Shown: in pieces, positions 1 through 42,894 of the stretch
Position numbering within the stretch: the first letter of the stretch is position 1
Layout of the letters: each line of letters starts with the position of its first letter
Virus record (IMG/VR): IMGVR_UViG_3300021365_000036
Span: 1-42,894 of that record
DNA from: a virus
Direction: 5' to 3' (one strand)
Length of the DNA: 42,894 bases
Made by a program: the position numbers and the translations under genes
Notes under the pieces: model-generated
What the model saw: only the letters and a program-made list of their open reading frames with translations
Databases searched by the model: none
What the model was told of the DNA's origin: nothing

Positions 1-209
1 CAAAGAAATATGAGTCAAAAGGAAAGTTTGGTAGAATTATTGGAGACTTCCATGTTCATAACAATGTGAATGAGTCATGGGAATCAGTCTGTGATTCCTT
101 GATTGAAAACAAAATGGCAGTGCCATATCATGGTCAATCAAAGGATGACATAAAAGAATTACATCTATTTAACCGAAAGTACCTTTACGAAAAGGGAATA
201 ATAGAGTAG
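1..209 (+). CDS. C-terminal part of a thermonuclease-like (SNase-type) endonuclease, truncated by window start
   Basis: An open frame runs in from the left edge (codons in phase from base 3) and stops with TAG at 207-209; the start lies outside the window. The visible 68 residues begin KYESKGKFGRIIGDF and include VNESWESVCDSLIENKMAVPYHG. The order (K-[FY]-GR, a short strand, VN, then a helix ending in an AVPYHG-like turn) resembles the C-terminal half of staphylococcal-nuclease-fold endonucleases found in marine T4-like phages. This is a family resemblance read by eye. The catalytic arginine and aspartates of the N-terminal half cannot be checked. It is the first of the recombination/replication group leading into uvsX. 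Confidence 0.55.
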   Translation, partial: KKYESKGKFGRIIGDFHVHNNVNESWESVCDSLIENKMAVPYHGQSKDDIKELHLFNRKYLYEKGIIE

Positions 210-217
210 AATAAATT

Positions 218-412
218 ATGGATCATAACTTAATGGACATAATCTTTTTTGTCTTTTGCTCCGCAACGATTGCTATCCTGTTATACATGGAGCATCAGTT
301 GAGCGATATAAAGGCAATGATGAAAGAACATATAAAATATGATGATAAAATTTGTAATGGAGAAGTGAATAATGAGTTTTCTAAAAGATCTAGTGAAGGC
401 ATCAGGGAATGA
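218..412 (+). CDS. small single-pass membrane protein, unknown function
   Basis: A 64-residue frame starts 8 bases after the preceding stop. Residues about 6-24 ([18 protein letters not shown]) form one hydrophobic segment, followed by a charged, helical cytoplasmic-looking tail. It overlaps the uvsX start by 41 bases in another frame, and the uvsX ribosome-binding site (GGAG near 360) lies inside it. No strong ribosome-binding site precedes its own ATG. Tightly packed small membrane proteins are common in T4-like genomes. I do not recognise the family, and the coding call rests on frame, position and the plausible membrane helix. Confidence 0.5.
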
Positions 413-1445
413 GTATGCCAATATCGTATCAGAAGGTATAGAAGCAGGAGACGTCGATGGATTTGTCGACACTGGTTCTTACATCTTTAATGCCTTACTT
501 TCAGGTTCACTGTATGGTGGACTTCCCGAAAATAAAATAACAGCAATCGCTGGTGAATCAGCCACAGGTAAAACCTTTTTTGCTCTAGGAATATGTAAAA
601 GATTCTTAGAAGATAATCCTGATGCAGCAGTAATGTACTTTGAATCAGAGTCAGCGATTACTACACAAATGATTGAAGAACGAGGTATTGATCCCGATCG
701 TATCGTTATCGTTCCAGTCGTAACAGCACAAGAGTTCCGAACTCAAACGATCAAAGTCATTGATCGTTATCTAGAAACACCCGAAGATAAAAGACCTAAG
801 ATGATGTTCGTCTTAGATTCACTTGGCATGTTATCTACAACCAAAGAGATTGAAGATACTGCTGAGGGTAAAGAAACAAGAGATATGACCAGAGCACAGA
901 TTCTAAAAGGTGCATTCAGAGTTCTTACTTTGAAACTAGGTCGAGCAAAAGTTCCTATGATAGTGACAAACCATACTTATGACAGTATTGGTTCAATGTT
1001 CCCAACGAAAGAGATGGGTGGTGGATCAGGTCTTAAGTATGCTGCATCTTCTATCATTTTCTTATCTAAAAGAAAAGAGAAAGATGGTAAAGATGTTGTT
1101 GGTAATATCATCCACTGTAAGAATGCTAAGTCGAGGTTGACTATTGAAAACAAAATAGTAGATACCAAACTGATGTATGACAGTGGACTAGATAGATATT
1201 ATGGTCTGCTTGAATTAGGATTAAAGTATGGTGTCTTTAAAAATAAGTCCACCAGAATCGAACTGCCAGATGGTACTACACAATTTGGTAAAACTATAAA
1301 TAACAATCCTGAGAAATACTATACTCCAGAGATCATGGAGCAACTAGAAGATGCTGCTGGCAAAGAGTTTAAGTATGGAGGATCTGTTGATTTTGATAAA
1401 GAAACAGGAGAAATAACTGATGAAGAATATACTGACAAGTCTTAA
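372..1445 (+). CDS. uvsX: UvsX, RecA-like recombinase
   Basis: This 357-residue protein is the phage RecA homologue that polymerises on single-stranded DNA and drives strand exchange for recombination-dependent replication and repair. The Walker A loop GESATGKT lies at residues 61-68 and a Walker B strand MMFVLDS around 144-150. A DNA-binding loop region with [13 protein letters not shown] follows, matching the RecA-core order. The length is close to T4 UvsX (about 390 residues). The start is supported by GGAG 8-10 bases upstream. It is followed at once by a short overlapping gene and by the gp41 helicase, as expected for a T4-type replication cluster. Confidence 0.95.
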
Positions 1446-1581
1446 AAACTTCTTCATGTCTGGTTATGAGAGAATCCGTGCTAGAGATAGCAAGGGCAGA
1501 TACATCGCTGATGATCCTCGTACCAAGTACACGAATGAAGCATATACAATCAGAAAGAAAACAGTCGCCAATAAAAAGTAA
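1420..1581 (+). CDS. small basic conserved phage protein (53 aa), unknown function
   Basis: A 54-codon frame starts inside the 3' end of uvsX (ATG at 1420, preceded by AGGAG about 6 bases upstream) and stops with TAA at 1579-1581, directly abutting the helicase ATG. The product begins [18 protein letters not shown] and contains [16 protein letters not shown], a basic hydrophilic composition. The well-placed ribosome-binding site and perfect junctions on both sides argue for a real gene that bridges translation between uvsX and gp41. The [18 protein letters not shown] stretch looks like a small protein I have seen in marine T4-like phages. Its function is unknown. Confidence 0.75.
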
Positions 1582-2970
1582 ATGTCAGATAAAAGATTAG
1601 AGTTTGTAATACTGAAAAACTTAGTCAAAGAAGATGTCTTTGCTAGGAAAACACTGCCATTCATTCAAGATGAATACTTCGCAGAAAGAGACGAAAGGTA
1701 TGTCTATGAGCAAATCAGAGAGTACTTCACCAAGTACAATACCATTCCTACAGTAGAAGCATTGGGCATAGAACTTGATAGTGCATCCATGAATGATGCA
1801 GACTACAAGTTGACCAAAGTCATTCTTGACAAACTTTACAAAGACAAAGATGATACACCTCTTGATTGGTTAATTGAACAAACTGAGAAATGGTGTAAAG
1901 ATCGTGCTATCTACAATGCTGTTATGGACAGTATTGAAATCTTAGATGAGAAAGGTAAAAGATCGCAAGGTGAAATACCAGACTTACTCAAAGAAGCATT
2001 GTCTGTATCTTTTGACACTAACATTGGTCATGACTTTTTGATTGACAGCGATAGGAGATATGACTTCTATCATACTGAGGAAGAAAAACTTCCTTTTGAT
2101 TTAGATTACTTTAACAAGATTACTAAAGGTGGTCTACCTAATAAAACATTAAACATAGCACTAGCAGGAACAGGTGTGGGTAAAACTTTATTCATGGGTC
2201 ATGTTGCTGCGAACTGTTTAATGATGGGCAAGAATGTTTTGTACATCACAATGGAGATGGCAGAAGAAAGGATTGCTGAAAGAATCGATGCGAATCTACT
2301 CAACATACCTATGAGAGAGTTGACAGACTTACCAAAGGATATGTATGATAAGAAGATCGAAAGGTTAAGAGAAAAGACTAAAGGCAAACTGATCATTAAA
2401 GAGTATCCTACAGCAGGTGCTCATGTGGGACACTTTAGACATCTGCTACAAGAGTTAAATCTAAAGAAAGATTATAAACCTGACTTGATTGTTATTGATT
2501 ATCTAAACATTTGTACTTCATTCAGAGTGCGTCCAGGATCTAATGTTAACTCTTACACTTTGGTGAAGAGTATTGCTGAAGAACTGAGAGGATTAGCAGT
2601 AGAGTTTGATGTGCCTGTGTTAAGTGCTACTCAAACCACAAGATCTGGATATAGTAATACAGATATTGATTTAACAGATACTTCAGAATCTTTTGGTTTA
2701 CCTGCGACTGCTGACTTTATGTTTGCATTAATTAGTAGTGAAGAACTAGAAGCATTAGATCAAATGCTAGTGAAACAGTTAAAGAATCGATACAATGATC
2801 CAACCATGAACAAAAGATTTGTAATGGGTGTGGATAGAAGTAGAATGAAACTTTATGACTGTGAACAAAACGCACAAGAAGAGTTGATTGATAATGGACC
2901 TGTGTTTGATAATACTAAAGCAGGCAAAAACTTAGGACAAAAATTCCAGGAGTTCAACTACGATGCGTAG
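1582..2970 (+). CDS. 41: gp41-like replicative DNA helicase (DnaB family)
   Basis: This 462-residue hexameric helicase unwinds the fork 5' to 3' and works with the gp61 primase encoded at 17.2 kb. An N-terminal helical domain (1-150) carries VKEDVFARKTLPFIQDEYF, like the N-domain of T4 gp41. The RecA-fold core has Walker A AGTGVGKT at about 195-202, the ITMEMAEERIAERIDAN helicase motif, and a Walker B-type strand PDLIVIDYLNI. Length and motif order match the DnaB/gp41 family. The ATG follows the preceding stop without a gap. Confidence 0.95.
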   Translation: MSDKRLEFVILKNLVKEDVFARKTLPFIQDEYFAERDERYVYEQIREYFTKYNTIPTVEALGIELDSASMNDADYKLTKVILDKLYKDKDDTPLDWLIEQTEKWCKDRAIYNAVMDSIEILDEKGKRSQGEIPDLLKEALSVSFDTNIGHDFLIDSDRRYDFYHTEEEKLPFDLDYFNKITKGGLPNKTLNIALAGTGVGKTLFMGHVAANCLMMGKNVLYITMEMAEERIAERIDANLLNIPMRELTDLPKDMYDKKIERLREKTKGKLIIKEYPTAGAHVGHFRHLLQELNLKKDYKPDLIVIDYLNICTSFRVRPGSNVNSYTLVKSIAEELRGLAVEFDVPVLSATQTTRSGYSNTDIDLTDTSESFGLPATADFMFALISSEELEALDQMLVKQLKNRYNDPTMNKRFVMGVDRSRMKLYDCEQNAQEELIDNGPVFDNTKAGKNLGQKFQEFNYDA

Positions 2971-3676
2971 AGTCTTAGAGTTAAGAGACATGATGATTGA
3001 TACTTATTTCAATCATTTTGAAAAGAAGATTTTGATTTCTCATTTTAAACATGGAACTTCTCTACTTACAGATACATTGAAAAACAATGGACGATGGATC
3101 TTCCACAAAACCAACATTGAGAATCTAGGATACGAACCCATAGAAGATGCGATTCAAGCAATGAGTCCTAGATATAAAGACTATAAAAAGTACATGACTT
3201 GGAGACCTGTAGATGAATCCTTTATCTCTGCTTTTTGTTATGAGATGAGAACAGGACTTTCTAATTTTATAGTTGATGAAACACAAACTGCTGAAGAATA
3301 CGAAAATATTTTAAGAGCATGGATAGAATTAGCAGGTGGTCCAGATAAAGTCATGAATCGATTCTTAACAGAAACCATAAATCGTAATGGTACATTCATG
3401 TCTATCTTTTATCCAGTATTGAATCATGATACAGCATTTAATTTGGTTGATCATATTGATGAGATTATCTTATTACCTGATCTTAAGAAATTTTTGATAG
3501 ATCATGACACAACTCCTCCAGAAGGAATCAGTAACCAAACCAAAAAACAATTACTCAATATCACAGAAAGAGTATTCAACGATCTAGGCATGCTTGATTT
3601 GCTTGCTAAGTTAACTCCAGAAACATACAAATATAAAGAACTTTTAAGACAGAAACCACTTTACGACACCCCCTAA
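2963..3676 (+). CDS. divergent sulfotransferase-like protein
   Basis: This 237-residue protein overlaps the helicase end by 8 bases. It resembles, weakly, the sulfotransferase fold. ILISHFKHGTSLL (about 23-35) sits where the 5'-phosphosulfate loop would be, and KKYMTWRPVDESFISAF (about 75-91) parallels YMTVRHPVSRFIS of the clearer homologue at 5695, with R81 and S89 where the 3'-phosphate-binding residues fall. These matches were read by eye; the family is extremely divergent, so activity is unproven. The last codons (LYDTP, stop) coincide with the -35 region of the early-type promoter at 3660. Without the second motif I would have called it unknown. Confidence 0.45.
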   Translation: MRRVLELRDMMIDTYFNHFEKKILISHFKHGTSLLTDTLKNNGRWIFHKTNIENLGYEPIEDAIQAMSPRYKDYKKYMTWRPVDESFISAFCYEMRTGLSNFIVDETQTAEEYENILRAWIELAGGPDKVMNRFLTETINRNGTFMSIFYPVLNHDTAFNLVDHIDEIILLPDLKKFLIDHDTTPPEGISNQTKKQLLNITERVFNDLGMLDLLAKLTPETYKYKELLRQKPLYDTP

Positions 3677-3689
3677 TTTTTAGTACAAT
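3660..3689 (+). promoter_or_regulatory. early-type promoter P1
   Basis: TTTACG (3660-3665), an 18-base spacer beginning ACACC and ending TTTTTAG, then TACAAT (3684-3689). The hexamers and the spacer recur at 24286, 27130, 29124 and in variant form elsewhere in the window. It precedes the gene at 3727 with room for a leader containing AGGAG. Confidence 0.75.
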
Positions 3690-3726
3690 TATTGATACTA
3701 GGAAATCAAATCATTTAGGAGTGAAT

Positions 3727-4062
3727 ATGAGATACGAAGTGTTACAAGTAAATCGGGAAGAAAGAGGTTCTGACTGGGAAATGGGTATGAGAAAAGCAAT
3801 CATGCTCGAAGAATCCAATCATTTCAACACAGCATGTAGAATTGCTTACAAGAACTTAGAAAAGTTCTACACAAAATTTTTTATCGAAGCAGATTATTCT
3901 GAAGATGTTTTTCGTAAAGGAAACATGAGGGATTTCTATGCTGAAGACATAGAAGAAGTTGCTATCGGATCATCTGTTTCTGTAGGTGACTTAATCAGAG
4001 AACCTAATGGGCACACACTGATTGTGTTAGAAGAAGGTTTCGGAATCGTATCTTTCGGATAA
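3727..4062 (+). CDS. early protein of unknown function
   Basis: A 111-residue acidic protein, start chosen at the ATG after TTAGGAGTGAAT rather than the in-frame GTG six bases earlier, because AGGA then sits about 6 bases upstream. It directly follows early-type promoter P1 (predicted start of transcription near 3696), so it is probably made early. Its C-terminal part (SSVSVGDLIREPNGHTLIV) looks like a small beta-rich fold, and its N-terminal half is helical. I do not recognise a family. Its stop overlaps the next start by one base (TAATG). Confidence 0.75.
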   Translation: MRYEVLQVNREERGSDWEMGMRKAIMLEESNHFNTACRIAYKNLEKFYTKFFIEADYSEDVFRKGNMRDFYAEDIEEVAIGSSVSVGDLIREPNGHTLIVLEEGFGIVSFG

Positions 4063-4307
4063 TGTACGATCTAAACTCAAATCACGATGCTCTCATTCAA
4101 TGGGGGCATCAACTGTATTATCAAAACCAAGGTCGATTCCAAGATGCGATCCTTAATGGATCTCTTACTACAAACACAGAAGTGGTAGAACATCTGTATC
4201 GAGTTTTATACAGAGACCTAAAAACAACTGCTGCTACAGATATAAATAATGCTGAGAAATGCAGGAAAGCAATCCAATATGGACTGGAGATTGCTTATGA
4301 ATCATGA
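4062..4307 (+). CDS. small helical protein of unknown function
   Basis: An 81-residue product whose ATG shares a base with the stop of the preceding gene, indicating translational coupling in the transcript from promoter P1. It is hydrophilic and predicted largely helical by composition (for example VVEHLYRVLYRDLKTTAATDI). There is no signal peptide, membrane segment or recognisable motif. Confidence 0.65.
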   Translation: MYDLNSNHDALIQWGHQLYYQNQGRFQDAILNGSLTTNTEVVEHLYRVLYRDLKTTAATDINNAEKCRKAIQYGLEIAYES

Positions 4308-4477
4308 ACAGAATATTGAAACCAACTAAGTTAATAGATCTTTTACAAGAGAAAGTTGCTCTTAAGAAGCAACTAATTGTTTATAAAAAAGAAGGCAAAC
4401 AAGACGAGGCAGACGAACTGATGGTAAAGATTAGCAAAATCGAAAAAACCATCTCAACTAAAACCATTAAGAAATAA
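4304..4477 (+). CDS. small lysine-rich coiled-coil protein (57 aa)
   Basis: ATG at 4304 overlaps the preceding gene by 4 bases (ATGA junction) and runs to TAA at 4475-4477. The product starts MNRILKPTKLIDLLQEKV and ends ISKIEKTISTKTIKK. Heptad-like spacing of Leu/Ile/Val with many Lys and Glu suggests a short coiled coil. Its stop overlaps the late-type promoter box at 4473, so this gene closes the early operon and the next gene opens a late unit. Function unknown. Confidence 0.65.
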   Translation: MNRILKPTKLIDLLQEKVALKKQLIVYKKEGKQDEADELMVKISKIEKTISTKTIKK

Positions 4478-4480
4478 ATA
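4473..4480 (+). promoter_or_regulatory. late-type promoter box (AATAAATA)
   Basis: This box differs at one position from the T4 late consensus TATAAATA. It is followed by five bases (GTCTT) and the ATG at 4486. With the usual T4 late geometry the transcript would begin at or next to that ATG. Confidence 0.55.
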
Positions 4481-4485
4481 GTCTT

Positions 4486-5691
4486 ATGGCGAAGAATCTA
4501 CATCTCGAACATTTAGAAGATGAAATCTTAAACTCAGGTTTTGTAGGAGCCAGAGGTAGCATTTTGTTCTTAATAGAACTACATAAAATGCTGAATGGTA
4601 ATGCCAAAGGATCCTACAACATGACAGTTAAGTGGGATGGTGCACCAGCAATCTTTGCAGGTTATCATCCAGAAACAAATGAATTCTTTATAGCAAAGAA
4701 GAGTCTGTTCAATGCTACACCTTTATTCTATAGAAGTGTACCAGAGATTAGATCAGCAAACGAACTGAGCGATGGTCTCAAGAAGAAGTTTGAAACTGCT
4801 TTCATGTATCTTAAAGACACGATGCCAAAGTCTGGCATCTTCCAAGGTGACTTATTGTTCACCGACGATGTAAGTGTACAGGGTATGGATGGTGTAAAAT
4901 CTTATATTTTCACTCCAAATGCCATCACATATTCTGTACCAGTCGATTCTGATATTGGTAATATCATCAAAGCATCTAAGATAGGTATTGTTTGGCATAC
5001 TGAATACAAAGGTAAAACATTACAAGATATGTCAGCATCCTTTGGTGTATCAATCAGCAAGTTCAAAAAATCAAAATATGTATGGGCACAAGATGCTACT
5101 TATAGAGATGTGAGTGGTAGTTCAACCATGCCTGCCAAACTATCCTTACAAGTTCGTAATGCTCTTAGCAATGCTGGTAAAGCATTTAAGAAAATGAAAG
5201 GCAATGATGTCAAGAAGTTTCTACAACTTCAATCTACCTATGCATCAAAAGGACAGATTGGTGCATCTTATAAGACTTACATTAACTCTATTATTAGAGA
5301 ACAAAGATTCAATCCATCTGCGCAGGAATATATAAATTATGTAGAGAAGTATTGGGCAGAAAAAGTAGTCGCAAAACTTAAAACTGAAAAGAATAGAAAG
5401 ATCAAAGAAGAGATCGGACAGCAGTTGGTAAGAGAACTCAAAGGATTACGAACTACAATAGATGCCATAGCAACTTTCCAAAAACATTTAGTGGATGGCA
5501 AGAGTGCTATAATCAAACATCTTAATAAACTAAAGTCTATCGGCACATTTACTAAAACCGATAAAGGATTTAGAGTCACAGAACCAGAAGGTTATGTTGC
5601 TATTGATCGAAAAGGATCGGCAGTAAAACTTGTAGATAGATTAGAATTTTCATTTAACAATTTTACAGTTCAGAAGAACTGGGACAAGTAA
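4486..5691 (+). CDS. DUF6267-like protein with KxDG nucleotidyltransferase (ligase-like) motif
   Basis: A 401-residue protein. Near residue 48 it has TVKWDGAPAIFAGY, a K-x-D-G motif like the lysine-nucleotide attachment site of DNA/RNA ligases and capping enzymes. FIAKKSLFNA and then SGIFQGDLLFTDD follow, in the order of later nucleotidyltransferase motifs. Such proteins are widespread in marine T4-like phages and are usually filed as DUF6267; the ligase-like reading is an inference from motifs. The second half is basic and helical. It has no Shine-Dalgarno and sits 5 bases after a late-type box, so its mRNA may be leaderless. It begins the late block. Confidence 0.75.
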   Translation: MAKNLHLEHLEDEILNSGFVGARGSILFLIELHKMLNGNAKGSYNMTVKWDGAPAIFAGYHPETNEFFIAKKSLFNATPLFYRSVPEIRSANELSDGLKKKFETAFMYLKDTMPKSGIFQGDLLFTDDVSVQGMDGVKSYIFTPNAITYSVPVDSDIGNIIKASKIGIVWHTEYKGKTLQDMSASFGVSISKFKKSKYVWAQDATYRDVSGSSTMPAKLSLQVRNALSNAGKAFKKMKGNDVKKFLQLQSTYASKGQIGASYKTYINSIIREQRFNPSAQEYINYVEKYWAEKVVAKLKTEKNRKIKEEIGQQLVRELKGLRTTIDAIATFQKHLVDGKSAIIKHLNKLKSIGTFTKTDKGFRVTEPEGYVAIDRKGSAVKLVDRLEFSFNNFTVQKNWDK

Positions 5692-5694
5692 ATT

Positions 5695-6624
5695 ATGAAA
5701 CACGTGATATGGGAAGAAATTCCAACCTATGTTAATCATGACAAAAAGATAGTCGTGTACACACCTGTAAAGTCAGGACACTCAACAATCAAACACCTGC
5801 TCTTAGATAATGGATATACATTAATCACAAAAAAAGAACACATAATAAATCCAGATGATCATCTAACCGATGATTACAGCACTTGTGATTTCTACAGGTT
5901 GATCTGGAAAGATAAACCATATCCATGGATGGAAGCAGAAAATAATGAAGAAAAGTTTATCAAACCATTAACATATTGCCTTAATTTAGAAGAATATACT
6001 TCTTACATGACTGTACGACATCCTGTATCTAGATTTATTAGTGGGTTGTTTACAGAACTAGATCATTCATCTGTGACCATGCTACAAAACTATGCCTGTG
6101 ATGAAACGATAGATTACAATGATAAGATACCTAAAATGGCAAATATGTTTTCATCTTTAATACATCATTTTTGGCAAGGAAACTTAGATAGAATTATCTT
6201 ACCTAATAGGAGTGGGCAATTCGCATCTCATTGTTGGATACTGTGTAGAGAATTCTACAAAGAAAAGTCTATTTATGATACAGTTGATCACCTTTTACCT
6301 TTCGATACTTCTCGAGAAGAGAATGGTTCTGATGTTATTATTGATAATGTAAAGAATCTGAAAAGAGAAGGCATTATCGATGAGATCAATGAGCACATAG
6401 ATTACAAGCAAAACCCTTCCAAAGGAGCAATGTACGATGCTTTAGCAGAGGCAATGACTCCTGGATTTATCGAAGAGATGGAAAATATTTTATTAGAGGA
6501 AATGATCCATATAAAAGTCAATGAAGATAAGTTTGTTGGACGTCGATCAGACAGTCCATTATTCCACTTGTTGGCAAGTATGGGGGAACATCCAGATCAC
6601 TTCGAAGATATCAAAGAAGAGTAA
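5695..6624 (+). CDS. sulfotransferase-like protein
   Basis: A 309-residue protein with both sulfotransferase nucleotide-binding motifs. KIVVYTPVKSGHSTIKHLL (residues about 18-36) matches the 5'-phosphosulfate-binding loop, and YMTVRHPVSRFISGLF (about 104-119; R108, S116) matches the 3'-phosphate motif R-x-P-x-x-R-x-x-S. Members transfer sulfate from PAPS to a hydroxyl or amine on a sugar, lipid or tyrosine. No signal or membrane segment is visible. It lies 3 bases after the KxDG protein, in the late unit, so it may act during assembly or modify a virion or host surface component. The acceptor is unknown. Confidence 0.75.
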   Translation: MKHVIWEEIPTYVNHDKKIVVYTPVKSGHSTIKHLLLDNGYTLITKKEHIINPDDHLTDDYSTCDFYRLIWKDKPYPWMEAENNEEKFIKPLTYCLNLEEYTSYMTVRHPVSRFISGLFTELDHSSVTMLQNYACDETIDYNDKIPKMANMFSSLIHHFWQGNLDRIILPNRSGQFASHCWILCREFYKEKSIYDTVDHLLPFDTSREENGSDVIIDNVKNLKREGIIDEINEHIDYKQNPSKGAMYDALAEAMTPGFIEEMENILLEEMIHIKVNEDKFVGRRSDSPLFHLLASMGEHPDHFEDIKEE

Positions 6625-6636
6625 GAACCAAAAAGT

Positions 6637-6644
6637 TATAAATA
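6637..6644 (+). promoter_or_regulatory. late-type promoter box (TATAAATA)
   Basis: An exact match to the T4 late promoter consensus, 8 bases before the ATG at 6653. It lies in the short gap after the sulfotransferase-like gene. Confidence 0.75.
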
Positions 6645-6652
6645 GTCTTACC

Positions 6653-7933
6653 ATGAAGACTATTGGCGATATTACTGAAGCAAAATCCAAGAGTGCAGTA
6701 TTCACTTTTGGTAGGTTTAACCCTCCTACGAGTGGGCACGAGAAACTCATACAAAAAATATCAGCCAAATCAAAAACACTTGGAGCAGACCCTCTAGTCT
6801 ATTCATCCAAGTCACAAGACCCCAAAAAGAACCCTTTAGATTACAAGATTAAGATGTTGTATCTTAAGAAGTTCTTTGGACGTAAAGTTAAATTCCCAAC
6901 CAAACCAGTTAGAAATGTATTTGATATTCTTGTTCAATTAAATGATCAGGGATACACTGATATCTCTATGATTGTGGGGAGTGATAGGGTCAACGAGTTT
7001 AAAAAACTACTAAACATGTACAATGGCAAAACAGCAAGACATGGTAGATACGATTTTGAAACTATTAATGTGATCAGTGCAGGTGAAAGAGATCCAGACG
7101 CAGAAGGTGCATCTGGTATGTCAGCAAGTAAAGCAAGACAAATCGCCAGTGATGGAGACTACGAGGAATTCAAAAAAGCAGTACCAAGTACTGCCAAAGA
7201 AGCAGACATCAAAAAATTATACTTTAGTGTCCGATCTAAAATGGGCATAAGAGAGGAAGGAATGGATTTACCAGACTACATCTACAAAGATCTTTACGAA
7301 GGTGGAAAAAAGATCAAAGTTATGAATAAGAAAGGGACAGTGAGATATATCAACTCCTATGAATTAAGAACTTATACTCAAATGGGATATAAGAAAGTAT
7401 CCGAAGAAGTACAAGAAGTTAAGACTATCAAAGTGGGTGAAGATGCAGTAGGATCTAAGAACCCTCATTATGCTATTATCCAAGATAGAAAAGTTGTTGC
7501 CATAGACAGCAAAGAAAACTTACTCAAAGCAGTCACCAAATTAGAAGGTGCTAGAGTTTGGTTAACAACTAAAGCACTTGGAGAAATAGTTGAAGATGCA
7601 GTTCCAAATGTAAAAGGTAAACAACCAGCAAAATACTTTACCAAAATGGATAAAGACGAAAAAGAAACCAGAGCAAAACATTTTAAAAGCAATGAAAAGA
7701 AATCTGATGATGACGCATCTGCTTACAAACCTGCTCCTGGCGATAAAGAAGCAAAAACAAAACCATCTAAATACACTAAGAAGTACAAAGATATGTTTGG
7801 TGAAAAGTTAGATGATGCTGAGAGAGCAAGAATCAAAGCACAACGAGATCGAAATAAAGATCAATTACAAAGAATGCGATCTAGAATGAGAGATTCTATA
7901 GATCGTTTAAAAGATAAAGAGCAGAGGGATTAA
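6653..7933 (+). CDS. HIGH-type nucleotidyltransferase fused to a basic C-terminal region, with CTS-like N-terminus
   Basis: Start placed at the ATG 8 bases after the TATAAATA box; a longer in-frame extension would overlap the upstream gene by 100 bases. The 426-residue product has TFGRFNPPTSGHEKLI (about 15-30), the (H/T)xGH nucleotide-binding motif of cytidylyl/adenylyltransferases. VGSDRVNEF and GMSASKARQIA follow, the latter corresponding to the ISSTxxR signature. The last 200 residues are Lys/Glu-rich and end in a helical basic tail. It may activate a small molecule or phospho-substrate with CTP or ATP. The first residues MKTIGDITEA resemble the T4 capsid-targeting leader (I-x-E before Ala), so the protein may be packaged. 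Confidence 0.75.
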   Translation: MKTIGDITEAKSKSAVFTFGRFNPPTSGHEKLIQKISAKSKTLGADPLVYSSKSQDPKKNPLDYKIKMLYLKKFFGRKVKFPTKPVRNVFDILVQLNDQGYTDISMIVGSDRVNEFKKLLNMYNGKTARHGRYDFETINVISAGERDPDAEGASGMSASKARQIASDGDYEEFKKAVPSTAKEADIKKLYFSVRSKMGIREEGMDLPDYIYKDLYEGGKKIKVMNKKGTVRYINSYELRTYTQMGYKKVSEEVQEVKTIKVGEDAVGSKNPHYAIIQDRKVVAIDSKENLLKAVTKLEGARVWLTTKALGEIVEDAVPNVKGKQPAKYFTKMDKDEKETRAKHFKSNEKKSDDDASAYKPAPGDKEAKTKPSKYTKKYKDMFGEKLDDAERARIKAQRDRNKDQLQRMRSRMRDSIDRLKDKEQRD

Positions 7934-7935
7934 TT

Positions 7936-9447
7936 ATGGCAAAGATAGCAGGATTAGTTAAGAAAGCACAAGAGTCTGGAATATCTTATGGTACATTGAA
8001 GAAAGTGTATGATAGAGGTATGGCAGCATGGAAAACAGGGCATAGACCTGGAACTACACCACAACAATGGGCATTTGCTAGAGTAAATTCTTACATCACT
8101 AAAGGTAAAACATACAACACAGCAGATAAAGATTTAAGAGATCATGTCGAACCCAAAAAGACTTTCTCTCAGTTCAATGAAGATTGCTGGAATGGATACA
8201 AAAAAGAAGGTATGAAAAAGAAAGGGGACAAGATGGTTCCCAACTGTGTACCAGAAGAAGCAGAAGAAGATCCAAAAGAAAAGGCACATAAAGAACGAGT
8301 CAAAAGAGAAAGAGAACGCAACCTTGCTAATATGAAAAAATCTGCAGAAATGCAAAAAGATAAGATAGCAAAGGCAAGAGCAGATTCTAAGAAAAGACTG
8401 GATATGCTTAAAGACAAAGAAACTTCTAGACAAAGAGCAGAAAGAGAAAAACGAGCACAGACTGAAGAAAAGAACTGTGGCTGTGGTAAAACACCCTGTG
8501 AAACTTATGGTACTGTAGATGATAATCTACCAGAACAAAAAAAAGTAGACATCAAAAAGATGTTTGCTAGGGTCAAAGGTCTCTCAAAAAAGCAACTTGA
8601 GGTTTTGGCATCAATCCCAACACCTCAATTACAAACAATTGTTCAGCAATTATCTGGTCTTACTATGGGCGAAGATTTTGAACCCTTTAACAGCATAGAA
8701 GAAGCACTCTCTGTTCAGCAACGAATGAAGAGAGGTCAAATTGCTAGAAGAACTGCTAAGAAAAGAGCAAGATCCGCAGCAAGAAAAAAGAGAAGAATGA
8801 AAAATGCTAATGAGTTGCAAATGAAAGCAATGAGAGCAGCAAGAACTAGAATAGCAAAAAGAATGCTGGGTAGTTTAAGCATGGCAGATCTTTCTATTTC
8901 ACAAAAAGTTAATCTTGCCAAGAAACTTGAAAAGAAGAAAGGTGCTATTAAAAAACTTTCTAAGAGATTACTTCCTGCTGTAAGAAAGCAAGAAATGCAA
9001 AGACTGAAAAAGTTTAGAGAAGGACAAAAGAATGAGTCTTTCGCACTATTCAAAGATTGGTGGTCAGAGGCAGCAAACCCTGCACAGCAAGCAGCAATTG
9101 CTATTGCTAAAAAGAAAAAGCAAAAGAACGAAGAACCCAAATACAATCTTGGTGATGGTAATTGTAATGACTCTTATCTAGAACTTGGTACTGACAGAAT
9201 TAGACAAGTGTATTCTAAAGATACTCCAGGACAAGCAAACGAAAGCATGGATCCTAGACAATTTTCAAAAAATAACTTTGTTGTATCTTATCAAAACAAA
9301 AAGAGAAAGGAAAAAGAGAAGTTAGTGTTTGGTGCCAATATGCAAAAAGATGCTATCAACTATGCTAATAAAGCAAACAAAGTTGATAAAGATGGTGGCC
9401 AATATACAGTTTATAAGAACAACAGAGGAGTTCTAAAAAGTATTTAA
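7936..9447 (+). CDS. DUF5824-domain protein, highly basic, probably virion-associated
   Basis: This 503-residue protein begins with a DUF5824-like domain (about 10-70: GISYGTLKKVYDRGMAAW, then HRPGTTPQQWAFARVNSY). A CWNGYKKEGMKKKGD patch, a long Lys/Glu/Arg coiled-coil stretch (about 110-175), a Cys cluster (CGCGKTPC), and a very basic segment LSVQQRMKRGQIARRT with many Ala/Arg repeats (about 265-330) follow. Similar basic modular proteins occur near structural genes in marine T4-like phages. A role in DNA-associated internal virion contents is an inference from charge and context. It sits 2 bases after the nucleotidyltransferase in the same late unit. Confidence 0.7.
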   Translation: MAKIAGLVKKAQESGISYGTLKKVYDRGMAAWKTGHRPGTTPQQWAFARVNSYITKGKTYNTADKDLRDHVEPKKTFSQFNEDCWNGYKKEGMKKKGDKMVPNCVPEEAEEDPKEKAHKERVKRERERNLANMKKSAEMQKDKIAKARADSKKRLDMLKDKETSRQRAEREKRAQTEEKNCGCGKTPCETYGTVDDNLPEQKKVDIKKMFARVKGLSKKQLEVLASIPTPQLQTIVQQLSGLTMGEDFEPFNSIEEALSVQQRMKRGQIARRTAKKRARSAARKKRRMKNANELQMKAMRAARTRIAKRMLGSLSMADLSISQKVNLAKKLEKKKGAIKKLSKRLLPAVRKQEMQRLKKFREGQKNESFALFKDWWSEAANPAQQAAIAIAKKKKQKNEEPKYNLGDGNCNDSYLELGTDRIRQVYSKDTPGQANESMDPRQFSKNNFVVSYQNKKRKEKEKLVFGANMQKDAINYANKANKVDKDGGQYTVYKNNRGVLKSI

Positions 9448-9450
9448 AAC

Positions 9451-9663
9451 ATGGCAGGAACAAAAAAATTCGGAGAAGAAAACTATATCGCCAATCCGAT
9501 GGGGATACCAGCATATGACTATATCTCAAACACCTATGATGTAAGTGACAATCTAACACAGGTTGTTTACAGATTGGGTGGTTCAAGTGGTACTATCGTT
9601 GCCACAATAGTGATGACTTATGATGTGTCTAACAATCTATTGACAGTTGAGAGGACAGTATAA
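9451..9663 (+). CDS. small protein of unknown function, probably structural
   Basis: A 70-residue beta-rich product starting MAGTKKFGEENYIANP. It contains an internal repeat-like pair, NTYDVSDNLTQVVY and MTYDVSNNLLTVER, suggesting two similar beta-hairpins. It begins 3 bases after the DUF5824 gene, and its stop overlaps the next start. There is no recognisable family; placement in the late block suggests a virion component. Confidence 0.65.
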   Translation: MAGTKKFGEENYIANPMGIPAYDYISNTYDVSDNLTQVVYRLGGSSGTIVATIVMTYDVSNNLLTVERTV

Positions 9664-9887
9664 TGTCTTGGACTTTTAACATCTTTACAGGTAGGTTGGA
9701 TCAAACAGATAAGAAAACGATTGAACAAACAATAGATAACTCCACAACAATTACTCAAATTATAGAGGGACAAAACTTTAACATTCCAGGTCCTTTTTCT
9801 AATGACTCTGCTGCTGCATCAGGTGGTGTAGGAGTCGGAGATTTTTATTTTAACTCATCTGGAAACGTGTTTGTAAGGCAATCATAA
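9663..9887 (+). CDS. small virion-type protein of unknown function
   Basis: A 74-residue product starting MSWTFNIFTGRLDQTD. The C-terminal half FSNDSAAASGGVGVGDFYF, then SSGNVFVRQS, looks like the short repeat module found in phage fibre or neck-associated proteins. GAGGACAG lies just upstream of the ATG. It is coupled to the gene before it by overlap. Role inferred only from composition and neighbours. Confidence 0.65.
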   Translation: MSWTFNIFTGRLDQTDKKTIEQTIDNSTTITQIIEGQNFNIPGPFSNDSAAASGGVGVGDFYFNSSGNVFVRQS

Positions 9888-9891
9888 TATA

Positions 9892-11070
9892 ATGAAAAGT
9901 TTTTTAGAACATACTACTCAAATAGAAGAACTCAATATACGAGGTCTTATACAACGAGGACTAAAGAAAGTCAAATCTATCTTTAAAAAAGTATTCTCTA
10001 AAATTCAGTTTGGTCAAAGAGTTCGTATTCCTGTCACTCTACCTAAGACAGTGTCAGAAGGTGTAGATGCTAAGTCATTGCTGGGATACTTTTCAGAGAT
10101 CGTGACAGCAGTTGAATTAGCAAAGAATATAGAGAACTCGCCAGCATCTTTAGGCATAAGAACTAAATTGCCTGCATTGAAAGCAGAACTTAAAAGTGAT
10201 ACAGCAAAACTTAAAAAACTGTTAAACCCTTCAGAACAAAAAGATATTAAAAGACAAATGGCAGCAGGTAAAGCAATGGCTGATGCTATCTTTGCTGATG
10301 TACAAACAGCATTAGATTACAAATTCTTAGAGTTTGAAATAGAATTAACAGGTGACAGTGGCAAAGGAACAACCAAAGCAGATTTGGTGATCACAGTCAC
10401 TAAGAAGAATGAGAAACAAGTTGTAGACGAGATACACGCATCTCTAAAGTCATATAAGACCAGCAACATCAATTTGGCAAATTCAACTTACATATCGTTC
10501 TTAAAAACTTTGTTCTATGATACAGGTAAAGCAGAACGCAGTACACCAGATTTTATAGAACAATTTGCGAAAGACTTTGGTTCTCGTTCACAGATACAGC
10601 AACTAACTGACTTGCAAAACATCATACCTAATTACATGAAACAAGGTAAGAGTAAAGAAGAAGCAAGAGCAGTAGCAAAAGCATCACATCAATCAGTGAT
10701 TCAACTCATAGTTGAAATCTTTGATACATACTATATGAGTCATAAGAAAGAGATCAATGATAGAATGCTTTTCTTACTTGGGTTAGATGGAAGTGATGAC
10801 TTCTATGCTGCGATAGGTAAAGACGAAACGAAACAAACAGTCATTAGTTCAAGGACTAGTGCAAAGATGAAAGAATTGATTAACAATGTAAAAGGAGACT
10901 TCTTGCTTACAGTTAAGCACAACGAAGGAACTAATAATGCGAACATTATATTTTTATCACCAGACGGAAGTCCATTCTTTTCTGGTAACTTAACATTCAC
11001 CGACACAGGTGGAAAGAGTGCACAAGGTAAGTCCAATGCATTTTTTAATTTCAAAGGATTTGAAGAATGA
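9892..11070 (+). CDS. CTS-like N-terminus plus possible nuclease-fold domain, candidate packaged protein
   Basis: A 392-residue protein beginning MKSFLEHTTQIEELN, which resembles the T4 capsid-targeting leader MKTYQEFIAE; gp21-type cleavage would fall after IEE. The central part has TTKADLVITVTKKNEKQVV followed by HASLKSYKTSNINLANST (about 175-205). That is an acidic residue, two strands and then an S-L-K-S, as in some restriction-enzyme-like (PD-(D/E)XK) folds. This nuclease reading is weak and by eye. The N-terminal 40 residues after the leader are very basic. If the leader is real, this would be an ejected internal protein, comparable in logic to T4 internal proteins. Confidence 0.6.
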   Translation: MKSFLEHTTQIEELNIRGLIQRGLKKVKSIFKKVFSKIQFGQRVRIPVTLPKTVSEGVDAKSLLGYFSEIVTAVELAKNIENSPASLGIRTKLPALKAELKSDTAKLKKLLNPSEQKDIKRQMAAGKAMADAIFADVQTALDYKFLEFEIELTGDSGKGTTKADLVITVTKKNEKQVVDEIHASLKSYKTSNINLANSTYISFLKTLFYDTGKAERSTPDFIEQFAKDFGSRSQIQQLTDLQNIIPNYMKQGKSKEEARAVAKASHQSVIQLIVEIFDTYYMSHKKEINDRMLFLLGLDGSDDFYAAIGKDETKQTVISSRTSAKMKELINNVKGDFLLTVKHNEGTNNANIIFLSPDGSPFFSGNLTFTDTGGKSAQGKSNAFFNFKGFEE

Positions 11071-11315
11071 AAACATTTTTAGAACATAAACAAGAACTAG
11101 AAGAAGCATTTATCGTTATGACTAGAGTCAATGGTGACATGTGGAAAATAGTTAAAGGTGTGCCAGATAAAAAAGAAGCACAACAAGCAAAGAAATCAAT
11201 ATGGGTGCAATCTGGCAAAATGAAAGATAAAGCAATTGTGCCTATTTCAGTTGCTAAGAAAAACAAATGGAAGATGAATGGCATCGTCCAATGGAATGGT
11301 AAAGGAGCAGTTTAG
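11067..11315 (+). CDS. small basic protein with CTS-like leader, candidate internal head protein
   Basis: An 82-residue product whose first residues MKTFLEHKQELEEAFIV fit a capsid-targeting leader, with L-E-E before Ala as in gp21 cleavage sites (L/I-x-E). After removal, a small basic domain of about 68 residues would remain (Lys-rich; DMWKIVKGVPDKKEAQQAKK; ends MNGIVQWNGKGAV). AAGGA lies 9 bases upstream of the ATG, and the gene overlaps the stop of its neighbour. Size and charge resemble T4 internal proteins IPI-IPIII, but the fold is unrecognised. Confidence 0.65.
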   Translation: MKTFLEHKQELEEAFIVMTRVNGDMWKIVKGVPDKKEAQQAKKSIWVQSGKMKDKAIVPISVAKKNKWKMNGIVQWNGKGAV

Positions 11316-11716
11316 TGAAAACTTTTAAGGAACATCGGTGCGAATGTGATCATGATTTCACAGGCAAACCTGAGTATGCTCTATACGAAGGCAGAGCAGT
11401 TCCTTTAGAAAGACCCATGATCGAAGCAAAGGTTGATGGGGAAGATGTAGAACTTAACAAACCCAAAGCAGGTGGTCCGAAGAAATACTATGTGTATGTA
11501 AAAGATCCATCTACAGGCAACATTAAAAAGGTGACATGGGGTGATACATCTGGTCTTAAAATTAAACTTAAAGACAAGGCAGCAAGAAAATCATTCGCAG
11601 CAAGGCATAAATGTGCTCAGCAAAAAGACAAAACAAGTGCTGCATATTGGGCATGTAATTTGCCTAGATATGCAGGTCAATTGGGATTATCAGGTGGTGG
11701 AAACTTCTATTGGTAA
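11315..11716 (+). CDS. DUF5872-like protein with MKTFKEH leader
   Basis: Starts at GTG, with AAAGGAG about 8 bases upstream; the start is also fixed by the MKTFKEH opening shared with neighbouring genes. The 133-residue product has a conserved C-terminal domain, SFAARHKCAQQKDKTSAAYW followed by ACNLPRYAGQLGL, matching the DUF5872-type region of marine phage proteins. A beta-rich middle (KKYYVYVKDPSTGNIKKVTW) precedes it. Function is unknown. It belongs to the string of leader-bearing genes in the late block, although the best cleavage-like site (M-I-E before Ala, about residue 37) lies further in than usual. Confidence 0.75.
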   Translation: MKTFKEHRCECDHDFTGKPEYALYEGRAVPLERPMIEAKVDGEDVELNKPKAGGPKKYYVYVKDPSTGNIKKVTWGDTSGLKIKLKDKAARKSFAARHKCAQQKDKTSAAYWACNLPRYAGQLGLSGGGNFYW

Positions 11717-11969
11717 ACCTTATATTGACGAGGGAAACATACGCACTCTAGATCATTTACAAGACGAGAGTGAGTTTGTATGGCATCGTGATCAGGAAAC
11801 TAGAAAGATTACAGTGCTAGAAGGACAGGGATGGCAACTACAATACAATGGTGAGTTCCCTGTAGAATTAATTGAAGGTGATGAATATCACATTCCAGGA
11901 GAAATGTACCATCGTGTACTCCCAGGAATAAACGATTTAGTGCTAAAGATAGAGAAACTAGAACATTAA
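11670..11969 (+). CDS. small cupin-fold protein
   Basis: About 99 residues if ATG 11670 is used; GTG at 11694 or 11697 is equally possible, since no clear ribosome-binding site decides and the gene overlaps the end of its neighbour. The sequence FVWHRDQETRKITVLEGQGW, then GEFPVELIEGDEYHIPG and MYHRVLPG shows the two cupin motifs: His-x-Asp near the first strand, and G-D, I-P, H in the second. Such proteins bind a metal and a small ligand. Whether it is an enzyme is unclear. Confidence 0.65.
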   Translation: MQVNWDYQVVETSIGKPYIDEGNIRTLDHLQDESEFVWHRDQETRKITVLEGQGWQLQYNGEFPVELIEGDEYHIPGEMYHRVLPGINDLVLKIEKLEH

Positions 11970-11973
11970 ATCA

Positions 11974-11981
11974 TATAAATA
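11974..11981 (+). promoter_or_regulatory. late-type promoter box (TATAAATA)
   Basis: An exact T4 late consensus in the 33-base gap before the gene at 12003. Unlike several other late boxes here it leaves room for a short leader with GCGAGAG before the ATG. Confidence 0.75.
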
Positions 11982-12002
11982 ATATAAAAGCGAGAGACTA
12001 CT

Positions 12003-12512
12003 ATGGCAAATTATAGACAATCTTGGAAAGACCAACTCGATAGTGTCAGAGGGCAAATGGCTCCTGTGCTCGAAGAAAACGCACAGAAGCAAGAAGAATT
12101 TGCTGAAATAGATGCACTTTTAGAAGAAGTCACAACGGAAGTAGATCTTCAGGAAACTATCCAGCAACTAATAGAGAATCCTGAGCAACTCGCATTAGAT
12201 TATCTCAAACTTAAAAAACGAATTAGTCAATTTGAAGTCACAGAAGGAACCATGGCATTTGGTATCTTTGATAACAATCCACGAATTAGAGGGAATGCAA
12301 TCAAAGGGTTTCAAAAGTTAATGAAGAGTGTTCCAGGCAACACCAAAGTAGGTTCGCCAAAAGGAGTTAAATTGATCAGGGATTTAGAAATGAAATACTT
12401 ATCTGATGATGAATTAGCAGATGATTTCATGAGACCCGAAAACAAAAACAAAACAGTTAGAGATATCTTCAACAAACATGCGAAGAGACTTAACATTAAT
12501 CTACAAAAATAG
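12003..12512 (+). CDS. late protein of unknown function
   Basis: A 169-residue acidic, largely helical protein. The N-terminal half is Glu-rich (VLEENAQKQEEFAEIDALLE). The C-terminal part, GIFDNNPRIRGNAIKGFQ and onward, resembles a small globular domain with a basic end. It follows an exact late promoter box and is followed closely by other virion-like genes, so a structural or scaffold-type role is plausible. I do not recognise the family. Confidence 0.7.
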   Translation: MANYRQSWKDQLDSVRGQMAPVLEENAQKQEEFAEIDALLEEVTTEVDLQETIQQLIENPEQLALDYLKLKKRISQFEVTEGTMAFGIFDNNPRIRGNAIKGFQKLMKSVPGNTKVGSPKGVKLIRDLEMKYLSDDELADDFMRPENKNKTVRDIFNKHAKRLNINLQK

Positions 12513-12520
12513 GAAGAACA

Positions 12521-13099
12521 ATGGAATATAGAGACTTAAAAACCGACCCTATGCAAGAAGCAGTTAAAGAACTGCTAGAGAAATCTAAGAAAGCACCTGT
12601 CACTGATAAAGATGATGATGGTGAAGGAATGGATCCTGTAGGTCATGGTGACAAAGACATCGATAACGATGGTGACCATGATTCAACTGATAAGTATCTT
12701 ACAAAAAGACGCAAAGCAATAAGCAAAAATGTCAAAGACGAAGAGAAGGGTGCCGATATTCCTCATCGTAAATCTAAAAAAGATAAAGACGAAGTTGAAG
12801 AAGCAAACGAACCATCAAAAGCAAATGGTGGTATCGCTCATGATTGCGCAACCCATGTTGCTCATGAAGAGTTTGGTTTAGGTGAATGTGTATCTACAGA
12901 ACATACTTTAGCAGAAGATGGTACAGTATCTCATTATGATGTTGTATTCGAAAGAGTAGGACTCAAAAGAGCAATGCCTATCGAAGAACTAAAGATAACA
13001 AAATCTGAAGCACATATGCATGCATCTAAGCAATTATTTACTCCTGCTAAGAAGAAAGGAGTTGTAAAAGGCAAAATCGGTAAAGCAAAACCAGCATAA
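12521..13099 (+). CDS. virion-type protein with Asp-rich calcium-binding-like loop
   Basis: A 192-residue product preceded by AGGAAG. Residues about 43-56 (HGDKDIDNDGDHDSTDKYL) contain spaced Asp/Asn residues like a dockerin or EF-hand-type calcium loop, followed by a basic RRKAISK helix; this combination recurs in marine T4-like phage proteins. The C-terminal half (ATHVAHEEFGLGECVS, then YDVVFERVGLKRAMPIEELK) looks like a small beta-barrel, and the tail is Lys-rich. Probable structural or internal protein; calcium binding is inferred from the pattern. Confidence 0.7.
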   Translation: MEYRDLKTDPMQEAVKELLEKSKKAPVTDKDDDGEGMDPVGHGDKDIDNDGDHDSTDKYLTKRRKAISKNVKDEEKGADIPHRKSKKDKDEVEEANEPSKANGGIAHDCATHVAHEEFGLGECVSTEHTLAEDGTVSHYDVVFERVGLKRAMPIEELKITKSEAHMHASKQLFTPAKKKGVVKGKIGKAKPA

Positions 13100-13103
13100 A
13101 GTT

Positions 13104-13883
13104 ATGAAGCAATATTATCTTATTCCTCTTGCCAAGGATGAGAATCACCCTGATTGGGTAAAGGCAATGAAAGCAATTAAAATGCATGGGTTGGATAAAC
13201 CATTAAGTGCAGATGAATTTGCTGAAAAAAAGAAAGAGGCAGTGAAAATGCATGGGCATGTATTTCACAAAATAACTAATAAGGTGATTCAGGCAACTGA
13301 TGAAGAGTTTAGCAAATTGGATGGAAGATTGAGAAACTTTAAAGAAAAGTTAAGAAGACTGGGTTATATCAAAAATGTTCAAGAGAACATCGTTATAACT
13401 AAGCAAATTATGGAAGCAGCACTTGGCGACTTTGGTATGGCAAGTGATGCTGGAAATAAGAAGATTGCTAGAGCAGTTGCTCAAGCAAAGAATGATAGAG
13501 ATCTAAATATGAAATTAGATAAGATCTCTAAAATGGCTGGAGGCAAGTATGCTGAAGCAGGTGATGATGATGTAAGACAAACTGCTATGGATGCCTTTAA
13601 GAGTAAGAAGAACTCTAAAGGTGGACAGCAAGACCAAGCAGATAGAAACATCTTCAACCAAATTAAAAAAGCAGCAGATGGGAACAAACCTTATACTGTC
13701 ACAACAGATGACCTTAAGAAGTTTCCATTCAAAGCAAATGATGCAAAGATTGTTTATATGATGCTAAATAAAATTAAACCAGCAACGAGAGCACAGTATC
13801 TCAAGTTGCTACAAAAGGACAAAAGAAGTTTTCAACAAACCATATCTAAAATTTTAGGTGTGGCGAAAAAATTAGGACGATAA
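13104..13883 (+). CDS. late protein of unknown function, Lys/Ala-rich
   Basis: A 259-residue basic protein. The N-terminal region (about 1-75) is charged and helical with two KMHG repeats (AIKMHGLDKP, AVKMHGHVFH). The middle is rich in Ala/Lys/Asp (IARAVAQAKNDRDLNMKLDK), and the C-terminus is helical with ATRAQYLKLLQKDKRSFQQT. It lies 4 bases after the preceding gene and abuts the following ATG. I recognise no domain. A gp21-like site (I-M-E before Ala-Ala-Leu) occurs near residue 105, but the N-terminus does not look like a targeting leader. Confidence 0.65.
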   Translation: MKQYYLIPLAKDENHPDWVKAMKAIKMHGLDKPLSADEFAEKKKEAVKMHGHVFHKITNKVIQATDEEFSKLDGRLRNFKEKLRRLGYIKNVQENIVITKQIMEAALGDFGMASDAGNKKIARAVAQAKNDRDLNMKLDKISKMAGGKYAEAGDDDVRQTAMDAFKSKKNSKGGQQDQADRNIFNQIKKAADGNKPYTVTTDDLKKFPFKANDAKIVYMMLNKIKPATRAQYLKLLQKDKRSFQQTISKILGVAKKLGR

Positions 13884-14135
13884 ATGAAAGTATTAAAATT
13901 ATTAGGAAGTGCAACTGCTTTAGGTTCTGCAGATAATGTGGACACGGCATCACTTTGTTTTGTCGTTAACACCACCACTAGTGCTGTAGAGGTTACTCTA
14001 GCAACCAGTGGTGCTTCAACAATAGGAACTGCGTATGTACCAGCATCTGGTTCGATCTTTATAGAAAAAGATCCTACAGATACTCTGACTGCATCCGCAA
14101 ATATACATGCTACAAGTGTAGCATTTAGAGACTAG
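13884..14135 (+). CDS. small beta-rich protein, probable virion decoration component
   Basis: An 83-residue product starting MKVLKLLGSATALGSADNVD, dominated by Val/Thr/Ala/Ser strands (CFVVNTTTSAVEVTLATSGA), typical of small capsid or fibre-decorating proteins. It starts immediately after the previous stop and shares the late operon with the Ig-like protein that follows. Small proteins with this opening occur in the structural regions of cyanophage-type myoviruses; the exact role is unknown. Confidence 0.65.
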   Translation: MKVLKLLGSATALGSADNVDTASLCFVVNTTTSAVEVTLATSGASTIGTAYVPASGSIFIEKDPTDTLTASANIHATSVAFRD

Positions 14136-14144
14136 GAGAAAATC

Positions 14145-14684
14145 ATGCCATTATGGGGTATAACAGACGGTGCTGAAGATAAACCAAAATATCTTACTAC
14201 CGAAGAAAAAACAAGAACATATGCTGATGCGACTGGTTGGAAAATCGATAAAACTGTAGGTTCTAGAGTTCAAACAGAATTATTAGTTGCTGTATCTGGT
14301 GGTAACAATCTTGCTACTGCTATAGCAGAGGCAACAATTACTTCTGTCTACTTTAAAGACGCATCTTACGATCAAGGTGATACAGGAACAGTTGTTGTTG
14401 CATGGAATGAAAGAGTTGATGTTACTAATGGTGCTACATTAGTTGTCACAGGATCTGTTACAGGTTCTGTCACTGCTACAGCAAGTGCTGTAACTGATAG
14501 CAACAAAGCAGAATTCACATTCACAGTTCCATCACAAACTGAAGATTTATCAATTGGTGCACAAACAATCAGTGGTACTATCGTAGACGATGGTACATCA
14601 ACTGTATCAGATAAAGCATTCGTCACTGGTGACAGAGTCGGTGCAACAGGTACAGGAACATATGCTGACATCAGTGTAGCATAA
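14145..14684 (+). CDS. virion structural protein with Ig-like/beta-sandwich region
   Basis: A 179-residue product with a good ribosome-binding site (TAGGAG). The start MPLWGITDGAEDKPKYLTTE, then YADATGWKIDKTVGS, is a signature of conserved structural proteins in marine T4-like phages. The remainder (about 60-175) is Thr/Val/Ser-rich, with SVYFKDASYDQGDTGTVVVA and VTNGATLVVTGSVTGSVTAT resembling an Ig-like beta-sandwich. Probably a head- or tail-surface protein. Confidence 0.75.
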   Translation: MPLWGITDGAEDKPKYLTTEEKTRTYADATGWKIDKTVGSRVQTELLVAVSGGNNLATAIAEATITSVYFKDASYDQGDTGTVVVAWNERVDVTNGATLVVTGSVTGSVTATASAVTDSNKAEFTFTVPSQTEDLSIGAQTISGTIVDDGTSTVSDKAFVTGDRVGATGTGTYADISVA

Positions 14685-14702
14685 TTAATAGGATAGAACA
14701 GT

Positions 14703-15146
14703 ATGAAAAAATTTAGACAGTTTATCAACGAAAGCGAAACACTAGGTGCTTTTGATGGTGCATCTGCAGATATGTCACAAGTATCTCCAGGAGCACATTA
14801 CATTGAAGATGATCAAGTAGTTAACAGAGTTAACTCATGGTTGGGTTCAATGGCTGAGAGAGAGTTTCTAAATGTAGAATCTGCTGTTCATCAACTATAC
14901 CAAAAGTTGCAAACTATTGGTGTAGATTTCGATCTATTGGCAATCAATGAACAAGACCTTACCACTAGTGGTGAGGTCTCAATGCCAATCACTCAATTTG
15001 GTGGTACTTTTGGAAAGACTGGCGAAGAGGGTCCTGAAGAAATCACAGTTGATGATGGGCAAAGAGGTGCTGGAAGATCTCTCAAGATTGCTTGGGAAAG
15101 GCACGAACAAACTGGATCATATAAAGTATTTGGTTCATTAGTCTAA
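14703..15146 (+). CDS. protein with strong CTS-like leader, candidate internal head protein
   Basis: A 147-residue product beginning MKKFRQFINESETLGAF. The first 10 residues align with the T4 capsid-targeting sequence MKTYQEFIAE (aromatic at 4, Q at 6, F-I-x-E at 7-10), giving an I-N-E cleavage site before Ser. The rest is acidic and helical, then beta-rich (SLKIAWERHEQTGSYKVFGS) and not recognisable. TAGGATAG lies upstream. This is the best leader match of the set and the strongest candidate for a protein packaged with the genome. Confidence 0.7.
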   Translation: MKKFRQFINESETLGAFDGASADMSQVSPGAHYIEDDQVVNRVNSWLGSMAEREFLNVESAVHQLYQKLQTIGVDFDLLAINEQDLTTSGEVSMPITQFGGTFGKTGEEGPEEITVDDGQRGAGRSLKIAWERHEQTGSYKVFGSLV

Positions 15147-15152
15147 AACAGA

Positions 15153-15160
15153 CTAAATAT
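15153..15160 (+). promoter_or_regulatory. late-type promoter box variant (CTAAATAT)
   Basis: Resembles the TATAAATA late box with changes at both ends; it lies in the 24-base gap before the gene at 15171. The same CTAAATAT octamer precedes the gene at 31710. Confidence 0.45.
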
Positions 15161-15170
15161 ATTTTACATT

Positions 15171-15548
15171 ATGGAATTGTTTGACAAGTTAAACAGCGAC
15201 AACTTTACATTGTACGCAATCAAATACTACGATAACCCACAATGCGAAAGCATTGATGAGTTCTACGATGATCTACGCAGATTTAGATATCTCAAAAGAT
15301 TGTTGTATCGTTATCACGAGCAAGGTGAATTAAAAGAGCGATTGCTCTTAAATCATCTCATCGTACTGTTCAATGTATTTGGATTTGATGCTGGTCATCG
15401 AATGTTAGAATACAAAATTCCATTAAAGAAGACTAAGTATTGGGGAACAATTAAGACGATGTTATTATATCTTGGATATGTACAGGAAGATTATAAACCT
15501 GAAATCCAAATTGACATGACAGTCACAGAACTTTTGAGAAAATTATAA
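15171..15548 (+). CDS. conserved T4-like phage protein (DUF7207-like), unknown function
   Basis: A 125-residue mostly helical protein: MELFDKLNSDNFTLYAIKYY, then ESIDEFYDDLRRFRYLKRLL, LLNHLIVLFNVFG. I recognise this as a family conserved in cyanophage-type myoviruses, next to the two genes that follow, as here; the DUF7207 label is from memory and should be checked. The start is set by the late box and the absence of an upstream alternative. It ends in an overlap with the next gene (TAATG). Confidence 0.7.
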   Translation: MELFDKLNSDNFTLYAIKYYDNPQCESIDEFYDDLRRFRYLKRLLYRYHEQGELKERLLLNHLIVLFNVFGFDAGHRMLEYKIPLKKTKYWGTIKTMLLYLGYVQEDYKPEIQIDMTVTELLRKL

Positions 15549-16111
15549 TGCCAAGAGTAGTAGACACATTAATAGTTTTTAGAATACTTCGACTTCTAAC
15601 CACACCATTCAAAAAACAAAAAGCATACGAACTAGGAATCATTGATGATAAAGGCAATCGCATCAAAGAGCGAGAGTTATTATCAACCGAAGATCGTAAT
15701 GCTTATTCATTTTTACACAGATTAGTCTTTAATCTTAAAAAAATCATAGAGAAGGTGCCATTTGGTAAAACCAGATTAGCATCTTATGCAGTAGCACTCG
15801 CATTACTTAAAGAAGATCAAGATCTCAATAGAGATCAGATGGAAGAGTTGTGTGAGAAAATTTATCATCACATCAAGGAAGAGGGATCCCTTACAGCAGA
15901 AGAAATTAATGAGGGTATCTATTTGGACGAACTTGTACTTGGTGGCAAATACTACATTCGTAGAAGATTAGAACAAAACGACAAGATCTATGATCACCGC
16001 ACTCAAGTTAGCATTTTAGAACAGAAAGGTAAAGTGTTTGGTGTATCTGTATATGCAGCATTACACGAATATGGTGACATTGTTTTCATCACAGGGGATG
16101 ATGTAAAATGA
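15548..16111 (+). CDS. conserved T4-like phage protein, unknown function
   Basis: A 187-residue protein starting MPRVVDTLIVFRILRLLTTP, followed by QKAYELGIIDDKGNRIKERE and a helical middle. VFRILRLLTTPF with the GIIDDKGNRI turn is a signature of a protein conserved among marine T4-like phages, typically beside the small KKKKK-containing protein found next. No catalytic motif is visible. Overlapping junctions on both sides indicate co-translation. Context suggests virion morphogenesis, but that is inference. Confidence 0.7.
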   Translation: MPRVVDTLIVFRILRLLTTPFKKQKAYELGIIDDKGNRIKERELLSTEDRNAYSFLHRLVFNLKKIIEKVPFGKTRLASYAVALALLKEDQDLNRDQMEELCEKIYHHIKEEGSLTAEEINEGIYLDELVLGGKYYIRRRLEQNDKIYDHRTQVSILEQKGKVFGVSVYAALHEYGDIVFITGDDVK

Positions 16112-16419
16112 ATTGGTTAGAACTACAGACCATGTTTCAGAAAATGAAAGAAGAAGCACCTGTGAACGCAACAGGTGCATCTGTAGTAGGTACAGGTGAC
16201 GATATAGCAACTTGGCGAAAAAAGAAAAAAAAGAAACATTCTTTAGATGATAAAGATTTTAAACTTTTTACCAGAACCCAGTTTACTGGAGAAGAATACG
16301 ATAGTATCATAGATGATGAACATAAACTTTTAGAGTTTGACTTGAAGAGAGGATACACGTGTGTTCTAGAAAACAACCAAACAGGTGAGATAAAAGAGAT
16401 ATGTCTAAAATACTTATAG
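16108..16419 (+). CDS. conserved small phage protein with poly-lysine patch
   Basis: A 103-residue product overlapping its upstream neighbour by 4 bases (ATGA). NATGASVVGTGDDIATWRKK, then KKKKHSLDDKDF in the first half is a recurring motif in marine T4-like phages. The second half (GYTCVLENNQTGEIKEICLK) is beta-rich. Its end overlaps the start of the following membrane protein by 19 bases. Function unknown. Confidence 0.65.
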   Translation: MNWLELQTMFQKMKEEAPVNATGASVVGTGDDIATWRKKKKKKHSLDDKDFKLFTRTQFTGEEYDSIIDDEHKLLEFDLKRGYTCVLENNQTGEIKEICLKYL

Positions 16420-16829
16420 GAGCATTGGCATCGGTTTGCCTTGCATTCTTTTTATACTACAACTACACTTCCAGCAAGATAGAGACCCTAATGGGTGACA
16501 TAAGTAGGGCAGTTGCAAATGAGACCAAATTTCGCAATGAAATCGCAGATTTGAATGCCAATTTGGAACAAATTAAGGGCAATTTTGAGCAAATGCAGAA
16601 GGCAAATTCGGAGTTGACTAAAAAGGCAAGGGATGCTGATAAGCAGATCAAAGACCTCGCTGACAAGTATGCAGGTCATGATATGGACAGACTTACTCTT
16701 GGGAAACCTGGACTTATTGAAAAGATTATTAACAAAGGCACAACAGGTGTTTTTAAAGATATTGAAAACCTAACTGACCCAGAACAATATGAAGAAGATA
16801 GCAACGATAATAGCAATCCTAACGATTAG
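16401..16829 (+). CDS. inner-membrane spanin-like protein (Rz-like)
   Basis: A 142-residue product with an N-terminal membrane anchor (about 4-22: ILIGALASVCLAFFLYYNY) and a long coiled coil (about 26-90: TLMGDISRAVANETKFRNEI, LNANLEQIKGNFEQMQ). A short acidic tail follows. This is the architecture of i-spanins, which span the periplasm and, with an outer-membrane lipoprotein partner, fuse the two membranes at the end of lysis. The next gene is a lipoprotein overlapping this one by 41 bases, as spanin genes often do. The anchored coiled coil is visible; the spanin function is inference. Confidence 0.6.
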   Translation: MSKILIGALASVCLAFFLYYNYTSSKIETLMGDISRAVANETKFRNEIADLNANLEQIKGNFEQMQKANSELTKKARDADKQIKDLADKYAGHDMDRLTLGKPGLIEKIINKGTTGVFKDIENLTDPEQYEEDSNDNSNPND

Positions 16830-17157
16830 TGGTTGCTCAATGCTTGGTGGATATCAACCACAGATATCTGAAGTACAAGTAAACAGGGCAACGATGAACA
16901 TTCCTTTGTATCATCCACCCATGCCCACAGGTGTGAGTACACAACCAATCAAATGGAAAGTATTAACTCCTGATGTCATGAGAGAGTATTTAGATCTTGT
17001 TGATCAAGGTCTAGCACCAGAGTTAGCATACTATGCTCTTTCCCCAGATGACTACAAAAACTTATCTTATAATACTGCTGAAATGAAAGCATACATATTA
17101 AAGATAATCTCCATAGTTGAATACTATAGAGATCTAGAAAAAGATCTAGAAAACTAA
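16789..17157 (+). CDS. lipoprotein, candidate outer-membrane spanin subunit (Rz1-like)
   Basis: A 122-residue protein with a lipoprotein signal: MKKIATIIAILTISGCSMLG, lipobox I-S-G-C with Cys16 as the predicted acylated residue, and Ser at +2 favouring outer-membrane sorting. The mature part has Pro-rich stretches (PLYHPPMPTG) followed by a helical domain (EYLDLVDQGLAPELAYYALS). It starts within the 3' end of the coiled-coil membrane protein in a different frame. It is longer than classical Rz1, so another periplasmic role is possible. Confidence 0.65.
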   Translation: MKKIATIIAILTISGCSMLGGYQPQISEVQVNRATMNIPLYHPPMPTGVSTQPIKWKVLTPDVMREYLDLVDQGLAPELAYYALSPDDYKNLSYNTAEMKAYILKIISIVEYYRDLEKDLEN

Positions 17158-17164
17158 AACCACC

Positions 17165-17193
17165 TTTACAACATTCCGATTATAAAGTACAAT
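17165..17193 (+). promoter_or_regulatory. early-type promoter P2 (variant)
   Basis: TTTACA (17165-17170), a 17-base spacer, TACAAT (17188-17193). Seven bases after the -10 box is the A of the primase ATG (17200), so transcription would start at the start codon. The spacer is not the conserved ACACC type. Confidence 0.6.
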
Positions 17194-17199
17194 ATCTGT

Positions 17200-18195
17200 A
17201 TGACATTATGGTTAGAGAAAAAGTATTTGCGTCTGGTTACTCCCAGATTCAGCAATGCTAAATGGAAGACCGAAGATCTATTAAACCATAGTTGCCCATA
17301 CTGTGGTGATAGTGAAAAGCATGAACACAAAGCAAGAGGATATCACTTCTTATACAAAGGCAGTTATGTATACAAATGCCACAACTGTGGTATGTCCACT
17401 TCATTCAAAGCATTCCTAAAAGAACAAGATTCTATACTCTATAAAGAATTTATCAAAGAGATATATGGTGGTAAGAAGAAACAAAAACTTCCACCCTCTC
17501 ATGCTTTTAAACCCAAGTTCAAACCCAAGCATCCTTTGTCTAAAGTGTGCGAAAAGGCAGTCAATGTAGAAGAGGCAAAGGAGTATCTTGTCAATAGAAA
17601 CATACCTGAAGAAGCATGGAAAGACATATGGTTCATTAGAAACGCACAAGAACTAAGTAGTATATGCGATAAGTATCGTGAGAGAATCTTAGGCAATGAT
17701 GCGAGAATCATCTTGCCTTTCTACTCTCTTGATGGCACACTTATAGGTGTCACAGGTCGAGCCATTGGTGATAGCAATCTTCGTTATCTTACCATGAAGT
17801 TTGATGAGAACGAACCTCTTATCTTCAATCTCAATAAGATTGACGCGACTCAACCTATCTATGTCACAGAAGGACCACTAGATAGTTTATTCTTGCCCAA
17901 TAGTATAGCAGTGGCAGGATCAGATTTTGGTAAACTAGATGAAGGACTTAAAGAACAAGCAATACTCATTTATGACAACGAACCAAGATCTATACAAATT
18001 CTAAATAAAATTTCCCAAGTCATTGAAGATGGATGGCGAGTGGTTATTTGGGATGACAAAAGAATAGGAGAACTCAAAGACATCAATGAAATGGTGAATG
18101 CTTTGGGTATAGATACAGTAATGGATACGATAGAAAATAATGTCTATCAAGGATTATCAGCAAAATTGAAACTAGGACAATATAAGAGGACATAA
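17200..18195 (+). CDS. 61: gp61-like DNA primase
   Basis: A 331-residue primase that makes RNA primers for lagging-strand synthesis with the gp41 helicase. The N-terminal zinc ribbon is CPYCGDS (C32, C35) with CHNCG (C60, C63). The Toprim region includes PIYVTEGPLDSLFLPNSIAV, then GSDFG and a later IYDNE, giving the acidic metal-binding residues. Length and order match T4 gp61. No Shine-Dalgarno precedes the ATG, which coincides with the predicted transcription start of P2. The stop overlaps the nrdA start. Confidence 0.9.
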   Translation: MTLWLEKKYLRLVTPRFSNAKWKTEDLLNHSCPYCGDSEKHEHKARGYHFLYKGSYVYKCHNCGMSTSFKAFLKEQDSILYKEFIKEIYGGKKKQKLPPSHAFKPKFKPKHPLSKVCEKAVNVEEAKEYLVNRNIPEEAWKDIWFIRNAQELSSICDKYRERILGNDARIILPFYSLDGTLIGVTGRAIGDSNLRYLTMKFDENEPLIFNLNKIDATQPIYVTEGPLDSLFLPNSIAVAGSDFGKLDEGLKEQAILIYDNEPRSIQILNKISQVIEDGWRVVIWDDKRIGELKDINEMVNALGIDTVMDTIENNVYQGLSAKLKLGQYKRT

Positions 18196-20501
18196 TGGAA
18201 AACATTTCTATTGTAAAAAGAGACGGCACGAAAGAAGAACTCAATCTAGATAAGATTCATAAAATGGTATCAGCAGCATGTAATGGTATTACAGGTGTGT
18301 CTGAATCATTGGTTGAAATGAATAGTGGGTTACAATTCTTTGATGGTATAACATCTACAGATATACAAAACATATTGATCAAATCAGCATCCGATCTTAT
18401 ATCTTTAGAAAGTCCAAACTATCAGTATGTTGCTGCCAGATTACTTCTATTCCTTATACGCAAACAAGTCTTTAATACTAAATGGAAAGATCAAGACATC
18501 TATCCACCCATTAAAGACATGGTTATCCGAAACAATCAGCAAGGTGTGTATGATGGCAGTTTAATAACATACTACACTGATGAAGAATGGGATAAGATAG
18601 ATTCTTTTATCAAACATGATAGAGATTTAGAATTTACATATGCTGGTTTACGACAAGTGGTTGATAAGTATCTGGTACAAGATAGATCAACAAACATAGT
18701 TTTTGAAACACCACAGTTCATGTACATGTGCATCGCATGTGTACTCTTTCATAACTACCCGAAAGAAACCAGACTCAGTTATATAAAGAGGTATTACGAT
18801 GCAATTTCAACATTTAAAATCAACATTCCGACACCGATTATGGCAGGTGTGCGAACTCCTCTTAGACAGTTTGCATCATGTGTTCTTGTTGATACTGACG
18901 ATACTTTGGGTTCTATTTTTAGTTCTGATATGGCTGTGGGTCGTTATGTTGCTCAAAGGGCAGGAATTGGTATCAATGCTGGTAGGATCCGTGGGATCGG
19001 TTCGAAAATTCGAGGAGGAGAAGTTCAACATACAGGAGTTATTCCCTTCCTTAAAAAATTTGAAGCAACAGTTCGTTGCTGCACTCAAAATGGAGTACGA
19101 GGTGGTTCAGCAACAGTGCATTTCCCTATATGGCATGCTGAAATCGAAGATATCCTCGTTCTCAAAAACAACAAAGGATCTGAAGACAACCGAGTCAGAA
19201 AACTCGACTACAGCATCCAACTCAGTAAACTCTTCTACGAAAGATTCTTAAGTGATGGTGAGATAACCTTATTTTCTCCACATGATGTTTCAGGATTGTA
19301 TGATGCATTTGGTACACCTGAGTTTGACGAGATGTATGAGAAGTACGAAAGAGCAACTTCTATACCCAAAAAGAAAGTAAGTGCTAGAGAATTGATTACA
19401 GGTTTGCTTAAAGAAAGAGCAGAGACTGGCAGAATCTATATCATGAACATTGATCATTCTAACAGTCATAGTTCATTCTTAGATAAAATCAACATGTCTA
19501 ACTTGTGTCAAGAAATTACCTTACCCACATATCCTATAGACCACATTGATGGACAGGGTGAGATTGCTTTATGCATTTTATCTGCTATTAATGTGGGCAC
19601 ACTTAAAGACGATCTATCTGAATTGCCTAATCTGTGTGATTTGGCAGTAAGAGGTCTAGAAGAAGTTATCGATTATCAGCAATATCCAGTTATCGCAGCA
19701 GAAAGATCTACTAAGTCTAGAAGAAGTTTAGGAATAGGATACATAGGATTAGCACATTATCTAGCAAGACATAAAGTAAAGTATTCTGATCCAGAAGCAC
19801 ACAAAGTTGTACACGAACTTACAGAAGCATTTCAATACAATCTACTCAAAGCATCTAATGATCTAGCAAGAGAAAGAGGTGCGTGTGATGGGTACGATAG
19901 AACTAAATACTCAGAAGGATTACTGCCTATTGATCACTATAAGAAAGAAGTCGATGAATTAGTTAAACCTGAATACAAATGTGATTGGAATGCTTTAAGA
20001 AAAGATATTAAAGAACACGGACTAAGACATTCTACACTTACAGCACAGATGCCTAGTGAGTCATCTTCAGTGGTATCTAACGAAACCAATGGTATCGAAC
20101 CCCCAAGAGATTTCTTATCTGTTAAAAAATCAAAAAAAGGACCTCTCAAGCAAATAGTTCCAGGATATAAAAAGTTGATGTCTTATTACACTTTGTTATG
20201 GGACATGCCTGATAATGATGGATACATCAAGGTTGTATCTGTAATGCAGAAGTTCTTTGATCAAGGGATCTCAGGTAATTGGTCATACAACCCTGAGAAC
20301 TATGAGAACAATGAAGTTCCTATCTCAATGATGGCGACCGACTTACTCAATACATATAAGTATGGATGGAAAACATCTTACTATCAAAACACTTACGATA
20401 TGAAAACAGACGACAGTGTTGAAGAAGAACAAACACTAAATAAAACTGCGGATCCATTTCAAGTAGAGGATCCTGAGGAATGTGATGCGTGCAATATCTA
20501 A
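18195..20501 (+). CDS. nrdA: NrdA, ribonucleoside-diphosphate reductase alpha subunit (class Ia)
   Basis: A 768-residue catalytic subunit that reduces ribonucleoside diphosphates to deoxy forms. An N-terminal ATP-cone (about 3-92, SIVKRDGTKEELNLDKIHKM) suggests allosteric activity control. The first redox cysteine is C229 in QFASCVLVDTDD. The active-site motif SNLCQEITLPT carries the Asn, Cys and Glu of class I enzymes. The C-terminus ends CDACNI, the cysteine pair that receives electrons from glutaredoxin or thioredoxin. AGAGGA precedes the ATG, and the gene overlaps the primase stop and the following oxygenase. Confidence 0.95.
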   Translation: MENISIVKRDGTKEELNLDKIHKMVSAACNGITGVSESLVEMNSGLQFFDGITSTDIQNILIKSASDLISLESPNYQYVAARLLLFLIRKQVFNTKWKDQDIYPPIKDMVIRNNQQGVYDGSLITYYTDEEWDKIDSFIKHDRDLEFTYAGLRQVVDKYLVQDRSTNIVFETPQFMYMCIACVLFHNYPKETRLSYIKRYYDAISTFKINIPTPIMAGVRTPLRQFASCVLVDTDDTLGSIFSSDMAVGRYVAQRAGIGINAGRIRGIGSKIRGGEVQHTGVIPFLKKFEATVRCCTQNGVRGGSATVHFPIWHAEIEDILVLKNNKGSEDNRVRKLDYSIQLSKLFYERFLSDGEITLFSPHDVSGLYDAFGTPEFDEMYEKYERATSIPKKKVSARELITGLLKERAETGRIYIMNIDHSNSHSSFLDKINMSNLCQEITLPTYPIDHIDGQGEIALCILSAINVGTLKDDLSELPNLCDLAVRGLEEVIDYQQYPVIAAERSTKSRRSLGIGYIGLAHYLARHKVKYSDPEAHKVVHELTEAFQYNLLKASNDLARERGACDGYDRTKYSEGLLPIDHYKKEVDELVKPEYKCDWNALRKDIKEHGLRHSTLTAQMPSESSSVVSNETNGIEPPRDFLSVKKSKKGPLKQIVPGYKKLMSYYTLLWDMPDNDGYIKVVSVMQKFFDQGISGNWSYNPENYENNEVPISMMATDLLNTYKYGWKTSYYQNTYDMKTDDSVEEEQTLNKTADPFQVEDPEECDACNI

Positions 20502-21360
20502 AGTATTAGATCACTCAGGAATGTCTGATACTGCTTTATCTTTTAGAACTAATCGATATGTTGTGTTAAAAAACTTTATTCCCGAAGGGATGATTGAGTT
20601 TGCAAAACATAGTTGGAGAAGAACTGAAAACTCAGAACAATGGGGTATGGGTGGTGAAGAAGAGAAATCAGTAGTTCCTACACCTCATGGTAGAGAACAA
20701 ACCGAGTATGTATCTGAGAACATGGCAAATGTTCCTTTTGGTGAGTCAATGCTCATCATGTTGAAGAAACCTTTACAAGAAGCATTAGAATTGTCTTTAG
20801 TACCAACATATAGTTTTGGTAGGACTTACTATCGAGATGCTAGACTGTTTGCCCATACAGATCGACCTAGTTGTGAAGTGTCAATGACATTTCCAATAGA
20901 ATATGAAACTGACGATAAGAAACCATGGTCAATATGGGTACTCGGTGATAAGAACTATGTGGGTATGAATTACCAAGAAGCATGGGAATATGTACAACAC
21001 AAAAACTTTGAAGAAAGGTTTGCGATGGGTGCCAAAAGAGTATTCTTAGAACCTGGAGATGTATTAGCATATCAAGGATGTAATGCTATACATTGGAGAG
21101 ATAAGTTAGTAGGAAAATTCTCAAGACATATCTTTGCACACTATGTTGATGCCAATGGACCTCTATATAGAGGGTGTGAATCATTAAGATACGATGGTAG
21201 AGAAAGTGTTTATGTTGATCATAACCATTCTACTATAGCAGAAAAAGAAAAATCCATATATGGACAAATGTTACAAGAAAAAGGTGAAGTAGCAATGCGA
21301 GCATGTGCAGACATTACAGACCCTTATACAAACGAACCAATTATAGATGAGTATATTTAA
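20485..21360 (+). CDS. 2OG-Fe(II) oxygenase-like protein between nrdA and nrdB
   Basis: A 291-residue protein. Iron ligands are visible as LFAHTDRP (H124, D126) and the distal GCNAIHWRD (H203), with KFSRHIF (R214) positioned to bind 2-oxoglutarate. GDVLAYQG precedes the distal His as in the double-stranded beta-helix fold. Start: ATG 20485 with GAGGA 5 bases upstream is preferred; GTG 20482 and ATG 20521 are alternatives. It overlaps nrdA by 17 bases and nrdB by 14, so it is co-translated with the reductase. The substrate is unknown; a nucleotide-, protein- or small-molecule-directed hydroxylation is possible. Confidence 0.75.
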   Translation: MRAISKVLDHSGMSDTALSFRTNRYVVLKNFIPEGMIEFAKHSWRRTENSEQWGMGGEEEKSVVPTPHGREQTEYVSENMANVPFGESMLIMLKKPLQEALELSLVPTYSFGRTYYRDARLFAHTDRPSCEVSMTFPIEYETDDKKPWSIWVLGDKNYVGMNYQEAWEYVQHKNFEERFAMGAKRVFLEPGDVLAYQGCNAIHWRDKLVGKFSRHIFAHYVDANGPLYRGCESLRYDGRESVYVDHNHSTIAEKEKSIYGQMLQEKGEVAMRACADITDPYTNEPIIDEYI

Positions 21361-22444
21361 CAGAAAAAAAGTCAACTTCCTAAAAGAACCGATGTTCTTT
21401 GGCGAAGCACTTAATACTCAGAGGTTCGATGAATTCAAATATCCAATCTTTGATAAACTCACGCAAACACAATTAGGATACTTTTGGAGACCAGAAGAAG
21501 TATCTTTACAAAAAGATAGAAATGATTATCAGCAACTCAATGATGCGCAAAAGCACATCTTCACTTCTAATCTTAAATACCAAACACTACTGGATAGTGT
21601 ACAAGGTCGTGGACCAGCGATTGCTCTATTACCTTACACCACTCTTCCAGAATTAGAAGCATGTATTATTGCTTGGGACTTTATGGAAACCATTCATTCT
21701 AGATCGTATACATATATGATAAAGAATTTATATCCTAATCCAGGTGATGTATTTGACACTATACTCAACGAAGAAGCAATACTTAAAAGAGCAGAAACTG
21801 TAACAAAATCATACGATGACTTTATATCTACCGCACGACGATACGAAGTAGGACACAAGATTGATAAAGAAGAACTCTATACGAAGTTATATCTCGCATT
21901 AATAAGTATAAACATTTTAGAAGGTATTCGTTTCTTTGTTTCTTTTGCCTGTACATTTGGATTTGGAGAACTGCGATTAATGGAAGGATCAGCAAAGATT
22001 ATATCACTGATCGCCAGAGATGAATCACAGCATTTAGCAATATCGCAACACATTATTAAAAACTATCAGAAGTCTGAGAATGACAAAGTGATGTTAAAGG
22101 TGATCAAAGATCAGCAAGATACTGTGTATCAAATGTATGAAGAAGCAGTTCAGCAAGAAAAAGAATGGGCAGAATTTTTGTTCCAAAAGGGAAGTATGAT
22201 AGGACTGAGTGCTTCCCTTCTTGGATCATATGTAGAGTTTATTGCTAACAAGCGATTAAGAGCATTGGGTATGGATGCTATATACAACATACCACAAAAC
22301 AACAATCCATTACCATGGACACAACATTGGTTATCTAGTAGAGGATTACAAAATGCTCCACAAGAAACCGAGATAGAGTCTTATGTAATGGGTGGTATTA
22401 AACAAGATGTAACAAATGAAACTTTTAAAGGATTTAAATTATGA
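21347..22444 (+). CDS. nrdB: NrdB, ribonucleotide reductase beta subunit (class Ia)
   Basis: A 365-residue di-iron tyrosyl-radical subunit paired with NrdA. AWDFMETIHSRSYTYMI contains the Glu and His ligands and the radical Tyr in the same arrangement as E. coli E115, H118 and Y122. SNLKYQTLLDSVQGRGP and LIARDESQHLAIS supply other family signatures, the latter with metal ligands. Length is typical. It starts 14 bases inside the end of the oxygenase gene and ends in an overlap with a small gene, keeping the reductase operon continuous. Confidence 0.95.
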   Translation: MSIFNRKKVNFLKEPMFFGEALNTQRFDEFKYPIFDKLTQTQLGYFWRPEEVSLQKDRNDYQQLNDAQKHIFTSNLKYQTLLDSVQGRGPAIALLPYTTLPELEACIIAWDFMETIHSRSYTYMIKNLYPNPGDVFDTILNEEAILKRAETVTKSYDDFISTARRYEVGHKIDKEELYTKLYLALISINILEGIRFFVSFACTFGFGELRLMEGSAKIISLIARDESQHLAISQHIIKNYQKSENDKVMLKVIKDQQDTVYQMYEEAVQQEKEWAEFLFQKGSMIGLSASLLGSYVEFIANKRLRALGMDAIYNIPQNNNPLPWTQHWLSSRGLQNAPQETEIESYVMGGIKQDVTNETFKGFKL

Positions 22445-22671
22445 GCAGAGAATATGATAAGGTAGTAAACATTCAAGAAGGACCAATGACTGATGTAGCA
22501 TTTCCTAATAATGTTGAAGACACAGTAGGTGTTTTACGAAGAGAGATTATCACCACAAGAGTGGTTGATGGTTATCTAACTGAAGAAAAGGTCGTAAGAG
22601 ACTACACTGCATTTGGTGACTACAATGATGTGACAACGATCAGAAGAATAGTAGAGGTCAAACATGCCTAA
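22441..22671 (+). CDS. small protein of unknown function in the nrd operon
   Basis: A 76-residue product that overlaps nrdB by 4 bases (ATGA) and the glutaredoxin by 8. The sequence is beta-rich: VGVLRREIITTRVVDGYLTE, then VVRDYTAFGDYNDVTTIRRI. No Cys, membrane segment or known motif. Small proteins of this size and position occur in nrd operons of marine T4-like phages; function unknown. Confidence 0.65.
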   Translation: MSREYDKVVNIQEGPMTDVAFPNNVEDTVGVLRREIITTRVVDGYLTEEKVVRDYTAFGDYNDVTTIRRIVEVKHA

Positions 22672-22939
22672 AAGCAAAAAAACTGAAACAGTAAAAGAAC
22701 AAGCAGAAGTTGTAATTTATAGTAAAGACAACTGCCCTTATTGTGTAAGAGCAGAAGATCTAGCAAGATCACAAGGATTTACTATAGAAGTTAAGAAACT
22801 TAATGAAGACTTCTCTAGAGAACAACTCTTTGAAGAGTTTCCAGAGGCAAGAACTTTTCCACAGATTATTTTTAAAGGTGAGAAGATCGGTGGTTATGAT
22901 GCTTTCTTATCTCTTACAAATAAAGCACAAAAAACTTAA
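22664..22939 (+). CDS. grx: glutaredoxin
   Basis: A 91-residue thioredoxin-fold protein with the dithiol active site CPYC (C24, C27), the cis-Pro motif TFPQI and GGYDAF, all glutaredoxin signatures. It most likely supplies electrons to the phage ribonucleotide reductase encoded just upstream, whose NrdA ends in a Cys pair. A 12-residue Lys/Glu N-terminal extension precedes the fold. Its stop overlaps the next start (TAATG). Confidence 0.9.
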   Translation: MPKSKKTETVKEQAEVVIYSKDNCPYCVRAEDLARSQGFTIEVKKLNEDFSREQLFEEFPEARTFPQIIFKGEKIGGYDAFLSLTNKAQKT

Positions 22940-23118
22940 TGACTTCATTGACAGATACATATACAAGATACATCATTCATTGTGAGGAGTGTGATGCTGA
23001 TTGTTCTGTTGAACATAATTTAAAACTTCCTTACAGATTACATTTTTGCCCATTTTGTGGCAGCCAATTAAATTTAGATGACGGAATCGACGAGAACGAG
23101 AACTTCTACGACGAATGA
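22939..23118 (+). CDS. small zinc-ribbon protein (59 aa)
   Basis: A 60-codon frame with ATG overlapping the glutaredoxin stop, and its own TGA overlapping the next ATG. The product contains HCEECDADC and FCPFCGSQLN, a C-x2-C pair on each side as in rubredoxin-like zinc ribbons, and an acidic tail (DDGIDENENFYDE). The overlapping junctions and conserved Cys spacing support it as real. Such mini zinc ribbons can bind DNA, RNA or protein; role unknown. Confidence 0.7.
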   Translation: MTSLTDTYTRYIIHCEECDADCSVEHNLKLPYRLHFCPFCGSQLNLDDGIDENENFYDE

Positions 23119-23702
23119 ACATAATTGGTATAGACTATGCCATGGGTTGTCCAGCAATCTGTGGTTTTAAAGGATCCCCTGAAAAGCAATTCCTGTATGA
23201 GGATTGTGAATTTCATTACCTGATAGATAAAAAGAACCCACCATACACGACGAATATTCAAGGTGACATCAAACCTGAATACAACTCACAAGAGGAGCGA
23301 TTTGATTGGATTGCTACATGGACTTTATCACAAATTCTATGTTACGATCCAGATCTAGTCGTGCTAGAGGACTATAGTTTTGGCAGTAAAGGTAGAGTGT
23401 TCCACATTGCTGAGAACACTGGTTTACTTAAACACAAACTATTCAAAGCAAACATACCATTTATTGTAGTGGCACCAACTACAGTAAAGAAGTTCGCAAC
23501 TGGAAAAGGTAATGCGAACAAAGAAAAGATGTATGAGTGCTTTACAGAGCAGACAGGTGTAGACTTACGAAAACAACTAGACACTACAGTAGAGCATCCG
23601 ATATCTGATATTATTGATGCTTTCTACATAGCAAAATATGGATATACAGAACTTATTAGACAGAGCAAACTGCCTCTGCGAGATGAAGTTGATCAGTCCT
23701 AG
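23115..23702 (+). CDS. RuvC-like (RNase H-fold) Holliday-junction resolvase-like nuclease
   Basis: A 195-residue protein. The first strand has IGIDYAMG (D7), the second acidic residue is in VVLEDYSFG (E85), and the C-terminal acidic pair is in ISDIIDAFYIA (D165, D168). VVAPTTVKKFATGKGNANKE is a typical RuvC-family helix and strand. These acidic residues would coordinate Mg2+ for cleavage of branched DNA. It would resolve junctions made by UvsX-driven recombination, alongside or instead of a gp49-type enzyme. The start overlaps the preceding zinc-ribbon gene. Confidence 0.8.
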   Translation: MNIIGIDYAMGCPAICGFKGSPEKQFLYEDCEFHYLIDKKNPPYTTNIQGDIKPEYNSQEERFDWIATWTLSQILCYDPDLVVLEDYSFGSKGRVFHIAENTGLLKHKLFKANIPFIVVAPTTVKKFATGKGNANKEKMYECFTEQTGVDLRKQLDTTVEHPISDIIDAFYIAKYGYTELIRQSKLPLRDEVDQS

Positions 23703-24267
23703 TGACTCAGAAATAGATTCTTTAATATCAGAAGCGACCAATTCGATGACTCGATTCTATACTGAGTTTGCTCCTGAACCACCCAAAGAACTTAACTTCC
23801 AGAAGGATGCTTACTTCTCAACCAATTATATCAATTACAATTTAGAGCAGAATGTTGCTGTACATCCACCAAAACTACACAAAGCAAATGCTGATAAAGT
23901 AAATATGCTAGACTCTGAAGTGGTTAAGTCATTCATGAAGAAACACTTTGATATGAATCTAGACTTTGCTTGGTGCGAATATGGTTGGAGAGATCATGTT
24001 CTTTGGCATGTAGATTATGCTCCTGATCATCAGAATGAATACACAGACCCACTCATCTTGCCCTTATCTTCAGATTGGACTTTCGCAATCAAAAGTAAGA
24101 ATGGTTCGACTCACAAACTAAAAGCAACGAAATACAAACCCTTTATATTTGATGCCTCTTTACTCCATTCTGTAGAAAAAGATCATCAACACCCTGCTAA
24201 ATTTCTATCTCTTAGATTCTTTAGCAACTTCAAAGACATCGCAGAACATATCGCTTCGAACATCTAA
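23683..24267 (+). CDS. 2OG-Fe(II) oxygenase-like (double-stranded beta-helix) protein
   Basis: Start chosen at ATG 23683 (MKLISPSDSE), which overlaps the nuclease end by 20 bases; a start 45 bases earlier would overlap more. The 194-residue product has HVLWHVDYAPD (H109, D111), FDASLLHSVEK (H162) and LSLRFF (R178), the H-x-D...H...R pattern of 2-oxoglutarate/Fe(II) dioxygenases. The N-terminal 90 residues are helical, with no recognised domain. Substrate unknown. It is one of five proteins with this pattern in the window. Confidence 0.65.
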   Translation: MKLISPSDSEIDSLISEATNSMTRFYTEFAPEPPKELNFQKDAYFSTNYINYNLEQNVAVHPPKLHKANADKVNMLDSEVVKSFMKKHFDMNLDFAWCEYGWRDHVLWHVDYAPDHQNEYTDPLILPLSSDWTFAIKSKNGSTHKLKATKYKPFIFDASLLHSVEKDHQHPAKFLSLRFFSNFKDIAEHIASNI

Positions 24268-24285
24268 AAAAACTTCATAAAAAAC

Positions 24286-24315
24286 TTTACGACACCCTCT
24301 ACTTTTTAGTATGAT
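24286..24315 (+). promoter_or_regulatory. early-type promoter P3
   Basis: TTTACG (24286-24291), an 18-base spacer starting ACACCCTCTAC, TATGAT (24310-24315). The whole element is identical, base for base, to the one at 27130. It drives the gene at 24352 with a leader containing TAGGAG. Confidence 0.8.
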
Positions 24316-24351
24316 TATAATACTAGGAAAACAAATCATATAGGAGTGAAA

Positions 24352-24567
24352 ATGTCAAACTTAGCAAATGAAACAACCCTCGAAAGAATCTTCGACGAGG
24401 TCTCAGAAATGAACACTAGAAACATTCTAAGAGAATTAGATGGTGGTGTTAGCAGACCTGGATTGTGTGAATCTTTCGATATGAGAGTAGCAATGACTGA
24501 TAGAAATAAAGTTATTGATCTACTCGTTAACAAAAGATTTGAAGAATTACCAGATGGACCCTTTTAA
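24352..24567 (+). CDS. small early protein of unknown function
   Basis: A 71-residue acidic, helical product; ATG 24352 chosen because AGGAG lies 7-8 bases upstream. It begins MSNLANETTLERIFDEVSEM and ends KRFEELPDGPF. No recognisable motif. It is the only gene between promoter P3 and the hairpin at 24560, so it looks like an independently expressed single-gene early unit, typical of host-takeover proteins; that role is inference. Confidence 0.7.
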   Translation: MSNLANETTLERIFDEVSEMNTRNILRELDGGVSRPGLCESFDMRVAMTDRNKVIDLLVNKRFEELPDGPF

Positions 24568-24576
24568 TAAAAAGGG
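24560..24576 (+). terminator. hairpin overlapping the stop codon, possible terminator
   Basis: CCCTTTT and AAAAGGG pair across a short AT loop that contains the TAA of the preceding gene, followed by GTTT. The U-tract is short, so termination would be partial. The TTTACC -35 box of the next promoter begins right after it. Confidence 0.4.
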
Positions 24577-24577
24577 G

Positions 24578-24607
24578 TTTACCACACTGGTACTTTTTTA
24601 ATATGAT
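24578..24607 (+). promoter_or_regulatory. early-type promoter P4, upstream of structured RNA
   Basis: TTTACC (24578-24583), an 18-base spacer with ACAC and TACTTTTTTAA, TATGAT (24602-24607). A diverged member of the P1/P3/P5 family. Predicted transcription start near G24614, at the beginning of the structured RNA candidate. Confidence 0.65.
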
Positions 24608-24613
24608 AAACTT

Positions 24614-24743
24614 GATGATTGAGAAACTGATAACGAAAACTGCTAGACTGCTATGGGATCGGAATCAATCAAGAATCAAAAGTGAGGTTTCTGGAGTCTT
24701 CGGACTAGGGCAAAATGCCACTGTTAACCTCACACCCTTTTTT
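24614..24743 (+). ncRNA. candidate structured noncoding RNA / leader with three-way junction
   Basis: About 130 bases without a convincing frame lie between promoter P4 and a T6 tract. 5' domain: GATGATT (24614-24620) pairs with AATC-A-ATC (24663-24670), enclosing CTGAT (24627-24631) paired with ATCGG (24658-24662). 3' domain: GTGAGGTT (24682-24689) pairs with AACCTCAC (24726-24733), enclosing AGTC-TTCG-GACT (24695-24706), a C(UUCG)G tetraloop hairpin, and GGCA-AAA-TGCC (24709-24719). T6 at 24738-24743 follows. It could be a small RNA, or a regulatory leader for the membrane protein at 24764. No match to a class I know. Confidence 0.6.
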
Positions 24744-24763
24744 AATTTTACATAGGAGTGAAA

Positions 24764-24952
24764 ATGAAACAAATTGAAATAACAAAATTAAATCAAGACT
24801 ACTTTGATAAGACTATCAAAAAGATGAAAGACATTGATAGTGAAATCAATAAAACCAATAAGATGCTACAAGTTGCCTTTGGCATTTACTTGTTTGCAAC
24901 AGGTTTCTTACTAGCAATCATAATGTTTGACTTAGGAATCATGGTATTATGA
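24764..24952 (+). CDS. small single-pass membrane protein
   Basis: A 62-residue product; ATG 24764 has AGGAG 5-6 bases upstream. The first 36 residues are charged and coiled-coil-like (YFDKTIKKMKDIDSEINKTN), and the rest is a single hydrophobic helix (MLQVAFGIYLFATGFLLAII). It lies downstream of the structured RNA and could be controlled by read-through of its U-tract. It overlaps the next gene by 4 bases. Function unknown. Confidence 0.7.
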   Translation: MKQIEITKLNQDYFDKTIKKMKDIDSEINKTNKMLQVAFGIYLFATGFLLAIIMFDLGIMVL

Positions 24953-25485
24953 TCAAGACCATCTACTTAGATATGGATGGAGTCCTAGCAGACTTCAAAT
25001 CTGGTGTTGAAGAAAGACTAGATACTGTGATAGAGAATGACAAACAAGGTCATGAAACTTATGATGCTCAGAAAGAGAAACTGACTAGTGAGAGATTGTT
25101 TAGACATCTCAAACCTTATAAAGATATGTTTGAATTGGTACAGTTCTGCAGATCACTTAAAGATAGTCATGGTATTAGAACTGAGATTCTTACAGCAACA
25201 GGATCTATCAATAGAGAGATCGTGGTTAAAGACAAAAGAGAATGGATTGACGAATGGGTTGATCCGAACATGATTGTTAACTGCGTAGAAAAGGGTGGAT
25301 CTAAAAGAGGTTTTGCCCAACCAGATTATGTGTTGATTGATGACAGAAAGTCAAACATCAAATCTTTTACCGATGTTGGTGGAACAGGAATATTACATAT
25401 TTCTGGTAATTCACCAAGAACCATAGACAAACTCAAGTCTATGATATCCCCAGAATTTGATCCTTCCCAAGGATCACTCTTTTGA
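24949..25485 (+). CDS. HAD-superfamily 5'(3')-nucleotidase-like phosphatase
   Basis: A 178-residue protein with HAD motif I YLDMDGVLADF (D8 nucleophile, D10 acid/base), motif II in EILTATGS (Thr), a lysine in the RGFAQ region, and motif IV YVLIDDRKSN (D-D). The DMDGVLADF opening is typical of the deoxyribonucleotidase branch (NT5C-like). It probably dephosphorylates nucleoside monophosphates or a related small substrate. Coupled by ATGA overlap to the membrane protein upstream. Confidence 0.8.
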   Translation: MIKTIYLDMDGVLADFKSGVEERLDTVIENDKQGHETYDAQKEKLTSERLFRHLKPYKDMFELVQFCRSLKDSHGIRTEILTATGSINREIVVKDKREWIDEWVDPNMIVNCVEKGGSKRGFAQPDYVLIDDRKSNIKSFTDVGGTGILHISGNSPRTIDKLKSMISPEFDPSQGSLF

Positions 25486-25715
25486 ATAAGAGAGAGAAGT
25501 CAGTTGCTAGAGAAACCTCTTGGATTGTTTTCTCTGGGACTGTTGTTAATTATCCTTTGCAACTTGCTTGCTTATGGGTTATTATTGACCATTGGGACAT
25601 AACAAGTGCTTTCTGGATAGGCACATACACTACATTAATGATGACTGTATTCGCTTGGTTGCGAGTATATATTGTGAGAGATTACCATGACAAAAAACAA
25701 AGAAGAGCAAAATGA
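25482..25715 (+). CDS. small two-helix membrane protein (DUF7220-like)
   Basis: A 77-residue product starting at TTG 25482, which overlaps the preceding TGA. Two hydrophobic segments (VVNYPLQLACLWVII and FWIGTYTTLMMTVFAWL) end in a basic VYIVRDYHDKKQRRAK tail. The N after the first helix start and the final R-x-Y/R-D-Y pattern resemble the DUF7220-type membrane proteins of phages; this assignment is from memory. Function unknown. Confidence 0.6.
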   Translation: MNKREKSVARETSWIVFSGTVVNYPLQLACLWVIIDHWDITSAFWIGTYTTLMMTVFAWLRVYIVRDYHDKKQRRAK

Positions 25716-25827
25716 TTGTTTGGAATGTGGATATAAATATGATACGAAACTAGAAAACAACCTCTGCGAAGAGTGTGTAACAATTGGAGTAGAATCATCG
25801 CATGACGAACAATATCAAGTTGCCTAA
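25687..25827 (+). CDS. small zinc-ribbon-like protein (46 aa)
   Basis: ATG 25687 lies within the end of the membrane-protein gene, and TAA ends at 25827, overlapping the following gene by 26 bases. The product MTKNKEEQNDCLECGYKYDT continues with NLCEECVTIG, giving two C-x2-C pairs about 16 residues apart, as in a minimal zinc ribbon. It is the second mini zinc ribbon in the window. No ribosome-binding site stands out, so it is moderately supported. Confidence 0.55.
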   Translation: MTKNKEEQNDCLECGYKYDTKLENNLCEECVTIGVESSHDEQYQVA

Positions 25828-26524
25828 CTACTGTGTTCTGAGTTATCCCAGAACTTCTAGTGTAGCACTTACACAAACTCTGATGAGACTCTGGGAAACA
25901 AGAGAAGGAAAGTTTCTTAACTTACCAGAAACTATGTGGGCAAGTGGTGAGGGTGTACAACTATACAAACATGGATACTCTAGTTGGTCTGGTAACTTAC
26001 CAGAAGGCAACCCTCCTTTTAAATTAGAAGGTGGCATGGTTGCACCAGAACATGTTCCAGGAATGTTGACTTTTTTACACAATAACAATTACATTCCTAT
26101 CTTTATAGATAGAGACCCCTATGAGAACCTGAAATCTTTTTACATTTCAGCATGTTCACATTTTCATGAATTCTTTTCATTTAAATCTAGAAACAAAGAA
26201 ATGGAAACCCCAAGAGTGCTAGGTGATAGGGTGACAGAGTTTAATTCTTGGACCTTAGAAGAAAGAATGGAAAAGATGAAGACTTGTGCACAGATTGTTA
26301 TGGATTATAGACAACGAGATGCTGATCTAAGAAAAAAGATAGACAACCATGCAGTAATACCACACTCTTTGATCAAAGATGATGTTACAAATGCATTTCC
26401 TTTACTCAACATAAAGGTAGATAAAGAAACAAGATTCTACATTCGAGTTAAAAGATCACAACCTGTAGAACTTACAATAGAAGAAGAAATTAAATTAAAA
26501 GAATTTGCGGAACTCATGATATGA
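25802..26524 (+). CDS. sulfotransferase-like protein
   Basis: A 240-residue protein. NYCVLSYPRTSSVALTQTLM (about 9-28) has the P-R-T-S-S loop in place of the 5'-phosphosulfate loop P-R-S-G-[ST], and YIPIFIDRDPYENLKSFYIS (about 97-116; R104, S112) provides the 3'-phosphate-like motif. The middle is unlike the other sulfotransferase-like proteins here, so these were not recent duplications. The start overlaps the mini zinc ribbon, and the end overlaps the prolyl-hydroxylase-like gene, suggesting the two are co-translated. PAPS use and acceptor are unproven. Confidence 0.6.
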   Translation: MTNNIKLPNYCVLSYPRTSSVALTQTLMRLWETREGKFLNLPETMWASGEGVQLYKHGYSSWSGNLPEGNPPFKLEGGMVAPEHVPGMLTFLHNNNYIPIFIDRDPYENLKSFYISACSHFHEFFSFKSRNKEMETPRVLGDRVTEFNSWTLEERMEKMKTCAQIVMDYRQRDADLRKKIDNHAVIPHSLIKDDVTNAFPLLNIKVDKETRFYIRVKRSQPVELTIEEEIKLKEFAELMI

Positions 26525-27126
26525 TGGAAAACACTACATTTGAGATGAAAGAATTTATCGGTGTCTTTGAGAATGCAATTACAGATCGGCATTGCGAAGA
26601 ACTGATCGATGCATTCAAAACCAGCAAAGAAATGGGTCAGACAAGAATGCGACAAGAGTATGATGATTCATTGATCACTGGTAAAGATGACGAATCAATG
26701 ACTCTCGCAGAACCTAGTCCAGAACTGTCTAAGATTACTTTTCAAAACCAAGCAGGTTTCTTAGAGTATATGAATGATGAAATCGTAGAGGCATATGTCA
26801 AACAACATCCGATACTTGCTGAGAATCCTAGATGTGTGTTTGAGGGTAAAGTGCAAAGAACACTTCCTGGACAAGGTTATCACATTTGGCATTGTGAACA
26901 AAATGGTACCAAGACTCATGATAGAGATAGATTCTTAGCATGGTCTGTATTCCTGAATGATGTTGAAGAAGGTGGCGAAACAGAATTCCTACATCAACAC
27001 TTACGATTTAAACCTAAAGCAGGAACAGCACTTGTATTTCCTGCATACTTTACTCATTTGCATCGAGGGAATCCACCACTCAGTGGTGAGAAGTACATAG
27101 CAACAGGTTGGGTTGAATACTTTTAA
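26524..27126 (+). CDS. prolyl 4-hydroxylase-like 2OG-Fe(II) oxygenase
   Basis: A 200-residue protein (ATG 26524; ATG 26521 is also possible). It has the phage P4H pattern GYHIWHCEQ (H123 and E125 as H-x-E), RFLAWSVFLNDVEEGGETEF (the strand after the first ligand), AGTALVFPAYFTHLHRG (distal H178 or H180) and GEKYIATGW (K190 for 2-oxoglutarate). This is a near-complete P4H core and the clearest oxygenase in the window. Members hydroxylate proline or other residues in proteins. It overlaps the sulfotransferase-like gene. Confidence 0.85.
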   Translation: MENTTFEMKEFIGVFENAITDRHCEELIDAFKTSKEMGQTRMRQEYDDSLITGKDDESMTLAEPSPELSKITFQNQAGFLEYMNDEIVEAYVKQHPILAENPRCVFEGKVQRTLPGQGYHIWHCEQNGTKTHDRDRFLAWSVFLNDVEEGGETEFLHQHLRFKPKAGTALVFPAYFTHLHRGNPPLSGEKYIATGWVEYF

Positions 27127-27129
27127 TAC

Positions 27130-27159
27130 TTTACGACACCCTCTACTTTTTAGTATGAT
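27130..27159 (+). promoter_or_regulatory. early-type promoter P5
   Basis: TTTACG (27130-27135), an 18-base spacer starting ACACCCTCTAC, TATGAT (27154-27159); identical to P3 across the element. Leader of about 20 bases with AGAGGAG before the ATG at 27188. Confidence 0.8.
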
Positions 27160-27187
27160 ATAAACACTATAAAAAGAGGAGTAATTT

Positions 27188-27298
27188 ATGGAAGAACTAA
27201 AAGCAATGCTTCAAGAGATTCTTGATAAGCAAAAGGAGCAAGAGAAAGATCTTGCTAAAATTCACGATCTAGTTGATCAAATTGACAACAGGGTATAA
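27188..27298 (+). CDS. 36-residue coiled-coil peptide, early gene
   Basis: ATG 27188 follows promoter P5 and AGAGGAG; the stop is TAA at 27296-27298. The product MEELKAMLQEILDKQKEQEK continues with DLAKIHDLVDQIDNRV. Leu/Ile/Val at heptad spacing and alternating charges predict a single amphipathic coiled coil. Strong promoter and ribosome-binding site in front of so short a frame support real expression. It may oligomerise or bind a host coiled-coil protein; function unknown. Confidence 0.7.
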   Translation: MEELKAMLQEILDKQKEQEKDLAKIHDLVDQIDNRV

Positions 27299-27300
27299 AG

Positions 27301-27501
27301 ATGACGATACAAGAATTTAAAGATATTGTCCAAAGAGACAGAGAGTGGAGAGATACTGCTCCAGGTTATACCGAATCAGTGGTAGAAGTAAAAGTAGAAT
27401 CTTCAATGACACATAGTGATGTGTTAGTTGATGACGAAACTTGTTGTTGTGGGGAAGATAACTGCCCAGAGTCTTATGTACATTGGACTTCTGGATTTTA
27501 A
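27301..27501 (+). CDS. small Cys-containing protein of unknown function
   Basis: A 66-residue acidic product 2 bases after the coiled-coil peptide gene, in the P5 transcript. The C-terminal DDETCCCGEDNCPESY has four cysteines in nine residues, suggesting a metal site or disulfides. The N-terminal part (EFKDIVQRDREWRDTAPGY) is helical and charged. No known family recognised. Confidence 0.65.
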   Translation: MTIQEFKDIVQRDREWRDTAPGYTESVVEVKVESSMTHSDVLVDDETCCCGEDNCPESYVHWTSGF

Positions 27502-27504
27502 ACT

Positions 27505-27819
27505 ATGCCTATGATCTTTAGACCAGATACCATGCGATATTCCATGGTGGGTAAAAAACGCAAGAAGAAGAAACTTCTTCCTTCTACAGCATATCGTCCA
27601 GATTTCAAACGATCTGATCCAGTTGAAAAGAGTGGGTTGGATCGTTATAATGAAGAACGATCTACGAAACAATATGCGTCATATGATTCTGGTAAGACAG
27701 GAGCATTAACACCCAAAGAAGAACCCAAAGTGGTTGAGGGTGTAACAATTGCTCCTGCTTATAACAAAGGTGCATACCAAGTCATCCCTAAAGATGAAGT
27801 CAAACATATAGGTAGGTAA
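27505..27819 (+). CDS. basic protein of unknown function
   Basis: A 104-residue product with a KKRKKKKLLPSTAYRPDFKR stretch near the N-terminus and a low-complexity, probably disordered remainder (KTGALTPKEEPKVVEGVTIA). It follows the preceding gene by 3 bases. Basic proteins with this arrangement occur beside lysis genes in related marine phages as far as I recall, but I cannot name a family. Nucleic-acid binding is only suggested by charge. Confidence 0.6.
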   Translation: MPMIFRPDTMRYSMVGKKRKKKKLLPSTAYRPDFKRSDPVEKSGLDRYNEERSTKQYASYDSGKTGALTPKEEPKVVEGVTIAPAYNKGAYQVIPKDEVKHIGR

Positions 27820-27820
27820 C

Positions 27821-28480
27821 ATGAAACAAAAAGAATTACAAGGAATTAAACCTCTAGTTCCATGGTATGCCAAATTGGGTATAGGCATTGGACTACTGCT
27901 AGCAATTATCGGCATGTTTAATGCGTCAGAATTAAAAACTATAGAAAATGAGTTGGAAGAGTTTAATTTAAGGCAAGAAATGCATGCTACTGAAATTCAG
28001 ATTATTAATGATAAGATCGATATGTTCCTTAGTTTTGAAGAACAATACATGAACATTACCGATGATGCATATTGCTTAGCACTTAACATCTATCATGAAG
28101 CACGTGGTGAAACAACTGAAGGCAAACTCGCAGTGGGTAATGTCACTTTGAATCGAGTGGTTTCTGATAGATTCCCTAACAATGTTTGTGCTGTAGTTTT
28201 TCAAGGAATACATCGAGAAAACTGGAAGAATGAACAAGTTCCTAAGATTGCTCAATGTCACTTTAGTTGGTATTGTGATGGCAAGTCTGATGAACCTAAA
28301 GAATATGTCACATGGGCAGAATCAGTAATGTTAGCACAGATGATGTTGTTATCTGATACTTACATAGATCTGACTGATGGGGCAACTCATTATCATTCTA
28401 CAAATGTAAAACCTTGGTGGTGTAAAGACATGGAGCACAAAGGACAAATTGGAAATCATGTCTTTTATTATGAGATATAA
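27821..28480 (+). CDS. SleB-type cell-wall hydrolase (endolysin) with N-terminal signal anchor
   Basis: A 219-residue protein. Residues about 17-33 (AKLGIGIGLLLAIIGMF) form a Gly/Ala-rich membrane segment resembling a signal-anchor-release helix, and about 36-75 is a short coiled coil. The Hydrolase_2/SleB domain covers 80-219, with CLALNIYHEARGE (catalytic Glu E93), LAVGNVTLNRVVSDRFPNNV and a terminal GATHYHSTNVKPWW. It cleaves peptidoglycan. A weakly hydrophobic anchor would allow holin-independent export and timed release, but this is inferred from composition. The spanin-like pair is 11 kb upstream. Confidence 0.85.
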   Translation: MKQKELQGIKPLVPWYAKLGIGIGLLLAIIGMFNASELKTIENELEEFNLRQEMHATEIQIINDKIDMFLSFEEQYMNITDDAYCLALNIYHEARGETTEGKLAVGNVTLNRVVSDRFPNNVCAVVFQGIHRENWKNEQVPKIAQCHFSWYCDGKSDEPKEYVTWAESVMLAQMMLLSDTYIDLTDGATHYHSTNVKPWWCKDMEHKGQIGNHVFYYEI

Positions 28481-28483
28481 ATA
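28476..28483 (+). promoter_or_regulatory. late-type promoter box (TATAAATA)
   Basis: An exact T4 late consensus overlapping the end of the endolysin gene, followed by five bases (ATCTT) and ATG 28489. Predicted transcription start falls at that ATG. Confidence 0.7.
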
Positions 28484-28488
28484 ATCTT

Positions 28489-28740
28489 ATGTACTTAATG
28501 ATTGAATGCCCCAAGTGTGGTAAGAAAAGAATGGACTGTGAATGTATGACTCAAAATGAACAAGTGAATAAAATAGAATGGTGGCATCATGATTGTCCCG
28601 ATAGTGGACCGACTGATACTGCGATGGGTGAAGATTGTAATTGGTGTCCTGCCAAATCTCCAAAGAAGAAAGAAAAAGAAGGATCTTTCTATGGATATAA
28701 TGAAAAGGCAGATAATTACTTTCCTGAAGTAGATGATTGA
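28489..28740 (+). CDS. small Cys/His-rich protein, possible leaderless late gene
   Basis: An 83-residue product. CPKCGKKRMDCEC, then HHDCPDSG and CNWCPAK give several C-x2-C or C-x-C groups, suggesting one or two zinc sites. The first ATG (28489) lies 5 bases after a perfect late box; ATG 28498 (MIECPKCG) is the alternative. No Shine-Dalgarno precedes either. The end overlaps the metallopeptidase start by 8 bases. Function unknown. Confidence 0.7.
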   Translation: MYLMIECPKCGKKRMDCECMTQNEQVNKIEWWHHDCPDSGPTDTAMGEDCNWCPAKSPKKKEKEGSFYGYNEKADNYFPEVDD

Positions 28741-29122
28741 AATTATAGTTGCTAATGGTCGTCAAAAGAATCGTGTAGAAGACTATGCACGATCAATCAT
28801 GTTCGAATTAATGCCTCGTAAAAAGAAAGGTCAAATCTACATCGAGTTCAAGAACGAAGTTGTCATAGACGATTATTCATATAAGGGTGTCGCATATGGT
28901 GATAAGAATGCAGTTGATATAGAGATTGCTAGAGATACCACTGAAGATATGATGGTCACTCTTGCTCATGAATTAGTACATGTCAAGCAATTCTTTAGAG
29001 GTGAAATACCCTCATCCAAAAAAATCAAAACTACAGGTTCTTTTCACATGACATCAGATGAGTTTGAAAAAGAAGCATATCTATATGAAGACTATCTTTA
29101 CATGACACACTGGTGGAAATAA
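28733..29122 (+). CDS. zincin-type metallopeptidase-like protein
   Basis: A 129-residue protein with VTLAHELVHVKQFF (HExxH at residues 79-83) and a downstream EFEKEAYLYEDYLY that can supply the third zinc ligand (Glu). The preceding strand AVDIEIARDTTEDMMV fits the SprT-like/small zincin fold seen in phages. It could process a virion or host protein, or may have another zinc role. It follows the Cys-rich protein in the late transcript and ends at the early-type promoter P6. Confidence 0.7.
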   Translation: MIEIIVANGRQKNRVEDYARSIMFELMPRKKKGQIYIEFKNEVVIDDYSYKGVAYGDKNAVDIEIARDTTEDMMVTLAHELVHVKQFFRGEIPSSKKIKTTGSFHMTSDEFEKEAYLYEDYLYMTHWWK

Positions 29123-29123
29123 C

Positions 29124-29153
29124 TTTACGACACCCATTGTTTTTTACTACAAT
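29124..29153 (+). promoter_or_regulatory. early-type promoter P6
   Basis: TTTACG (29124-29129), an 18-base spacer starting ACACCCATTG, TACAAT (29148-29153). Seven bases after the -10 box is the A of ATG 29160, so the transcript would start at the start codon. Confidence 0.75.
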
Positions 29154-29159
29154 ATGATA

Positions 29160-30257
29160 ATGAAAAAATCTAAACGAAGTGCGAAAGACCTAAACACTAT
29201 ACACTATGGTCCAGAACCGATGTTAGCAAGCATCACGAATGAGAACGCAGTTCTTGCCCCAATTTTCAATTGGTATAGAGTGATGTTTGATACTCCGACG
29301 AAAGGCAAAGTCATGAGAGACTATGTAAAGGCAAACTATGATAACGATTTCTACAAATCTTTTATAGGTGTCCCAAACAGTTTTATGATGACTTCCTTTG
29401 TATCTTTAGTTAGGCAGAAAATGCTTGGTGCGAAACTAGATTCTGATTTAGAAACTAGACTTGACTCAACCATTCGCGAACTGCAAGCAACTAAAGGAAA
29501 AGTGGTATCAGTTACTGTCTCAACTCGTAAACCAAAGAAATCAGTTCAGCAACTTATGGAAGATAAACTGATGGACATGCTGGGTGATGTTGAGTATGAG
29601 ATTGATCAATTCTTGGATAATGATTTCAAGTCAGACTTCAATATGTATGAATGGTGCCAAGCACTAGACTTAAATGCTAAGTCTACTTCATTGATCCCAA
29701 CACATTACAGTTTAATGATAGACGAACTTGAGAACAAAGAGGATTGTGAACAGTTAAAAGAGGCATATGCTTATCTAGGAATCAAAGGTAAAAGACTTTT
29801 GATTGAGTTTATTCGAAGTATCATCGATGATGCTGAAAGATGGGCAAAGAATAAAAGACAGCAGTTTAAACCTCGCATTAGAAAATCTAAACTTGTTGAT
29901 GGTACCACCAGAGTTAAGAAACTCAAGTTTAAAGATTCTGACACTCAACTTAAGATCAGCAGTGTAAACCCTGCATTGATCATAGGTGCCAAAGAGTTGT
30001 GGATTTATAACACCAAGAACAAGAAACTTCAAGTCTATCGTGGCAAGTTAGATGTGAGAGGTACAACCATATATGGTTATGCGAAAGATGATGCCATTGA
30101 AAAGAGCATTGGTAGAAATCCAACTAAATACATCAAGAGATGCTTAGATGGTGGCAAATTAGTTCTTAAAGGATTAATGAATGAAATCAGTTCCACCGAA
30201 AAGGTTGCTAATGGCAGAGTCAATGAGCACTGTATATTATTAAGAGTAGAGAAATGA
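29160..30257 (+). CDS. conserved phage protein of unknown function upstream of RNase H
   Basis: A 365-residue protein; ATG 29160 preferred over ATG 29154 because it coincides with the predicted transcription start of P6. The N-terminal half is helical (DNDFYKSFIGVPNSFMMTSF, DVEYEIDQFLDNDFKSDF). The middle is basic (KNKRQQFKPRIRKSKLVDG), and the C-terminal third is beta-rich with NPALIIGAKELWIYNTKNKK. Proteins of this layout sit next to RNase H in cyanophage-type genomes. No catalytic motif recognised. Its stop overlaps the RNase H start by 4 bases. Confidence 0.75.
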   Translation: MKKSKRSAKDLNTIHYGPEPMLASITNENAVLAPIFNWYRVMFDTPTKGKVMRDYVKANYDNDFYKSFIGVPNSFMMTSFVSLVRQKMLGAKLDSDLETRLDSTIRELQATKGKVVSVTVSTRKPKKSVQQLMEDKLMDMLGDVEYEIDQFLDNDFKSDFNMYEWCQALDLNAKSTSLIPTHYSLMIDELENKEDCEQLKEAYAYLGIKGKRLLIEFIRSIIDDAERWAKNKRQQFKPRIRKSKLVDGTTRVKKLKFKDSDTQLKISSVNPALIIGAKELWIYNTKNKKLQVYRGKLDVRGTTIYGYAKDDAIEKSIGRNPTKYIKRCLDGGKLVLKGLMNEISSTEKVANGRVNEHCILLRVEK

Positions 30258-31093
30258 TTTTAGTTGATTTGACACAAACCATGATCGCTGGTGTGATGGT
30301 TCAGGTAAAAATGAATCGCATAGATAGTGGTGAGATGAGTGAAGATCTGTTAAGACACATGGTACTCAACACCATACGCAGTTATTCTAAAAGATTTAAG
30401 AATGATTATGGTGACATAGTATTGTGTGCTGATGACAGACATTACTGGCGAAGGGATTACTTTCCTAACTACAAAGCAAACCGAAAGAAATCTCGCGAAG
30501 ACTCAGATATGGATTGGGATACAATATTTGGTATGCTCAATAAGATCCGTGATGAGATCCAATTAAATCTGCCATACAAGTTCCTTCGAGTAGAAGGTGC
30601 AGAGGCAGATGATATCATAGGTACATTGACCAAATACAAAAGAGAAGAATCTATTCTTATTGTAAGTGGTGACAAAGACTTCCAGCAATTACAAAGATAT
30701 TCTGATGTAAAACAATGGTCACCTAATGTAAACAAATTTGTATCACCCGATGATGCTGAGGAATTCCTTAAAGAGCATATTATAAGAGGTGACAAAGGAG
30801 ATGGAATACCTAATATTCTATCTGGAGATAATGTTATTGTAGAAGGCACTCGTCAAAAACCGATGAGGAAATCTACACTAAATAAGTATATAAATGGAGT
30901 TGACAAATTCGATAATTATTATCGAAACTATGTAAGAAACAGAACTCTTATCGATCTAGATGAGATACCTGAAGATGTGACGAACAGAATCCTTAAAGCA
31001 TTCGAAGAAACTATCCCACCCTCAGGCAAACTCTTACCTTACATGATGGACAATTCATTGAAGGAATTATTAAATGCTATTGGAGATTTTTAG
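30254..31093 (+). CDS. rnh: RNase H / 5'-3' exonuclease (T4 Rnh, FEN family)
   Basis: A 279-residue nuclease that removes RNA primers and flaps from lagging-strand fragments. The first acidic strand is MILVDLTQTM (D5), followed by VLCADDRHYWRRDYFPNYKA with the conserved arginine arch residues. VEGAEADDIIGTL and LIVSGDKDFQQL are the two metal-binding clusters of the FEN-1/T4 RNase H family. A helix-hairpin-type region with GDKGDGIPNI follows. Length is slightly below T4 Rnh (305). It overlaps the upstream gene and belongs to the P6 transcript. Confidence 0.9.
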   Translation: MILVDLTQTMIAGVMVQVKMNRIDSGEMSEDLLRHMVLNTIRSYSKRFKNDYGDIVLCADDRHYWRRDYFPNYKANRKKSREDSDMDWDTIFGMLNKIRDEIQLNLPYKFLRVEGAEADDIIGTLTKYKREESILIVSGDKDFQQLQRYSDVKQWSPNVNKFVSPDDAEEFLKEHIIRGDKGDGIPNILSGDNVIVEGTRQKPMRKSTLNKYINGVDKFDNYYRNYVRNRTLIDLDEIPEDVTNRILKAFEETIPPSGKLLPYMMDNSLKELLNAIGDF

Positions 31094-31097
31094 AAAA

Positions 31098-31700
31098 ATG
31101 GCTGACAAAGTGAAAAGAGGTAGAGGTCGTCCACCAGGATCCTTAAACAAAAAGACCTTGGCAAAAATTGCCAAAGAACCAAAGACTGTCGTACAAGATG
31201 CTGGCACTGTGAAAACAGCAGAAGATCCTGTATTGGCACTCATACCTAAAGAACCCATCAGACTTGTACCCACTGCGAATGTATTTGAAATATTGGTAGC
31301 AGTAGAGCAAGCAGAAGATGAACAGACTCGTGTCAATGGGTTACAATATTGGGCACAAAAGAATGGAGCATTAAGACCTGTACTTAAATGGCAGTTTGAT
31401 GATGCGATAGAGTCTCGTTTACCCAAAGGTGTCACACCCTTTGAGAAAAACTCTGCACCTGCAGCAGATTTGACAGAATCCTCATTAAGACATGAGTTTA
31501 AAATGTTCAAATATTTTGTAGTAAGTGCATCTGATGTTCAACAGACTAAAAGAGAACACATGTGGATAGAAATGCTAGAGAAGATATCACCTGAAGAGGC
31601 AGCACTAATGGATCAAGTCAAAGACAAAAGATTAGTTGCTTTTAAATCTTTAACTAAAAATTTGGTACAAAAAGCATTTCCAGACCTCATATCTGCCTAA
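31098..31700 (+). CDS. DUF6433-like protein with N-terminal AT-hook-like motif
   Basis: A 200-residue product; ATG 31098 chosen, 4 bases after the RNase H stop, over an in-frame start 24 bases earlier that lies inside that gene. The N-terminus MADKVKRGRGRPPGSLNKKT carries R-G-R-P flanked by basic residues, an AT-hook pattern for minor-groove binding. The main domain (about 60-200: VFEILVAVEQAEDEQTRVNG, RHEFKMFKYFVVSASDVQQT, TKNLVQKAFPDLIS) matches the DUF6433 family of marine phages as I recall it. DNA binding is inferred from the motif; domain function unknown. Confidence 0.7.
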   Translation: MADKVKRGRGRPPGSLNKKTLAKIAKEPKTVVQDAGTVKTAEDPVLALIPKEPIRLVPTANVFEILVAVEQAEDEQTRVNGLQYWAQKNGALRPVLKWQFDDAIESRLPKGVTPFEKNSAPAADLTESSLRHEFKMFKYFVVSASDVQQTKREHMWIEMLEKISPEEAALMDQVKDKRLVAFKSLTKNLVQKAFPDLISA

Positions 31701-31704
31701 ATAT
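31697..31704 (+). promoter_or_regulatory. late-type promoter box variant (CTAAATAT)
   Basis: Overlaps the stop of the DUF6433-like gene; five bases (TCTAT) then ATG 31710. Same octamer as at 15153, and the same box-to-ATG distance as at 4473 and 28476. Confidence 0.5.
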
Positions 31705-31709
31705 TCTAT

Positions 31710-32000
31710 ATGAATAAACTAGGATTAACAGGGGATGACAGATTCATCGACTATGCTACTGATACTGGCAGAGGTGTAGGTGAATTAAGACATTTTGACC
31801 CCATAGTTGGTTTACTACAACTGTATGATTCTAGACTAGATTCAATAGTCGAGTTTTTGTATGATCACTCTATTGAAAAATGGAAGTCAACTGGAGAACG
31901 ATCTGGTTGGACATGTGATTGGACTTACGATGATGTAGAAATACCTGTGCAGAAACAGGAAGATAAAACAACAGGAGTAAAAACAATCTCTCGACTTTAA
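31710..32000 (+). CDS. small protein of unknown function, possible leaderless gene
   Basis: A 96-residue product beginning MNKLGLTGDDRFIDYATDTG, with a helical middle (DPIVGLLQLYDSRLDSIVEF) and several Trp residues toward the C-terminus (IEKWKSTGERSGWTCDWTYD). It has no Shine-Dalgarno and lies 5 bases after a late-type box. No recognisable domain. Confidence 0.7.
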   Translation: MNKLGLTGDDRFIDYATDTGRGVGELRHFDPIVGLLQLYDSRLDSIVEFLYDHSIEKWKSTGERSGWTCDWTYDDVEIPVQKQEDKTTGVKTISRL

Positions 32001-32032
32001 AGACGACGGAGGGAGGAGAACCTTTAACCAAC

Positions 32033-32046
32033 TTAGGAGGTGATCC
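32033..32046 (+). promoter_or_regulatory. exceptionally long Shine-Dalgarno sequence
   Basis: TTAGGAGGTGATCC matches 13 of 14 bases of the complement of the typical bacterial 16S rRNA 3' end. It ends directly at ATG 32047, with GGAGG 6 bases from the ATG. A second purine block (GGAGGGAGGAG) lies at about 32008-32018. Confidence 0.75.
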
Positions 32047-32220
32047 ATGTATCATAGTAAACTGTTGTCAAACCCTTGTGTAAAAATTGATAAGACTATC
32101 AATGCAATTAATCGAAAGATTAGACATAAGAGGACAGCGAATTCAAAAAAAGCAATGCTTAGGAGGAATCGCGATAAGTTGATCGAAGATTTAAACGAAC
32201 TATCAGAATTGATGAGATAA
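32047..32220 (+). CDS. small basic protein (57 aa) behind a very strong ribosome-binding site
   Basis: A 58-codon frame ending TAA 32218-32220. The product begins MYHSKLLSNPCVKIDKTINA and continues with a Lys/Arg-rich helix (IRHKRTANSKKAMLRRNRDK), ending in an acidic helix (IEDLNELSELMR). The near-complete 16S complementarity upstream is the main evidence that it is translated, probably at high level. Possible small nucleic-acid-binding or host-interacting protein; no family recognised. Confidence 0.75.
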   Translation: MYHSKLLSNPCVKIDKTINAINRKIRHKRTANSKKAMLRRNRDKLIEDLNELSELMR

Positions 32221-32244
32221 AAAGTATAAGATGAGTTCGTTTAG

Positions 32245-32343
32245 TAAGGTCTTCAAAAAGACTATAAATAAATTCTGCTAGACATAACTTTGATAATTGT
32301 TTAGAACATCATGTCACTATGCTAGTCGAAGACCTTATTTTTT
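32245..32343 (+). ncRNA. large-loop terminator-like RNA structure
   Basis: TAAGGTCTTC (32245-32254) pairs perfectly with GAAGACCTTA (32328-32337), followed by T6 (32338-32343). Inside, after an A5 bulge, GACTA (32260-32264) pairs with TAGTC (32323-32327), and GACAT (32281-32285) can pair with ATGTC (32311-32315). The shape is a Rho-independent terminator with an unusually long, structured loop, or a roughly 100-base small RNA ending in one. No coding frame fits. A late-type box (TATAAATA) lies inside the loop at 32263. Confidence 0.6.
32263..32270 (+). promoter_or_regulatory. late-type promoter box inside terminator loop
   Basis: An exact TATAAATA within the loop of the 32245-32343 hairpin. 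A transcript starting here (about 32276) would carry only the 3' arm of the terminator stem and would therefore not fold the terminator, giving a leader into the gene at 32359. Confidence 0.5.
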
Positions 32344-32358
32344 AATTATGGAGTAATT

Positions 32359-33300
32359 ATGCAAACACATTATATAACAATTGAAGATTTAACAGCAGTG
32401 GTAAATCTAGTCGACGTCGTGACAACACGAGGTGGTCTTAGAGGAAACGAACTGTCACCCATCGCTCGACTGAGGGATGTATGCGAAGCAGAAGCAAAGC
32501 ATCAAACCGAAGAAAGAATTAAGCAACAACAAGAAGCACTCTTACAACAGCAAGAACAAGAAGAACTTAAAAAGACTTCTGAAAATAATGCACTTGCAAA
32601 TGAAAGACAGCAAAGAAAAGAATTACAGCAAAGACTTGATAGACTTCAAGCAGAAATGCAAAGACAGGGATTGGAGACAGATGTGCCGAAAGCAGTTAAA
32701 GTAGAAACAACAACACGACCACAAACACCTGTGGTAGCAAATGATGAACCTAAGAAACCATCACGTGCAGTTAAAATGGCACAGATGTTTAGGGAACAAG
32801 CAGATGACTTTGTATCAGGTGATGTTACAGAAGATACACCGAGTGCTGTCGAAGATGCTGCGAATGTGATGAGTGATTATGAACCATCTATATCTGATGT
32901 GAAAGAGTCAACAGACTTCGTTGTACCTGAAACTCATTCTCAAGAAGAAACAAAAAAGGTTTCTACAGATGATTTGTTCGCACAAGTTAGAGTAAAATCA
33001 GAAGAAGAACAAAAAGCAGAACCAGAAGTTACAGTAGAAGATCCTTTTGAAGAGTTTACAGAAGAGAACGAAACACTAGTGATACCTGATAAGAAAGAAC
33101 TCAATGCAATGACGAAAGCAACGATCAAAGAAGTTGCTGAAGGATTAGGATTAGAGGTTAATCTTAAAGACACTAAAGTTAATATGATCAAATCTTTCGA
33201 TAAGCAAGCAAAGAAAATGGTCAAAGAATTAACAGACGCAGGTGAGGTTGAATCTAATATCGAATCTGACTGGACAGAAGCATCATATACTAAAGACTAA
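32359..33300 (+). CDS. coiled-coil protein with C-terminal HeH/SAP-like domain
   Basis: A 313-residue product with GGAG 5 bases before the ATG. The N-terminal domain (1-45) TIEDLTAVVNLVDVVTTRGG, then LSPIARLRDVCEA, is a short helical module conserved in marine phages. Residues about 46-105 are a Gln/Glu/Lys coiled coil (EERIKQQQEALLQQQEQEEL). About 115-250 is acidic and probably disordered. About 255-290 (MTKATIKEVAEGLGLEVNLK) resembles an HeH/SAP-type DNA-binding helix pair. Possibly a scaffold or DNA-associated structural protein; function unknown. Confidence 0.65.
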   Translation: MQTHYITIEDLTAVVNLVDVVTTRGGLRGNELSPIARLRDVCEAEAKHQTEERIKQQQEALLQQQEQEELKKTSENNALANERQQRKELQQRLDRLQAEMQRQGLETDVPKAVKVETTTRPQTPVVANDEPKKPSRAVKMAQMFREQADDFVSGDVTEDTPSAVEDAANVMSDYEPSISDVKESTDFVVPETHSQEETKKVSTDDLFAQVRVKSEEEQKAEPEVTVEDPFEEFTEENETLVIPDKKELNAMTKATIKEVAEGLGLEVNLKDTKVNMIKSFDKQAKKMVKELTDAGEVESNIESDWTEASYTKD

Positions 33301-33986
33301 TGGAAAAGATCTCAAAAGACGGAAAAACATTCTACAGAAGTAGGATATTCAAACATGCTGAGCAAAAAGTCAACATCTGTATACCCTGCCCAATCGCAGA
33401 CACAATAAATGCTAAGACTCCAGAATGTCCAAGTGGTTGGTTGGTTTTTGTTGGCAAATCTATACGATTCTATGTCAATGAAGATTGGAAAAAGAAACTC
33501 TCTACAACTAAAAACAAATGGGATGTTTCTGAACGCATGTGGCAGAGCAAAGTAAAAGGTGAAGCAAGCAATAATGATTATGTAACTTATGCATTTGATG
33601 AAGAACTTCTCAAAGATAAAACTGACTGGAAGGCAGGGGATGACTTACTGTTTGAACACATTATTCCAAAAACAGGTATAGACTATATTCAAATATCATT
33701 TCATAAAAGAGATGAAGATATGCCTAAAATGATGTATGCAACACAAGAAAAAGAAATCTATCGAGTTATTAAGAACACACTATTGATTCAAGGTGATGAA
33801 GATCTTGCTAAAACTTTAGAAAAGAATCAAGCATTTGTTGAGATGAAAAATATAGAGTCTCAAGTAGATGGTGAAATTGATTCTGTCAAGATCACTGTTT
33901 GGGATGGTACAGGATCCATTCTACATGAATTCGATAGTGATGCATCGGAGCAACAGTTAATCAATGTTCAACCTGTCGAATTATAA
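33300..33986 (+). CDS. protein of unknown function
   Basis: A 228-residue product overlapping the preceding stop (TAATGG). It starts MEKISKDGKTFYRSRIFKHA and has a Cys pair near the N-terminus (NICIPCP), a beta-rich middle (GWLVFVGKSIRFYVNEDWKK) and an acidic C-terminus (VDGEIDSVKITVWDGTGSIL). No family recognised. Its end overlaps the following sulfotransferase-like gene by 23 bases, so the two are probably co-translated. Confidence 0.65.
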   Translation: MEKISKDGKTFYRSRIFKHAEQKVNICIPCPIADTINAKTPECPSGWLVFVGKSIRFYVNEDWKKKLSTTKNKWDVSERMWQSKVKGEASNNDYVTYAFDEELLKDKTDWKAGDDLLFEHIIPKTGIDYIQISFHKRDEDMPKMMYATQEKEIYRVIKNTLLIQGDEDLAKTLEKNQAFVEMKNIESQVDGEIDSVKITVWDGTGSILHEFDSDASEQQLINVQPVEL

Positions 33987-34980
33987 TTACGAAACCAGAG
34001 ATATCCCAGAACAATGGCATGCTTATGTTGAAGGATTGAATCAGCATTATGGCAACTTCAATGACTTTGGTCGACAAGTTCTAGAGAATAATCTTATACC
34101 CCACAGACTCAAACAATACTTTGGTCTCAAAGCAGAGTTTGAAAAGCATGACAATCTAGATCATGACTTTCCTCTAATACAAATAATGTCTATGCCCAGA
34201 AGTGGGTCAACTTATCTACATCGATGTTTAGCAACATCAGGCATCTTTCATGGTCCACAGTTCTTTGAGTTTCAGCAACCATTACCTATCACGGATGATA
34301 TTAATAGACAAAAGAAGATAGATGATTGTAAAAAAATCACAGAGTTGTTTCAATTCAAATCATTTGGTGGAACACATACAGTAGGAGCAGAAGATTTTGA
34401 AGACGATCCGCAAGCATTATTTCCACCCATGTTGGCAGACAGTATTCACTTTGCATTTCGATGTAAACCATTTGTTGAATATTGTCACCAAAGATACAAG
34501 AAAAACAACGATGCTCTCATATGGCAAAAATCATTTTATAATTTGCTATGGAGAAATAAACAAGCAGAGTTCTTTCTCTGTAAAACCCCACTCTTAACAG
34601 CAAACAGTGTAAAAGACTTTAAAGAAGTGTTCCCTAATTCTAAAATCATCTGGATCACACGTGACAAAGATGCTCAGAAAGAATCTCTTACGAATGCCTT
34701 GTATAACTATAGAAAGAATTACACTAACATATCAAAGGTAGAATGCAATCTAGATGCATATGATATCAATCGAAATGCTACAGAAAGATATCGCGATATG
34801 GTGTCAGTAGACCATTTACATGTTACATATGATGAATTAGTACAAAATCCAATGAGAATTATGTCTAAAATATTTGAATACTGCAATCTAGATGCAACTA
34901 AATACTATGGCAAGATGGAAACTGGAATTGCTAACTTAGTTGAAATAAGAAAAGCATTTGGTGCGATTCCTCAAAAGTAA
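33964..34980 (+). CDS. sulfotransferase family protein
   Basis: A 338-residue protein and the most canonical of the four sulfotransferase-like genes here. The 5'-phosphosulfate loop is IMSMPRSGSTYLHRCL (P-R-S-G-S/T-x-L at about 78-85). The 3'-phosphate motif is KIIWITRDKDAQKESLTNAL (R233, S241). HVTYDELVQNP further on is the usual C-terminal signature of the Sulfotransfer_3-type family. Expected to use PAPS to sulfate a carbohydrate, lipid or protein. The N-terminal 70 residues are an extra helical region. Acceptor unknown. Confidence 0.85.
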   Translation: MFNLSNYNYETRDIPEQWHAYVEGLNQHYGNFNDFGRQVLENNLIPHRLKQYFGLKAEFEKHDNLDHDFPLIQIMSMPRSGSTYLHRCLATSGIFHGPQFFEFQQPLPITDDINRQKKIDDCKKITELFQFKSFGGTHTVGAEDFEDDPQALFPPMLADSIHFAFRCKPFVEYCHQRYKKNNDALIWQKSFYNLLWRNKQAEFFLCKTPLLTANSVKDFKEVFPNSKIIWITRDKDAQKESLTNALYNYRKNYTNISKVECNLDAYDINRNATERYRDMVSVDHLHVTYDELVQNPMRIMSKIFEYCNLDATKYYGKMETGIANLVEIRKAFGAIPQK

Positions 34981-34981
34981 T

Positions 34982-35413
34982 ATGAGCGACGAATACTACG
35001 ATATACAAAATGACTTTGGATTCACAGCAGTTGACAGTGATGAATTAGTCACAGCCACTGGTGAATCTGCAGGCATTAATGAAGAACTTGCTAAGAGATT
35101 AGAAGAAGTCTCAACCTCAAGTGCAAGTAGTGCTAGTTCTAAGCAACTAGAAGAACTTGATGCTAAGGTTGATAACATGCAGAGATTGCTTGCTTCAGCA
35201 TTAACTGAATTAGAAAATGCTAAAGAAAACTCACTAGCGACCACTGACCAACAAGTAGTATTATATAAAGATAAGTTAATAGAAATTGAGAAGATGATAT
35301 TGCCATTGTTGTATAACCTTATGAAGAACGAAGAGAAGGAATACATCTATTGGCCAAATAGAAAACCAATCATCACGAGTCAAATCGAAAACATTAAAAA
35401 ACTAACAAGATGA
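34982..35413 (+). CDS. conserved T4-like phage coiled-coil protein
   Basis: A 143-residue product; ATG 34982 (MSDEYYDIQNDFGFTAVDSD) chosen over an in-frame start 24 bases earlier inside the sulfotransferase gene. The acidic DFGFTAVD opening, central coiled coil (KQLEELDAKVDNMQRLLASA) and C-terminal KNEEKEYIYWPNRKPI identify a protein conserved in cyanophage-type myoviruses. Function unknown; probably an assembly or replication accessory factor. Confidence 0.75.
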   Translation: MSDEYYDIQNDFGFTAVDSDELVTATGESAGINEELAKRLEEVSTSSASSASSKQLEELDAKVDNMQRLLASALTELENAKENSLATTDQQVVLYKDKLIEIEKMILPLLYNLMKNEEKEYIYWPNRKPIITSQIENIKKLTR

Positions 35414-35586
35414 GTCCAGAACAAATTGCTTACATCATAACTATAGTAATGTGCGCAGTTATATCTTACAATAAAGGTCTGCGACAAGGAGCCACAGCGA
35501 TGGTGACTGAATTGACAGATACAAACATATTAAGCAAAAAGAACTTAGAGAAGTTCATTAAAATTAAAGCAGAGGAAGTTCAATGA
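35410..35586 (+). CDS. small single-pass membrane protein (58 aa)
   Basis: ATG 35410 overlaps the preceding stop (ATGA), and TGA 35584-35586 overlaps the next ATG. An N-terminal hydrophobic helix (QIAYIITIVMCAVISY) is followed by a polar helical tail (ATAMVTELTDTNILSKKNLE). Overlap junctions on both sides support it. Function unknown. Confidence 0.65.
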   Translation: MSPEQIAYIITIVMCAVISYNKGLRQGATAMVTELTDTNILSKKNLEKFIKIKAEEVQ

Positions 35587-36143
35587 TAACAGTAGAGATA
35601 ATCTCAACATTTACATACACACCCAGTGATGTAGAATCTTTTTATACAAACATGACTACCAATGTGTTTGACCTCTCAACCAATAAGTACAGATCTGGTG
35701 CAACTTTTATACAAAAAGATGCCTTCAACAACTATGTTGATAATGGATCTATCAGCGATGTTACAGTTGAAAAGATTGATTCTAACACCAAAGTTAAACT
35801 TACAGTTGAATGGTACAACGCAGCAGATTGGTGTGAGTTCACAAAAGGAGAGGATTCTAATGCAGCAAAACTAGCAGATGCATCCCATTCTAGCATGAAA
35901 CACTTACACATGAAAGATAGAATTGATAATGCCATGGTAGTAGACTATGATGCCCAAGACGATCAAGGCACACTTTTTTACAACAACTATTGTAATTGGG
36001 TATTAGCAAACAAACAAGCACATCTAGATGAAGGCAAATCTGCAGATTTCGCTCATTGCGAAATCTTATTATTAGATGACAAACATGCTAGTTATTCTGT
36101 ACCATCAGGTGGATGGGCATGGAGTCAATGGGATAATTCATAA
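35583..36143 (+). CDS. tandem paralogue family, copy 1
   Basis: A 186-residue product, the first of three adjacent related genes. Shared features are an N-terminal MITVEIISTFTYTPSDVESF strand-helix, T-N-V-F-D...T-N-K-Y, then AFNNYVDNGSISDVTVEKI, a KLTVEWYNAADWCEF strand-turn, and a C-terminal LLLDDKHASYSVPSGGWAW. Beta-alpha alternation suggests a small alpha/beta fold. No known family. The divergence between copies is large, so the duplication is old or under diversifying pressure. Confidence 0.7.
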   Translation: MITVEIISTFTYTPSDVESFYTNMTTNVFDLSTNKYRSGATFIQKDAFNNYVDNGSISDVTVEKIDSNTKVKLTVEWYNAADWCEFTKGEDSNAAKLADASHSSMKHLHMKDRIDNAMVVDYDAQDDQGTLFYNNYCNWVLANKQAHLDEGKSADFAHCEILLLDDKHASYSVPSGGWAWSQWDNS

Positions 36144-36652
36144 TGATAACCCACAGCATTACATATACAGTCGATAATGCAATTGACTTCGCGAACAATA
36201 TAGGTTCTGTTATTATAGATACCCATACAAAAAAATATCGCGATGTTGCAGCAACTTATTTTTCTGCTGTGTCAGCATTTAACAGTGCTGTTGATGCTGG
36301 ACATATCAATGCTGTAAAAATAATTGAGAATGACTCAACACATGTCACTCTCTCTATCATCTGGAACGACACATCAGAATGGTTGAATTATATGAAGACT
36401 AATTGGGAAGGAGAGACAGGCATTTCTATCAATTATAGGAATACTCGAGCATTATGGAATGCAACGATAAATTATTCTTATGATGAAACCAATGAAACAG
36501 CAAGAGACCATTATGAAGAATGGTGTAATTATGTACTGAAAGAGGTTTCTCAAAAAGAAGAACATTGTAACATATTTACACTTTCAGCATTAGATGATAA
36601 ACACCCACAGTTTGCTGCTCCAGCAGAAGGATGGGCAATACCTTCCGAATAA
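36143..36652 (+). CDS. tandem paralogue family, copy 2
   Basis: A 169-residue product overlapping copy 1 by one base. Corresponding segments: MITHSITYTVDNAIDFANNI, DTHTKKYRDVAATYF, AFNSAVDAGHINAVKII, VTLSIIWNDTSEWLNYMKTN and LSALDDKHPQFAAPAEGWAI. Positions of AFN...VD.G.I..V, the W-containing strand turn and the LDDKH...P..GW ending align with copies 1 and 3. Function unknown. Confidence 0.7.
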   Translation: MITHSITYTVDNAIDFANNIGSVIIDTHTKKYRDVAATYFSAVSAFNSAVDAGHINAVKIIENDSTHVTLSIIWNDTSEWLNYMKTNWEGETGISINYRNTRALWNATINYSYDETNETARDHYEEWCNYVLKEVSQKEEHCNIFTLSALDDKHPQFAAPAEGWAIPSE

Positions 36653-36655
36653 ATT

Positions 36656-37144
36656 ATGATCACAACAACCAATCGATATAATGTAAGTAATGTGAATGAA
36701 TTTCATCATCATATGGTTACAAATGTCATCGATCCAGAAACTAATCAGTATGTCGTAGACATCATCCCAATCTTTTCAGGTGCACAGACATTTAATGATT
36801 ATGTAGACGCAACAGGCATCATAGAATCTGTAGAACTAATCAAAGGCAATGATTATGTAGAACTACAGATCAAATGGTCAAATGAGGAGACTTGGTTATC
36901 ATTCTGCAAAGAAAACTTTGGAACTGATAACGGATTATCCAATCAGCATAGGTTTGTCAGATCAAATTACAATGGTGATATTAAATATGAGTCCGACACA
37001 GAATCAGGACAAGCACTTATTAATGATTTTTTAGATTTTATAGTTGAAACAGTAGATTCAATGGACGATGAAGATAAGAACAAAACTTATGCAAGTCTTC
37101 CCCTAACCGATAGCAGGTTTAAAATACCCGAATCTGGTTGGTAA
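36656..37144 (+). CDS. tandem paralogue family, copy 3
   Basis: A 162-residue product 3 bases after copy 2. Corresponding segments: MITTTNRYNVSNVNEFHHHM, DPETNQYVVDIIPIF, TFNDYVDATGIIESVELI, VELQIKWSNEETWLSFCKEN and LPLTDSRFKIPESGW. It lacks the KHA/KHP element of copies 1 and 2 (DSRF instead) and is shorter at the C-terminus. Function unknown. Confidence 0.7.
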   Translation: MITTTNRYNVSNVNEFHHHMVTNVIDPETNQYVVDIIPIFSGAQTFNDYVDATGIIESVELIKGNDYVELQIKWSNEETWLSFCKENFGTDNGLSNQHRFVRSNYNGDIKYESDTESGQALINDFLDFIVETVDSMDDEDKNKTYASLPLTDSRFKIPESGW

Positions 37145-37160
37145 ATAAAACCTTTACATT

Positions 37161-37775
37161 ATGAAAATTCTCACATTAGGTGGTCGCACAGGACTAGGAA
37201 AAGCACTCTACGAAGAGTTATCCCCCCAACATGAAGTACTCCGAACAACTAGAAGTTGGCAACGCACACAGAAACAAAAAATAGATAAATACATTCAGTT
37301 GAATCTCAACAATCTCATGCAAGTCTCAAATTTTGTAGACAATGCACCCGATGTTGATGTTGTGATAGGAGTTGCGCATCAATGGGAAGTAGAGAGAGAA
37401 GATTCCGACATGATGATGACAGGAATGAATGGTTCTCCTGCCATGGATCAAAATTTATGGACACTCAACGAAAGGTTTACTGCTAATGTGACTTCTTACT
37501 TAGCAATCTATCGAGAGTATGTCAAGAGAGGTACACCCATTGTTCACATCAGTAGTATTGCTGCCGATGCTAATCATAAAGACATTCGTGTCTCTGCTAG
37601 TTATCGGATATATAAGTTATCGCAAGTTGAAATCTGCAAAGCACTCACCCAAGAAGCAGGTGGAAAAATCCTTGTCCTCGATCCAGGAGTATGGGGACTT
37701 CAAGACAGCATTGCGCAAATTAAAGCAAAAGAAATAGCAAAAATGACTATCTCACACTATGAGAAATACTTATAA
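37161..37775 (+). CDS. short-chain dehydrogenase/reductase-like protein
   Basis: A 204-residue Rossmann-fold protein. The nucleotide-binding loop ILTLGGRTGLGKAL (G-x-x-x-G-x-G, about 7-13) is followed by TTRSWQR, whose Arg residues could favour NADP(H). The catalytic region has VHISSIAAD (Ser) and ASYRIYKLSQVE (Y-x-x-x-K). VLDPGVWG is the conserved P-G turn. It is shorter than typical SDRs (about 250) but holds the full catalytic set. It lies just upstream of the Rieske-type catalytic-domain pair, so it may act in the same pathway. Confidence 0.75.
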   Translation: MKILTLGGRTGLGKALYEELSPQHEVLRTTRSWQRTQKQKIDKYIQLNLNNLMQVSNFVDNAPDVDVVIGVAHQWEVEREDSDMMMTGMNGSPAMDQNLWTLNERFTANVTSYLAIYREYVKRGTPIVHISSIAADANHKDIRVSASYRIYKLSQVEICKALTQEAGGKILVLDPGVWGLQDSIAQIKAKEIAKMTISHYEKYL

Positions 37776-37782
37776 TATAACT

Positions 37783-37950
37783 ATGGAAGATTGGGGTAGT
37801 TTGAACGATACATTAGAAGAACAGTTAAGAAGGCAGATTATCGCACTCAAGAAAGAGAACAAAGCATTAACATCAGAAAATGCTGTTCTCAAAACCAATG
37901 TAAACCAATTACAAAAACTATACTATGAAACTCTCAAGGAGAAAAAATGA
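37783..37950 (+). CDS. small coiled-coil protein
   Basis: A 55-residue product starting MEDWGSLNDTLEEQLRRQII. The ATG at 37783 is preceded by TATAATATAACT and is preferred to an in-frame ATG 24 bases earlier inside the SDR gene. Leu/Ile heptads with KKENKALTSENAVLKTNVNQ give a clear leucine-zipper-like coiled coil. Its end overlaps the next gene by 4 bases. Function unknown. Confidence 0.65.
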   Translation: MEDWGSLNDTLEEQLRRQIIALKKENKALTSENAVLKTNVNQLQKLYYETLKEKK

Positions 37951-38189
37951 AAATTAATGTTTATGATATGACACCTGCCGAAAAGTATATGGCGAATCTG
38001 GGGAGAGAGATTGTAAAGTCAGCAGAAGAAATGCTTATTCAATACAATGATGAAGAATGGAATGCTGCGATTACTGCAGGTGACAAACTTACTCGATTTG
38101 GTAGCATGTATGGACCCAAGAGTTTTAAAGATGACTTCTCTAGTACAGAACGAAAGGTTATTCTAAGATACATTGATAAAAAGGACTAA
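37947..38189 (+). CDS. small protein of unknown function
   Basis: An 80-residue product starting MKINVYDMTPAEKYMANLGR, with GGAG about 8 bases upstream inside the previous gene. Mainly helical and charged, ending SSTERKVILRYIDKKD. No known motif. It is followed one base later by the first Rieske-type catalytic-domain gene. Confidence 0.65.
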   Translation: MKINVYDMTPAEKYMANLGREIVKSAEEMLIQYNDEEWNAAITAGDKLTRFGSMYGPKSFKDDFSSTERKVILRYIDKKD

Positions 38190-38190
38190 C

Positions 38191-38730
38191 ATGTATTCTG
38201 AACAAGCACAAAGGAAGATCGATAAGTATGAAATATACAAAGAGCATTACTTAACTCTTCCTGCACCAGCATTCATCATGACAATGAATGCTTTTGATAT
38301 TCCTCATCTAGAACATCTACACAACTTTACTAATGTAGAAGTGGTACACACTTCATTTGAAAGATATGCTTTTATATGCTACAAGGCAACAATGCCTGGA
38401 GGCAAGCATAATTTCATGACCAAAATTGCATCTCATAAGAGAGACGAGTTAATCGTTGACAATTACAACCTGAATGGTGACTATATGTACACAACGATAG
38501 AAACCAATGAAAATATAGATGAAAACTCTTGTAAACACAAAGAAATCTTCTTATATAACACTGAATCTCCCAAATTCAACCGAGTTTTTATGGAGTCAGT
38601 GTTTAAAGCAAAGCAACCTATAACAAGAGAGGATGAAGACATATTGGATCAAGTGTCTATACATATTCCAGAATCAGATATTGATCCTATATTGGATAAT
38701 TATATAAAATGGTACCAGAATCAGACTTAG
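38191..38730 (+). CDS. Rieske-oxygenase-type catalytic domain without Rieske domain, copy 1
   Basis: A 179-residue product (ATG 38191 after AAGGAC). TMNAFDIPHLEHLHNF gives N33, D36, H39 and H44, the spacing D-x2-H-x4-H of the mononuclear-iron site in ring-hydroxylating oxygenases of the KshA type. REDEDILDQVSIHIPESDID near the end parallels the Q-D-x-x-I-W segment that carries the third ligand (candidate D148), and LDNYIKWYQ parallels the usual final helix. No C-x-H...C-x2-H Rieske cluster exists. Substrate and electron source unknown; the assignment is by motif. Confidence 0.6.
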   Translation: MYSEQAQRKIDKYEIYKEHYLTLPAPAFIMTMNAFDIPHLEHLHNFTNVEVVHTSFERYAFICYKATMPGGKHNFMTKIASHKRDELIVDNYNLNGDYMYTTIETNENIDENSCKHKEIFLYNTESPKFNRVFMESVFKAKQPITREDEDILDQVSIHIPESDIDPILDNYIKWYQNQT

Positions 38731-39260
38731 TTTTGCATGATGTCTACACAATGGACATTCCCACGAACTACATTAATATTACACGGAATGCATTCGACAT
38801 TCCTCATTTCACTACAGTACATGGTTGGGGCAAGGTAGAAGTCGTAGACTATGGTTATGAACTATGCCATGACTATTATGATCATGTAGCATACATAGAG
38901 ACTTACTTATCAGAACCCAGAGATGTAAAAACTTTACCAGAAGGCAAGAGATCCTTTGTAAGAGTAAGAAGTTTTGACCCATTCAACAATCGATTAGATA
39001 TCTATGTAGATGATGTACATTTGGTGACCAATCTAAACAAACTTACAGAAGTTGATGAGCATGAAACAGAACTCACAGCAGAGTTCTGGTTGCCAGAAGG
39101 CATGCCACACACTGTGGGTGATTTATTTATGGCAGATGCTAAAATGCAAACCGAGCAAGATCTGCCTATCTGGAAAACAATTGATCATACAAAGTTTACA
39201 GCATCAACTGAAATGGAAGAATTTTATGAAGAATGGATTAGTCACTTTACGACACCATAA
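38709..39260 (+). CDS. Rieske-oxygenase-type catalytic domain without Rieske domain, copy 2
   Basis: A 183-residue product overlapping copy 1 by 22 bases (ATG 38751 is an alternative start). ITRNAFDIPHFTTVHGWGKV gives N27, D30, H33 and H38. MQTEQDLPIWKTID (D151) closely matches the E-Q-D-x-x-I-W segment of KshA/DAF-36-type oxygenases, and EMEEFYEEWISHF matches their last helix. The Rieske [2Fe-2S] domain is absent. Its final codons (HFTTP, stop) overlap the -35 box of promoter P7. It aligns with copy 1 over its whole length. Confidence 0.65.
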   Translation: MVPESDLVLHDVYTMDIPTNYINITRNAFDIPHFTTVHGWGKVEVVDYGYELCHDYYDHVAYIETYLSEPRDVKTLPEGKRSFVRVRSFDPFNNRLDIYVDDVHLVTNLNKLTEVDEHETELTAEFWLPEGMPHTVGDLFMADAKMQTEQDLPIWKTIDHTKFTASTEMEEFYEEWISHFTTP

Positions 39261-39274
39261 CAAAACAGTATCAT
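39246..39274 (+). promoter_or_regulatory. early-type promoter P7 (variant)
   Basis: TTTACG (39246-39251) followed by ACACC, a 17-base spacer and TATCAT (39269-39274). Predicted start about 39281, within one base of ATG 39282. The -10 match is weaker than in the other family members. Confidence 0.55.
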
Positions 39275-39281
39275 ATGTGTT

Positions 39282-39818
39282 ATGAATATATTTTATCTAG
39301 ATAAAGACCCTAAGATCGCAGCAAGATTACATTGTGACAAGCATGTAGTCAAAATGATTATTGAGTATGCCCAACTGATGAGCACTGCTCACAGAATGTT
39401 AGATGGCGAACACTACATTGATGCCAGTAGTGGAAGAAGAATCCAAAGATGGAGATTGAGTGGCAATGCAGAAGCAACTCTTTACAAAGCATCACATGTA
39501 AACCATCCGAGTGCTATATGGACTCGAGAGAGTGCTTACAATTATCACTTCCTTTACAAATTGTTCTGTTCTCTATGTGATGAATACACTAGAAGATATG
39601 GTAGAGTTCATGCTACAGATGAAAAACTTAGAGAGATACTTGCTTTACCTCCAAAGAACATACCTATCAACAAAAGGTTCTTTGCTCCTCCGCAAGCAAT
39701 GCCAGATGATGTAAAGGTAGAAGATTGCGTAGAAGCATACCAAAATTATTATCGCGAATACAAAAAAACATTCGCTAAATGGACAGATAGACCAACACCA
39801 GCATTCATGGCAAACTAA
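39282..39818 (+). CDS. conserved phage protein of unknown function (possible DNA-repair family)
   Basis: A 178-residue product: MNIFYLDKDPKIAARLHCDK, then HVVKMIIEYAQLMSTAHRML, ATLYKASHVNHPSAIWTRES, and LPPKNIPINKRFFAPPQAMP. This is a family well represented in T4-like marine phages, with conserved His, Asp and Arg residues. Some related sequences are labelled pyrimidine-dimer glycosylase-like, but I see no decisive catalytic signature. The ATG lies at the predicted start of the P7 transcript, without a Shine-Dalgarno. Confidence 0.75.
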   Translation: MNIFYLDKDPKIAARLHCDKHVVKMIIEYAQLMSTAHRMLDGEHYIDASSGRRIQRWRLSGNAEATLYKASHVNHPSAIWTRESAYNYHFLYKLFCSLCDEYTRRYGRVHATDEKLREILALPPKNIPINKRFFAPPQAMPDDVKVEDCVEAYQNYYREYKKTFAKWTDRPTPAFMAN

Positions 39819-39822
39819 ATAA
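39815..39822 (+). promoter_or_regulatory. late-type promoter box variant (CTAAATAA)
   Basis: Overlaps the stop of the preceding gene; four bases then ATG 39827. Resembles the boxes at 15153 and 31697. Confidence 0.4.
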
Positions 39823-39826
39823 TAGT

Positions 39827-40165
39827 ATGCCTAAAACAAGATATGCAACCGAATGGTATTGCGATGACACCGACACATGGTACACAGATTATGTGGATGC
39901 CGAGAACATGGAATTCGCAAGTCACATAGTAAGATTTCGCAGACCAGAAGAAGTTGTTGTTGGTGAGATGTCTCATGAGATCAAGATACCAGACGAATTA
40001 GCAGACAAACTGGTCATTGCTTTAGGAACATCTAGAGATGCTCCTATCGATATCAATGACGATATTATTGCTATGATAGAAGAACTTGTAGACGCATCAA
40101 ACGATTCAGAAGATGTTGATGCTATACTACGACAGATTGCCAGAACTATGAGTGAGCAATCATGA
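39827..40165 (+). CDS. small acidic protein of unknown function
   Basis: A 112-residue product starting MPKTRYATEWYCDDTDTWYT. The N-terminal half is beta-rich (ENMEFASHIVRFRRPEEVVV) and the C-terminal half acidic and helical (DINDDIIAMIEELVDASNDS). It has no Shine-Dalgarno and lies just after a late-type box. No known family. Confidence 0.65.
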   Translation: MPKTRYATEWYCDDTDTWYTDYVDAENMEFASHIVRFRRPEEVVVGEMSHEIKIPDELADKLVIALGTSRDAPIDINDDIIAMIEELVDASNDSEDVDAILRQIARTMSEQS

Positions 40166-40174
40166 GGATTTATT

Positions 40175-40507
40175 ATGCCAACCTATACAGTACACGATTA
40201 CGAAAAAAGTGAGACCTATGATGTTCTCATGCCATATGCAGAACTTCAAGAGTTTCTAAAAAAATTTCCAAATATACAAAGAGTGATGACTGCACCTGCA
40301 GTGATCAGTGGTACTAGCATGGAAGGAAAAATGGCAAACAGTGGATTCAATGAAGTGTTACAAAAAGTGGCAGAGGCACATCCAGGATCAGCAGTCGCAG
40401 ATAAGGTTGGTGACAATCGTTCTATCAAACAAAAGAAAACTATCGAGACTGTTGCCAAGCATGTAGTCAAACAGCAAAAAGAGAAAGAAAGAAATGTCCG
40501 AAAATAA
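40175..40507 (+). CDS. conserved phage protein of unknown function
   Basis: A 110-residue product starting MPTYTVHDYEKSETYDVLMP, then LQEFLKKFPNIQRVMTAPAV and GFNEVLQKVAEAHPGSAVAD. The opening and the F-x-E-V-L...AEAHPGS segment mark a protein family common in marine T4-like phages that resembles FmdB-type regulators without the zinc cysteines. The C-terminus is a basic helix. It overlaps the next gene by 14 bases. Confidence 0.7.
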   Translation: MPTYTVHDYEKSETYDVLMPYAELQEFLKKFPNIQRVMTAPAVISGTSMEGKMANSGFNEVLQKVAEAHPGSAVADKVGDNRSIKQKKTIETVAKHVVKQQKEKERNVRK

Positions 40508-40814
40508 AATTATATCTGCTAAGGGACAAGAATTTACTATTGAGGAAATAGAAAACTCTACTAGAATTAGTAAAAGTGCTACACCCAAACAAGATCTTTC
40601 ATGGTACATCAAATGGACTGCCAGTGCTTTTATATTAGCAAGTATGACAATTAGAGGAAATGTTGAGTTAGTCAATTGGGACTTAGGACTTAGCATCATA
40701 GGTGTATCAGGATGGATGATTGTAGGGTTTCTTTGGAACGATAGAGCACTTATCGTGCTCAATGGTGTCGGATTAATTCTATTTCTACAAACAGTGATCA
40801 GTAAATTATTGTGA
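40494..40814 (+). CDS. conserved phage membrane protein (DUF6552-like)
   Basis: A 106-residue product. A soluble N-terminus (ISAKGQEFTIEEIENSTRIS) leads into TPKQDLSWYIKWTASAFILA and two or three hydrophobic helices (LGLSIIGVSGWMIVGFLWND, LIVLNGVGLILFLQTVISKL). The W-Y-I-K-W-x-A-S and W-N-D-R-A-L-I-x-L-N elements match a small membrane protein family of marine phages, DUF6552 from memory. Possible role at the host inner membrane; not a recognised holin. Confidence 0.65.
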   Translation: MSENKIISAKGQEFTIEEIENSTRISKSATPKQDLSWYIKWTASAFILASMTIRGNVELVNWDLGLSIIGVSGWMIVGFLWNDRALIVLNGVGLILFLQTVISKLL

Positions 40815-41059
40815 CGAAAGAAGAACTTTTAGAATTATTGCAGGATTTACATGCAGAGGATAAAAATGGAAAACTTACAGGAGTTTGTTATGACAGATAT
40901 GGTGGCATTTTTACCACTGATTCTTTGCGTCTTGACATGGATGGGGGTAGAATTATATTGGTTCAAGAGGGATCGGAATTCTACCAGACCAACAAGAACA
41001 ATGCGAAAGTAGAACTGCAATTTGTGAGGAATAAATACTCGGACGGAGATAACACTTGA
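40811..41059 (+). CDS. small protein of unknown function
   Basis: An 82-residue product from GTG 40811, which overlaps the preceding TGA. The N-terminal helix MTKEELLELLQDLHAEDKNG leads into a beta-rich part (GGRIILVQEGSEFYQTNKNN). The start is supported only by the overlap, as no clear ribosome-binding site is seen. No family recognised. Confidence 0.6.
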   Translation: MTKEELLELLQDLHAEDKNGKLTGVCYDRYGGIFTTDSLRLDMDGGRIILVQEGSEFYQTNKNNAKVELQFVRNKYSDGDNT

Positions 41060-41346
41060 AAAACAAAAATATATCCATGCTGTATCAAAAACTAAAAGAG
41101 GGTGCATGCAACATTCACTTTCGAAAGGTAGATACAGGAGAACTTAGAATCATGGCAAGTACTCTCAACAGAGATCTTGCTGGAGAAAACAACTTACCAG
41201 AAACATTTAATCAAGACGTGATGTCTGATCATTTAGTTGTATGGTGCTTAGATAAAGATGCTTATCGTTCATTTAGAGTGAACACTGTAGAGCATTGGGA
41301 AGTAATAGAATGGCAGGCAAAGGAAGTAAACGCAGACCAGAAGTAG
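41056..41346 (+). CDS. WYL_2 / SH3-like beta-barrel protein
   Basis: A 96-residue product starting at TTG 41056, which overlaps the preceding stop and has GGAG 7 bases upstream; ATG 41077 is the alternative. LKEGACNIHFRKVDTGELRI, then VVWCLDKDAYRSFRVNTVEH matches the WYL_2 (formerly DUF2693) family: small Sm/SH3-like barrels ending in W-D/C...A-x-R-S-F-R. Such proteins may bind nucleic acid or nucleotides. Its end overlaps the next gene. Confidence 0.7.
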   Translation: MKNKNISMLYQKLKEGACNIHFRKVDTGELRIMASTLNRDLAGENNLPETFNQDVMSDHLVVWCLDKDAYRSFRVNTVEHWEVIEWQAKEVNADQK

Positions 41347-41483
41347 GCACAAAATATCAAGATGAGTGGGAAAGAATCTTTGGTTCTAAAGAACAAGAGA
41401 AACAAGATATCCTAGATATACTGAATCCAGATAAGTTGCCAGACATAGACGATTTAGATGTATCCAAGTTTCATAAAGTATAA
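41310..41483 (+). CDS. conserved small phage protein (MAGKGS family)
   Basis: A 57-residue product starting MAGKGSKRRPEVGTKYQDEW, then ERIFGSK and an acidic tail. M-A-G-K-G-S/D-x-R-R-P with a Y-x-x-x-W/Y-x-R-I-F-G segment is a small protein found in many unrelated phages; function unknown. It starts 36 bases inside the previous gene and overlaps the next start by 26 bases. Confidence 0.75.
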   Translation: MAGKGSKRRPEVGTKYQDEWERIFGSKEQEKQDILDILNPDKLPDIDDLDVSKFHKV

Positions 41484-42144
41484 GAACATAGAAGTCCCTG
41501 ACATTGCTTATGAGTTTTGGGATGCAACACTCAGATACGAAAAAGAAACAACTGATCGTAACAAATATATCTTCAAACCATCTGACGATGGTATCTATGA
41601 AACTGATATCACTGGTGAAAGAACCAGTGGAGATGAAGCAAAAGAACATCTCTCAGAATTAGCAGATCAATTTGTCAAGAGTATCTTTCTCGATTGGTCA
41701 GGTATTAATGGACTAGTTTACATGCCTCAATCTGGATATATGACTGTTGGTTCTAGTGTGACTGAACATGTAGATAATCTTATGTTCGCCAAAGATCCAT
41801 TGATCGTATCATTAACAGATATGCATATTGAAGTGAATCGTACATTGTACCCTATACAGAAAGGGGATGTCTGGTCTATACCAACTAATATACCACATGC
41901 TGTACCTGCTTATCCTACAGATATGAAGTGGGCAGGTGTAAGAATGTCTCTAGATCCTTACAGGTGTTCTATAGAACATCTATCAAACATGTTTGAGTAT
42001 GAGCAAATAGAATATGTAGACTTGACTCAAATCAAAGGTGGACTGAAACGAGCATGGGGTGATGAAGAAGTTAAGGGTGGAACGCAAACTAACTTGATGG
42101 CAAAGAGTCCTTTGAATATAGATGTTAACAAATTAAAAAAATGA
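41458..42144 (+). CDS. 2OG-Fe(II)-oxygenase-like protein, tandem copy 1
   Basis: A 228-residue product. MPQSGYMTVGSSVTEHVDNL supplies H104-x-D106, KGDVWSIPTNIPHAVPAY the distal H147, and WAGVRMSLDP R162: the H-x-D...H...R layout of 2-oxoglutarate/Fe(II) dioxygenases on a double-stranded beta-helix, closest in feel to aspartyl/asparaginyl hydroxylase types. The N-terminal 80 residues are helical and specific to this pair. It aligns along its length with the next gene. Substrate unknown. Confidence 0.65.
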   Translation: MYPSFIKYKNIEVPDIAYEFWDATLRYEKETTDRNKYIFKPSDDGIYETDITGERTSGDEAKEHLSELADQFVKSIFLDWSGINGLVYMPQSGYMTVGSSVTEHVDNLMFAKDPLIVSLTDMHIEVNRTLYPIQKGDVWSIPTNIPHAVPAYPTDMKWAGVRMSLDPYRCSIEHLSNMFEYEQIEYVDLTQIKGGLKRAWGDEEVKGGTQTNLMAKSPLNIDVNKLKK

Positions 42145-42794
42145 GTTCAGTCTATCCAATATACATCAAATACAAAACTCTGAATGAGATCCCTCAATCT
42201 GTGTTTGATTTGTGGGAAGTGACTGCTCGAATGAAACTCTCAGAGATGACAGAACAGTCGCACTATGTGATAGATAAGTCGCGACATCTAAATGATGATG
42301 ATGTCGATATTCTTCATGATGCATCTCACAAAGCACTGTGTGATATATTTCCCGATCGAAAAGATAAGATCGATAAACTTTCCACTATATGCAGATTTTC
42401 ACCCCAAAGTGGAATTATGCCTAAAGGACATATGGTTGCTGAGCATGTAGATCCTGAGTTTTTTCCTACTGATTTGACAATCATACCTTTTACTGATATG
42501 CCTTTTAGTATTAATGGGGAAGATTATCTCTTTAAAAGAGGAGAAGTAGTTTCTTACATGTCTTCGCTTCCACATGGTATAGAAAAGACTCAAACACAAC
42601 TCATATATGTTGGGATACGATGCATCAATCCTACAGGTTTGTACATAGAACAATTAAAACCCTTCTTTGGGTTTGAAGAAAGTAAAGATGTTCCTTTAGT
42701 GAAAAGGAAATGGAAACACTACAAAAATAAAGAGGGATGGAACGAACAACAGTTTGAAAATCTCAAAACCACCTTACGATCACTTGATGAATAA
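42141..42794 (+). CDS. 2OG-Fe(II)-oxygenase-like protein, tandem copy 2
   Basis: A 217-residue paralogue of the previous gene, overlapping it by 4 bases (ATGA). SPQSGIMPKGHMVAEHVDPE gives H102 and D104, RGEVVSYMSSLPHGIEKT gives H145, and IYVGIRCINP gives R160. All four candidate active-site residues are kept although overall identity is modest. Its C-terminus differs (LVKRKWKHYKNKEGWNEQQF). Both copies are therefore likely to be active enzymes with different substrates or contexts. Confidence 0.65.
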   Translation: MSSVYPIYIKYKTLNEIPQSVFDLWEVTARMKLSEMTEQSHYVIDKSRHLNDDDVDILHDASHKALCDIFPDRKDKIDKLSTICRFSPQSGIMPKGHMVAEHVDPEFFPTDLTIIPFTDMPFSINGEDYLFKRGEVVSYMSSLPHGIEKTQTQLIYVGIRCINPTGLYIEQLKPFFGFEESKDVPLVKRKWKHYKNKEGWNEQQFENLKTTLRSLDE

Positions 42795-42796
42795 AG

Positions 42797-42808
42797 TATA
42801 ATATAACT
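42797..42808 (+). promoter_or_regulatory. TATAATATAACT element before start codon
   Basis: The 15-base string TATAATATAACTATG occurs here and again at 37771-37785, each time ending in a gene start. The first eight bases resemble a late box or a -10 element four bases from the ATG. Confidence 0.4.
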
Positions 42809-42894
42809 ATGATGACATTTGATGAGTTGTCTGAGTTTAATCTCAAGACACAAACTATAGATGGGAAAAGACATTATGTCACTCCCGAAGGCAA
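42809..42894 (+). CDS. N-terminus of a possible PD-(D/E)XK exonuclease, truncated by window end
   Basis: An open frame from ATG 42809 (or 42812) to the window end gives MMTFDELSEFNLKTQTIDG, then KRHYVTPEG. The D-G-K-R-H-Y-V-T-P-E-G segment is like the start of marine-phage RecB/Cas4-type exonucleases, where it precedes a Y-P-S-V-T-T-V-L stretch that would lie just beyond the window. The catalytic core is not visible, so this is tentative. Confidence 0.45.
   Translation, partial: MMTFDELSEFNLKTQTIDGKRHYVTPEG

Follow-up and report, generated by a model that had tools for sequence, protein, structure and literature searches.

A candidate structured RNA upstream of a small membrane-protein gene in a T4-like marine phage

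The stretch of DNA analyzed here, 42,894 bases long and referred to as the window, is the virus record of a T4-like marine phage that encodes UvsX-like and DnaB-like proteins and an NrdA/NrdB pair. Its replicative helicase shares 61% identity with a cyanophage homologue and 59% with the homologue from pelagiphage HTVC008M. Between a gene for a 73-aa protein (ending at 24567) and a gene for a 62-aa membrane protein (starting at 24764) lies a compact unit at 24578–24743, which comprises a hairpin on its 5′ side, a promoter, an RNA of ~130 nt with two domains, and a T6 tract, followed by a ribosome-binding site (RBS) and the membrane-protein gene. All of these features are on the plus strand. An earlier, sequence-only reading of this DNA had described the promoter (P4), an 8-bp stem enclosing two hairpins, an upstream domain, the T6 tract and the RBS, and each was located where that reading had placed it.

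Relatives were retrieved from IMG/VR with queries from both sides of the RNA: the gene preceding it, and the membrane protein and deoxyribonucleotidase that follow it. Nearly the same RNA occurs in sixteen contigs, with differences almost entirely in loops. For example, L009 has UUAG in place of UUCG, L010 and L011 have lost one A of the last loop, and L019 differs at a junction base. Comparison of the window with L003 shows stronger conservation in the RNA (129/135 positions, 96%) than in the next gene (172/186, 92%) or the one following it (432/534, 81%). A second, divergent lineage is represented by contig L084, which agrees with the window at 80% in the deoxyribonucleotidase and 45% in the membrane protein. 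Its upstream gene is a different one (145 aa, 2918–3355, versus 73 aa at 24349–24567 in the window), and the RNA and downstream genes are retained. L084 keeps the entire unit: hairpin, 22-base promoter box, stem P1, conserved core, a P3 stem of nine pairs, two inner hairpins and a T5 tract.

Promoter P4 (24578–24607) has the form TTTACC-N18-TATGAT, with boxes at 24578–24583 and 24602–24607 separated by an 18-nt spacer. Twenty-two of its bases, TTTACCACACTGGTACTTTTTT, and their spacing are identical in the window and L084, whereas the other promoters of both phages carry TTTACGACACC. In both lineages, CCACACTGG replaces CGACACCC in P4, and the spacer region thereby gains a dyad, TACCA-CAC-TGGTA. 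The window contains TTTACGACACC without mismatch at five places, all on the plus strand (3660, 24286, 27130, 29124 and 39246). The first four share the box TTTACGACACCC-N-TTTTTA-N-TAYRAT with the −10 at its usual distance, and lie mostly directly 5′ of genes; L084 possesses two full promoter boxes of this family, also with the −10 at the usual distance. The box was absent from seven more distant T4-like loci that were checked, and it looks like a lineage-specific promoter family. P4 had been called an early-type promoter; the promoter sequence is there, but the early type is unsupported, P4 being a variant of the TTTACGACACC family. Judged by its sequence, its conservation in two lineages and its distinctness from its neighbors, P4 would give the RNA a promoter of its own, a putative variant within the phage promoter family that is reserved for this unit.

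Where the upstream gene ends, a 7-bp hairpin, CCCTTTT(AATA)AAAAGGG (24559–24576; −9.6 kcal/mol), abuts P4. L084 has a hairpin of different sequence in the same place, GGGATTC(ATTAA)GAATCCC (−11.4 kcal/mol), and no comparable hairpin accompanies the other promoter sites tested (five in the window and two in L084), where values reached at most −2.9 kcal/mol. The hairpin is a possible insulator or terminator, and together with P4 it makes the whole look like an insulated, separately controlled unit.

Domain 1 is closed by stem P1 (24612–24679), in which 24612–24616 pairs with 24675–24679 and 24617–24622 with 24665–24670 (TTGAT+GATTGA with TCAATC and ATCAA). The predicted transcription start, ~24614, falls within the 5′ strand of P1, and the two outer pairs may therefore be absent from the transcript. 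L084 keeps the same 5+6 bp plan with entirely different letters (GACTC..AAACTC/GAGTTT..GAGTC). The second domain that had been suggested to fold from the GATGATT region corresponds to this stem. Shuffled sequences matched the P1 energy in 7 of 5000 cases for the window and 28 of 5000 for L084. This support is thermodynamic, since the model skipped most of the L084 P1 and the stem is poorly represented in the structure-fitted alignment. The large loop of domain 1 contains a 26-nt conserved core, ACGAAAACTGCTAGACTGCTATGGGA (24633–24658), which in L084 reads ACGAAGATTGCTAGGTTGCTATGGAA and is preceded by an extra hairpin between P1 and the core.

Domain 2 (24682–24733) is a three-way junction formed by P3, GTGAGGTT/AACCTCAC (24682–24689/24726–24733), P4h, AGTC(TTCG)GACT with a UUCG loop (24695–24698/24703–24706), and P5, GGC(AAAAT)GCC (24709–24711/24717–24719). 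The last of these had been drawn as GGCA(AAA)TGCC, which is indeed present at 24709–24719 but is better drawn with the shorter stem. The junction bases CUGG (24691–24694), AG (24707–24708) and ACUG (24720–24723) are identical in L084. According to the sequence-only reading, the absence of compensatory changes in relatives would speak against the RNA; such changes were found in P3 (three), P4h (two) and P5 (two), so that 7 of the 15 junction pairs are double compensatory changes relative to L084. P3 is paired in 98% of alignment cells, compared with 27–62% when slid, and the nine perfect pairs of the L084 P3 were equalled in 16 of 200,000 shuffles. Across all helices of the structure-fitted alignment, 97% of cells are paired and 8 of 26 pairs are doubly changed (1.1 ± 1.0 in shuffles and 0–2 in slid controls), a figure that amounts essentially to one comparison, between two lineages of which the divergent one is a single 6-kb contig. 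A covariance model trained on the window type with L084 left out (R1) scored L084 at 36.2 bits (E = 2.2e-7), and a sequence-only model (R2) scored it at 17.8 bits. Taken by itself, the fold energy is only slightly out of the ordinary (z = −1.86 for the window, with 7 of 200 shuffles as good, and z = −1.98 for L084); it is the comparative evidence that raises the RNA above chance.

The likely 3′ end is the T6 tract at 24738–24743, 4 nt 3′ of P3. In L084, a T5 tract lies at the matching position, 2 nt past P3, giving both lineages a terminator-like end with a branched stem. The three-way junction and T tract could thus form a branched intrinsic terminator. A terminator scan, which allowed only loops of 3–8 nt, did not call this end, and the 4-nt gap between stem and T tract in the window is non-canonical. 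The junction domain is single-copy in every other member and duplicated in tandem only in L018 (3765–3883, 57-nt unit), where the first copy maintains P3 through two G-U pairs and a T tract follows the last copy only.

Searches bore out the earlier impression that the RNA matches no known class, whether by Rfam, by tRNA calling or by comparison with described phage RNAs. No Rfam 15 covariance model matched anywhere in the window at gathering cut-offs, and raising E to 10 added nothing but a fragment of STnc100 on the opposite strand, at 13.6 bits against a cut-off of 47. ARAGORN found no tRNA or tmRNA gene in the window. No homologue with the RNA was seen in cultured phages (the remaining matches were short, with E of 0.3–0.9), and 22-mers from the core and promoter were absent from 84,980 species genomes. 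In IMG/VR, a core 16-mer was confined to the two known lineages, apart from apparent chance or coding matches such as ...ARLLW.... Neither 73 T4-like loci with a 72–76%-identical NrdB nor the other whole records searched contained the RNA beyond these lineages. Weak model matches in L308 and L311 were rejected as lying inside coding genes without a good P3, and those in L302 and L303 as scoring <12 bits with P3 mostly missing. The core did not pair with phage start regions clearly better than shuffles did (13 of 200 as good), the search for exact antisense matches returned none longer than 12 nt, and no target or partner of the RNA was found. Most likely, the structured RNA at 24578–24743 is real but narrow, restricted to a single phage group, and it looks like an undescribed structured phage RNA of a general kind that is already known.

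Two side observations were also made. Near a match to TGCTAGGATGCTATGG, three unrelated phage contigs (L182, L187 and L212) share a strong hairpin, TAGCGTCC-TGCTA-GGATGCTA, that is followed by a CCTGC..GCAGG hairpin shortly 5′ of a gene, possibly another structured RNA. Separately, the T4-like phage contig L311 encodes, at 107–2850, proteins resembling curli-type repeat and CsgG-like secretion proteins.

Downstream of the T tract, an AGGAG RBS (24754–24758) precedes the ATG of the 62-aa membrane-protein gene (24764–24952). The protein has no confident Pfam or PHROG family and no endoribonuclease or HEPN homology, and neither it nor the neighboring proteins contain a ToxN/CptN/TenpN or AbiF domain. 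Wherever an IMG/VR contig is long enough for both to be seen, the RNA is accompanied by this gene (17 of 17), and the same gene lies 3′ of the RNA in both lineages, which are only two and broadly syntenic. No promoter-like site is listed for the interval that separates the T tract from the gene. Every transcript that reaches the gene therefore crosses the terminator-like junction, which in turn probably sets read-through.

The comparison shows that the layout and the single-stranded bases are conserved, that the helices covary, that the special promoter is kept in both lineages and that the RNA co-occurs with the membrane-protein gene. On balance, and by a slender lean, the unit is read as a phage structured RNA gene of ~130 nt whose product is mostly terminated and acts as RNA, with leaky read-through supplying the downstream genes. 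Transcription would start at P4, near 24614, and produce a two-domain RNA ending mostly at T6, with the three-way junction serving as a branched terminator. The RNA would probably bind a protein or other partner through a likely contact surface made up of the core and the junction bases CUGG, AG and ACUG. Leaky read-through would provide mRNA for two downstream products, the small membrane protein and then the deoxyribonucleotidase, in which case the RNA also sets their level in cis.

A less probable, still plausible alternative is that the RNA is a cis-acting leader, either riboswitch-like or a protein-controlled attenuator, whose sole role is to control transcription of the membrane-protein/deoxyribonucleotidase operon. 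The promoterless interval after the T tract agrees with this, as do the invariant company of RNA and gene in the 17 contigs despite a different upstream gene, the conserved unpaired bases within covarying helices, a feature characteristic of leaders that bind a ligand or a protein, and the position of the phage's other promoters directly 5′ of genes. However, co-occurrence in two lineages weighs little where whole neighborhoods are conserved. When P3 was forbidden in folding, no competing antiterminator pairing appeared in the window or L084, at a cost of 10.5 and 14.9 kcal/mol, although a protein-dependent antiterminator would still be compatible with this. Domains 1 and 2 stayed folded in every model tried, and in extended folds neither sequestered the RBS. 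Since no competing antiterminator fold was found, an autonomous terminated RNA is mildly favored over a classical attenuator, and the preference for a mostly terminated, acting RNA over a leader alone is modest. The sequence-only reading had left the choice between an independent small RNA and an attenuation leader; a self-contained attenuator loses ground for want of a P3-breaking fold, but control of read-through is likely with no downstream promoter in view. Autonomous action and cis control of read-through can both apply together.

It is improbable that the RNA is the partner of the membrane protein in a type III toxin-antitoxin or RCd22-AbiF layout, restraining the protein in cis and trans. 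The promoter-RNA-terminator-gene order is shared with such loci, the tandem repeat in L018 recalls them, and RNA and gene co-occur strictly, but the 62-aa protein has none of the expected nuclease homology and repeats are missing from all other members. Equally doubtful is a new RNA class paired with a phage small membrane protein, combining termination in cis with direct binding or other action in trans. If true, the pair would be a membrane-protein counterpart of RNA-antitoxin loci, one relative carrying the RNA module in duplicate. Least likely of all is chance folding or the remnant of a small coding gene, for which the mildly low fold energy and a 50-aa ORF (24603–24755), open in most close relatives, might be cited against the covariation and the structure-dependent model match to L084. 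The interval had been described as having no coding frame, which overlooks this ORF but is right in substance: the ORF lacks an RBS, shows five non-synonymous and two synonymous changes between the window and L003, is frameshifted in L010 and L011 (from different metagenomes) and has no matching frame in L084, and it was rejected as a protein-coding gene.

Few structured RNAs have been described from lytic marine phages, and most are without known function. The preferred RNA gene is testable: its layout is clear, it has covariation support, its conserved unpaired bases suggest where a partner may bind, and a small gene is linked to it.

Several known systems resemble the unit in part. In ToxIN, RNA, terminator and gene are expressed from one promoter, and the ToxI RNA consists of repeated pseudoknots. 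The present unit is similar to such type III toxin-antitoxin RNAs in its arrangement under one promoter and in the duplication of the RNA unit in L018; it differs in being single-copy in all other members, in its three-way junction and in having no ToxN-like protein. A closer parallel in gene order is RCd22 at the abiF locus of phage phi027, a C. difficile prophage (Rfam RF03085, abiF motif), where a promoter, a structured RNA of ~100–130 nt, an intrinsic terminator, an RBS and a gene follow one another with no further promoter; both terminated RNA and read-through have been shown, the short form being dominant (PMC12373285). RCd22 starts 168 nt before its ATG, compared with a predicted ~150 nt here, and has a repeated RNA motif (PMC12373285), comparable in this group to the tandem domain of L018 alone. 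Unlike RCd22, the present RNA has no abiF motif match and precedes a gene for a tiny membrane protein rather than AbiF. The manA, wcaG and PhotoRC-II motifs are likewise structured RNAs of marine T4-like phages, found upstream of genes in cyanophages (PMC2864571), and the present RNA matches none of them in Rfam even at E up to 10. Finally, CfrI of the lytic marine cyanophage S-PM2 is a small RNA antisense to psbA (PMC12197685), whereas the RNA described here is intergenic and on the coding strand.

Follow-up and report, generated by a model that had tools for sequence, protein, structure and literature searches.

Tandem phage genes for predicted KshA-type catalytic domains without a Rieske domain

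The A/B pair and the slot it occupies

The window analyzed here is the whole 42,894-nucleotide stretch of the viral record IMGVR_UViG_3300021365_000036. It carries two adjacent genes, here called A and B, which overlap by 22 nt on the plus strand in the following setting.

37161 to 37775, plus strand: SDR-like NAD(P)-dependent oxidoreductase (matches to Pfam Epimerase/RmlD and NCBIfam SDR, all weak)
37759 to 37950, plus strand: ORF for a 63-aa small protein between the SDR and A, coiled-coil-like by eye, present in contigs L001 and L003
37947 to 38189, plus strand: ORF for a conserved phage protein of 80 aa immediately upstream of A, with neither Cys nor His
38191 to 38730, plus strand: gene A, 179 aa, predicted KshA-like catalytic (START/helix-grip) domain, without a Rieske domain
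38709 to 39260, plus strand: gene B, 183 aa, KshA_C catalytic domain protein, without a Rieske domain
39282 to 39818, plus strand: Pyr_excise/phrog_624 conserved flank (Pfam 4.4e-5, phrog_624 8.9e-57), the right edge of a variable slot

An earlier, sequence-only reading of this DNA had described an overlapping pair of divergent copies, each with the motif NAFDIPH-x4-H. Both ORFs lie where they were placed, the motif is present in each, and the two proteins are indeed paralogues (BLASTP E 3e-7, 31% over 70 aa). Outside the A/B orthologues, the pattern N-x2-D-x2-H-x4-H was found only in a few short antisense frames among 8,631 reading frames from 103 loci; on homology, fold, and conservation we reject a chance origin of the motif in A and B. 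The SDR gene had been placed just upstream of A. It does lie upstream, but two small genes (63 and 80 aa) intervene, and its assignment is weak (RmlD E 3.9e-4 and Epimerase E 8.5e-4, both under the cut-off).

The A/B pair is also found in five IMG/VR contigs: one is almost the same in sequence (98-99% identity), and the other four form a second lineage at 60-66% identity. The gene order SDR, small ORF, 80-aa gene, A, B, Pyr_excise-like gene is kept in both lineages as far as the contigs reach, and in the viral scan the SDR had matches only in contigs that also carry A/B. Within the second lineage the dN/dS ratio is 0.12-0.15; between the lineages, where synonymous sites are near saturation, it is 0.19-0.26. 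Given this conservation and these ratios, A and B are functional proteins under purifying selection, not remnants. In the cultured-phage collection, searches with A, B, and the SDR found no homologue (one unconvincing partial match, E 1), plasmids gave matches at chance level only, and a single pattern-based scan covering 84,980 species genomes gave no cellular relative passing E 1e-3. The best matches of nrdA (71-73% identical) are in marine Synechococcus T4-like phages of 168-229 kb. To judge from sequence, the source is a marine T4-like phage, presumably with a genome well over 100 kb; the nrdA identity does not establish the host.

Several other genes in the window deserve mention in their own right. 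Upstream of the SDR, at 35583-37144, are three tandem paralogue-like genes (186, 169, and 162 aa), none of them significantly matched in Pfam or PHROG; two of these occur in the second lineage, together with a 2OG-Fe(II) oxygenase (L003, 2563-3114). Sulfotransferase-family genes are found at 33964-34980 and 5695-6624 (one matching Sulfotransfer_3 at E 2.3e-20, the other Sulfotransfer_2 weakly). A 2OG-Fe(II) oxygenase is encoded at 26521-27126 (PF13640, E 1.8e-11), and the genes at 20482-21360 and 23638-24267 resemble it by eye, with no significant Pfam match. At 41458-42144 and 42141-42794, an adjoining diverged tandem looks cupin-like or oxygenase-like, with H-x-D and a later His by eye, and has no firm family.

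What occupies the position of A and B varies among related phages. In 80 related loci centred on the Pyr_excise-like gene, some of them cut short upstream, neither A, B, nor the SDR was present; the 80-aa gene had homologues in 20 of the 80, and other flanking genes were common to these loci. In two of the nearer relatives, L046 (3595-4975) and L055 (4400-4990), the slot between the 80-aa and Pyr_excise-like genes, homologous to window positions 38191-39260, holds one or two 2OG-Fe(II) oxygenases. These belong to another O2-activating non-heme iron class, and their presence in the same slot lends circumstantial support to A and B being oxygenases. This is a variable position where related phages put different O2-activating non-heme iron enzymes.

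Homology, predicted fold, and the putative iron site

B matches the Pfam family KshA_C (PF19298) over residues 11 to 158 with E 1.2e-4 and 22.7 bits, the curated cut-off being 23.3, and the match is common to all six members of the B family. A has no Pfam match. The sequence-only reading had proposed a profile comparison with the oxygenase C-terminal family. We made it with hhalign against a bacterial KshA_C set (15 matches in 9 genomes, from 398 Pseudomonadota genomes), and the outcome was clear for B (97.3% probability, E 1.9e-11, 158 columns), with an alignment spanning the iron-site helix and the QDxxIW segment, and weak for A by itself (20.7%). By these sequence comparisons, B is a homologue of the C-terminal catalytic domain of KshA, just under threshold in Pfam and evident from profiles. 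A is a diverged paralogue of B with the same predicted fold.

The model of A, built from an eight-row alignment, has pLDDT 80.9 and pTM 0.80. Its best 23 rows in VIA-align are all Rieske oxygenases, led by GxtA (7szf_C; Z 14.6, rmsd 2.8, 168 residues aligned), with KshA5 (4qdc) at Z 13.6 and dicamba monooxygenase at Z 13.2. Overall, the matches to the catalytic domains of GxtA, SxtT, KshA, and dicamba monooxygenase have Z 13-14.6 over 168-176 of the 179 residues of A; the first non-oxygenase row is a START protein at Z 11.0. The model of B is of low confidence (pLDDT 55.9, pTM 0.57). Foldseek ranked SxtT/GxtA first for it (E 4e-5), whereas VIA-align gave Z 12.8 for PR-10 proteins versus Z 11.4 for Rieske oxygenases, the latter with longer coverage (163-170 residues). 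Because the PR-10 proteins score higher, fold alone is not decisive for B. The START/helix-grip fold suggested for both proteins thus agrees with the predicted structures, that of A being closest to Rieske-oxygenase catalytic domains. The solved oxygenases matched here have longer catalytic domains than A or B.

The putative iron-site segments are as follows.

38287 to 38322, plus strand: iron-site motif of A, N33-A-F-D36-I-P-H39-L-E-H-L-H44, aligned to SxtT and invariant in the A and B clades
38632 to 38634, plus strand: D148 of A, probable third (carboxylate) iron ligand, in an invariant column shared with D151 of B and the ligand Asp of KshA_C
38787 to 38822, plus strand: iron-site motif of B, N27-A-F-D30-I-P-H33-F-T-T-V-H38, invariant in all members of both clades and aligned with 15 bacterial KshA_C proteins
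39159 to 39161, plus strand: D151 of B, within EQDLPIW, which lines up with the Asp of QDxxIW in bacterial KshA_C and is probably the third iron ligand

A search of PDB chain sequences gave chance matches only for B. For A the best match was SxtT (E 0.27), which we used solely because the alignment falls on the iron site. In this weak alignment, N33, D36, H39, and H44 of A fall on N158, D161, H164, and H169 of SxtT. The iron ligands of SxtT are His164, His169, and Asp280; Asp161 and Tyr76 together form the bridge to the adjacent subunit's Rieske cluster, and a water is held by Asn158 (PMC7293229). In a joint alignment, N27, D30, H33, H38, and D151 of B occupy the same columns as the conserved N/D/H/H/D of bacterial KshA_C. 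A C-terminal segment of the form EQDxxIW had been claimed for both proteins; B has it, but A has REDEDIL instead, with D148 in the same column and a local pLDDT of only about 61 along that stretch. At the level of sequence, then, both proteins carry the 2-His-1-Asp arrangement of KshA_C, N-x2-D-x2-H-x4-H plus a downstream Asp. Only 24 columns are invariant when both paralogues and both lineages are compared (about 24% identity), and they include all five site residues.

Taken together, paralogy with B, the iron-site alignment with SxtT, and the predicted fold place A with the oxygenase catalytic domains. The earlier proposal that these are catalytic domains therefore holds, on the fold, on the two His, bridging Asp, and Asn of A that fall on the SxtT site by sequence, and on the third Asp, which falls on that of KshA_C. 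We also considered whether A or B could be an RO beta subunit and rejected this, since beta subunits adopt the NTF2/SnoaL fold and lack an iron site.

The missing Rieske half and how electrons might arrive

Rieske oxygenases are defined by the iron-sulphur centre and the iron site together, and the alpha-subunit chain itself carries a Rieske [2Fe-2S] domain at its N terminus. Neither A nor B has one. As the sequence-only reading had claimed, there is no CxH...CxxH in the real genes and no PF00355 match in six frames of A, B, or the window; only 32 residues in A and 26 in B precede the iron-site motif. In contrast, the sampled bacterial KshA_C proteins, with open frames of 331-441 aa, have the N-terminal Rieske motif CxH...CxxH in 15 of 15 cases. 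Since a Rieske domain was sought in the chain and not found, A and B are not Rieske oxygenases in the full sense.

A separate donor was also sought. The six pair-carrying phage records, all fragments of 10-43 kb, contain no Rieske domain and no plant-type ferredoxin (Fer2). As these are pieces of a larger genome, a Rieske gene may lie elsewhere in the phage, or in the host. No credible Rieske match was found in 43 related phage records without A/B; one weak match in a distant phage (L103; 13 bits, in a 57-residue frame) was judged to be chance. Canonical Rieske plus KshA_C proteins were absent from the viral contigs as searched with two motif patterns, and the papers searched for phage-borne Rieske proteins gave nothing relevant. 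The window has two small Cys-rich ORFs with CxxC pairs (22939-23118 and 28489-28740), which we considered as donors and set aside: the pairs are zinc-ribbon-like, with no Rieske or plant ferredoxin motif.

We put at about even chances that A and B are tandem Rieske-less KshA-type catalytic subunits, reduced in trans and oxygenating a substrate. On this reading, each would fold as a helix-grip domain with one Fe(II) at its putative 2-His-1-Asp site (H39/H44/D148 in A, H33/H38/D151 in B), and the two probably assemble together. Both retain the conserved Asn, and also the Asp through which the iron of an ordinary enzyme is linked to the next subunit's Rieske cluster. Electrons would arrive in trans from a separate Rieske/ferredoxin-type protein, of the host or from the rest of the phage genome; O2 would then be activated and a substrate hydroxylated, by analogy with NdmC and the extra Rieske cluster of NdmD. 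Iron binding, catalysis, an A-B complex, and electron transfer in trans are thus what we infer for the pair. The sequence-only reading had offered three functions (borrowing a host ferredoxin, acting as a hetero-oligomer with an outside partner, or serving as repurposed binding proteins), and we favour trans electron delivery, since the bridging Asp, dispensable in a plain binding protein, is invariant along with the ligands. The points against it are that no donor was found in the six fragments, that B is sub-threshold and A without a Pfam match, and that the B model has a pLDDT of 56. The SDR could process the hydroxylated product or feed in the substrate; SDRs carry out hydride chemistry, and this one is not likely to be a one-electron donor to A or B.

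The invariant residues also bear on a second reading, that A and B are repurposed START-fold binding proteins that keep the fold and metal site, perform no redox chemistry, and serve in ligand binding or modification or in a structural role. It would explain the lack of a donor in the available fragments, and the B model does also score high against PR-10/Bet v 1 and PYL ligand-binding proteins. However, the bridging Asp, the water-positioning Asn, and the third ligand, all needless for a plain binder, are invariant in both paralogues and lineages, and the A model favours oxygenases over START/PR-10 proteins by at least 3 Z units. We therefore consider this reading unlikely.

One can also envision an oxygenase independent of any Rieske protein, driven by peroxide, a small-molecule reductant, or a flavin reductant, and substituting functionally for the 2OG-Fe(II) oxygenases that fill the slot in related phages. 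That occupancy speaks for it, as does the fact that no Rieske partner was seen in the six fragments. Yet the Asp that in relatives serves for electron entry from the Rieske cluster is retained, and the sequences of A and B bear no sign of a flavin site; we regard such an enzyme as quite improbable.

Least probable, and in our view very doubtful, is that A and B join or jam host Rieske oxygenases, entering a host trimer or capturing a host Rieske protein or ferredoxin and so redirecting or blocking its chemistry: electron transfer from subunit to subunit by way of the bridging Asp (PMC7293229) means that a mixed trimer could work with the Asp kept, but with no near cellular relative in the single pattern-based scan of the 84,980 species genomes, a matching host subunit is not apparent.

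Known systems and what the pair may mean

Among known enzymes, KshA (PF19298, the 3-ketosteroid 9-alpha-hydroxylase oxygenase) is like A and B in N-x2-D-x2-H-x4-H and the terminal aromatic segment, and with B its family shares catalytic homology over 158 columns and the QDxxIW third ligand. It differs in the N-terminal Rieske half described above, where A and B have none and form a tandem pair. SxtT and GxtA are the closest solved folds, and the iron site of SxtT matches that of A residue by residue; unlike A and B, these enzymes are trimers with a Rieske cluster in each chain (PMC7293229).

Another parallel is NdmC, a non-heme iron monooxygenase that has no Rieske cluster and is believed to draw on the extra one in its reductase NdmD; in the NdmCDE caffeine N7-demethylase, NdmE is a GST-like scaffold (PMC4408171). 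It is a bacterial protein with NdmD and NdmE as partners, whereas no such partners are present in the phage fragments. The chlorophyllide a oxygenase (CAO) of Micromonas is, like A/B, encoded as two chains (PMC9615114), but it is eukaryotic and photosynthetic, has a predicted Rieske centre, and works with a reductase. By analogy, A and B most probably function as NdmC does in its split system, with no partner seen in the fragments. There is thus precedent for a Rieske-less subunit served by a Rieske cluster in trans; the tandem, phage-encoded, Rieske-less pair is new. To our knowledge, very few enzymes are known in which a Rieske-less catalytic half borrows electrons from another protein.

A bolder version of the favoured reading, which we think unlikely, is a heteromeric oxygenase specific to phages, built from two distinct Rieske-less subunits, that takes electrons straight from a host ferredoxin, with no dedicated Rieske domain. 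If it were true, the catalytic half of a Rieske oxygenase would be able to work alone, and this would be, as far as our searches show, the first such viral enzyme. The A/B pair provides a natural test of the catalytic half by itself and of the modularity of electron delivery. It also puts a second class of non-heme iron oxygenase into a slot that 2OG-Fe(II) enzymes fill in related phages, which suggests that the O2-dependent modification of a molecule of the host or the phage is important in infection.
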